A DNA stretch of 34,104 bases, from positions 1 to 34,104 of the forward strand of contig PHAM01000016.1 of the NCBI GenBank assembly GCA_002841685.1, in the 5' to 3' direction. Positions 1 to 34,104 of this stretch are shown here, in pieces. The notes under the pieces are model-generated. The model was not told the DNA's origin. It was given only the letters and a program-made list of their open reading frames with translations, and did not search any database. The position numbers and the translations under genes are program-made. This stretch comes from Elusimicrobia bacterium HGW-Elusimicrobia-2 (GTDB taxonomy: Bacteria; CG03). How positions within the stretch are numbered: the stretch's first letter is position 1; each line of letters opens with the position of its first letter.

Positions 1-641
1 CGGTTATGAAAAACGCCGCAACTTACGAGCATCTGATGCCTGAGTCCGTCGGCAACGAGAGGCGTATACTGATATCCGATCTTTCCGGACAGGCCAATCT
101 CAAAGCCAAAGGGAAACAGCTCGATATAAATCTTGAAGATAAGGAAAACCTCAACGCCGTGCTGAAAGAGATAAAACTTCGTGAGGCTGCCGGTTATCAG
201 TATGAGGCGGCCAACGCTTCGCTCAAGCTCCTTGTGCAAAAGATAGAAGGCAGGGCGCCTTCGTTTTTTGACGTGAAGAGCTGCAGGGTCATTCTTGAAT
301 ACGGCCTCGACGGGAAAAAATGTGAGGCTTCGGTCAAACTCACGGTGAAGGGAAAAACCGTTTATGAGGCCGCCGAGGGCGACGGCCCGGTTAACGCGCT
401 GGACAACTGCCTCCGTAAGGCGCTGCTGCCCTTTTTCCCGCATGTGAAGGATATTGCGTTGACGGATTTCAAGGTCAGGGTGCTCAACCCGGCGGAAGCG
501 ACCGCCGCCGCCGTGCGCGTTTTTATAGAATCCACCGACGGCGTTGACAGATGGACGACAACGGGCGTTTCCGAGGATGTCATAGAGGCGTCATGGCAGG
601 CGCTCGTGGAGAGCATCATTTACAAACTGCTCAAAAGGTAG
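1..641 (+). CDS. cimA: (R)-citramalate synthase, C-terminal part (5'-truncated by window edge)
   Basis: The enzyme condenses pyruvate with acetyl-CoA to give (R)-citramalate, the first step of the threonine-independent route to isoleucine. Only the C-terminal end is visible, about 212 residues. The ATG at 6 is internal, because the reading frame is open to the window edge and the protein joins the family there. The visible part contains the linker motif 'MPESVGNERRILISDLSGQ' and the regulatory LeuA-dimer domain, ending with 'IESTDG..RW.T.GVS' and 'IEASWQALVESIIYKLLK', which is characteristic of the citramalate synthase branch (TIGR00977-like) rather than classical LeuA. The catalytic TIM barrel lies outside the window. 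It is followed 12 bp later by the ComEA-like gene and then ilvD, ilvB and ilvN, which fits branched-chain amino acid synthesis. The alternative is a 2-isopropylmalate synthase paralogue, which I consider less likely. Confidence 0.88.
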   Translation, partial: VMKNAATYEHLMPESVGNERRILISDLSGQANLKAKGKQLDINLEDKENLNAVLKEIKLREAAGYQYEAANASLKLLVQKIEGRAPSFFDVKSCRVILEYGLDGKKCEASVKLTVKGKTVYEAAEGDGPVNALDNCLRKALLPFFPHVKDIALTDFKVRVLNPAEATAAAVRVFIESTDGVDRWTTTGVSEDVIEASWQALVESIIYKLLKR

Positions 642-653
642 GGGAGGCATAAA

Positions 654-1145
654 GTGAGAATAGGCGATACGCAGATCAGCCCCCGGCAGGGCGCTGTCAT
701 ACTTCTGGGAATAGCTTTTTCCTTTTTAGCCGTGATCATTCATTTGAAGATGAGCGGAATACCCGCTTCGGAAGAGGTGAAGATCAAAGCTGTTCTTGTT
801 CCCCCCAAAATAGAAATAGCCAAAAGTTTTTCTCTTGACGAGCTTTTGAAGAAAACCGTTTCATCCCCATCCGGAGGCGGAGGTGAAGAGGTGATCTCAA
901 TAGGTTCCGTTTCGTCCGGGCCCGCCGAGGTGAAGAAAGCCGCCCCCGCAGGTAAGATCAATCTGAACACCGCCAGTGAGGGTGAGCTGATGGAGCTTCC
1001 CGATATGACGAGAAGGGCCGCGAAAAGCATTATTGAGTACAGGGGCAAGATGGGCGAGATATGGGAACTCAGTGAGATCAAAGGTCTTCCCGGTATTGAC
1101 GAGGCGCTTATAAACAGGATCCGCCGCAAAGCCGTTCTTGAATAA
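654..1145 (+). CDS. membrane-anchored ComEA-like helix-hairpin-helix protein
   Basis: A 163-residue protein with a GTG start at 654, chosen because a purine-rich ribosome site (AGGGGAGG) lies just upstream and overlaps the end of the citramalate synthase gene. Residues about 11-32 form a single transmembrane segment (GAVILLGIAFSFLAVIIHLK). A low-complexity Ser/Gly/Pro linker follows, and residues about 101-163 form a paired helix-hairpin-helix domain starting 'INLNTASEGELMELP' with 'KGLPGIDEALINRI'. This is the layout of ComEA-type DNA receptors used in natural transformation: an N-terminal anchor with the DNA-binding domain outside. A dprA gene occurs elsewhere in the window, which is compatible with competence. 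The gene sits between two amino acid biosynthesis genes with no obvious functional link. Function as a DNA-uptake receptor is inferred from the family. Confidence 0.8.
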   Translation: MRIGDTQISPRQGAVILLGIAFSFLAVIIHLKMSGIPASEEVKIKAVLVPPKIEIAKSFSLDELLKKTVSSPSGGGGEEVISIGSVSSGPAEVKKAAPAGKINLNTASEGELMELPDMTRRAAKSIIEYRGKMGEIWELSEIKGLPGIDEALINRIRRKAVLE

Positions 1146-1192
1146 AAAACACGGTTTTACCGCCGGGACTATATCTTATCGGAGGATAAAAA

Positions 1193-2842
1193 ATGAGAAG
1201 CGATAAAGCTAGAAAAGGTTTTGAAAGAACACCCAACAGGGCTCTTTTATACGGAACGGGAATTTCAAGATCGGAAATGAAAAAGCCGGCCATTGGCATA
1301 GCGTCGAGTTTTTCGGATCTCGTCCCCGGCCACACCGGCATGAGGGATCTGGAAAGGCATATTGAAAAAGGCATATACGCCGGCGGCGGCGCTTCGTTTA
1401 TATTCGGCGTGGGGGCTATCTGCGACGGTATCGCCATGGGGCACATGGGAATGTATTATTCGCTGCCCTTGCGGGAACTTATTGCCGACATGATAGAATC
1501 CGTCACGCAGGCCCATCAGCTCGACGGGCTGGTGCTGCTGACGAATTGTGACAAAATAAATCCCGGCATGCTGATGGCCGCCGCCAGATTGAATATTCCC
1601 GCCATTGTTGTGACGGCCGGTCCCATGATGAGCGGAAATTATAAAGGGAAGAAGCTCTCTCTTGTCAGGGACACATTTGAGGCGGTGGGGCTCTACCAGG
1701 CGGGAAAGATAAAACTCTGCCAGCTGGAGGGACTTGAGATGGAGGCCTGCCCCGGGCAGGGCGCCTGTCAGGGGATGTACACGGCCAACACCACGGCCTG
1801 CGTGATAGAGGCCATGGGAATGAGCCTGCCGGGATGCGCCACGGCAATCGCGGGAATGGCTAAGAAAAAAAGGATAGCGTACGATTCCGGCGAGCGTATC
1901 GTTGAACTTGTACGCAAAAATATCAGAGCGCGCGACATAATGAATGAAAAAGCTTTTCACAATGCCGTTGTGACGGATCTTGCCCTCGGCGGTTCCACTA
2001 ACACGGTTCTTCATCTTCCGGCCATCGCCCATGACGCGGGCGTTAAGGCGGGGATAGAGCTTTTTGACCAGCTCGGAAAAAAGGCGCCGCACATAACCAA
2101 CATAAGGCCCGGCGGAGAATATTTCATGGAAGACCTTGAGTTCGCCGGGGGCATACCCGCCGTCATGAAAAGGCTGCTGCCGCTGCTCAAAGACAACATC
2201 AGCGTGTCGGGGATTAAAATAAAAGATATTGCCCGCGCGGCGGAGATCATAGACGAGGATGTGATAAGGCCACTTAACAAAGCGTATCACAGGGAAGGCG
2301 GTATAGCTATTCTCAGGGGGAACATCGCGCCCGACGGCGCCGTCGTCAAGCAGAGCGCCGTGGATAAATCCATGATGAAATTCACCGGCAGCGCGAGGAT
2401 ATTCGAATCCGAAGAGGACGCCATGGCCGCGATCCTCGGCAGGAAACTGAAAAAAGGCGATGTCGTCGTTATAAGATACGAAGGCCCGAAGGGCGGCCCG
2501 GGAATGCGCGAGATGCTCTCGCCGACGGCGGCTATAACGGGCATGGGTTTGAGCTCTTCGGTGGCGCTCATCACCGACGGAAGGTTTTCCGGCGGGACGC
2601 GCGGGCCCTGCATAGGCCACATTTCGCCCGAAGCCGCGGAAGGCGGCCCGATAGCGGCCCTTAAAAACGGCGACCGGATCACAATAGACATAAAAAACAG
2701 AAAGATCGATGTCGCCCTGAGCGATAAGGAAATAAAAGAGCGGCTGAAAACGGTGAAGATAAAAAAGAAAAAAGTGACGGGGTGGCTGGCAAGGTACAGC
2801 CGTATGGTCACATCCGCATCCACCGGCGCCGTTCTGAAATAG
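1193..2842 (+). CDS. ilvD: dihydroxy-acid dehydratase
   Basis: The enzyme dehydrates 2,3-dihydroxy-isovalerate and 2,3-dihydroxy-3-methylvalerate to the keto acids of valine and isoleucine, using an iron-sulfur cluster. At 549 residues it has normal length. Recognisable motifs are '[23 protein letters not shown]' (split here for length), '[14 protein letters not shown]' with a cluster cysteine near residue 119, '[15 protein letters not shown]' with the second cluster region near 186-192, '[13 protein letters not shown]', '[14 protein letters not shown]', '[16 protein letters not shown]' and a C-terminal '[11 protein letters not shown]' carrying the likely catalytic serine. The ATG is preceded by a good ribosome site (CGGAGG). 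It is followed after 207 bp by ilvB, which has its own promoter, so it may be transcribed with the upstream citramalate synthase operon. Confidence 0.97.
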
Positions 2843-2883
2843 CTTTCTCCGGACATCTTTCTCCGCTCTTTATTTGGGCAATA

Positions 2884-2900
2884 GGAACCGTCCCCATTGC
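2884..2900. repeat. short GTCCC-type repeat fragment
   Basis: The segment around 'GGAACCGTCCCCATTGC' contains the same GTCCCCATT core seen at 10377 and 11024. It is a single short copy in the ilvD-ilvB gap without an obvious partner arm, so it may be a decayed member of the dispersed palindrome family of this genome. Confidence 0.4.
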
Positions 2901-2935
2901 TCTCGACCGCAGGCAACATTTACATAACTGAAAGC

Positions 2936-2971
2936 CCGGCACCACTTTCGTCACCGGCACCACTTTCGGCA
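2936..2971. repeat. two tandem 18-bp direct repeats
   Basis: Two adjacent copies of an 18-bp unit (CCGGCACCACTTTCGTCA, then the same with one base changed) lie directly upstream of the ilvB promoter -35 region. The match is 17 of 18 bases. They could be an operator pair or another dispersed intergenic repeat. I see no third copy in this window. Confidence 0.7.
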
Positions 2972-2972
2972 C

Positions 2973-3002
2973 TTTACGAGGCAGTTTTATAATTGCTATA
3001 AT
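2973..3002 (+). promoter_or_regulatory. sigma70-type promoter for ilvBN
   Basis: A perfect -10 hexamer TATAAT (2997-3002) has a 4-of-6 -35 candidate TTTACG 18 bp upstream. It lies 48 bp before the ilvB start and immediately after the 18-bp tandem repeats. No T-box or clear leader-peptide attenuator is visible between it and ilvB. Confidence 0.6.
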
Positions 3003-3049
3003 CACATTTTACGGAATTCGAGGATTAGCGGGTTGAGAGGGAGGATATT

Positions 3050-4756
3050 ATGAAACTGAGCGGATCGGAAATTATACTGAAATGTCTGGAGCGTGAAGGC
3101 GTGGATACTGTCTTCGGCATACCGGGCGGCAGTGTGATACCTCTTTTTGACGCCATATACGACAACAAGAAAATCAAACTTTTCCTCACCCGCCACGAGC
3201 AGGGCGCGGCTCACATGGCCGACGGCTACGCGCGGGCTTCCGGGAAAACCGGCGTCTGTATCGCCACATCGGGACCCGGGGCGACAAATCTGGTGACAGG
3301 TCTGGCCACGGCTCTCCTGGACTCCATACCTATGGTCGCCGTCACCGGACAGGTCGCCTCCCATCTTGTGGGCAACGACGCTTTTCAGGAGGCCGACACG
3401 ACAGGCATCACGAGGCCCGTGACCAAGCAGAATTATCTGGTGACGGATGTGGGGGATATATCAAAGATATTCGCGCAGGCTTTTTATCTCGCCCGCAGCG
3501 GCCGTCCGGGCCCTGTGCTGATAGATGTGCCCAGCGACATACAGAAAGCCGAATGCGAATATGACGCGAAACCGGACGCGTCCATCAGGGGTTATAAACC
3601 CAGCATGGAAGGAAACCCCAGGCAGATCAAGACGGCCCTGGAAGCGCTTCTGGCCTCAAAAAAACTTCTCATCTACGCCGGCGGCGGTATAATAAGTTCC
3701 GGCGCTTCGAAGGAGCTGGCGGCTTTTGCCAGGAAACTCAATGCTCCCGTGACATTGACCCTCATGAGCATCGGCGGGTTTCCGGGAACGGATGGATTAT
3801 TTATAGGCATGCCCGGTATGCACGGCACACAGGCGGCGAATTTCGCTTTTCAGAACTGCGATATGATATTCGCTGTGGGGGCGAGATTTGATGACAGGGT
3901 CACGGGCAAGGTTTCGGCTTTTGCCCCGCATGCGAAAATCGTTCATGTGGATATTGACCCGACGTCCATTTCCAAGAATGTTACGGCCGATATCCCTGTG
4001 GTGGGGGACTGTAAATCGGTGCTCAAACAGATGCTCGTTCTGCTGAGTGCTAAGAAAAAAATGCCGGACTATGCTCCCTGGCTGAAACAGGTGACAGATG
4101 TTGCTAAGAAAAAACCCCTCTGTTATAAGGACGACGAGATATTAAGGCCGCAGTATGTCATAGACAGGTTCTATCAGATCACAAAAGGTCAGGCGATGGT
4201 GGTCACGGAAGTCGGACAGCATCAGATGTGGGCGGAGCAGTTTTATAAGTTTGATAAGCCACGCCGTTTTATCACTTCGGGCGGCCTCGGAACAATGGGC
4301 TACGGCCTGCCCGGAGCCATAGGCGCCAAACGCGCCTGTCCGGAGATGGAAGTCATAGACATTGCCGGCGACGGCTCCACCCAGATGAACATACAGGAAC
4401 TTGCCACGGCCAAAGTTTACGGCATCAAGGTTATTGTCGCGATCCTCAACAATTCTTATCTGGGAATGGTCAGGCAGTGGCAGGAACTGTTCTATAAGAA
4501 GCGTTATTCGGGCGTTCTTCTGGGTTCACAGTCGTCAAAAGATAAAAAGTACTGGCCCGATTTCAAGCTTGTGGGCGAAGCCTACGGCCTCAAGGGGATG
4601 AGGATCGAGCGCAAAAAAGATGTTGACGCGGCGATAAAAGAAGCGCTCGCCTCCAAGGAAACGGTTGTCATGGATTTCCAGGTGGCGAAAGAAGAGAATG
4701 TGTTCCCCATTGTGCCCGGCGGCGCGGCGATAGACCAGATCATAGATATGTCGTGA
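3050..4756 (+). CDS. ilvB: acetolactate synthase, large catalytic subunit
   Basis: This thiamine-diphosphate enzyme joins two pyruvates into acetolactate, or pyruvate with 2-oxobutyrate into acetohydroxybutyrate. It is 568 residues long, typical for IlvB/IlvI. The N-terminal domain has 'FGIPGGSVIPLFDA' and the catalytic glutamate near residue 50 in 'LTRHEQGAAHMADGYARASG'. The middle domain has 'GARFDDRVTGK', and the C-terminal domain has 'GGLGTMGYGLPGAIGAK' and the ThDP/Mg motif beginning 'GDGSTQMNIQEL' and ending in 'LNN'. The ATG follows a strong ribosome site (GGGAGG). The regulatory subunit gene ilvN follows 40 bp downstream, so the two form an operon. Family relatives such as catabolic AlsS usually lack a partner ACT subunit, which supports the biosynthetic assignment. 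Confidence 0.97.
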   Translation: MKLSGSEIILKCLEREGVDTVFGIPGGSVIPLFDAIYDNKKIKLFLTRHEQGAAHMADGYARASGKTGVCIATSGPGATNLVTGLATALLDSIPMVAVTGQVASHLVGNDAFQEADTTGITRPVTKQNYLVTDVGDISKIFAQAFYLARSGRPGPVLIDVPSDIQKAECEYDAKPDASIRGYKPSMEGNPRQIKTALEALLASKKLLIYAGGGIISSGASKELAAFARKLNAPVTLTLMSIGGFPGTDGLFIGMPGMHGTQAANFAFQNCDMIFAVGARFDDRVTGKVSAFAPHAKIVHVDIDPTSISKNVTADIPVVGDCKSVLKQMLVLLSAKKKMPDYAPWLKQVTDVAKKKPLCYKDDEILRPQYVIDRFYQITKGQAMVVTEVGQHQMWAEQFYKFDKPRRFITSGGLGTMGYGLPGAIGAKRACPEMEVIDIAGDGSTQMNIQELATAKVYGIKVIVAILNNSYLGMVRQWQELFYKKRYSGVLLGSQSSKDKKYWPDFKLVGEAYGLKGMRIERKKDVDAAIKEALASKETVVMDFQVAKEENVFPIVPGGAAIDQIIDMS

Positions 4757-4796
4757 ACAATGCCGGAATTAAAAAAAGGAACAAGCGGAGGATAAA

Positions 4797-5276
4797 ATGA
4801 AACACACGATAGCGGCGATGGTTGAGAACAAACCCGGGGTGCTGGCGAAGATATCGGGGCTTTTTTCGGCGAGGGCTTTCAACATAATGTCTCTGACGGT
4901 GGGAGAGACGGAAGTGCATGATGTGTCCAGGATGACGATCGTCGTCAAAGGCGATGACAAGATACTGGAACAGGTGGTGAAGCATCTCAACAAGCTCCCC
5001 GATGTCATCAAGGTCATTGATTTCAAAAACGAGGAATTCATAGAAAGGGATCTCATGCTCGTGAAGGTGAACGCGTCTAAAGCCTCCCGCAGCGAAATAA
5101 TAGAAATAGCCAGCATATTCCGCGCGAACATACTGGATGTCTCCGCCGACACGATAACACTCGAGCTCACCGGGCGGGAAACAAAACTTGAAGGCGTTAT
5201 CAGGCTTCTGCGGCCTTACGGCATCAAAGAGATGGTCAGGGCGGGCGTCGTAGCCATGAGCCGCGGCCGCAAATAA
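4797..5276 (+). CDS. ilvN: acetolactate synthase, small regulatory subunit
   Basis: A 159-residue regulatory partner of IlvB that stimulates the catalytic subunit and normally confers valine feedback inhibition. The N-terminal ACT domain covers about residues 1-75 and starts 'HTIAAMVENKPGVLAKISGLF' (shown to the end of its first helix), with 'RAFNIMSLTVG'. The C-terminal domain covers about 80-159 with 'ERDLMLVKV' and 'LRPYGIKEMVRAGVVAMSRG'. Both length and domain order are those of IlvH/IlvN. A good ribosome site (GCGGAGG) precedes the ATG. It is the last gene before a T-rich stretch and an AT-richer toxin-antitoxin pair, so it probably ends the ilvBN transcript. Confidence 0.96.
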   Translation: MKHTIAAMVENKPGVLAKISGLFSARAFNIMSLTVGETEVHDVSRMTIVVKGDDKILEQVVKHLNKLPDVIKVIDFKNEEFIERDLMLVKVNASKASRSEIIEIASIFRANILDVSADTITLELTGRETKLEGVIRLLRPYGIKEMVRAGVVAMSRGRK

Positions 5277-5280
5277 AACA

Positions 5281-5328
5281 AAAGCTTACCGCGCCCGTTG
5301 TTTGACTAAAGCGCTAATCTTTTTTTTT
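5281..5328 (+). terminator. possible intrinsic terminator after ilvN
   Basis: An imperfect stem can be drawn from AAAG..TTA..GCGC (5281-5294) with GCGC.TAA..CTTT (5311-5322), running into a T run that ends at 5328. The stem has a bulge and a mismatch, so support is modest, but its place just after ilvN is apt. Confidence 0.35.
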
Positions 5329-5409
5329 GCGTTTATAAATGTTAAACTTATAAGCAGAGCGGTAAATAAGCGGATAAACGCGAGTTAATAAAAATTAGGG
5401 AGGTGGAAT

Positions 5410-5628
5410 ATGGGGATTACATTACATTTGGAACAAATGTCAATTGAAGAAAAGGTTCAAGCCATGGAAACGATATGGAGCGATTTGTGCGAGAACGCGG
5501 ATAGTCTGGTTTCACCGTCATGGCACAAAAATATTTTGCGCGAAAGGGAAGATAGGGTCAATAGCGGCGACGAAAAATTCGTCAATTGGGATAAAGCAAA
5601 AAGATACATTCAGGATAAGACTTTTTGA
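5410..5628 (+). CDS. addiction-module antitoxin component (PF09720-like)
   Basis: A 72-residue protein that resembles the 'putative addiction module component' family (TIGR02574/Unstab_antitox): an N-terminal 'MSIEEKVQAMETIWSDL' helix and a C-terminal stretch with 'REREDRVNSGDEKFVNWDKAK', the usual 'R..r..sGe....W.eak' pattern. Members are short-lived antitoxins that cover a ParE/RelE-fold toxin encoded next door. The ATG at 5410 has an excellent ribosome site (AGGGAGGTGG). The toxin gene begins with TTG overlapping this stop codon by 4 bp, so the two are translationally coupled. The gene is AT-richer than its neighbours, which suggests horizontal acquisition. Two TTATAA elements lie in the upstream AT-rich region and could be part of an operator, but this is weak. 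Confidence 0.82.
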   Translation: MGITLHLEQMSIEEKVQAMETIWSDLCENADSLVSPSWHKNILREREDRVNSGDEKFVNWDKAKRYIQDKTF

Positions 5629-5918
5629 AAATTAAAATACTTAATTCCTCGATCGAGGATTTGCTTGCTGGTTACTTTTTTTATGAAAAACAGGCGAATG
5701 GACTGGGCGGGTATTTTTTAGATAGTTTGTTTTCAGATATAGACTCATTAAAAATTTATGCGGGGATTCATTCCGTACATTTTGAACAATATCATCGTTT
5801 ATTATCCAAAAGGTTCCCTTTTGCTGTTTACTATCGTATTGAAGACAATACGGCGCTTATTTATGCCGTTCTTGATTGCCGGGGTAACCCCGCCTGGATT
5901 AGAAAAAAGCTGAAATAA
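5625..5918 (+). CDS. RelE/ParE-superfamily toxin
   Basis: A 97-residue protein starting at TTG 5625, overlapping the antitoxin stop (TTGA). The sequence fits the RelE/ParE fold: N-terminal strand 'MKIKILNSSIEDL', two helices including 'FYEKQANGLGGYFLDSLFSDI', the central 'HRLLSKRFPFAVYYRIEDN' and a last strand 'ALIYAVLDCRGNPAWIRKKL'. The pattern 'R.fPf.vyY.i.....i.i.AV.h..r.p..w..R' is typical of toxins paired with PF09720 antitoxins. Such toxins act on ribosome-bound mRNA (RelE) or on gyrase (ParE), and the sequence alone does not tell which. The expected histidine in the 'AV.H' position reads 'AVLDC', a small departure that could lower activity. The low-GC codon choice matches the antitoxin gene. 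Confidence 0.8.
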   Translation: MKIKILNSSIEDLLAGYFFYEKQANGLGGYFLDSLFSDIDSLKIYAGIHSVHFEQYHRLLSKRFPFAVYYRIEDNTALIYAVLDCRGNPAWIRKKLK

Positions 5919-5921
5919 ATA

Positions 5922-5946
5922 TCGGGGCTGGAAAGCCCCTCCTACA
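5922..5946. repeat. REP-like hairpin downstream of toxin gene
   Basis: The sequence contains a 6-bp perfect stem GGGGCT/AGCCCC with a GGAA loop (5924-5939), flanked by CTCCTAC. It has no T run, so it is more like a short REP-type palindrome than a rho-independent terminator, although it could still stop transcription or protect the toxin mRNA 3' end. Confidence 0.55.
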
Positions 5947-5989
5947 TAGCAGATTGCCAAGACGGCGGATAAAAATTAGAATGTAAGTT

Positions 5990-7567
5990 ATGGTCTATGA
6001 TGTCCTTATAATAGGTTCCGGTCTGGCGGGGCTTTTCGCCGCCTTGAAACAGCCGCGCGATTTGAAGGTTGCCCTTGTAACCAAGAGGGATCTCGCCGAT
6101 TCCGAGACCGTTTTCGCCCAGGGCGGTATCTCCTGCGTCACATCCGGTGACGATTCTTTTGATATGCATATTAACGACACTTTGAAGACAGGCGGCGGCC
6201 TGTCAAATAAAAAAATAGCGGATATCGTCGTGGGGGAGATGCCTGCGCGTCTCAAGGAACTGGAAGGCTATGGAGTAAAATTCAACAAAATATCGGGAAA
6301 ATATGATCTTCATCTTGAAGGCGGCCATTCCCGCCGCCGCGTCGTGCATGCCGACGACCACACCGGCAAGACGGTGGAGGACGCGCTGGTCTCGCGCGTG
6401 AGGCGCGCCGGGAACATAGAGATATTCGAAAATCACATAGCCGTCAATCTCATAATCAAAGATTCATCCTGCTGGGGCGCCTATGTTCTGGACGAATCAG
6501 ATCTGCGTATAACGGCTTTCAAATCCCGTGCGACACTTCTGGCCGCCGGCGGCGCGGGGAAGAGTTATCTCTACACCTCAAATCCCGATGTCTCAACCGG
6601 CGACGGCGTCGCCATGGCATACAGGGCCGGCTGCCGCATATTGAACATGGAATTCGTGCAGTTCCATCCCACATGCCTCTTCCATCCGGAAGCGAAAAGT
6701 TTTCTTATATCGGAGGCCGTCCGCGGCGAAGGCGGAAGGCTTTTTACCAGGCAGGGAAAAAGATTCATGAAGGACTACCATCCGAAGATGGAATTGGCCC
6801 CGCGCGACATCGTGGCGAGGGCGATAGATGACGTTCTGAAAAAAAGCGGAGAGGAATTTGTTTATCTGGATATATCTTACAAGGGCGCGGCTTTTGTGAG
6901 GAAGAAATTTCCCTATCTTTCATCGAGCGTAAAAAAATACGGCTTTGACATGGGGAAGGCGCCCATTCCCGTGGTGCCGGCCGCGCATTACATGTGCGGC
7001 GGCATAGCTGTGGATGAGAATGCCGCAACGGATATCAAAAATCTTTTCGCTGCGGGAGAGAACGCCTGCACGGGGCTTCACGGTGCCAACCGCCTGGCTT
7101 CCAATTCTCTCGCCGAGGCCATGGTGTTCGCGCACAGGGCGGCGGCTTCGCTTGCGTCGGTCGCGGGGATGAAAAAAAAGATCCCGAAAATAGCTCTCTG
7201 GAAAACTTACGGCGCACGCCCCTCGGATGAGGCGGTGGTCATATCGCAGAACTGGGATGAGATACGCCGCTTTATGTGGAATTATGTGGGGATAGTCAGG
7301 AGCATGAAGCGACTCGTCCGGGCGAGAAACAGGATAAAGAACATCCTTGAGGAGATAGAGGATTACTACTGGAATTTTCTCGTCACGCGCGACCTCATAG
7401 AGCTGCGCAACATAGCGCAGGTGGCGGATATCACCATTGAATCGGCCCTCTCAAGGAAGGAATCCAGAGGCACCCATTACATGATAGATTATCCCGGCGC
7501 GAGTGATCCCGCATTCAGGAAAGACAGCGTCGTTAAAAAAATAAGAGGGAAGGTTTCGGTCTTATGA
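5990..7567 (+). CDS. nadB: L-aspartate oxidase
   Basis: This flavoprotein oxidises L-aspartate to iminoaspartate, the first step of bacterial NAD synthesis. In anaerobes it uses fumarate or another acceptor instead of oxygen. It is 525 residues, normal length. The N-terminal FAD motif is '[15 protein letters not shown]'. Other family motifs are 'FAQGGISCV', '[17 protein letters not shown]', '[13 protein letters not shown]' and '[12 protein letters not shown]'. The catalytic arginine lies in '[11 protein letters not shown]', followed by '[18 protein letters not shown]', '[16 protein letters not shown]' and a C-terminal helical domain. The start is the ATG at 5990, with a weak ribosome site. 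Partner genes nadA and nadC are not in the window. The stop overlaps the uvrA start (ATGA), an unusual functional pairing that suggests a shared transcript only. Confidence 0.95.
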
Positions 7568-10419
7568 AAAAAAACCGTGACGAGATTGTCATAGTCCGCG
7601 CGCGCACCCATAATCTGAAAGGCATCAATCTGAAGATCCCGAAAAACAGTTTTGTCGTCATCTGCGGCCTTTCGGGTTCGGGGAAGTCCTCGCTGGCCTT
7701 TGACACCCTCTACGCCGAGGGCCAGAGGCGTTATGTGGAATCCCTTTCCTCTTACGCGAGGCAGTTCTTAGAACAGCTCCAGAAGCCGGATGTGGAGAGC
7801 ATAAGCAACCTTTCTCCCGCCATAGCGATAGAGGAGAAGGGCGGCTCGGCCAATCCCCGGTCGACGGTGGCCACCACCACCGAAATACATGATTTTATGA
7901 GGGTGCTTTTCGCCCGCGCGGGAATACCTCACTGCCCGAAATGCGGCAGGGTGATAAAAGGCTCCTCTCCCGACGAGATCATCAGCGATATACTTTCCTC
8001 GCATGAGGGAAAAGAAATAGAGCTGCGCTCGAATGTCATAAGCGGCCAGAAGGGTTCTTTCGCGGAACTTTTTTTGAAGCTGCGAAAAGAGGGTTTCGCA
8101 TCCGTCCTGGTCGACGGAATTGTCCGGGATCTTGACGGCGAAATAACACTGGATAAAAAAAAGAAGCACGATATCAGCGTGATAATAGACAGGTTCCGCG
8201 CGGGTAAAGAACGCCTGACCGATTCTCTTAATGCGGCTCTCACTCTGTCGGGAGGCGTGTGTGAACTCCTCGTGGGAAAAACGGTGAAAGTTTACAGCGT
8301 CCATCACGCCTGTGTGTTTTGCGGTTTGAGCATCAAGGATCTCTCGCCGCGGGCTTTCTCCTTCAACAGCCCCTACGGGGCCTGTCCCGAGTGTACGGGG
8401 CTGGGCGAGGTGATGACGGTTGACGAGGATCTTGCCGTCAACGCGGATTGCAGCCTTTCCGAAGGCGCGCTTATTCCGTGGTTTTCGCCGATAACGACAC
8501 GCACTCACAGATGGGTGCATGCTGCCCACGGATACTATCAGGGAAAACTCGAGGAAGCCTGCGGGATCATGAAAATACCCATGGGCGTGAAATGGAATAA
8601 ACTGAGCAAACAGCAGCGGGATTTTGTGCTTCACGGATCTGTGCCGCTGGCGAAATCCGCCTCACCCTACAAAGGGCTTGTCACATCCCTCAAAGAAAGA
8701 TTCTCTTCCACGGAATCGGATTTCGTCAGGGATGAGATAGCGCGTCTCTATATGAGGAAACAGATATGTCCTCTCTGTTCGGGGAAAAGACTCAAGGATG
8801 AGATCCTCGCCGTAAAAATAGGAGGCAAATCAATAGCGGATGTTTGCGATATGCCGGTTTCAGAGACGGTAAAATTCTTCTTGGCACTCGCTTTTTCCGG
8901 CTCGGCCGCGAAAATAGCCGCGCCGCTCCTTAAAGAAATAAACTCTCGCCTCAGCTTTATCTCCGGCGTGGGTCTGGATTATCTCACGCTTTCGCGTTCA
9001 ACGAGGACGCTCTCGCGCGGAGAGGCCCAGAGGATAAGGCTTGCCACGCAGATAGGCTCGGGCCTGTCGGGGGTGCTTTATGTTCTGGACGAGCCCACCA
9101 TAGGCCTGCATCAGAAGGATATACACGCCCTCATGGCTAATCTCATGAAACTGAAAGAGACAGGCAACAGCGTCTGCGTGGTTGAGCATGAGGAAGCTGT
9201 TATGCTCGCTGCCGACTGGATAATAGAGCTCGGCCCCGGCGCGGGAGCGCTTGGCGGCGAGGTCGTGTTCGAGGGAACGCCTTCACAGATGCTCAAAAGC
9301 GGAAAATCCCTGACGGGAAAATACCTCAGGAATCCTCTGTCCGTTAAAAAAACAAAAAAACAGAACAAAGGTTTTATCAGGATAAAAGGAGCCTCTCAGT
9401 TCAATCTCAAAAAAATAGATGTTGATATACCCATGGGGGTTTTAACCTGCGTCACCGGTGTTTCGGGCTCGGGCAAATCCACGCTGATAGAGGATATACT
9501 GATGAATGCGCTGAGGAAAAAACTTTACGGCGGCAGGGAGGAACCGGGCCTCCACGCCGGCATAGAAGGCTTTGAGAAAATAGACAAAGCCCTTGTTATA
9601 GACCAGTCACCCATAGGCCGGACGCCGCGCTCAAATCCCGTGACATACACAAAGGCATGGGACGAGATAAGGGCTCTTTTCGCCGCGATGCCGCTTGCCA
9701 GATCCCGCGGATACAAGTCCGGGCAGTTCAGTTTTAACGTGAAATCAGGGCGCTGCGGCGCCTGCGGAGGCGACGGTCTTATAAAAGTGGAAATGAATTT
9801 CCTGCCGGATGTTTATGTCAAATGCGATGTCTGCGAGGGCCGCCGCTACAGCGGCGAGACGCTGGAAGTGACATTCAAGGGCCAGAACATACACGATGTG
9901 CTGGAGATGAGCGTCAATCAGGCGATCGATTTTTTCTCAGCCCACAAAAAGATCATGAGCAAACTGAAAATGCTCCAGAATGTGGGGCTGGGTTACCTCA
10001 AGCTCGGACAGAGCGCCACCACGCTTTCCGGCGGCGAAGCCCAGAGGGTGAAACTTTCGCGGGAGCTGGCCAAGTCCGCCACCGGAAGGACTCTCTACTT
10101 TCTGGACGAGCCCACGACGGGACTGCATTTCGCCGACATCGAGAAGCTTCTCGGAGTCCTGCACGGCCTCACAGCGATGGGCAACACCGTAGTTGTCATA
10201 GAACACAACATGGATGTGATAAAAACGGCGGACTGGGTCATCGACCTCGGCCCGGGCGGCGGGGATTTCGGCGGCCGTCTTCTTTTCCAGGGCACCCCGG
10301 AGGATATTGTTTCCTGCGGCCGGTCTTTTACCGGCCAATACCTAAAGAAAAAGGGGAAAATGAGAAAATGTAGGCGTCCCCATTTTCCTCTTTTTCCTAA
10401 AAATTTGACTTTATCCTGA
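7564..10419 (+). CDS. uvrA: excinuclease ABC subunit A, with repeat-encoded C-terminal tail
   Basis: UvrA is the damage-recognising ATPase of nucleotide excision repair and loads UvrB on damaged DNA. At 951 residues it contains both ABC modules: Walker A '[20 protein letters not shown]' and '[10 protein letters not shown]', signatures '[12 protein letters not shown]' and '[12 protein letters not shown]', and Walker B '[11 protein letters not shown]' and '[10 protein letters not shown]'. Zinc-binding modules are seen in '[10 protein letters not shown]', 'CVFCGLSI', '[11 protein letters not shown]' and the pair 'CGACGGDG' with 'CDVCEGRRY'. The final 20 or so residues after 'TGQYLKKKG' are not family-like and are read from an intergenic repeat (see the 10346-10397 repeat). 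The -35 box of the next promoter also lies inside this 3' end. The gene overlaps nadB by 4 bp. Confidence 0.97.
10346..10397. repeat. GTCCC-type palindromic repeat, copy A (overlaps uvrA 3' end)
   Basis: An imperfect inverted repeat: GAAAAAGGGGAAAATG on the left pairs with CATTTTCCTCTTTTTC on the right (15 of 16). The internal part 'ATGAGAAAATGTAGGCGTCC' (from 10360) recurs at 11006 with one inserted base, and the match continues to 10388. The repeat is translated in frame as the C-terminal tail of UvrA. Confidence 0.8.
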
Positions 10420-10443
10420 ATCTGGTGTACAATCGAGTTGTAC
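10405..10443 (+). promoter_or_regulatory. promoter and operator of the second toxin-antitoxin operon
   Basis: The -35 box TTGACT (10405-10410) and -10 box TACAAT (10428-10433) are separated by an ideal 17 bp. A perfect palindrome GTACAA-TCGAG-TTGTAC (10427-10443) covers the -10 box. This is where a Phd/YefM-type antitoxin would bind to repress its own operon. The antitoxin start codon lies 32 bp further on, with ribosome site TAAGGAGG. Confidence 0.75.
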
Positions 10444-10475
10444 AGTTGAAAATATGCGTTATTTAAGGAGGCGTT

Positions 10476-10730
10476 ATGATAAACACAATTGATTTCACAA
10501 CTCTTAGAAACCATCTGTCGGATGTTTTGAAAGAGGTGTCGGGGAAAAAGGATTTTATTCTTGTGACCCGACGGCAAAAGCCGGAATCCGCGCTGGTTAA
10601 TCTTGATTTTTTTGAGGACCTGCTCGCCATGGCGAGCAAGGATTATCTCAAAAGTATAAAAGAGGCGCGGGGAGATTACAAAAATGGCCGTGTTTACACA
10701 CACGGTGATGTTTTCGGCAAGATTGAATGA
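10476..10730 (+). CDS. Phd/YefM-family antitoxin
   Basis: An 84-residue protein with the Phd/YefM N-terminal DNA-binding fold: 'MINTIDFTTLRNHLSDVLKEV' (through the first helix), then 'FILVTRRQKPESALVNLDFFEDL', which fits the family pattern 'i.vtr.g.p.avlvs.eefe.l'. The C-terminal 'KEARGDYKNGRVYTHGDVFGKI' is the flexible part expected to wrap the toxin. Such proteins neutralise the toxin and repress the operon. The ATG has a strong ribosome site (AAGGAGG). The stop overlaps the toxin start by 4 bp (ATGA). The palindrome over the upstream -10 box supports autoregulation. The operon is flanked on both sides by copies of the same GTCCC-type repeat. Confidence 0.88.
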   Translation: MINTIDFTTLRNHLSDVLKEVSGKKDFILVTRRQKPESALVNLDFFEDLLAMASKDYLKSIKEARGDYKNGRVYTHGDVFGKIE

Positions 10731-10978
10731 AATATACCCTCGTATATACCGCCCGGGCGGTCAGGGATATTGAAACTCTTGATACGCTTGTAAAAAAAAG
10801 AATTGCGGAAAAAATTATTCAGTTAAAGAAGTCTCCTCTGAAAAAAGCAAAAAAACTGATTCATTCAAAAATCGGGTCGTACCGTTACAGGATAGGGGAT
10901 TACAGAATTGTGTTTGACCTCGATGGAAAAGATATTGTGATTCTCCGTGCGGGACACCGCAGGGAAATTTACAGATGA
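10727..10978 (+). CDS. RelE-family mRNA interferase toxin
   Basis: An 83-residue RelE/ParE-fold protein with 'YTLVYTARAVRDIETLD', the helical 'LVKKRIAEKIIQLKKSPLKKAKKL' and the C-terminal strand pair 'GSYRYRIGDYRIVFDLDGKD' plus 'IVILRAGHRREIYR'. The 'yR.R.GdYRv.y.i.d..i.i..vghRr.vYr' signature is the classical RelE form. The C-terminal R-x-x-Y arrangement matches residues used for mRNA cleavage in the ribosomal A site, so ribosome-dependent mRNA cleavage is the likely activity (family inference). It starts with ATG overlapping the antitoxin stop. The operon ends only a few bases before the next repeat copy, so no other cargo is present in this cassette. Confidence 0.9.
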   Translation: MKYTLVYTARAVRDIETLDTLVKKRIAEKIIQLKKSPLKKAKKLIHSKIGSYRYRIGDYRIVFDLDGKDIVILRAGHRREIYR

Positions 10979-10981
10979 GAA

Positions 10982-11035
10982 GAAAATGGGGACGTCCTTA
11001 ATATTATGAGAAAATGTAGGACGTCCCCATTTTCC
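10982..11035. repeat. GTCCC-type palindromic repeat, copy B
   Basis: A perfect 17-bp inverted repeat (left arm GAAAATGGGGACGTCCT at 10982-10998, right arm 11018-11034) has a 19-base loop. The right half, from 11006, is nearly identical to copy A near uvrA: 30 bp with one inserted base. A purine-rich GGAAAAAGGGAAGGAG tract follows and may provide the weak ribosome site of the downstream DedA gene. Confidence 0.9.
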
Positions 11036-11079
11036 AAGAAAAAAGGAAAAAGGGAAGGAGAAAAAGGGATGTCATACAG

Positions 11080-11865
11080 ATGAGCGGGGGATTGCTGATT
11101 GAATTCATCCTGCTGTTTTCATCCTTCGCGTACATAGGGATTTTTCTGCTCCTGATACTTTCGGGATGCGGGTTTCCGCTTCCCGAGGAGATAACGCTGA
11201 TAATGGCCGGTTTCCTGACGAGCCAGGAGATAGTCCACATCGCGCCGATGTTTTTTTTCTGTTTCATGGGGGCATTTATAAGTGATATGGTTCCTTATTT
11301 CGCGGGATACTTTTACGGCCCGCGCATACTGGCGTCCAAATATGTGAGCATGATGATCAATCAGAGGAGGATGAGAAAAATATCTCTCTTTTTCAAGATA
11401 TACGGCTATCAGAAGGTTTTTCTCATGAGGCCTTTTCTCCTCGGCATAAGGCCTTTTATCATGCTCTTTTCCGGGATCAGCGGGATAAAGCTCAAGACAT
11501 TCCTGCCCTATCAGCTCTCGGGTATGGCCTTCGGCATACTATTTTGGCTTCTGCTGGGCCGGCTCTTTGCCTCAAAAATAGAGATCCTGACGGCTTTTTT
11601 CTATCATTCAAAAGATCTGATCATCGCGGTCATTCTTCTCGCCGCCGCGGTTTATCTTCTGTGCAGGTTCGTTCTGCATATAAAAATAAAGCCCAGATTT
11701 TTTATCAGGGCGGTGTCCGTTATCGTTACGGCGCTGTTTATGGCCCTGATGGGTTATGAGGTCTATGTCTACAGGAGCGGCATAAAAAGGCTGTTTCAAA
11801 AAGCCGCTTTGCGCGGATGGGAATTGAAGCCGGGCAGAGGAAGCGCTGAGCTGACGGAAGAATGA
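11080..11865 (+). CDS. DedA-family (VTT domain) integral membrane protein
   Basis: A 261-residue polytopic protein. The N-terminal part has 'GCGFPLPEEITLIMAGFL', the DedA re-entrant-loop motif with proline and glutamate residues, and the middle part has 'GYQKVFLMRPFLLGIRPFIM' with 'FSGISGIKLKTF', corresponding to the family motif 'f.r.ipg.R......aG...m....F'. About five to six hydrophobic segments are visible. A hydrophobic, charged tail extends beyond the usual domain (residues about 185-261). DedA proteins are implicated in lipid scrambling or undecaprenyl-phosphate recycling; which applies here is unknown. The ATG at 11080 was chosen because the earlier ATG at 11069 stops at once. The stop overlaps the polA start (ATGA). 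It is the first gene of a ten-gene run. Confidence 0.88.
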   Translation: MSGGLLIEFILLFSSFAYIGIFLLLILSGCGFPLPEEITLIMAGFLTSQEIVHIAPMFFFCFMGAFISDMVPYFAGYFYGPRILASKYVSMMINQRRMRKISLFFKIYGYQKVFLMRPFLLGIRPFIMLFSGISGIKLKTFLPYQLSGMAFGILFWLLLGRLFASKIEILTAFFYHSKDLIIAVILLAAAVYLLCRFVLHIKIKPRFFIRAVSVIVTALFMALMGYEVYVYRSGIKRLFQKAALRGWELKPGRGSAELTEE

Positions 11866-14390
11866 AAAAGCTTTTTATAATAGACGGCAACAACTATATG
11901 CACAGGGCTTTTCACGCTCTTCCGCCGCTTTTATCACCTGACGGTAAACCCGTGGGGGCTCTTTACGGCTTCGCGAGGATGCTCTTGCGCATCATAAAAA
12001 AGCACAAGCCCGACCGCATGGCTGTCGTTTTTGACTCTCCCGGCAAAAATTTCAGACACAGCGAATACCCCGCTTATAAGGCCACCAGGCCCGAGGCTGA
12101 TGAGAGTCTTGTCTTCCAGCTGCAGAACATGAGAGGCGTGACAGAGGGCCTGGGCATAGCGTCAATAGCCGCGCCGGGTTATGAGGCGGACGACCTGACG
12201 GCCTCCATGACGAAAAAGTTCAAAGATGATTATGATGTTTATATAGTGTCGGCGGATAAGGATCTCTGCCAGCTCGTAGATGAACGCGTGAGGATATTCA
12301 ATGAGCCGAAGGTCATAGGCCCGGCCGAGGTCATGGAGAAATACGGCGTATCCCCGGGCCTCTTTTGCGATTGGCAGGCGCTGGTGGGGGACAAATCGGA
12401 CAACGTGCCGGGCGCCTCGGGCATAGGGCCGAAAGGCGCGACGGCCCTGATAGCCGAATACGGCGGCATAGAGAGTGTGTATGAACACATAGATTCGGTG
12501 AAAGAATCGCTGCGCCTGAAACTGATAGCGTCAAAAGAGGATGTTTTCCTTTCCAGAAAACTCGTCACGCTCCTCAAGGATGTGCCCGTGCCGCTTGATG
12601 ATGAAGATATGACATCGGATATCAAACCCGAAGATGTCGCGGCGCTGGCGGAAAAATGGGGCTTCGGCTCTTTGAAAAATGAATACGGCGTACCGTCGGA
12701 AAATGTGCTGAAGGAAGAGATTGCGCGTTTTGTTTTTACAGGGGATCTGTCTTTTTTCAAAAGCTGCCGCGAGATAGCTCTTCATTTCGTCGACGGGAAA
12801 AAGCTCAATGGCATAGCTCTTGCGGGCGGCGGAAAATCGGGCTTCGCTGACACCATGCAGACGGAGCTCGATTTCGGCGCCGGTGAGCACTATAAAAAAG
12901 TTCTCGCGGAAATATTTTCAGATCCCGGCATTAAGATCATCAGCGACGATTCAAAGAGCATCTACGCTTATTGCCTGGGTGAGAATATAACCGTAAAGAG
13001 TGAAATCGAGGATATCTCTCTCATGGGTTACGTCATAGATTCCCAGCCCCGGCAGGATATTCTACGCCTTTCTTCAAAATATCTGGGCAGGGAGATCCCG
13101 GAATTCGTCAAAAAAGAGGAATGCGCGTCAGCCGCGGGCCTCATGTTCGATCTCGAAAGGGCGCTGAAGAAAAAAACGGAAGAGATGGGCCTGACGCCTA
13201 TTTACAGGGATATGGAAAAGCCGCTCGCCGTGGTGCTGGCGCACATGGAATTTTGCGGCGTGAAGCTGGACAGCGCTAAGCTGGATAATTTCTCGCTTTT
13301 CCTTGAAAAAGAGATAGAGGATGTTAGCGGGAGGATACTGGGACTTGCCGGAGAGGACTTTAATATCAATTCCAACGTCGAGCTGCGGCGCATCCTTTTT
13401 GAGAAGATGAAACTCGTCTCAAAGAAAAAAACTAAAACAGGGGCATCTGTCGACGCTGAGGTGTTGCGGGATCTTTCGGGAGAGAGTCCCATCTGCCTGG
13501 AACTTCTGAAATACAGGACTCTCGCGAAGATGAAATCAACTTATGCCGACGCGCTCCCGGCGCTGGTCGCTGGCGACGGCCGGCTGCACACGACTTTCAA
13601 CGCCACCGGCACCCTGACGGGGAGGCTTTCCTCGTCAAAGCCCAATCTGCAGAACATTCCCAAGGGCGTGGCCGGGGCCGATGAGATAAGAAAGGCTTTT
13701 GTCTGCGATGAAGGCAAGGTTCTTCTCTCGGGCGATTATTCACAGATAGACCTCAGGGTGCTTGCGCATTTCAGCGGCGATGCGCGCCTCATAGAGGCTT
13801 TCGGAAAAGATGAAGATATACACAATTTCACGGCCTCGCTTGTTTTCGCAACGGCAATAGACGCTGTGACGAAAGAGCAGCGGCGCATAGCCAAGACCGT
13901 GAATTTCGGCATTGTCTACGGCATGTCTTCTTTCGGCCTCGCCGCGGATCTTGAGATCTCGCGCGGGGAAGCGGATGGCATCATCAAAGAGTACTGGAAG
14001 ATATTTCCCGGCGTTAAGGATTACGTTAAGAATAGCGCGGACGGCGCTTTTGAGAAAGGTTATACGGAAACCCTCTTCGGCCGGAGGCGGATACTGGCTG
14101 GCCGGACGCCGTTTGACCGCAGGGCGGCGATAAATACTCCCATACAGGGGACATCTTCCGACATAATAAAAAAAGCCATGATAGACATATTCCCATGTCT
14201 TTCCGAACACGGCGCCGCCATGATATTGCAGGTGCATGACGAACTGCTTTTTGAGATTGACGAGTCAAAGGCCGGAAAATTTGCTAAAATTTCACGCGGC
14301 TTTATGGAGAATGCCGTTGAGCTGTCTGTTCCGCTGAAAGTGAATATGAAGAAGGGGCTTAATTTTGCCGAGATGGAAAACATAGAGTGA
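11862..14390 (+). CDS. polA: DNA polymerase I (5' nuclease + polymerase, inactive proofreading domain)
   Basis: An 842-residue Pol I used in gap repair and Okazaki fragment processing. The N-terminal 5' nuclease covers about residues 1-290, with 'IDGNNYMHRAFHAL', 'VFDSPGKNFRH', 'GYEADDL', 'SADKDLCQLV' and 'VGDKSDNVPG..GIGPKGA'. The middle domain keeps the fold but lacks the exonuclease carboxylates: no DxE motif, and the last motif reads 'CASAAGLMFDLERAL'. The polymerase domain has motif A 'GDYSQIDLRVLAHFSGD', finger helix 'RRIAKTVNFGIVYGMSSFGLA' and motif C 'QVHDELLFEI'. In motif A the normal glutamate (E. coli Glu710) is Asp630. The length is close to Taq and Bacillus enzymes, which also lack proofreading. 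It is coupled to the DedA gene by a 4-bp overlap. Confidence 0.97.
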   Translation: MKKLFIIDGNNYMHRAFHALPPLLSPDGKPVGALYGFARMLLRIIKKHKPDRMAVVFDSPGKNFRHSEYPAYKATRPEADESLVFQLQNMRGVTEGLGIASIAAPGYEADDLTASMTKKFKDDYDVYIVSADKDLCQLVDERVRIFNEPKVIGPAEVMEKYGVSPGLFCDWQALVGDKSDNVPGASGIGPKGATALIAEYGGIESVYEHIDSVKESLRLKLIASKEDVFLSRKLVTLLKDVPVPLDDEDMTSDIKPEDVAALAEKWGFGSLKNEYGVPSENVLKEEIARFVFTGDLSFFKSCREIALHFVDGKKLNGIALAGGGKSGFADTMQTELDFGAGEHYKKVLAEIFSDPGIKIISDDSKSIYAYCLGENITVKSEIEDISLMGYVIDSQPRQDILRLSSKYLGREIPEFVKKEECASAAGLMFDLERALKKKTEEMGLTPIYRDMEKPLAVVLAHMEFCGVKLDSAKLDNFSLFLEKEIEDVSGRILGLAGEDFNINSNVELRRILFEKMKLVSKKKTKTGASVDAEVLRDLSGESPICLELLKYRTLAKMKSTYADALPALVAGDGRLHTTFNATGTLTGRLSSSKPNLQNIPKGVAGADEIRKAFVCDEGKVLLSGDYSQIDLRVLAHFSGDARLIEAFGKDEDIHNFTASLVFATAIDAVTKEQRRIAKTVNFGIVYGMSSFGLAADLEISRGEADGIIKEYWKIFPGVKDYVKNSADGAFEKGYTETLFGRRRILAGRTPFDRRAAINTPIQGTSSDIIKKAMIDIFPCLSEHGAAMILQVHDELLFEIDESKAGKFAKISRGFMENAVELSVPLKVNMKKGLNFAEMENIE

Positions 14391-14402
14391 GGTTTTGAAA
14401 AT

Positions 14403-15626
14403 TTGAGAAAGAGCAGTTTTGCAATATTTGCTGTGGCGGCGTTATTTTTCAGTATCCGCGCCGGAGCCCACAGCGGCGGGAAGCTTGTGCGCGTACACCT
14501 TCTTGAGAATTCAGAATCCGCCGGCTCCTTTGACATCATGCTCCAGGAAGGGATGGGTTATGTGATGACAAGGGATATAGCGAATATCTTCTCACTCCGC
14601 GCGGAGTGGCTCAGGGACGATAAATGCATAAATCTTGTCAATCCCGAAGGCAAAAACCTGAAGCTGTTCCTTTACTCAAAAAAAATATACATTGACGGCA
14701 GGCTGTGCTCTCTGAACAAGGAGCCTCTGCTGCTCGACGGGCAATCATGGATCCCGCTGGAACTTGTGCTTACCAGATCTTTTCAGGGTTTCTCATCCGT
14801 GAGAGTGAAATGGGATTACGGCGCCAAGGTGCTGGATGTGACAAGGGCCGGAACGCTTTCCCGCGCGGCATTGGAGAAAATTTCGCCAGCGCACCGTATC
14901 GTACCCGCCGTAATATCCGCGCCGGCGCAGGCTTTCAAAAAAACAAAAAGAAAAGTAAAGACCGTAGTCATAGACCCCGGCCACGGCGGCAAGGATCCCG
15001 GGGCCGTGGCCAGCGACGGCACCAAAGAAAAAGACATTGTGCTAGATATAGCGTTAAGGCTTTATAAACTACTTAAAAACGACAGCGCTTTCAACGCGAT
15101 CCTGACCAGGAAGGCGGATAACTTTCTGCCTCTGGCTTCCAGAGCCATGATAGCCAACAGCGCGCACGCCGATCTTTTTATATCAATACACACCAACGCC
15201 TCATATAAAAAAGACACGCGGGGGTTTGAGGTTTACTTCATGAGCGACAGAGCTTCCGACGACGAGGCCCAGGATGTGGCGAACACGGAAAACGCCGTCG
15301 TGGAACTGGAGGACGCCTCCGCCCCAAAAACTGAGGTGAACGCCATTTTGTGGTCAATGGCGATGAATGAATTTATGAAAGAAGCGTCGGAGTGCTGTTC
15401 CTTTATCAAACAAACATTCGGTAAAATGTTTTCCGACAACAGGGGTATCAAGCAGGCGGGTTTTTATGTGCTGAAAGGCGCTCACATGCCCTCGTCCCTT
15501 GTTGAGGCGGGTTTTTTGACGAACAGCAGCGACAGGAAAATACTTAAGAAAAGCGCGAACAGGCAGCTGATCGCCGAAAAGCTCTATACCGCCGTGAAAG
15601 AATATAAAAAATGGAGCGAGGAATGA
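14403..15626 (+). CDS. secreted N-acetylmuramoyl-L-alanine amidase (Amidase_3)
   Basis: A 407-residue peptidoglycan hydrolase that cleaves the bond between MurNAc and L-alanine. The TTG start at 14403 was chosen because it gives a signal peptide (residues 1-22, 'SSFAIFAVAALFFSIRAGA') and a GAGG ribosome site 10 bp upstream. Residues about 30-150 resemble the copper-amine-oxidase N-terminal-like wall domain ('MLQEGMGYVMTRDIANIF', 'LLLDGQSWIPLELVL'). Residues about 185-402 are the zinc-dependent Amidase_3 domain: 'VVIDPGHGGKDPGAV' (Zn His), 'KEKDIVLDIALRL' (Zn Glu), 'FISIHTNAS' (Zn His) and 'SLVEAGFLTN' (catalytic Glu). The region 'SMAMNEFMKEASECCSFIKQ' matches the helix that can regulate AmiC-type enzymes. 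It overlaps the next gene by 4 bp. Confidence 0.93.
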   Translation: MRKSSFAIFAVAALFFSIRAGAHSGGKLVRVHLLENSESAGSFDIMLQEGMGYVMTRDIANIFSLRAEWLRDDKCINLVNPEGKNLKLFLYSKKIYIDGRLCSLNKEPLLLDGQSWIPLELVLTRSFQGFSSVRVKWDYGAKVLDVTRAGTLSRAALEKISPAHRIVPAVISAPAQAFKKTKRKVKTVVIDPGHGGKDPGAVASDGTKEKDIVLDIALRLYKLLKNDSAFNAILTRKADNFLPLASRAMIANSAHADLFISIHTNASYKKDTRGFEVYFMSDRASDDEAQDVANTENAVVELEDASAPKTEVNAILWSMAMNEFMKEASECCSFIKQTFGKMFSDNRGIKQAGFYVLKGAHMPSSLVEAGFLTNSSDRKILKKSANRQLIAEKLYTAVKEYKKWSEE

Positions 15627-16354
15627 AAATAGGGATCTTTTCCGATATACACGGCAATCTGCCGGCTTTTGAAGCGGTGCTGGGTTTTCTCGACGGCAAG
15701 GTGGAAAAATATGTCTGCTGCGGCGATATAGTCGGCTACGGGCCGTATCCTAACGAGTGCGTGGAAAAAATATCCGCGCTTCCGGATGTTATCTGCGTGG
15801 CGGGAAATCACGACTGGGCGGTGCTGGGCCTGGAGGATCTGAGCAAATTCAACGACGAGGCCAGAACGGCGGTGAAGTGGACGAAGGAACAACTCAGCCC
15901 CGTGTCATCCTCGTTTCTGATGAGCCTCGATTATAAGCTCGCCGGAGCGAATTTTATAGCCGTTCACGGCTCGCTGATAGATCCGCTGGACCAGTATGTC
16001 AAAACGGCCGAAGATTATATTCCCTCAATGAAAAAACAGGACAGGAGCATTCTTTTCGTGGGACATTCCCATCAGCCCCTCTATTTCAGGGGCACCGGAG
16101 GGAGTGTGGATTTCGGGGCTTTTATCCCGCAGAAGCCGGTTGAGATAGAAGAGCATTCCAAATATCTGATAAACGTGGGCTCTGTGGGACAGCCGCGTGA
16201 CGGTAATCCGAAAGCCGCCTGCGTGATATACGACGAGGACGCGCGCGAGGTTGTTCTTCACAGGATAGAATATGATGTGCAGTCCGTTCAGAAAGCCGTG
16301 CTGGATATGGGTTTGCCGCCGGAGCTCGCCGAAAGACTGGGGAAGGGAGCATAA
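15623..16354 (+). CDS. calcineurin-like metallophosphoesterase (MJ0936/YfcE-type)
   Basis: A 243-residue two-metal phosphoesterase. The start at 15623 (ATGA overlap with the amidase stop) is preferred over the ORF-track ATG at 15611, since 'MKIGIFSDIHGNLPAFEAVL' is the family N-terminus. Metal ligands are visible: D8 and H10 in 'SDIHGN', D35 in 'GDIVGYGPYPNE', N62-H63 in 'GNHD', and the two histidines of 'GHSHQP'. The form 'GDivGYGP.PnE' is typical of the branch often annotated as 'YfcE/MJ0912 family phosphodiesterase'. The substrate is unknown; nucleotide phosphodiesters or phosphoproteins are possible. It lies immediately upstream of a Ser/Thr kinase gene (TAATG overlap), so it could act in the same pathway, but it is not a PP2C-type protein phosphatase. 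Confidence 0.88.
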   Translation: MKIGIFSDIHGNLPAFEAVLGFLDGKVEKYVCCGDIVGYGPYPNECVEKISALPDVICVAGNHDWAVLGLEDLSKFNDEARTAVKWTKEQLSPVSSSFLMSLDYKLAGANFIAVHGSLIDPLDQYVKTAEDYIPSMKKQDRSILFVGHSHQPLYFRGTGGSVDFGAFIPQKPVEIEEHSKYLINVGSVGQPRDGNPKAACVIYDEDAREVVLHRIEYDVQSVQKAVLDMGLPPELAERLGKGA

Positions 16355-17289
16355 TGAGACAAGCCGCTGTCATAGATTCAGCATACAGGATAACCGGCGT
16401 CGCGCGCGAGGGCGGCATGGCTAAAATTTACCGCGCCATCAGGATCAAAGACAATAAATTCGTGGTCCTCAAAATACTGAAAGAGGAGTTCCGCCACGCC
16501 CCCGACGCTCTCGGCAGGCTCAACCACGAGGAAGAAATAGGGCTTCTCCTGAACCACCATAACATTGTAAATGTTTATCCTCATGAAGGCGAAAAATCTT
16601 TTCCCTACATCGTCATGGAATACGCTGACGGCGCGACACTGGCGGAATTCATAGAGAAACACAGGTGGCTCGTTGTTCCCAGCGCGCTAAAGATAATGAT
16701 GCAGCTGCTGGACGCGCTTGAATACATACACAGCATGGGCGTTATACATCAGGATCTGAAACCCGAAAACATAATCATGCTCCCGAAGGGAGGTATCAAG
16801 ATACTGGATTTCGGACTTTCTTATTATTCCCGCGCGACTTCCTCCGCGTGGAAAAACATGCTCTCAATAGGCGGCACACCCGCCTACACAAGTCCTCAGC
16901 GGCTCGCGGGGGATATTTCCAGAGACTGCGATGTTTTCGCCGCCGGCGTGATTTTGTATGAAATGCTGACGGGTTCTCTCCCCTACAAAGGCGAAGATCT
17001 TCTTTCTTTTTCACGCGGTGACTTGGCGAATTTAAAAGCTCCGAGGCCATCACTGGGTAATCCCTCAATACATCCACGGCTTGAAAACATCATCATGCGT
17101 GCCATCTCGCCGGATAAAAAAGACAGGTTTATGTCGTCCACGGCATTCGGTTACGCCCTGGCTCAGATCGCGAAAAAAAGCGTAAGCTATAAAAAGCGTG
17201 ACGTGGACTGGCTTCTCATCACTTTTCTGGTGCTGCTTTCCGCTGCCGCTTTTATAGGCTACCAGTTCTATATCCTGTTTCACGGATGA
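16354..17289 (+). CDS. membrane-anchored Ser/Thr protein kinase (Hanks-type)
   Basis: A 311-residue kinase. Residues about 10-275 form the catalytic domain: glycine loop 'AREGGMAKIYRA', ATP-binding lysine K40 in 'VVLKILKEE', catalytic loop 'VIHQDLKPENII' (D134), metal motif 'DFG' at 152-154 and activation segment ending 'GGTPAYTSPQRLAGD'. The usual HRD arginine is glutamine (H132-Q133-D134), so activation-loop control may differ. Residues about 286-308 are a transmembrane helix with almost nothing beyond it ('YILFHG'), so there is no external sensor domain, unlike PknB with PASTA repeats. It overlaps the phosphoesterase by one base and the TPR/HEAT gene by 4 bp. The neighbouring membrane protein with a periplasmic TPR part could supply the sensing or scaffold role (inference). 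Confidence 0.92.
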   Translation: MRQAAVIDSAYRITGVAREGGMAKIYRAIRIKDNKFVVLKILKEEFRHAPDALGRLNHEEEIGLLLNHHNIVNVYPHEGEKSFPYIVMEYADGATLAEFIEKHRWLVVPSALKIMMQLLDALEYIHSMGVIHQDLKPENIIMLPKGGIKILDFGLSYYSRATSSAWKNMLSIGGTPAYTSPQRLAGDISRDCDVFAAGVILYEMLTGSLPYKGEDLLSFSRGDLANLKAPRPSLGNPSIHPRLENIIMRAISPDKKDRFMSSTAFGYALAQIAKKSVSYKKRDVDWLLITFLVLLSAAAFIGYQFYILFHG

Positions 17290-18416
17290 AGCTTTTCCTG
17301 CTCGCTTTTCTATGCCTGTTAATATTACCTTATTCCGCTCGGGCTAATGATTTTACGCAAGCGGGCATTTCTTTCGCCCGCGGGGATTTCGAGGGAGCCG
17401 AAAAATTATTATCGGGCTATCTGACTCAGAATCCCGGCGATGAGAAGGCGAAAAAGCTATATCAGAGAGTGGCCGTCAAACTTTCAAAAGAAGCGCTCGA
17501 CTCGGGCGACGAGGATGCCGCCCGTAAATACGCCCAAAGAGCTTATGAGCTGAATCCCGATGACGAAACAACCGCGGCTCTTTACAAAGCCACGAGGGAA
17601 ATCAGGAAGGTGAAAGTGGAGCCGCGGGAAATTCAAAAACAGGAAATTGAAATGAAACGGCCTGTATATAAATCTTTTCCCACAGAACCCGCTGCGGCGC
17701 CCAAAATTGAATACAGGACCCGCACCGAATATCAAACCCGCACGGAATACAAAACAAAAGAGATCGTCCGTCAGGTGGCCCAGATACCGGAGTGGATATG
17801 GCTGAGCATAGCCTTTAACGCTTTTTTGGCTTTCGGGGCGTTTCTGGTTTACCGCTACAAAAAAGAATCGGGGAAGGATGTCTACGCGAAGTATGTCAGG
17901 GCTAAGATGATGCTAGCCAACGCTCTGAAATACGACCCCGAAATCGTGAAGAAACAGCTCGGCGCCGAAAGGGCGGCGGAATTATTCAAGCTCATCTCTC
18001 CTGAGAATATGCCGGAAGACATAAGCATCAAACTGGTTGAGAGTGGCCGGGCATTTACCGACATAAATCCGGTGCCGAGGCTTACGGCGGATGTGATAGA
18101 GTTGGCGGAAGTGTTCCTGGAAAAGCCGAAAGATGTGATAGAATTTATCAAGCCGTATCTTTATCACAAAGACAACCGTGTGCGGGGCAATGCCGTCAAG
18201 ATCATGTTCAAGCACAACAGCCCGCTCGCCCTGAAAGTCCTGAAAGAGATGGCCTCATCCGAAGACAGATGGCAGAAGATATCGGCTGCGTGGGTCTGCG
18301 GCCAGATGAAGACGCGCGAGGCCCAGAACATGCTTTCCGTTCTTGCCGCGGATGGCGATGCCGGCGTGGCGCTGGCCGCCGCGAAGCTTCTCAAAGAGGG
18401 GGGGGGAATAAAATGA
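17286..18416 (+). CDS. membrane protein with periplasmic TPR region and cytoplasmic HEAT repeats
   Basis: A 376-residue protein I cannot place in a named family. Residues 1-20 are a signal peptide ('LFLLAFLCLLILPYSARA'). Residues about 24-105 carry two TPR-like helical repeats ('GDFEGAEKLLSGYLTQNPGD', 'AARKYAQRAYELNPDD'). Residues about 106-165 are a charged linker with a near-perfect short repeat 'EYRTRTEYQTRTEYKTKE'. Residues about 168-190 are a transmembrane helix ('WIWLSIAFNAFLAFGAFLVY'). The rest (about 195-376) is a cytoplasmic helical domain ending in HEAT-like repeats ('KDNRVRGNAVKIMFKHN', 'RWQKISAAWVCGQM'). It overlaps the kinase gene by 4 bp, which suggests a joint function, possibly as receptor or scaffold for that kinase. 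A run of nine Gs at its 3' end precedes the dprA start. Confidence 0.8.
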   Translation: MKLFLLAFLCLLILPYSARANDFTQAGISFARGDFEGAEKLLSGYLTQNPGDEKAKKLYQRVAVKLSKEALDSGDEDAARKYAQRAYELNPDDETTAALYKATREIRKVKVEPREIQKQEIEMKRPVYKSFPTEPAAAPKIEYRTRTEYQTRTEYKTKEIVRQVAQIPEWIWLSIAFNAFLAFGAFLVYRYKKESGKDVYAKYVRAKMMLANALKYDPEIVKKQLGAERAAELFKLISPENMPEDISIKLVESGRAFTDINPVPRLTADVIELAEVFLEKPKDVIEFIKPYLYHKDNRVRGNAVKIMFKHNSPLALKVLKEMASSEDRWQKISAAWVCGQMKTREAQNMLSVLAADGDAGVALAAAKLLKEGGGIK

Positions 18417-19504
18417 TGAAAGAAAAAGACAGAAATAAATGGCTGGAGCTGTCGCTTTCCGAATCGCTCATCCAGTCGGATCTGACAGCGCTTTACAGGT
18501 ACAAATCCGATCCTTTCGAGCTCATGACTTTGGACAAAGAGGAGCTGGCGAACATAATAGGCAAGAAGGCTTTTTCTCTGGGCCGCGCCGTTTTTGATTA
18601 CGGGAAAGAGCTGAAGGCCATTGAGAAAGGCGCCACGCGCCTTGTTTTTCTTGAAGATGAGGAATACCCCGCGCTCTTAAAAGAAATAAACGATCCCCCT
18701 TTATTTTTGAGGGTGATGGGCGAGATACCGCGCCCGTCCGAGCGGATGATAGCGGTCGTGGGCACACGGCGCGCTTCCGCTTACGGGAAAAGGGTTTGTG
18801 AATATTTCAGCGCCGCCTTCTGCGAAATGGGTTTTGCCGTCGTCAGCGGGCTTGCCAGGGGCATAGACACAAAGGCGCATGAGACTGCTATAAAAAGCGG
18901 CGGGAAAACTGTCGCTGTGATAGGCGCCGGGCCGGATGTCATTTACCCGCCGGAAAACGAGCGCCTTGCCCGGGATATAGCCGAACACGGCGCTGTTGTC
19001 AGCGAATATCCAATGGGCACGCCGCCCGCGAAGATGAATTTCCCCTGGCGCAACAGGATCATAAGCGGGATGTCCTGCGCGGTGTTCGTGGCTGAGGCTC
19101 CGCAGAGATCGGGCACCCTCATCACGGCCTCTTACGCCGCGGAGCAGGGCAGGGATGTTTGGGCGGCGCCGGGCTGTATCTTTGAAAATAATTACAAAGG
19201 CTGCCACGCGCTCATCAAAGACGGCGCCAAGCTTGTGGAGTGCAAAGAAGACATCGCGGGTGAGCTTTCTTTTGAAGGATTTGAGCAGACGGAAAAAACA
19301 TCGCAGGTCCGGGTGCCCGAAAAGCCTTTTTCCGACGAGGAAGAAAAGATCTACGCCGTAATAGGATGGCATCCCGTGAGCCTCGATACGATAAAGAGGG
19401 AAGCGGCGCTGGACATTTCAAAAATCTTCAGAGTCTTGACAAATCTTCAGATAAATGGATTTATTGATAATTCTGCGGGCGGAAAATTCGTAAGAAAAAA
19501 ATAA
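18413..19504 (+). CDS. dprA: DNA processing protein DprA (Smf)
   Basis: DprA binds incoming single-stranded DNA during transformation and loads RecA. It is also found in many bacteria without known competence. I take the ATG at 18413 (ATGA overlap with the upstream stop, or the next ATG at 18416), giving about 363 residues; the ORF-track start at 18269 runs through the preceding gene in another frame. An N-terminal helical domain (residues about 5-90) is followed by the Rossmann-like core: 'MIAVVGTRRASAYGKRV', 'VVSGLARGIDTKAHETAI', 'VIGAGPDVIYPPENERL', 'VSEYPMGTPP', 'FPWRNRIISGMS' and 'QRSGTLITASYAAEQGRDV'. A C-terminal winged-helix domain ('SLDTIKREAALDISKIFRVL') is present. The G-rich stretch GAGGGGGGGGG upstream serves as ribosome site. 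It is followed by topA, a common arrangement. Confidence 0.95.
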   Translation: MMKEKDRNKWLELSLSESLIQSDLTALYRYKSDPFELMTLDKEELANIIGKKAFSLGRAVFDYGKELKAIEKGATRLVFLEDEEYPALLKEINDPPLFLRVMGEIPRPSERMIAVVGTRRASAYGKRVCEYFSAAFCEMGFAVVSGLARGIDTKAHETAIKSGGKTVAVIGAGPDVIYPPENERLARDIAEHGAVVSEYPMGTPPAKMNFPWRNRIISGMSCAVFVAEAPQRSGTLITASYAAEQGRDVWAAPGCIFENNYKGCHALIKDGAKLVECKEDIAGELSFEGFEQTEKTSQVRVPEKPFSDEEEKIYAVIGWHPVSLDTIKREAALDISKIFRVLTNLQINGFIDNSAGGKFVRKK

Positions 19505-19521
19505 AAAACAGTGAGGAGCGC

Positions 19522-21546
19522 ATGAAAAAACATCTGGTAATAGTGGAGTCACCGACGAAAGCGAAGACAATAAAGAATTTCCTTAGCGCGGAATACACGA
19601 TAATGTCATCCATGGGCCACATCAGGGACCTTCCGAAGAAAGTGCTGGGAGTGGATATAAAAAACGGTTTCAAGAGTTCTTATGGCGTGATACCGGCAAA
19701 GAAGAAACTGGTCGCGAAGCTCAAGGAAGCCTATAAGGACTGCGACCTTGTTTATCTGGCGACCGACGGGGACAGGGAGGGCGAGGGTATAGCCTGGCAC
19801 GTGAAGGAGATCCTTCACATACCGGACGATAAAACCCGCCGGACGGTGTTTCATGAGATAACCTCCGAGGCGATAAAACAAGCTTTCAAAAAACCCGTCA
19901 AACTGAACATGGATCTCGTTAAAGCATACCGCGTGCGCCGGGCCCTGGACAGGATAGTGGGTTACAAGATAAGCCCCATACTGTGGAAAAAAATAGCGTC
20001 CGGCCTTTCCGCCGGCCGTGTGCAGTCGCCCGCCCTCAAGCTCATCGTTGAGAGGGAAAAAGAGATAAGGGCTTTTGAGCCCGTCACTTACTGGAAAGTC
20101 GCCGGGGATTTTAAGACCTCCGGCGGTACGCTCCGGGCGGATCTTGTCAAAGCCAAAGGCGAGGCGATCAAAGACGAGCGCGTGAGCGATGAGAGCATAC
20201 TCAAAGACATAGAAAAACTGAAAGGCGCGGATTTCAGCGTGAAAAAAAATGATATCACGGAAAAGAAGATATCGCCGCCGCACCCTTTTACGACCTCAAC
20301 ACTGCAGCAGCAGGCGAACACCGTCCTGGGATTTTCTTCACGCCGGACCATGATCGTCGCCCAGCAGCTTTATGAGGGAATAGACCTTCCCGAAGGCCGC
20401 ACGGGCCTCATCACTTATATGAGGACGGATTCGGTAGCGGTCGCCAAGCAGGCGCAGGCAGAGGCGAGAAAACTGATAGAGAGCCGTTACGGAAAATCTT
20501 TTCTTCCCGCGAAAATTCCGGTTTACAAGACAAAATCAGCCCATTCCCAGGAAGCTCACGAAGCTATAAGGCCGGTCAAAGTGGATATAATCCCGGAAAA
20601 TATAGAGGATAACCTCAGCCCCGAGCAGTTCAAGCTCTATCATCTCATATGGCAGCGTTTTATGGCGTCCCAGATGAACCAGGCGCTCTCTGTCACGCAC
20701 AGTGTCCGTCTGGAAAAGGATTCTTATGCCTTCAAAGCTGTGACGAGCGTTTTGAAAGACGACGGTTTTCTCGCCCTTTACAGCGAAAGGATATCCGCCG
20801 ACAGGGAAGCCCGTGGCCTTTTTGAATTCATGGAAAAACTCGCCGTCGCCAGCTCCGCACTCCTGAAAGAGATAGAAACGAGCGAGCATCAGACCTTACC
20901 CCCGCCGCATTATAACGAGGCTTCGCTGGTTAAGACGCTCGAGGCCAAGGGCATAGGACGCCCCTCGACCTATGTTTCCATAATTGAAACGCTCCTCAGG
21001 AGAAAGTATGTCGTGCGCAACAAGAGGCAGCTGCTTTTACAGGACATAGGGGAAGTGGTGTCGGATGTGCTGGAAAAACATTTTCCTCTTATAACGGATT
21101 ACGAATTCACTTCCAAACTTGAATCCATGCTGGATGATGTGGCGGACGCGAAGATCGGCGAGAAAGAGGTGCTGGAGAATTTCTACAAGGAATTTGAGGT
21201 ACTGCTTGAAAAAGCCAAGACGGATATGGAGACGCTGAAAAAGGTGACGGACAGAAAATGCCCGTGGTGCGGGACAAACCTTGTAGAAAAATATTCGGCG
21301 AACGGTAAATTTCTTTATTGCGGCGCGGGTTACAAGGCCTGCGTTTACAGGGTTTATTTTACCGAAGACGGAGGAGAGCTCCTGCCCGAGAAGAAATTCT
21401 GTCCCAAATGCGCCAAGACCATGGTTTTGCGCGTCGCCCGCCGCGGCCCCTTTTACGCATGCAGCGGTTTTCCTTCCTGTAAGAGCATAATACCTTACGG
21501 GGAAGAGAAAAAACACGCGGAAAGCGAGCCGAATGAAAGCGACTGA
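19522..21546 (+). CDS. topA: DNA topoisomerase I (type IA)
   Basis: The enzyme relaxes negatively supercoiled DNA. It is 674 residues long, shorter than the E. coli protein because it has only two C-terminal zinc ribbons. The TOPRIM domain starts 'LVIVESPTKAKTIKNFL' and contains 'DGDREGEGIAWHVKEIL'. The core has 'RRALDRIVGYKISPILWKKI' and 'GLSAGRVQSPAL'. The catalytic tyrosine is Y299 in 'GLITYMRTDSVAV', followed by 'QEAHEAIRPV' and 'TLEAKGIGRPSTYVSIIETL'. The zinc ribbons are 'CPWCGTNLVEK...CGAGYKAC' and 'CPKCAKTMVLRV...CSGFPSCK'. The ATG at 19522 has ribosome site GAGGAG. Its 3' end overlaps the recombinase gene by 14 bp. The dprA-topA-xer order is well known in bacteria. Confidence 0.97.
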   Translation: MKKHLVIVESPTKAKTIKNFLSAEYTIMSSMGHIRDLPKKVLGVDIKNGFKSSYGVIPAKKKLVAKLKEAYKDCDLVYLATDGDREGEGIAWHVKEILHIPDDKTRRTVFHEITSEAIKQAFKKPVKLNMDLVKAYRVRRALDRIVGYKISPILWKKIASGLSAGRVQSPALKLIVEREKEIRAFEPVTYWKVAGDFKTSGGTLRADLVKAKGEAIKDERVSDESILKDIEKLKGADFSVKKNDITEKKISPPHPFTTSTLQQQANTVLGFSSRRTMIVAQQLYEGIDLPEGRTGLITYMRTDSVAVAKQAQAEARKLIESRYGKSFLPAKIPVYKTKSAHSQEAHEAIRPVKVDIIPENIEDNLSPEQFKLYHLIWQRFMASQMNQALSVTHSVRLEKDSYAFKAVTSVLKDDGFLALYSERISADREARGLFEFMEKLAVASSALLKEIETSEHQTLPPPHYNEASLVKTLEAKGIGRPSTYVSIIETLLRRKYVVRNKRQLLLQDIGEVVSDVLEKHFPLITDYEFTSKLESMLDDVADAKIGEKEVLENFYKEFEVLLEKAKTDMETLKKVTDRKCPWCGTNLVEKYSANGKFLYCGAGYKACVYRVYFTEDGGELLPEKKFCPKCAKTMVLRVARRGPFYACSGFPSCKSIIPYGEEKKHAESEPNESD

Positions 21547-22456
21547 AAGCTTCATCTTTTTAAAGGAATTCGAGTCATATCTTGAGTCGGAAAGAAATTA
21601 TTCGCCCAACACCATCAGGGCTTACAGAAAAGACATCGGAGGTTTCCTTGATTACGCGCGCGAGAAGAAGCTTGATATAGCGTCCCTTGAAAGAAGGCAG
21701 ATAAGGGCTTTTATAACCCGCGCGAGAGAAGGCCTCTGCCCCGACGCCTGCCTCGCCGGTAGGCGGGGATGCAACATTTCGGCAGTGTCCATCGGCAGGA
21801 TGCTATCGTCCATCAGATCTTTTTTCCGGTTTCTCATCACCGAGAGCGTTATGGAGGAGAATCCCTTTTTCGGCGTGTCTGTGCCGGGAAGGATCAAAAA
21901 GATACCGACGGTGCTGGAAGAGAATGAAATGAACGCGCTGCTGGATGCGCCGGATGTGAATTCACCGAGAGGCATCAGGGACAGGGCGATACTTGAACTG
22001 CTCTATTCAACCGGAATGCGCGTGGGTGAGCTGACGGCTCTCAAGATATCAGATATTGATGTGTGGAGTTCCACCGCGAAGGTGACGGGCAAGGGCAGCC
22101 GCCAGAGATTCTGCTACATAAACGACAGCGCTGTTGAGGCCGTAGAACGCTATCTTGAAAGAAGGCCGCCCAAACCGGAAGCGCTTTTTCTCAACAAAAA
22201 CGGCACGGGCCTGTCGGCGGTGTCTATCCGCAGCATACTCAACAAGCACATGAACAAGGCCGCGATCTTAAAGCATGTCAGCCCCCACAGCATCAGGCAC
22301 AGCTTCGCCACGATAATGCTCTCGCGGGGCTGCGATCTGCGCTCAATACAGGAGTTTCTCGGACACAAGGATATTTCAACGACGCAGATATACACGCACA
22401 TCTCAGCCAAAAGGTTAAAGGACGTATATGACAGAACCCACCCCAGAGCTAAATAA
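21533..22456 (+). CDS. xerC: tyrosine recombinase XerC/XerD type, with small Cys-containing insertion
   Basis: A 307-residue tyrosine recombinase, most likely for chromosome dimer resolution. The N-terminal SAM-like domain (about 8-115) contains 'LESERNYSPNTIRAYRKDI'. The catalytic domain has all six active-site residues: R163 in 'GMRVGEL', K187 in 'TGKGSRQR', H252 and R255 in 'HSIRHSFA', H278 in 'LGHKDIS' and nucleophile Y287 in 'TQIYTHI'. Unusual is a segment at about 67-81 ('GLCPDACLAGRRGCNIS') with three cysteines, in the loop between two N-terminal helices, where typical XerC is shorter. The gene follows topA with an overlap, a position normally occupied by xerC, hence the symbol; XerD or a single-Xer system cannot be excluded. 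It overlaps thpR by 29 bp. Confidence 0.92.
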   Translation: MKATESFIFLKEFESYLESERNYSPNTIRAYRKDIGGFLDYAREKKLDIASLERRQIRAFITRAREGLCPDACLAGRRGCNISAVSIGRMLSSIRSFFRFLITESVMEENPFFGVSVPGRIKKIPTVLEENEMNALLDAPDVNSPRGIRDRAILELLYSTGMRVGELTALKISDIDVWSSTAKVTGKGSRQRFCYINDSAVEAVERYLERRPPKPEALFLNKNGTGLSAVSIRSILNKHMNKAAILKHVSPHSIRHSFATIMLSRGCDLRSIQEFLGHKDISTTQIYTHISAKRLKDVYDRTHPRAK

Positions 22457-23012
22457 AACGCCGGTCAGATATTTTATCGCCGTGAAACTGAGCGATGAGG
22501 CGAAGAAAGAGATCAGAAATGTTTTCGGTCAGGTGTCCGCAAATATCAACGGAAGGATCGTGAAGGACGATGGCTTGCATCTCACATTGAAATTCCTCGG
22601 CGAACTGAGCGAAGAAAAGATAGAAACCGCAAAGAAGATAATCAGCGGAGCCTGCTCGGAATTCCCTCTCTTTCAGGTCTCGCTTGGGAAAACGGGTTCT
22701 TTCCCGGCCAAAAAACCTAAAGTGTTGTGGGCGGGCGTGAGAAAAGGCAGGGACGAGCTCGCCGCCATAAGCAAGTTTGTATCAGGGCGCGCGAAGGATT
22801 CTCTCGGCATCCCGAAAGACAGCAAGGAATTTATACCGCACATAACTCTCTGCCGCCTCAGCGGCAAGAACGTGCCCGAAGACTTTTACTCGCTGAGATT
22901 CATCGCCTCTTTCAGGGCGGCGAAACTCTTTCTTATAAGGAGCGAACTTCATCTTTCCGGCGCGGTTTACCGGGATGTTTTTTCCGCCGAATTCAAAACG
23001 AATAATAGCTGA
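22428..23012 (+). CDS. thpR: RNA 2',3'-cyclic phosphodiesterase (2H family)
   Basis: A 194-residue member of the 2H phosphoesterase family, formerly called LigT or 2'-5' RNA ligase. It opens 2',3'-cyclic phosphate ends of RNA. Both catalytic HxT motifs are present: H51-L-T53 in 'DDGLHLTLKFLGEL' and H138-I-T140 in 'FIPHITLCRL', at the usual spacing. The N-terminal 'VRYFIAVKLSDEAKKEI' and the segment 'LGKTGSFPAKKPKVLWAGV' are family-typical. The ATG at 22428 with nearby ribosome site AAAGG lies inside the 3' end of the xer gene. It ends the ten-gene run that began with the DedA gene. Bacterial function beyond RNA end processing is unclear. Confidence 0.93.
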   Translation: MTEPTPELNKTPVRYFIAVKLSDEAKKEIRNVFGQVSANINGRIVKDDGLHLTLKFLGELSEEKIETAKKIISGACSEFPLFQVSLGKTGSFPAKKPKVLWAGVRKGRDELAAISKFVSGRAKDSLGIPKDSKEFIPHITLCRLSGKNVPEDFYSLRFIASFRAAKLFLIRSELHLSGAVYRDVFSAEFKTNNS

Positions 23013-23021
23013 TTCTCTATA

Positions 23022-23042
23022 CAGACGGGGACAGTCCCTCTG
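23022..23042. repeat. short GTCCC-type palindrome fragment
   Basis: The sequence 'ACGGGGACAGTCCCTCTGAA' contains GGGAC/GTCCC separated by one base, like the other dispersed palindromes in this window. It sits 10 bp after the thpR stop. The rest of this 203-bp gap holds only a weak promoter candidate for the next gene. Confidence 0.5.
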
Positions 23043-23152
23043 AAATTTTGCTATACAGCACCCTTGATATTTCGAAGCCGGGCTTTGAGATTTCAATGAA
23101 GCCGCGCAAAAGCTATTCGCCCTGAAGCGCGCAGTCACTCATCGGAGGTAAA

Positions 23153-23182
23153 TTGACGGGTAAGGCCTAAATATGATAGTCT
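23153..23182 (+). promoter_or_regulatory. weak promoter candidate for the amidohydrolase gene
   Basis: TTGACG (23153-23158) and TAGTCT (23177-23182) are separated by 18 bp, about 33 bp before the start codon. The -35 is good and the -10 poor; an alternative TATGAT overlaps it. Support is limited. Confidence 0.35.
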
Positions 23183-23215
23183 TAATCCCTGAATTTGAAG
23201 AAATAGGAGGTTTTC

Positions 23216-24445
23216 ATGGAACTTTTGATTAAAAATGCTCAGCTTAGAAAACGGAAAGGCCTTGTGGACATTGCCGTTGATAAGGGAAAAATCGTTAAAA
23301 TCGCCAAAGGCATCAAAGCCAAAGCCGCCAAAGTCATAGACGCGCTCGGAAATCTTGTGACGGAACCCTTCTGCAACGCTCATCTTCATCTTTGCAAAGT
23401 CTGGACTCTGCAGATGATGGACGAAAAAGCCCTGAAAGATTATCACGGCTCCGATATGGGAAAAGCCATGTCGGCGATTGAGCTTGCCGCCAGGGTCAAG
23501 GAAAACTACGACGAGAAATGGATAATAAAGAATGTCAGAAAAGCCGTGGAGATGGCCATGAAATACGGCAATCTTCACATAAGAGCTTTCGCGGATGTGG
23601 ATTCCAAGGCAAAACTTGAGGGGGTGAAAGCTCTCATCAAAGCGAGAGAAGAGTACAAAGGCCTTGTGGACATACAGGTCGTAGCTTTCCCTCAGGACGG
23701 AGTTATAAGAGATCCCGGCGCGGAAGAGCTTGTCAAAAAAGCAATGGCACTCGGCGCTGATATCGTCGGCGGAATCCCGTGGATAGAATATACGGAAGCG
23801 GACGAACTCGCGCACATACAGAAGATGATGGCCATAGCGAGAAAATATAACAAGGATGTTTCAATGCTCGTGGACGACGCCGGGGATGCAACGCTCAAAA
23901 CCCTTGAGATGTACGCCGTGGAGGCCATCAAGACCGGCTGGACGGGGCGCTGTCTTGCCCAGCACGCGAGGGCGATGTGTCTGTACCCGAAACCTTATTT
24001 TCAGAAAGTCGTGGCGCTGCTAAAAAAAGCGAAGCTTGGTATTGTGACGGATCCTCACACGGGGCCGCTGCACGCGCGGGTGGGCGAACTTCTTGAGGAA
24101 GGCGCTCTGGTGTGCATAGGCCAGGACGACATTTCCGACGCCTATTATCCTTACGGCAGGAACAACATGCTTGAAGTCGCGTTTATGGCGTCACACCTTT
24201 TGTGGATGACGGGCGCCGATGATATGGAAACGCTTTATGACATGATCACGGTCAACGGCGCGAAAGCCATGAATGTGAAGAATTACGGAATCAAAGAGGG
24301 CAATCCCGCCAGCTTCCTCGTTCTCGGCGTTGACAGCGTCCTTGAAGCTTTCCGCGGTCAGGAAGCTCCCGCCTGCGTGATAAACGGCGGCAAGGTCATA
24401 GCCGAAACGAAAAGCGTTACCAAAATATACGGGGTCAGGTCTTGA
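23216..24445 (+). CDS. CodA-like amidohydrolase with altered metal site
   Basis: A 409-residue amidohydrolase-superfamily protein closest in pattern to cytosine deaminase CodA. Matches include the metal motif 'NAHLHLCK' (H56, H58), 'VVAFPQDG' (Q160, substrate loop), 'LAQHARAM' (H250, equivalent to CodA His246) and 'CIGQDDISDAYYPYGRNNML', which mirrors CodA 'GHDDVFDPWYPLGTANML' (Asp313 equivalent D304). The fourth region is odd: CodA 'HCDEIDD' corresponds best to 'LVDDAGD' (218-224), so the metal-binding histidine is leucine and the catalytic glutamate is aspartate. True cytosine deaminase activity is therefore doubtful. Strong ribosome site AGGAGG. The 3' end runs into the 24-bp inverted repeat. 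The adjacent molybdenum hydroxylase genes suggest a role in N-heterocycle metabolism (inference). Confidence 0.8.
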   Translation: MELLIKNAQLRKRKGLVDIAVDKGKIVKIAKGIKAKAAKVIDALGNLVTEPFCNAHLHLCKVWTLQMMDEKALKDYHGSDMGKAMSAIELAARVKENYDEKWIIKNVRKAVEMAMKYGNLHIRAFADVDSKAKLEGVKALIKAREEYKGLVDIQVVAFPQDGVIRDPGAEELVKKAMALGADIVGGIPWIEYTEADELAHIQKMMAIARKYNKDVSMLVDDAGDATLKTLEMYAVEAIKTGWTGRCLAQHARAMCLYPKPYFQKVVALLKKAKLGIVTDPHTGPLHARVGELLEEGALVCIGQDDISDAYYPYGRNNMLEVAFMASHLLWMTGADDMETLYDMITVNGAKAMNVKNYGIKEGNPASFLVLGVDSVLEAFRGQEAPACVINGGKVIAETKSVTKIYGVRS

Positions 24446-24555
24446 CATGTGACAAATTTGCGAGAATGTCAGATTTCGATTCCAAACAAATTTATTAGAA
24501 GATATGAGGTTGTCAGGACTGAAAGTTGCGATGTCACATGTCAAGACCTGACCCC
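24431..24555. repeat. perfect 24-bp inverted repeat with 77-bp spacer
   Basis: The left arm (24431-24454, begins GGGGTCAGGTCTTGACATGT) and right arm (24532-24555, ends CATGTCAAGACCTGACCCC) are exact reverse complements. The 77 bases between are AT-rich and encode nothing recognisable. The left arm contains the stop codon of the amidohydrolase gene. It resembles the non-autonomous palindromes mobilised by REP-associated tyrosine transposases (family recollection, not tested). Confidence 0.92.
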
Positions 24556-24570
24556 ATTAGGGAGGATGAA

Positions 24571-26910
24571 GTGAGTTTGAAATATGTGGGTAAGAATATC
24601 ACAAGGTCCGACGCGGTTAAGAAGATCACGGGAAAGTCTGTTTTTCTTGATGATATAAAACTGCCGGGAATGCTTTATACAGCGATCCTTACTCCGCCCA
24701 CGGCGCACGCTAAGATCGTGTCCATAGACACATCCGCGGCCGAAAAAGAACCCGGCGTCATAAAAGTCGTCACCGGCAAGAGCATAGATTTTCTTTTCGG
24801 TGATAACGTGAAGGACAGAGTGCCTATGGCGGTGGACAGGGTGCGCTATATAGGCGAGCCCGTAGCGGCTGTCATAGCCGAGAATCCCCATCAGGCGAAA
24901 ATGGCGCTCAAAAAAATAGAGGTGAAGTACAAAGCTCTTCCCGTCTACATTGACGCCAGAGAAGCTCTGAAAAAGAAAGCCGCGCTCATCCATCCCGACA
25001 GCGGCGATTACTGGCATCTGCCGGGTATGGGGCCCGAGGCAAAAACCAACATAGCCGATCATTATCTTCTCAAAAAGGGCGATGTAAAAAAAGGTTTCGC
25101 CGAAGCCGATCTGGTTCTTGAGGGAGAATTCAACTATCCCTTCAGCTCTTCCGCGGCCATAGAGCCGCACGGCGCCATCGCCATACATCACGAGGACGGG
25201 GGCATAGAGATATGGTCGTCCTCAATATGTCCTTTCGTCATAAGGGAGGATATAGCCCACACATACAAACTGCCGGTCTCGTCCGTGCGGGTGCACATTC
25301 CCGAAGTCGGCGGCTGTTTCGGCTATAAATCCGATGTCACCGTCGAGCAGACAATAGCCTACATAGCGAGTTTTGTCCCCGGCCGTCCCGTTAAATGGGT
25401 GGCCAGCCGAAAAGAGGATTTTCTTTCAACGCTCCTCGGCCACGGCATAAGAACAAAATTCAAAGTCGGCGTGAAGAAGAACGGCAAACTCACGGCTCTT
25501 CAGACGACGATCCTTCATTCCACGGGCGCGTATGTGGACACGGGCCTCCATGTCATGAGAGGCTCCACCCACAACTCTACAGGCACTTACGAATTCCCGA
25601 ACTGTTACCTTGACGGTTATTCGGTCTACACCAACACGCCTCCCGTCGGAGCTTACAGGGGATACGGCCATCAGGAATCGCAGCTGGGCATGGAGAGGAT
25701 GATGGATATTATAGCCCGAAAACTCGGCATGGATGCTTTCAAGCTCAGGGAGATCAATTATCTTGGGCCGGGAAAAATGACTTCTATAGGCGAGAGGCTG
25801 TGGGAGAGCAACGGCAATGTGAAAAAATGCGCCGATATTGTACGGAAAAAGATTTTTACGGGGAAAAAGAAAAAAGAAGATGCTGATTATTACTACGGCC
25901 GCGGTTTCGCGGCGGTCATGAAATCGCCCAAAGGCGCGCCTTTTTCTTCAAAGAGCTGTTATCTGAAATTCAACGTTGACGGAAGTGTTTCAATAAACAT
26001 GGGCGGCGCCGAAGTCGGACAGGGGCTGAGAAATGTAGTGAGGCTCGTGGCGGCGGAAGCGCTGAAGATAGATCCTTCCCGCATAAGCGTTTACACGGAA
26101 ATCGACACGCAGTTCTCGCCCTGGGAATGGCAGACGATAGGCTCCATGTTCACGATGCAGGGCGGACGCGCGGTTGTTCGGGCTGCTGAAAAAGCCATAC
26201 ATCAGCTGAAAAAAACGGCGATGATGGCTCTCAAGTGCGATTACGATATGCTGGAATACGACGGGGATTATATTTTCCTGTCCTCCGATCCGGGCGTTAG
26301 AGTGTCCGTCCCGTCACTGGCGCAGGGTTATATGACCGAAGACGGGATAACCGTAGGCGAAGTCGTTCACACGACTTCCGACGCGAGGCTCCCCAGATAC
26401 TCCAACCCTGATGCCAACGGACAGGGTTCCTTCGGGGTGACATACACCTTCGGCGCCCAGGCCTGCGAGATAAGGATAGAGAAAAAAACAGGTAAGATCA
26501 TCGTGGACCATTTCGCGTCGTCCTTTGACGTCGGGCAGGTGATAAATCCCGTGCAGATAAGAGGCCAGGTCGTGGGCGGCGTCGTGATGGCGCTGGGTTC
26601 CACTCTTTACGAAGAGACAAAATTCGATGCCGACGGAGTGTGCCCCAACCCGCAATTCTCAAAATACAGATTCCCGACGATAAATGACGCTCCGGCGAAG
26701 CAGACGGTTGAGTTCGTGGAAACGCCCGGCAAGATCGGGCCTTTCGGCGCGCGTGGAATAGGAGAGCACCCTGTTATAGGCGTGGCTCCGGCGGTGCTGA
26801 ACGCCGTTTATGACGCTACGGGAATAGATTTTTACGAGATACCGCTGTCGCCGGAGAAGGTGAAAGCGGCGATAGACGCGAAGGGAGATAATCGATGTCC
26901 GAAAAAATAA
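24571..26910 (+). CDS. xanthine dehydrogenase-family molybdopterin-binding subunit
   Basis: A 779-residue large subunit of a molybdenum hydroxylase. I choose GTG 24571 with ribosome site AGGGAGG ('SLKYVGKNITRSDAVKKITG' follows); the ORF-track TTG at 24526 is inside the inverted repeat. The N-terminal domain (about 10-120) has 'AILTPPTAHAKIVSIDTS' and 'RVRYIGEPVAAVIAE'. The Mo domains have 'IPEVGGCFGYKSD' (usual GGGFGGK), 'PPVGAYRGYGHQESQ', 'GGAEVGQGL' and the catalytic glutamate E732 in 'GARGIGEHPVIGVAP'. Substrates in the family include xanthine, nicotinate and aldehydes; the sequence does not decide. It overlaps the [2Fe-2S] subunit gene by 16 bp. The FAD subunit usually encoded alongside is missing here. 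Confidence 0.92.
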   Translation: MSLKYVGKNITRSDAVKKITGKSVFLDDIKLPGMLYTAILTPPTAHAKIVSIDTSAAEKEPGVIKVVTGKSIDFLFGDNVKDRVPMAVDRVRYIGEPVAAVIAENPHQAKMALKKIEVKYKALPVYIDAREALKKKAALIHPDSGDYWHLPGMGPEAKTNIADHYLLKKGDVKKGFAEADLVLEGEFNYPFSSSAAIEPHGAIAIHHEDGGIEIWSSSICPFVIREDIAHTYKLPVSSVRVHIPEVGGCFGYKSDVTVEQTIAYIASFVPGRPVKWVASRKEDFLSTLLGHGIRTKFKVGVKKNGKLTALQTTILHSTGAYVDTGLHVMRGSTHNSTGTYEFPNCYLDGYSVYTNTPPVGAYRGYGHQESQLGMERMMDIIARKLGMDAFKLREINYLGPGKMTSIGERLWESNGNVKKCADIVRKKIFTGKKKKEDADYYYGRGFAAVMKSPKGAPFSSKSCYLKFNVDGSVSINMGGAEVGQGLRNVVRLVAAEALKIDPSRISVYTEIDTQFSPWEWQTIGSMFTMQGGRAVVRAAEKAIHQLKKTAMMALKCDYDMLEYDGDYIFLSSDPGVRVSVPSLAQGYMTEDGITVGEVVHTTSDARLPRYSNPDANGQGSFGVTYTFGAQACEIRIEKKTGKIIVDHFASSFDVGQVINPVQIRGQVVGGVVMALGSTLYEETKFDADGVCPNPQFSKYRFPTINDAPAKQTVEFVETPGKIGPFGARGIGEHPVIGVAPAVLNAVYDATGIDFYEIPLSPEKVKAAIDAKGDNRCPKK

Positions 26911-27371
26911 CATTCAAAGTAAACGGCAGAGAAAGAACTGTTGAGCTGGAAGGCTGGGAGAGAGGCCTTGATGTGCTGAGGGAAAACCTCGGCCTGACCG
27001 GGTCCAAGAGGGGCTGTGACGACGCCACCTGCGGAGCCTGCACCGTTGTGGTCAACGGCGAAGCGAAAAAAAGCTGCGTGATGCTCGCCAAAAAACTTGA
27101 CGGCGCCGATATCCTCACGATAGAGGGTATTTCCAAAGGGAAAAAACTGCATCCCATACAGGACGCCCTGATAGAATCCGGCGCCGTGCAGTGCGGTTAC
27201 TGCACCCCGGGAATAGTGATGGAGCTCTACGCGCTCTTTAACAAAAATCTTGCCGCGTCAAAAAAAGAAGTAAAAGACGCTCTCGCAAAGCATCTGTGCC
27301 GCTGCACCGGTTACGAGGCGATTTTTGAAGGCGCGCTCCTGGCCCAGGCAAAACTCAAAAAGAAGACTTGA
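26895..27371 (+). CDS. [2Fe-2S] subunit of molybdenum hydroxylase
   Basis: A 158-residue small subunit carrying two [2Fe-2S] clusters. The N-terminal plant-ferredoxin-like domain has C41, C46, C49 and C61 ('GCDDATCGACTVVVNG', 'KKSCVML'). The C-terminal helical domain has C100, C103, C135 and C137 ('VQCGYCTPGIVMELYAL', 'HLCRCTGYEAI'). The length and cysteine spacing match XdhC/CoxS/NdhS-type subunits. It takes electrons from the Mo centre and normally passes them to a FAD subunit, which is not encoded nearby, so an outside acceptor such as ferredoxin or a distant FAD protein must be used. The ATG at 26895 lies within the end of the large-subunit gene; its stop overlaps the TTG of the next gene. 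Confidence 0.95.
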   Translation: MSEKITFKVNGRERTVELEGWERGLDVLRENLGLTGSKRGCDDATCGACTVVVNGEAKKSCVMLAKKLDGADILTIEGISKGKKLHPIQDALIESGAVQCGYCTPGIVMELYALFNKNLAASKKEVKDALAKHLCRCTGYEAIFEGALLAQAKLKKKT

Positions 27372-28231
27372 ACTTTATAAAATTACAGATTCTTGCCTGC
27401 GCGTTGCTTCTGTCAGCCTGCGCGGGCGTCCAGAAATCCACAAAGGCTGTCGGGATACGCGGTTTCGCCATAGATGAATCTAAATTTTCTTATGTTAACT
27501 GGAAAGTTTCCCACGAGAAAAAAACCGTGTTCATAAGCGCCGTTTATGACGGTGACACCATAGTCGCGGGAGATGAGGCCGCGGATGAGGCGGGAGAAGA
27601 CTCTCCCGGAGACAAAGAAGTCATAAGATTTCTCGGAGTGAACACGCCCGAAATAGCTCATCCGGAGCAGGGTTTTGATACCGATGAACCCGGCGCCGCG
27701 GCTGCCACCGAATTCACAAAGAAGGCCGTGCTCGCGAAAAAAGTCATTCTTGTCATCGATCCCGATAACAGGGAAGGTGTTTTCGGGAGAACCCTGGCAC
27801 TGATCTTTTATAAAGATGCCAGCGGCGATATGAGGTGCCTCAACTGGGAGCTGCTCAAACGGGGCCTGGCGAAGGAAAATCTCTGGGCGAACGATATGCT
27901 GTGCAGCAAGGTAGAGTGGCGGAATATGGCGAAACTTTCGGGGCTGCTGACCCCCGCTGCTTTTATCGGCATGGGGCGTCAGTCCCTCAAGGAAAGATTC
28001 GTTTATGACGCTCTTGAATTTTACAAACGCGGCGTAAACAAGTTCCCGTCCCACGCGGATCTGAGAAAGGATCTTGCCACACTTTACGGCTCACTCGCGC
28101 GGGTGGAGAAGGATGCGGCCAAAAAAAAGGAATACCGCGACGGAGCTTTTTTCCACTGGAAGAAACTGAAAGGCACAAAATACGACGGCCTTGCCATGCG
28201 CCACATACAGCAGATGCTGATCACTCCCTGA
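27368..28231 (+). CDS. lipoprotein with staphylococcal-nuclease domain and TPR-like tail
   Basis: A 287-residue protein starting at TTG 27368, overlapping the previous stop. The signal peptide ends in a lipobox 'LLLSAC' with lipidated C18. Residues about 52-190 are an SNase/thermonuclease fold: 'VYDGDTI', 'IRFLGVNTPEIAHPEQ', 'FGRTLALIFYKD' and 'LNWELLKRGLA'. The catalytic arginines R87 and R141 and glutamate E95 are kept, while the calcium-site aspartate in 'VDTPE' is N92. An acidic insert 'AGDEAADEAGEDSPGDKE' interrupts the first hairpin. The C-terminal ~80 residues ('ALEFYKRGVNKFPSHADLRK') look like one or two TPR helices. It may be a membrane-tethered nuclease outside the cytoplasm. Its link to the molybdenum hydroxylase genes is positional only. 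Confidence 0.85.
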   Translation: MNFIKLQILACALLLSACAGVQKSTKAVGIRGFAIDESKFSYVNWKVSHEKKTVFISAVYDGDTIVAGDEAADEAGEDSPGDKEVIRFLGVNTPEIAHPEQGFDTDEPGAAAATEFTKKAVLAKKVILVIDPDNREGVFGRTLALIFYKDASGDMRCLNWELLKRGLAKENLWANDMLCSKVEWRNMAKLSGLLTPAAFIGMGRQSLKERFVYDALEFYKRGVNKFPSHADLRKDLATLYGSLARVEKDAAKKKEYRDGAFFHWKKLKGTKYDGLAMRHIQQMLITP

Positions 28232-28299
28232 TATCACTCTTTTACCGTAAGCAATCGCCGTATTACCCTGTAACAGAAGTTCGTAATGTGTCCGTAATG

Positions 28300-28323
28300 C
28301 GGGCAGTCCCCCTTTATTTTTCC
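28300..28323. repeat. GTCCC-type repeat fragment at 3' end of minus-strand operon
   Basis: The sequence 'CGGGCAGTCCCCCTTTATTT' is similar to the other GTCCC-type elements and contains the stop codon (TTA on this strand) of the flavoprotein gene. The 82-bp gap between the two converging genes holds no clear terminator hairpin besides this. Confidence 0.4.
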
Positions 28324-30398
28324 GGAGGCAGGGGAGCTTTTTTTATCTTTAATCTGAAGCGGCAGTCAAGGCAGCGCTTTGCTTCGGCGACAGCCGTGTC
28401 GTCGTTAAAGCACAATTCCACCTGCGAAAAATTGTTAAGTCTTTTTTCCACGGGCAGCGTTTGTGAAGATGTCCTTTCCCTGAAGGCAAAGCGTTCTTCT
28501 TTCTGAAAAGCGCTTTCTTCGGTTTCGGGTTTTGCAAGTAGATAGTCTATTTGTCCATCACCGCCCATGAATTTGTCCATTTCCGAGGCCGCGTGCCGTC
28601 CCGCCTGTATGGCGTCTATGACGGTGGCCGGACCGCTTACGGCATCTCCTCCGGCGAAAACGCCCTCTATCCCGCAGGAAAGGGTTTTAGTATCGGCCTC
28701 AATAAGGCCTTTTTTGTTGAGCGTCACTTCAAGCGTTTCAGGCAAATCCGTTTTTTGGCCTATCGCGAACACAAAGGTGTCGGTTTTTGTTGTAAATTCA
28801 CTTCCTTCCACGGGAACAGGCCTTTTCCTGCCGCTTTCGTCAGGGTCCCCGAGAGCCATTTTGACGCATTTAATTGTTAATTTGTCGTCCGAACGTGTTA
28901 TGGCCAGGGGATTTGTCAGGAAATTTATTTTTATACCTTCCTTCAGCGCTTCTTCTATTTCTTCTTTTGCCGCCGGCATTTCCTCCCGTCCCCGGCGATA
29001 AAGTATTGTCACTTCTTCGGCGCCCGTTCTGAGAACGCAGCGCGCCGAATCTATAGCGACATTGCCGCCCCCGGTAATGGTTACGGATTTTCCGTAATTT
29101 GTTTTCTCGCCGGTGTTAATTGCCCCGAGCAGGGATATTCCGTCCGTTACGCCCTCAGGAAGGTCACTGCCCTGAATGGGCATTTTTGTTCCCTTGCCTG
29201 TTCCGGGGGCAAGGAACACGGAGTTGAACCCGCTGCTTAAAAGTTCTTTTGCGGAGGTTATTTCGGTGTTGCACTTTATTTGAACGCCTATTTTTTTTAT
29301 TTCCCTTATTTCACCGCCCAGAATTGCAGAGGGCAGCCGGTATTCGGGTATTCCTGTTCTCATCATGCCGCCGGGGTGAGCTGATTTCTCAAATACGGTA
29401 ACGCTGTGTCCCTTAAGGCGCAGGAACCACGCCGCCGAAAGGCCGGCCGGCCCGGAACCAACAATTGCCGCCTTTCTCCCCGTGTCGGGAGAGATATTTA
29501 GTTTTTTACGCCATGAACCGTTGTCTTTTTCGGCGACGAATTTTTTTAATTCCCTTATGGAGATAGGGCTGTTGATTTCGCCGCGCCTGCATTTTTCTTC
29601 GCAGGGATGAGTGCAAACGCATCCGAGAGTGTGCGGGAAAGGCACTTTTTCTCTTATCAAATCAAGCGCTTCCCTGAAGTTTTTGCCAGCTATGAGTTTT
29701 ACATAACGCGACACTTCTATTCCGGCCGGACATGAGCCGGTGCAGGGAAGCAGTGTTTTTTCGCGGTCTTTCTCGTCGTAATGTATTTTATCCCGTAAGG
29801 CGCCCGTCGGACAAACTTCAACGCATGCCAGGCAGAATCTGCAATCGGAATCCATGAGGCCTTTTCCTGACGATGTGTTCACGCAGGTGTTTATTCCGCG
29901 TCCCATCATGCCTATGACAGACGCCTTTCTGATTTCCCTGCACATTTCGACGCATTTGCCGCAGAGTATGCATTTGTTCATATCTCTTGTGAAGAGAGGA
30001 TCATCCGTGGCGGACGGGCGGCGGGTTTTTTCAAAATTAAATCCGGGAAGAAGACAGGTTTCCCCTATCATGTCCGCAACTTTTTTCAGAGCGGTGTTTT
30101 CGTCAGGCTGGCCGTCAAATTCGCTCTGTATCAGCCACATGTTGTTTTGACGGAGTTTTTTCAGGCGGGGAGAATTTGTGATTACGGTCATACCTTCCGC
30201 GGCGAGAGTGGAACAGGACGCGGGGTTTCCCTTTAACCCGTCTATTTCAACAACGCAAAGCCGGCATGCGGCTTTGGGCTTCATCTCCGGATGATAGCAC
30301 AAATTAGGTATGTATATCCCCGCGCCCAGAGCTGCCTCAAGAACGCTGGATCCTTTTTTGGCGCGCACCTTTTTTCCGTCTATGGATAGAGTTGTCAT
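28314..30398 (-). CDS. iron-sulfur protein fused to NfnB/GltD-like flavoprotein (StnC-like)
   Basis: A 694-residue multi-cofactor protein. Residues 1-78 are a [2Fe-2S] domain (C34, C45, C48, C62). The His-Cys3 cluster motif expected next in NuoG/HydA is absent (about 83-100, 'RQNNMWLIQSEFDGQPDE'). Two [4Fe-4S] motifs follow: 'CILCGKCVEMC' (143-153) and 'CRFCLACVEVC' (186-196). Residues about 215-690 are GltD/NfnB-like: cysteines 'PCTGSCPAG' and 'CVCTHPCEEKC', FAD motif 'AIVGSGPAGLSAAWFL', second dinucleotide motif 'VTITGGGNVAIDSARCVL' with 'YRRGREEMPA' (suggesting NADP(H)), and 'GGDAVSGPATVIDAI'. There is no H-cluster domain, so this is not a hydrogenase. With the two upstream genes (4-bp overlaps) it has the layout of StnC of the Sporomusa-type transhydrogenase. 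Confidence 0.85.
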   Translation of the reverse strand: MTTLSIDGKKVRAKKGSSVLEAALGAGIYIPNLCYHPEMKPKAACRLCVVEIDGLKGNPASCSTLAAEGMTVITNSPRLKKLRQNNMWLIQSEFDGQPDENTALKKVADMIGETCLLPGFNFEKTRRPSATDDPLFTRDMNKCILCGKCVEMCREIRKASVIGMMGRGINTCVNTSSGKGLMDSDCRFCLACVEVCPTGALRDKIHYDEKDREKTLLPCTGSCPAGIEVSRYVKLIAGKNFREALDLIREKVPFPHTLGCVCTHPCEEKCRRGEINSPISIRELKKFVAEKDNGSWRKKLNISPDTGRKAAIVGSGPAGLSAAWFLRLKGHSVTVFEKSAHPGGMMRTGIPEYRLPSAILGGEIREIKKIGVQIKCNTEITSAKELLSSGFNSVFLAPGTGKGTKMPIQGSDLPEGVTDGISLLGAINTGEKTNYGKSVTITGGGNVAIDSARCVLRTGAEEVTILYRRGREEMPAAKEEIEEALKEGIKINFLTNPLAITRSDDKLTIKCVKMALGDPDESGRKRPVPVEGSEFTTKTDTFVFAIGQKTDLPETLEVTLNKKGLIEADTKTLSCGIEGVFAGGDAVSGPATVIDAIQAGRHAASEMDKFMGGDGQIDYLLAKPETEESAFQKEERFAFRERTSSQTLPVEKRLNNFSQVELCFNDDTAVAEAKRCLDCRFRLKIKKAPLPPEK

Positions 30399-32146
30399 TT
30401 TATGGCTTTAAAATCGCAGGCCGCGAAACAGGCCATGCATTTTATACATTTCTCTTTATTTATTTCGGCGGTTCTGCCTTTTTCCCATTCTATCGCGCCT
30501 ACGGGACACGACGTGCTGCATTTTCCGCACTTCACGCATTTTTCCTCAATAACTTCGAATTTTACAAGCTCCACACAAGTGTTGGCGTCGCACACACGGT
30601 TGTTTATATGTTCCTCATATTCCCGGCGGAAATATTTCAACGTTGTGAGCACGGGATTCGGCGCGGTGTTACCGAGACCGCACAGGGCCGTTGATTTTAT
30701 TGTTTCGCACATCTCCTTGAGAAAATCAAGATCTCTTGTTTCTCCCCTGCCTTTTGTTATTTTATCAAGCACTTCATACATTCTTTTCAAACCTATTCTG
30801 CAGGGCACGCACTTTCCGCAGGATTCGGCGACAGTGAAACCGAGAAAGAATTTCGCGATGTCAACCATGCACGTTTTTTCATCCATCACAATAAAGCCCC
30901 CGCTTCCCATTATTGCCCCCGTTTTGGCAAGAGCCTTATAATCTATGGGGGTGCTTAGAAGCGTTTCGGGGAGACAACCGCCTGAAGGGCCGCCTATCTG
31001 CACGGCCTTCAGTTTGCTTCTTTTGCTCTTGAGCCCGCCTCCGGGGCCGTAGATAAGATTTTTTATCGTTGTGCCCATCGGGATTTCAACGAGCCCCGTG
31101 TTTCTCACTTTGCCGGCCAGCGCGAACACTTTCGTTCCCTTGCTTTCGGCGGAGCCGATGGCGCTGAACCAGTCCGCGCCGTTGTTTATTATGTGAGGGA
31201 TATTGGCGAGAGTTTCAACGTTATTTATGACGGTGGGTTTACCCCACAGGCCTTTTTGAGCCGGGAAGGGCGGCCTGGGTTTGGGTGTCCCGCGTTTTCC
31301 TTCAATTGACGCCAGAAGCGCGGTTTCCTCGCCGCAGACAAAAGCTCCGGCGCCTTTTTTTATTGACAGCTTGAACGAAAAATCGCTTTTCAGAATATTG
31401 TTTCCGAGAAATCCTCTTTCTTCCGCCTGTTTCAGGGCTTTGTTCAATCTCTCTATGGCCAGCGGGTATTCTGCGCGGCAGTAGATATATCCTTCGTTCG
31501 CTCCTATCGCATACCCGGCGATTATCATGCCTTCAATAACCGATTGCGGGTCGCCTTCAAGGATGCTTCTGTCCATAAAAGCCCCGGGATCTCCCTCATC
31601 GGCGTTGCACACCATGTATTTAACGCCGCTCTTTTCTTTATGGCAGAATTCCCATTTTAATCCGGTGCTGAAGCCCGCGCCGCCCCGGCCCCGAAGGCCG
31701 GATTTTTTTATTTCGTCTATGATTTTTTCAGGAGGCAGGGGGATGGCTTTTTTCAGCGCCTCAAAACCTCCCGTGCCGATGTATTCGTCAATGTTCTCGG
31801 GATCGATCTCGCCGCAGTTTTTCAGAACGACTCTTGTCTGGTTAGCGAAAAATTCCTCGTAGCTTTTTCCCGCCGTTAGAGCGGCAGCGGGCGTGTTTTT
31901 TACAAGGTGACTTTCCGTTATTTTTTTTACATCCGCCGGTTTTACATGTTCGTAAGTGACGCGTTTGCCGTCGGTGATTATATCCACCAGCACATCGCGG
32001 AAAAGCCCCCTGTCTCCCGTTTTTACCAAATTAAATTTGCCGCGGAGATTCAGGCGTTTCAGCTCTGATTTAAAAATTTCTATAACTTCCCCGGCTCCCG
32101 CCGATAAACCGCTTGTGCCGGCACAGACGAGTATCCTGTTTTTCAT
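30395..32146 (-). CDS. NuoF/HydB-like NADH-binding flavoprotein subunit (StnB-like)
   Basis: A 583-residue subunit. Residues 1-90 are a thioredoxin-like domain that normally holds [2Fe-2S], but only C8 remains: positions 13, 45 and 49 are Gly, Asp and Phe ('CAGTSGLSAG', 'KTGDRGLFRD'). The NuoF core follows: 'GLRGRGGAGFSTGLKWEF' (FMN/NADH), 'NADEGDPGAFMDRSILEGDP', 'GAGAFVCGEETALLASIEG' and the [4Fe-4S] motif 'ESCGKCVPCRIG' with the later 'ALCGLG'. The C-terminus has two ferredoxin-type [4Fe-4S] motifs, 'CVKCGKCSTSCPVGAI' and 'CIKCMACFAACDFKAI'. This is the domain order of HydB and StnB, which oxidise or reduce NAD(H) and exchange electrons with ferredoxin in bifurcating complexes. It overlaps both neighbours by 4 bp. 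Confidence 0.9.
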   Translation of the reverse strand: MKNRILVCAGTSGLSAGAGEVIEIFKSELKRLNLRGKFNLVKTGDRGLFRDVLVDIITDGKRVTYEHVKPADVKKITESHLVKNTPAAALTAGKSYEEFFANQTRVVLKNCGEIDPENIDEYIGTGGFEALKKAIPLPPEKIIDEIKKSGLRGRGGAGFSTGLKWEFCHKEKSGVKYMVCNADEGDPGAFMDRSILEGDPQSVIEGMIIAGYAIGANEGYIYCRAEYPLAIERLNKALKQAEERGFLGNNILKSDFSFKLSIKKGAGAFVCGEETALLASIEGKRGTPKPRPPFPAQKGLWGKPTVINNVETLANIPHIINNGADWFSAIGSAESKGTKVFALAGKVRNTGLVEIPMGTTIKNLIYGPGGGLKSKRSKLKAVQIGGPSGGCLPETLLSTPIDYKALAKTGAIMGSGGFIVMDEKTCMVDIAKFFLGFTVAESCGKCVPCRIGLKRMYEVLDKITKGRGETRDLDFLKEMCETIKSTALCGLGNTAPNPVLTTLKYFRREYEEHINNRVCDANTCVELVKFEVIEEKCVKCGKCSTSCPVGAIEWEKGRTAEINKEKCIKCMACFAACDFKAIK

Positions 32147-32613
32147 CCCGTTTTTTTCCTGTACCCGTCCAGAATCTCATCAACTTTCTGTATTGTGCAG
32201 TTGCCGTAAAAATCGTTGTCTATCATTATGGCCGGCGCCATTCCGCAGCAGCCCAGGCACGCAACCCGTTCGGGAGAAAACAATCCGTCGGTGGTGGTTC
32301 CGTTTTCTTTTACTTTCAGCGTAGTCAGAATATAATTGAGAATCTGTTTCCCGCCCATGACGTGGCAGGCTGTTCCCTGACAGACCTTTATTGTGTGTTT
32401 TCCCGGCGGTTCGGTGCGGAATTGCGCGTAAAAAGTTATCACCTCGTATATTTCTACGCTGGGGATATCTAGCTTTTCGGCGATAAGTTTTACGGCGTCT
32501 GCACGGATATAGCCATATTCTGTCTGCATATCCTGAAGAAGTGGAATGAGCGCGCCTTTTTCGGCAGCGTGTTTTTTTATTATTTTTTCCGCTTTCTCTA
32601 TATCAATATTCAT
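32143..32613 (-). CDS. NuoE/HydC-like [2Fe-2S] subunit (StnA-like)
   Basis: A 156-residue thioredoxin-fold subunit. An N-terminal helical bundle ('LIPLLQDMQTEYGYI', 'LDIPSVEIYEVITFYAQF') leads to the [2Fe-2S] domain with four cysteines in 'VCQGTACHVMGG' and 'VACLGCCGMAPAIMI', the C-x4-C and C-x3-C spacing of NuoE. It is the first of three overlapping genes and acts with the NuoF-like protein in NADH electron transfer. The ATG at 32613 has only a weak ribosome site (GAAG), and it overlaps the stop of a tiny upstream ORF (ATGA), which suggests translational coupling. NuoE-NuoF pairs also occur in [FeFe]-hydrogenases and formate dehydrogenases; the third gene points to Stn. Confidence 0.93.
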   Translation of the reverse strand: MNIDIEKAEKIIKKHAAEKGALIPLLQDMQTEYGYIRADAVKLIAEKLDIPSVEIYEVITFYAQFRTEPPGKHTIKVCQGTACHVMGGKQILNYILTTLKVKENGTTTDGLFSPERVACLGCCGMAPAIMIDNDFYGNCTIQKVDEILDGYRKKTG

Positions 32614-32672
32614 TTTTTTTCTTCAAAATCCCCTATTATTACGGGAGCAGAGAATGTTTTGCACTTCGTCAT
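32610..32672 (-). CDS. 20-codon ORF coupled to the StnA-like gene (uncertain)
   Basis: ATG at 32672 preceded by GGGAG, encoding 'MTKCKTFSAPVIIGDFEEKK' and ending in TGA that overlaps the StnA-like start (ATGA). In the same frame an earlier ATG at 32702 would give 30 codons. It overlaps the preceding mini-ORF by ATGA. It may be a real leader ORF that delivers ribosomes to the weakly marked next gene, or chance. There is no similarity that I recognise. Confidence 0.3.
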   Translation of the reverse strand: MTKCKTFSAPVIIGDFEEKK

Positions 32673-32724
32673 ATTGCTCCCGACGAATAAGTATGCCGAC
32701 ATCTGTAAAACATTACCCGCTCCC
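32642..32724. repeat. competing inverted repeats in leader of stn-like operon
   Basis: Two mutually exclusive stems can be drawn. CGGGAGCA (32642-32649) pairs exactly with TGCTCCCG (32675-32682). Alternatively GGGAGC....AATGTTTT (32643-32660) pairs with AAAACATT....GCTCCC (32707-32724), 15 of 18 matches. Both involve the same left arm, as in an attenuator or RNA switch, but a decayed mobile palindrome would look the same. Confidence 0.6.
32669..32713 (-). CDS. 14-codon leader ORF upstream of stn-like operon (uncertain)
   Basis: ATG at 32713 has a very good ribosome site (AAGGGGAG, 6-base spacing) and encodes 'MFYRCRHTYSSGAI', ending in TGA that overlaps the next mini-ORF start (ATGA). It spans one arm of an inverted repeat. 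This could be a regulatory leader peptide; support is positional only. Confidence 0.3.
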   Translation of the reverse strand: MFYRCRHTYSSGAI

Positions 32725-32745
32725 CTTAGCAAGTTCAGGGAATAG

Positions 32746-32772
32746 TTTATAAATTTAATTTGCTAAAAGCAA
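32746..32772 (-). promoter_or_regulatory. possible promoter for the stn-like operon
   Basis: On the minus strand TTGCTT (32772-32767) and TATAAA (32751-32746) lie 15 bp apart, shorter than ideal. Transcription would begin near 32739, just ahead of the leader ORF at 32713. It overlaps the opposite promoter for the glycosyltransferase gene. Confidence 0.3.
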
Positions 32773-32788
32773 TTGGAAATTATACAAT
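32760..32788 (+). promoter_or_regulatory. promoter candidate for the glycosyltransferase gene
   Basis: TTGCTA (32760-32765) and TACAAT (32783-32788) with 17-bp spacing, in an AT-rich stretch between the diverging genes. Transcription would start near 32795, about 40 bp before the 7-codon minigene. Confidence 0.45.
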
Positions 32789-32836
32789 TTTCCCAGTGGA
32801 AGGTTTCTTCACCTGCCTGAAAAAAAGGGAGAAAGT

Positions 32837-32860
32837 ATGAAGCGTCTGCGCAAAAAATGA
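32837..32860 (+). CDS. 7-codon minigene ahead of the glycosyltransferase (uncertain)
   Basis: The best ribosome site of this leader (AAAGGGAGAAAGT) points to ATG 32837, which encodes only 'MKRLRKK' and stops in TGA overlapping the glycosyltransferase ATG (ATGA). The glycosyltransferase start itself has no separate ribosome site, so translation by re-initiation is plausible. Confidence 0.4.
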   Translation: MKRLRKK

Positions 32861-33999
32861 AAAACAAGGAAGAAAAGAAAATATGCGTCCACATAGTCAC
32901 GACCCTCGAGCTGGGCGGCGCGCAGCAGAACACGCTTTTCACCGTCGCGAACATGAGCGCTTTTCGCGGCGTTCTGATAGCCGGCCGCGAGGGCATGACA
33001 GAACCCGGGGGAATTGAGGTTTACCGGATAGGCTCTCTTGTCAGGGAAATAAATCCATTTAAGGATATCGCCGCCTTTTTTTCGCTTTACCGCATCTTAA
33101 GGAAGTTGAAACCTCATATAGTCCACACTCATTCATCCAAGGCGGGTATCCTCGGGCGCTGGGCGGCTTTTTTCGCGCGTGTTCCCGTTATCATCCACAC
33201 CTTTCACGGCTTCGGTTTTAACGACAGGCAGAAACCACGTGTGAGAAAAACCTATATTCGGGCGGAAAAGATGACAGCTAAAATATCCACCGCTCTTTTC
33301 GCCGTGTCAAAAAACAACCTTGAAAAAGCCGTTTCTCTGGGCATTTGCCCGGTGGAGAAGATATCGGTGGTTCATTCGGGGATAGACATGAAGGCATGGG
33401 AAGGGAATATTCCGCGCGCTGACGCGAAAAAAAGTTTCGGCATAGCGAAGGATGTTCCCGTCGTGGGAATGGCCGCCTGCTTTAAGGAGCAGAAGGCGCC
33501 GCTGGATTTTATAGAGGCTGCCGAGCGCGTAAAAAAGCTCAATCCCCGGACGAAATTCATTATTGTCGGCGACGGTATTCTCCGTGAGGAAATAGAAAAA
33601 AGCATTTACAGGCATCGTCTGGGCGATGATGTGATACTCGCCGGCTGGCGGACGGACATGGAAAAAGTCCTCCCCGCTTTTGACGTGAATGTCCTGACCT
33701 CGCTCTGGGAAGGCCTTCCGAGGGTGTCTCTTGAGGCGGGGGCCTGCCTGATACCGCAGGTGCTCAGCGATGTTGACGGCGTTTCCGAGATAATAGAAGA
33801 CGGCGTCACGGGTTATCTTGTCGCGCCGCATGATATTGAAACATTTGTCGAGCGTATAGATTTTCTTATAAAAAACCCCGATCAGGGCAGGGTGCTCGCC
33901 CATAGACTCAGGAAAAAGCTCACGGGGGATTTTGACATCAGGGCAATGGTGAGGCTCATAGAAGAGAAATACGCCGGAATCATGGGCTCCCGCAATTGA
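32857..33999 (+). CDS. GT4-family glycosyltransferase
   Basis: A 380-residue GT-B fold glycosyltransferase. The N-terminal acceptor domain has 'HIVTTLELGGAQQNTLFTVA' and 'LKPHIVHTHSSKAGILGRWA', both typical of family GT4 enzymes that act in surface polysaccharide or lipid-linked sugar synthesis, with 'IIHTFHGFGF'. The C-terminal nucleotide-sugar domain has 'VVHSGIDMKAW', 'PVVGMAACFKEQKAPLDFIE', 'IIVGDGILREEIE', 'VILAGWRTDMEKVLPAFDV' and 'LTSLWEGLPRVSLEAGAC', the last containing the E-x7-E motif region (one glutamate in 'WEGLP', one in 'SLEAG'). Sugar donor and acceptor cannot be told. The start at 32857 overlaps a 7-codon minigene. It transcribes away from the stn-like operon, and further cell-surface genes may lie beyond the window. 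Confidence 0.9.
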   Translation: MKNKEEKKICVHIVTTLELGGAQQNTLFTVANMSAFRGVLIAGREGMTEPGGIEVYRIGSLVREINPFKDIAAFFSLYRILRKLKPHIVHTHSSKAGILGRWAAFFARVPVIIHTFHGFGFNDRQKPRVRKTYIRAEKMTAKISTALFAVSKNNLEKAVSLGICPVEKISVVHSGIDMKAWEGNIPRADAKKSFGIAKDVPVVGMAACFKEQKAPLDFIEAAERVKKLNPRTKFIIVGDGILREEIEKSIYRHRLGDDVILAGWRTDMEKVLPAFDVNVLTSLWEGLPRVSLEAGACLIPQVLSDVDGVSEIIEDGVTGYLVAPHDIETFVERIDFLIKNPDQGRVLAHRLRKKLTGDFDIRAMVRLIEEKYAGIMGSRN

Positions 34000-34104
34000 T
34001 TTTTTTTTTGAGGGAACGGCAAATACATCGTAACCCCTTTTATTTGAAAAAGCAATTTTTTTCTTAAGCAAAGAACAAAGATCAACAGGCGGGATCATAG
34101 CAAT
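34000..34104. other. window end after the glycosyltransferase, no gene recognised
   Basis: A run of ten Ts begins right at the stop codon (34000-34009), preceded only by a poor stem (AATCA/TGATT), so it is a weak terminator candidate. The minus-strand ORF starting at 34098 is mainly antisense to the glycosyltransferase and does not look real. Confidence 0.4.

Follow-up and report, generated by a model that had tools for sequence, protein, structure and literature searches.

Which enzyme is encoded by a three-gene operon that joins NuoE- and NuoF-like subunits to an iron-sulfur protein fused with an NfnB-like flavoprotein is the question raised by the locus described here. The operon lies on the minus strand (28314-32613) of a window of 34,104 nucleotides, the whole stretch of DNA analyzed, from the uncultured Elusimicrobia bacterium HGW-Elusimicrobia-2. 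A sequence-only reading assigned it to the Sporomusa-type bifurcating transhydrogenase, StnABC. The function read there is very likely right, but the family assignment does not hold—that is, the operon very probably encodes a heterotrimeric, soluble, flavin-based electron-bifurcating, NADP(H)-linked transhydrogenase belonging to the Bfu (HydABC-like) superfamily, outside Stn, equivalent in function to NfnAB and StnABC but assembled independently of both.

Operon anatomy and cluster ligands

The open reading frames, their minus-strand orientation, and the 4-bp overlaps at both gene junctions (32143-32146 and 30395-30398) are as that reading described, and so is the Pfam content. The first gene (32613-32143, minus strand) encodes a BfuC subunit of 156 aa, similar to NuoE, HydC, and StnA (PF01257), with a thioredoxin-like [2Fe-2S] site formed by C78, C83, C119, and C123. 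The second (32146-30395, minus strand) encodes a BfuB subunit of 583 aa, similar to NuoF, HydB, and StnB, and comprising an FMN/NADH domain and a C-terminal 2x[4Fe-4S] ferredoxin domain (PF01512, SLBB, PF10589, and two C-terminal Fer4 matches). The third (30398-28314, minus strand) encodes the fused A-subunit of 694 aa, with matches to Fer2_4, Fer4_Nqo3/Fer4, Fer4_20, and Pyr_redox_2. No Pfam match to the H-cluster families was found in any of the three proteins. Gene order and domain order are conserved in five other genomes of the phylum and in six further named loci, and the operon is therefore not a chance arrangement. A promoter and terminator scan around the operon returned nothing convincing, the lone minus-strand promoter-like site near the operon start falling within the first gene, and no match was found among the viral contigs scanned.

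The A-subunit begins with a Fer2 [2Fe-2S] domain, A2 (residues 1-95; 30114..30398, minus strand; C34, C45, C48, and C62), followed by a HydA/NuoG-type dicluster of two [4Fe-4S] clusters (residues 126-207; 29778..30023, minus strand; C143/146/149/153 and C186/189/192/196) and by a circularly permuted NfnB/GltD module (residues 217-691; 28326..29750, minus strand) with clusters C6 and C7 and the FAD and NADP(H) Rossmann folds. This arrangement, Fer2-Fer4-GltD, is referred to below as the serial order. The clusters were inventoried from cysteine positions and the ligand schemes of Stn and NfnB/DPD. C6 is predicted from the cysteine positions to be bound by C219, C270, C676, and C679, and C7 is predicted from the sequence to be bound by C223, C262, C266, and K285. 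The CxxC of C6 is C-terminal in the window protein and N-terminal in NfnB; residues 48-460 and 5-45 of NfnB align in swapped order, representing a clean circular permutation. C196 and C219 are 23 residues apart, with the dicluster abutting the NfnB module in sequence. The His-Cys3 motif HxxxCxxCxxxxxC, which normally follows Fer2 (A3; C5 in Stn), is absent. K285 occupies the position of K170 in StnC, and this position is Lys in 26 of 26 serial modules, Glu in 19 of 32 single-chain modules (those of NfnB type), and Gln in the three DPD-type modules and, as in dihydropyrimidine dehydrogenase, in the second and third GltD-like genes of the host genome. The predicted iron content is 34 Fe per heterotrimer, versus 42 for StnABC.

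The Bfu family has been defined by a BfuB with FMN, SLBB, NADH_4Fe-4S, and C-terminal 4Fe-4S domains, a BfuC with a 2Fe-2S thioredoxin-like domain, and a BfuA with at least 2Fe-2S and 4Fe-4S domains (PMC9304861). All of these are present in the operon, as Pfam equivalents of the InterPro domains. In BfuB, the B1 4Fe-4S ligands (C443/446/449/489), both clusters of the C-terminal ferredoxin domain, the acids corresponding to E184 and D186 of the StnB FMN loop, and the unusual B2 ligands (C426, T464, H513, C519, and C524) are kept, the last including the diagnostic His that has been reported to be present in bifurcating BfuB but missing from homologues that do not bifurcate (PMC9304861). Furthermore, all 12 BfuB rows of the clade that were examined retain the B2 ligands (with Cys or Ser at the T464 position in two rows), the C-terminal ferredoxin domain, and the acids of the FMN loop. 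The cysteines of the N-terminal thioredoxin-like cluster (B5) are lost in the window BfuB and in nearly all of its clade, leaving it short of the five-cluster BfuB of the Bfu scheme; this loss is not decisive for Bfu membership, because StnB is accepted as a member although B1-B4 are all that is listed for it, too. The B2 ligands and the domain content thus support what had been proposed of this operon—namely, a bifurcating NuoEF core and an NADP(H)/FAD module.

Domain order and phylogeny relative to StnABC

In the PDB, the A-subunit is matched best by 9bov (Caldicellulosiruptor NfnABC), 8oh5 (StnABC), and 9n5u (T. sibiricus NfnABC), all of which are NADP(H)-linked bifurcating complexes, and chains of 9bov, 9n5u, and 8oh5 also took the top Foldseek ranks when an AlphaFold2 model of the subunit (pLDDT 90.9, pTM 0.87) was used. 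The N-terminal part of HydA1 of 8a6t matches residues 1-207 (E 4e-38). For the NuoF-like and NuoE-like subunits, Nfn/Hyd-type bifurcating subunits outrank complex I as matches. Respiratory complex I (NuoEFG) was rejected as an identity, there being no nuo operon with membrane subunits beside these genes and a ferredoxin domain in the NuoF; HydABC [FeFe]-hydrogenase, there being no H-cluster domain in the A-subunit or elsewhere in the genome; and NfnAB, there being no NfnA and NfnB subunits and no Glu at the proximal cluster. AadN (PMC9973337) was rejected as a relative, being a fusion of NfnA and NfnB and of another type.

Contrary to the architecture first claimed, the domain order is not that of StnABC. 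StnC comprises Fer2 (1-101), GltD (102-565), dicluster, and FdhF-like (683-1172) domains (PMC10482914). In the window A-subunit, Fer2 (aligned with StnC 5-98) is followed by the dicluster (StnC 602-701) and then the NfnB module (StnC 102-568); there is no FdhF-like domain, and the C5/A3 motif is missing throughout its clade. When the domains of 80 named loci were mapped by BLAST, the serial order (L083-L100 and L104) separated cleanly from the Stn order, Fer2-GltD-Fer4 (L102, L105, L108-L112, L114, L120, L122-L124, L127, L134, L135, L145, L147, and L149). The serial proteins of group I—those of the window, of genomes G005 and G010-G013, and of loci L083, L084, and L086-L089 (L085 being the same locus as G005)—have NuoE and NuoF directly upstream and lack HxxxCxxCxxxxxC. 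Those of group II, the next relatives of the A-subunit, retain this motif, and mostly pair with formate dehydrogenase, benzoyl-CoA reductase, or a degenerate NuoF, not with a bifurcating core, indicating that the NfnB-like module is promiscuous. In S. ovata, the Stn complex was destroyed when its FdhF domain was removed (PMC10482914); therefore, the window enzyme must assemble differently.

Several related arrangements were seen among these loci. The Stn-order A-subunits at L102:4715-6841 and L105:5001-7139 (708 and 712 aa, respectively) end after the dicluster, without an FdhF domain. In Dehalococcoidia (L092:1-2987), a serial A-subunit with the His-Cys3 cluster lies beside a NuoF with B2 ligands and a ferredoxin domain, and is likely an intermediate between groups I and II. 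In Lachnospiraceae and Holophagaceae (L094, L096, L098, L099, and L100), a serial A-subunit that has the His-Cys3 cluster precedes a degenerate NuoF, whose FMN domain is weak or absent, and a flavoprotein resembling fumarate reductase is found nearby in L094, L098, and L100. Serial A-subunits of ~820-840 aa beside class I benzoyl-CoA reductase-like genes (L042:5603-8134 and L043:6460-8922, recognized by a look at the sequence) resemble the ferredoxin-regenerating protein BzdV. In addition, NuoF-GltD fusions of ~1045 aa in the same phylum (L044:6685-9819, L045:7358-10495, L049:5414-8563, and L050:986-4120) are followed by an [FeFe]-hydrogenase and, where scored, have His instead of Lys at the FAD-proximal cluster position.

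In an IQ-TREE analysis of 71 NfnB-like modules, group I formed a clade with support of 100/100, nested in an almost purely serial clade of 25 rows (100/100) and apart from the Stn clade (94/90); a quick tree of 113 rows agreed. Forcing group I and Stn together cost 92.9 log-likelihood units (AU test, p = 0.000736, a value that is indicative, the test having been picked after the first tree was seen). The fused subunit does not group with StnC, and its placement among non-Stn clades in the module tree is the outcome that the sequence-only reading had itself set against a Stn identity. The NuoF-like subunits of group I also form their own clade (support of 100), apart from the StnB-type rows. 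The exception is L088, whose NuoF, being of other origin, falls outside this clade, indicating that the A-subunit was re-paired there.

Exchange with NfnAB and host genome content

Among 16 genomes of the phylum, the operon was found in six, NfnB (with NfnA adjoining) in six, both in none, and neither in four (P = 0.026 for the non-overlap, without tree correction). Beside the window operon, a family-4 glycosyltransferase gene (32857..33999, plus strand), which does not belong to the enzyme, serves as a marker of the slot: it shares 95% DNA identity with that of G003, from the same genus, with the alignment ending at the gene start, and in G003, G002, and G006 NfnA-NfnB lies directly beside the glycosyltransferase, where the window has the operon. 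At a second site, the gene order is ackA-nfnA-nfnB-plsX-fab in G008 and G014 and ackA-bfuC-bfuB-fused-plsX-fab in G010 and G013, and is the same in G012 up to the contig end. Directly upstream of bfuC in L083, an N-terminal nfnB stump of ~77 residues (L083:2423-2706; 64% identity) runs into unrelated sequence, and no intact NfnB was seen in that genome; this stump is a fossil of a displaced NfnAB, and only here is the direction of exchange clear. A glutamate dehydrogenase gene adjoins the operon in L086 and L089 (the latter by inspection of the sequence) and adjoins NfnAB in G009. A search of the window for a remnant of NfnA or NfnB gave as its sole match the homologous module of the A-subunit itself.

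The mutual exclusion of the operon and NfnAB is not absolute, because four genomes carry neither and because a counter-example, G062 (L084), a MAG labelled Thermoplasmatota, has the operon near glutamate dehydrogenase together with an intact NfnB, to be explained either by gene transfer into an archaeon or by a mixed bin. Individual cases could be artefacts of errors in MAGs, but an exchange pattern that recurs in this way could hardly be. Overall, the exchange in situ supports the transhydrogenase role proposed for the operon.

The host genome (94 contigs, 1.78 Mb, 96% complete), the content of which was assessed by family searches, contains one NuoF gene. PF02906 ([FeFe]-hydrogenase) was not found in the whole genome, which bears out the lack of H-cluster motifs noted earlier and leaves the NuoEF pair without an [FeFe]-hydrogenase partner, the other finding that the sequence-only reading had set against its own proposal. 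Neither NfnB nor NfnAB was found in the genome by these searches, and the remaining GltD-like genes comprise a PreT/PreA pair along with one fused relative. PFOR, RnfC, and a group-4 NiFe hydrogenase are present, in line with the ferredoxin-based anaerobe that had been predicted. The group-4 membrane NiFe hydrogenase (L175:643-2845 (G000:C55); RICGICS and DPCYCC motifs) adjoins a Nuo-like membrane subunit. Elsewhere in the window (23216-27371), a cytosine-deaminase-like amidohydrolase is accompanied by xanthine-dehydrogenase-type Mo and 2Fe-2S subunits; this set, along with two dihydropyrimidine-dehydrogenase-like genes elsewhere (L002 and L003), hints at nucleobase use.

Alternative readings, predicted mechanism, and known systems

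That the operon encodes a true Stn family member, shortened and rearranged, is quite unlikely: the three-gene layout and functional modules match, the K170 equivalent is conserved, and StnC is among the best matches, but the domain order differs in every clade member, with no FdhF domain and no C5 cluster, the separate clade is supported at 100/100, union with the Stn rows is rejected (p-AU 0.0007), and BfuB lies in a clade apart from the StnB-type rows. Phylogeny and domain order already contradict this reading. A non-bifurcating NADPH:ferredoxin or NADPH:NAD+ oxidoreductase—an energy-neutral diaphorase—made from the same parts might be suspected from the loss of B5 and from the group II relatives that work with non-bifurcating or degenerate NuoF, and cluster counts alone do not prove bifurcation. 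However, the B2 ligands, ferredoxin domain, and FMN-loop acids recur across all of the clade BfuB rows examined (bar the two T464 replacements), StnB likewise lists no B5, and the slot exchange is with the bifurcating NfnAB; such a diaphorase is unlikely. It is very unlikely that the operon supplies the NADP(H)-linked module for a larger complex, be it a formate dehydrogenase, a benzoyl-CoA reductase, or a hydrogenase, with its catalytic subunit encoded elsewhere in the genome. None of the group I loci examined has a catalytic gene next to the operon, [FeFe]-hydrogenase is absent from the genome, and the group-4 NiFe hydrogenase comes with Nuo-like membrane partners of its own, although group II serial A-subunits do sit in such clusters (L042/L043, L090, and L091).

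The preferred bifurcating transhydrogenase would catalyze the reaction NADH + reduced ferredoxin + NADP+ <-> NAD+ + oxidised ferredoxin + NADPH, probably mainly towards NADPH; a supply of NADPH for biosynthesis is suggested by the neighbors of the operon in relatives, namely ackA and isocitrate dehydrogenase-family, fatty-acid synthesis, and glutamate dehydrogenase genes. NADP(H) would bind to the C-terminal FAD module of the A-subunit, the FAD acting as a plain NADP(H) port, and electrons would reach the FMN of the NuoF-like subunit by way of C7, C6, the HydA-type 4Fe-4S dicluster, the [2Fe-2S]/proximal cluster, and B1. Given that the His-Cys3 cluster is missing and that an intact dicluster directly adjoins the NfnB module in sequence, we infer entry through the dicluster; the dicluster port has been assigned to [FeFe]-HydA and Type 2 enzymes (PMC9304861). 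By homology with StnAB/HydBC, bifurcation between NAD(H) and ferredoxin would occur at this FMN, via B2, the NuoE-like [2Fe-2S] cluster as a gate, and the C-terminal ferredoxin domain. The A-subunit would in effect be a HydA with its H-cluster domain swapped for a permuted NfnB. These enzymes probably constitute a third, independently assembled class of bifurcating transhydrogenase, after NfnAB and Stn/NfnABC—of HydA type, with a permuted NfnB in place of the H-cluster domain, entry on the A4 side, and in-situ exchange with NfnAB at least twice in one phylum. Searches of open-access papers turned up no account of this domain order together with a bifurcating core.

The structures compared were those of StnABC from Sporomusa ovata (PDB 8oh5/8oh9) and of NfnABC from Caldicellulosiruptor saccharolyticus (9bov) and Thermococcus sibiricus (9n5u). 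The window enzyme shares with these complexes three subunits, a NuoE/NuoF bifurcating core with B2 and a ferredoxin domain, and a third subunit with Fer2, a dicluster, an NADP(H)/FAD module, and Lys at C7. Unlike in these complexes, the NfnB module is C-terminal rather than between Fer2 and the dicluster, the FdhF-like domain and the His-Cys3 cluster C5/A3 are lacking, and the A-subunit is of 694 aa, versus 963-1178. T. sibiricus NfnABC lacks A4, whereas the window dicluster is intact. HydABC has the same core and also a catalytic domain at the C-terminus of the A-subunit, but the window enzyme has an NfnB-like module for the H-cluster domain, and the His-Cys3 cluster is lost. With NfnAB are shared the presumed reaction, the metabolic slot, and a homologous NfnB module (about 41-45% identity), which in the window is permuted and has Lys for Glu at the FAD-proximal cluster; there is no NfnA, and bifurcation is expected at the NuoF-like FMN, as in Stn, and not at FAD, as in NfnAB. 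Group II (Dehalococcoidia, Lachnospiraceae, and the BzdV-like proteins beside benzoyl-CoA reductase) has the same domain order and belongs to the same 100/100 clade, but keeps the His-Cys3 cluster and mostly has other enzyme partners.

That the operon and NfnAB have been exchanged in situ is strong genomic evidence for two unrelated assemblies performing one and the same task, and gives annotators a reason against labelling these genes as NADH dehydrogenase, hydrogenase, or glutamate synthase. Bfu enzymes have been viewed as plug-in machines, with one bifurcating core serving many catalytic modules through ports A3 or A4, and in the NADP(H) versions characterised so far A3 is the port used—by way of C5 in StnABC, and A3 itself in the T. 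sibiricus enzyme (PMC10482914, PMC9304861). Group I would be a natural example of an enzyme that runs this reaction through the A4 port with a smaller set of clusters, and with such an example the port model and the puzzling need for FdhF in S. ovata become directly testable: in Stn, the A4 side is a dead end, whereas in the window enzyme it would be the side of entry.
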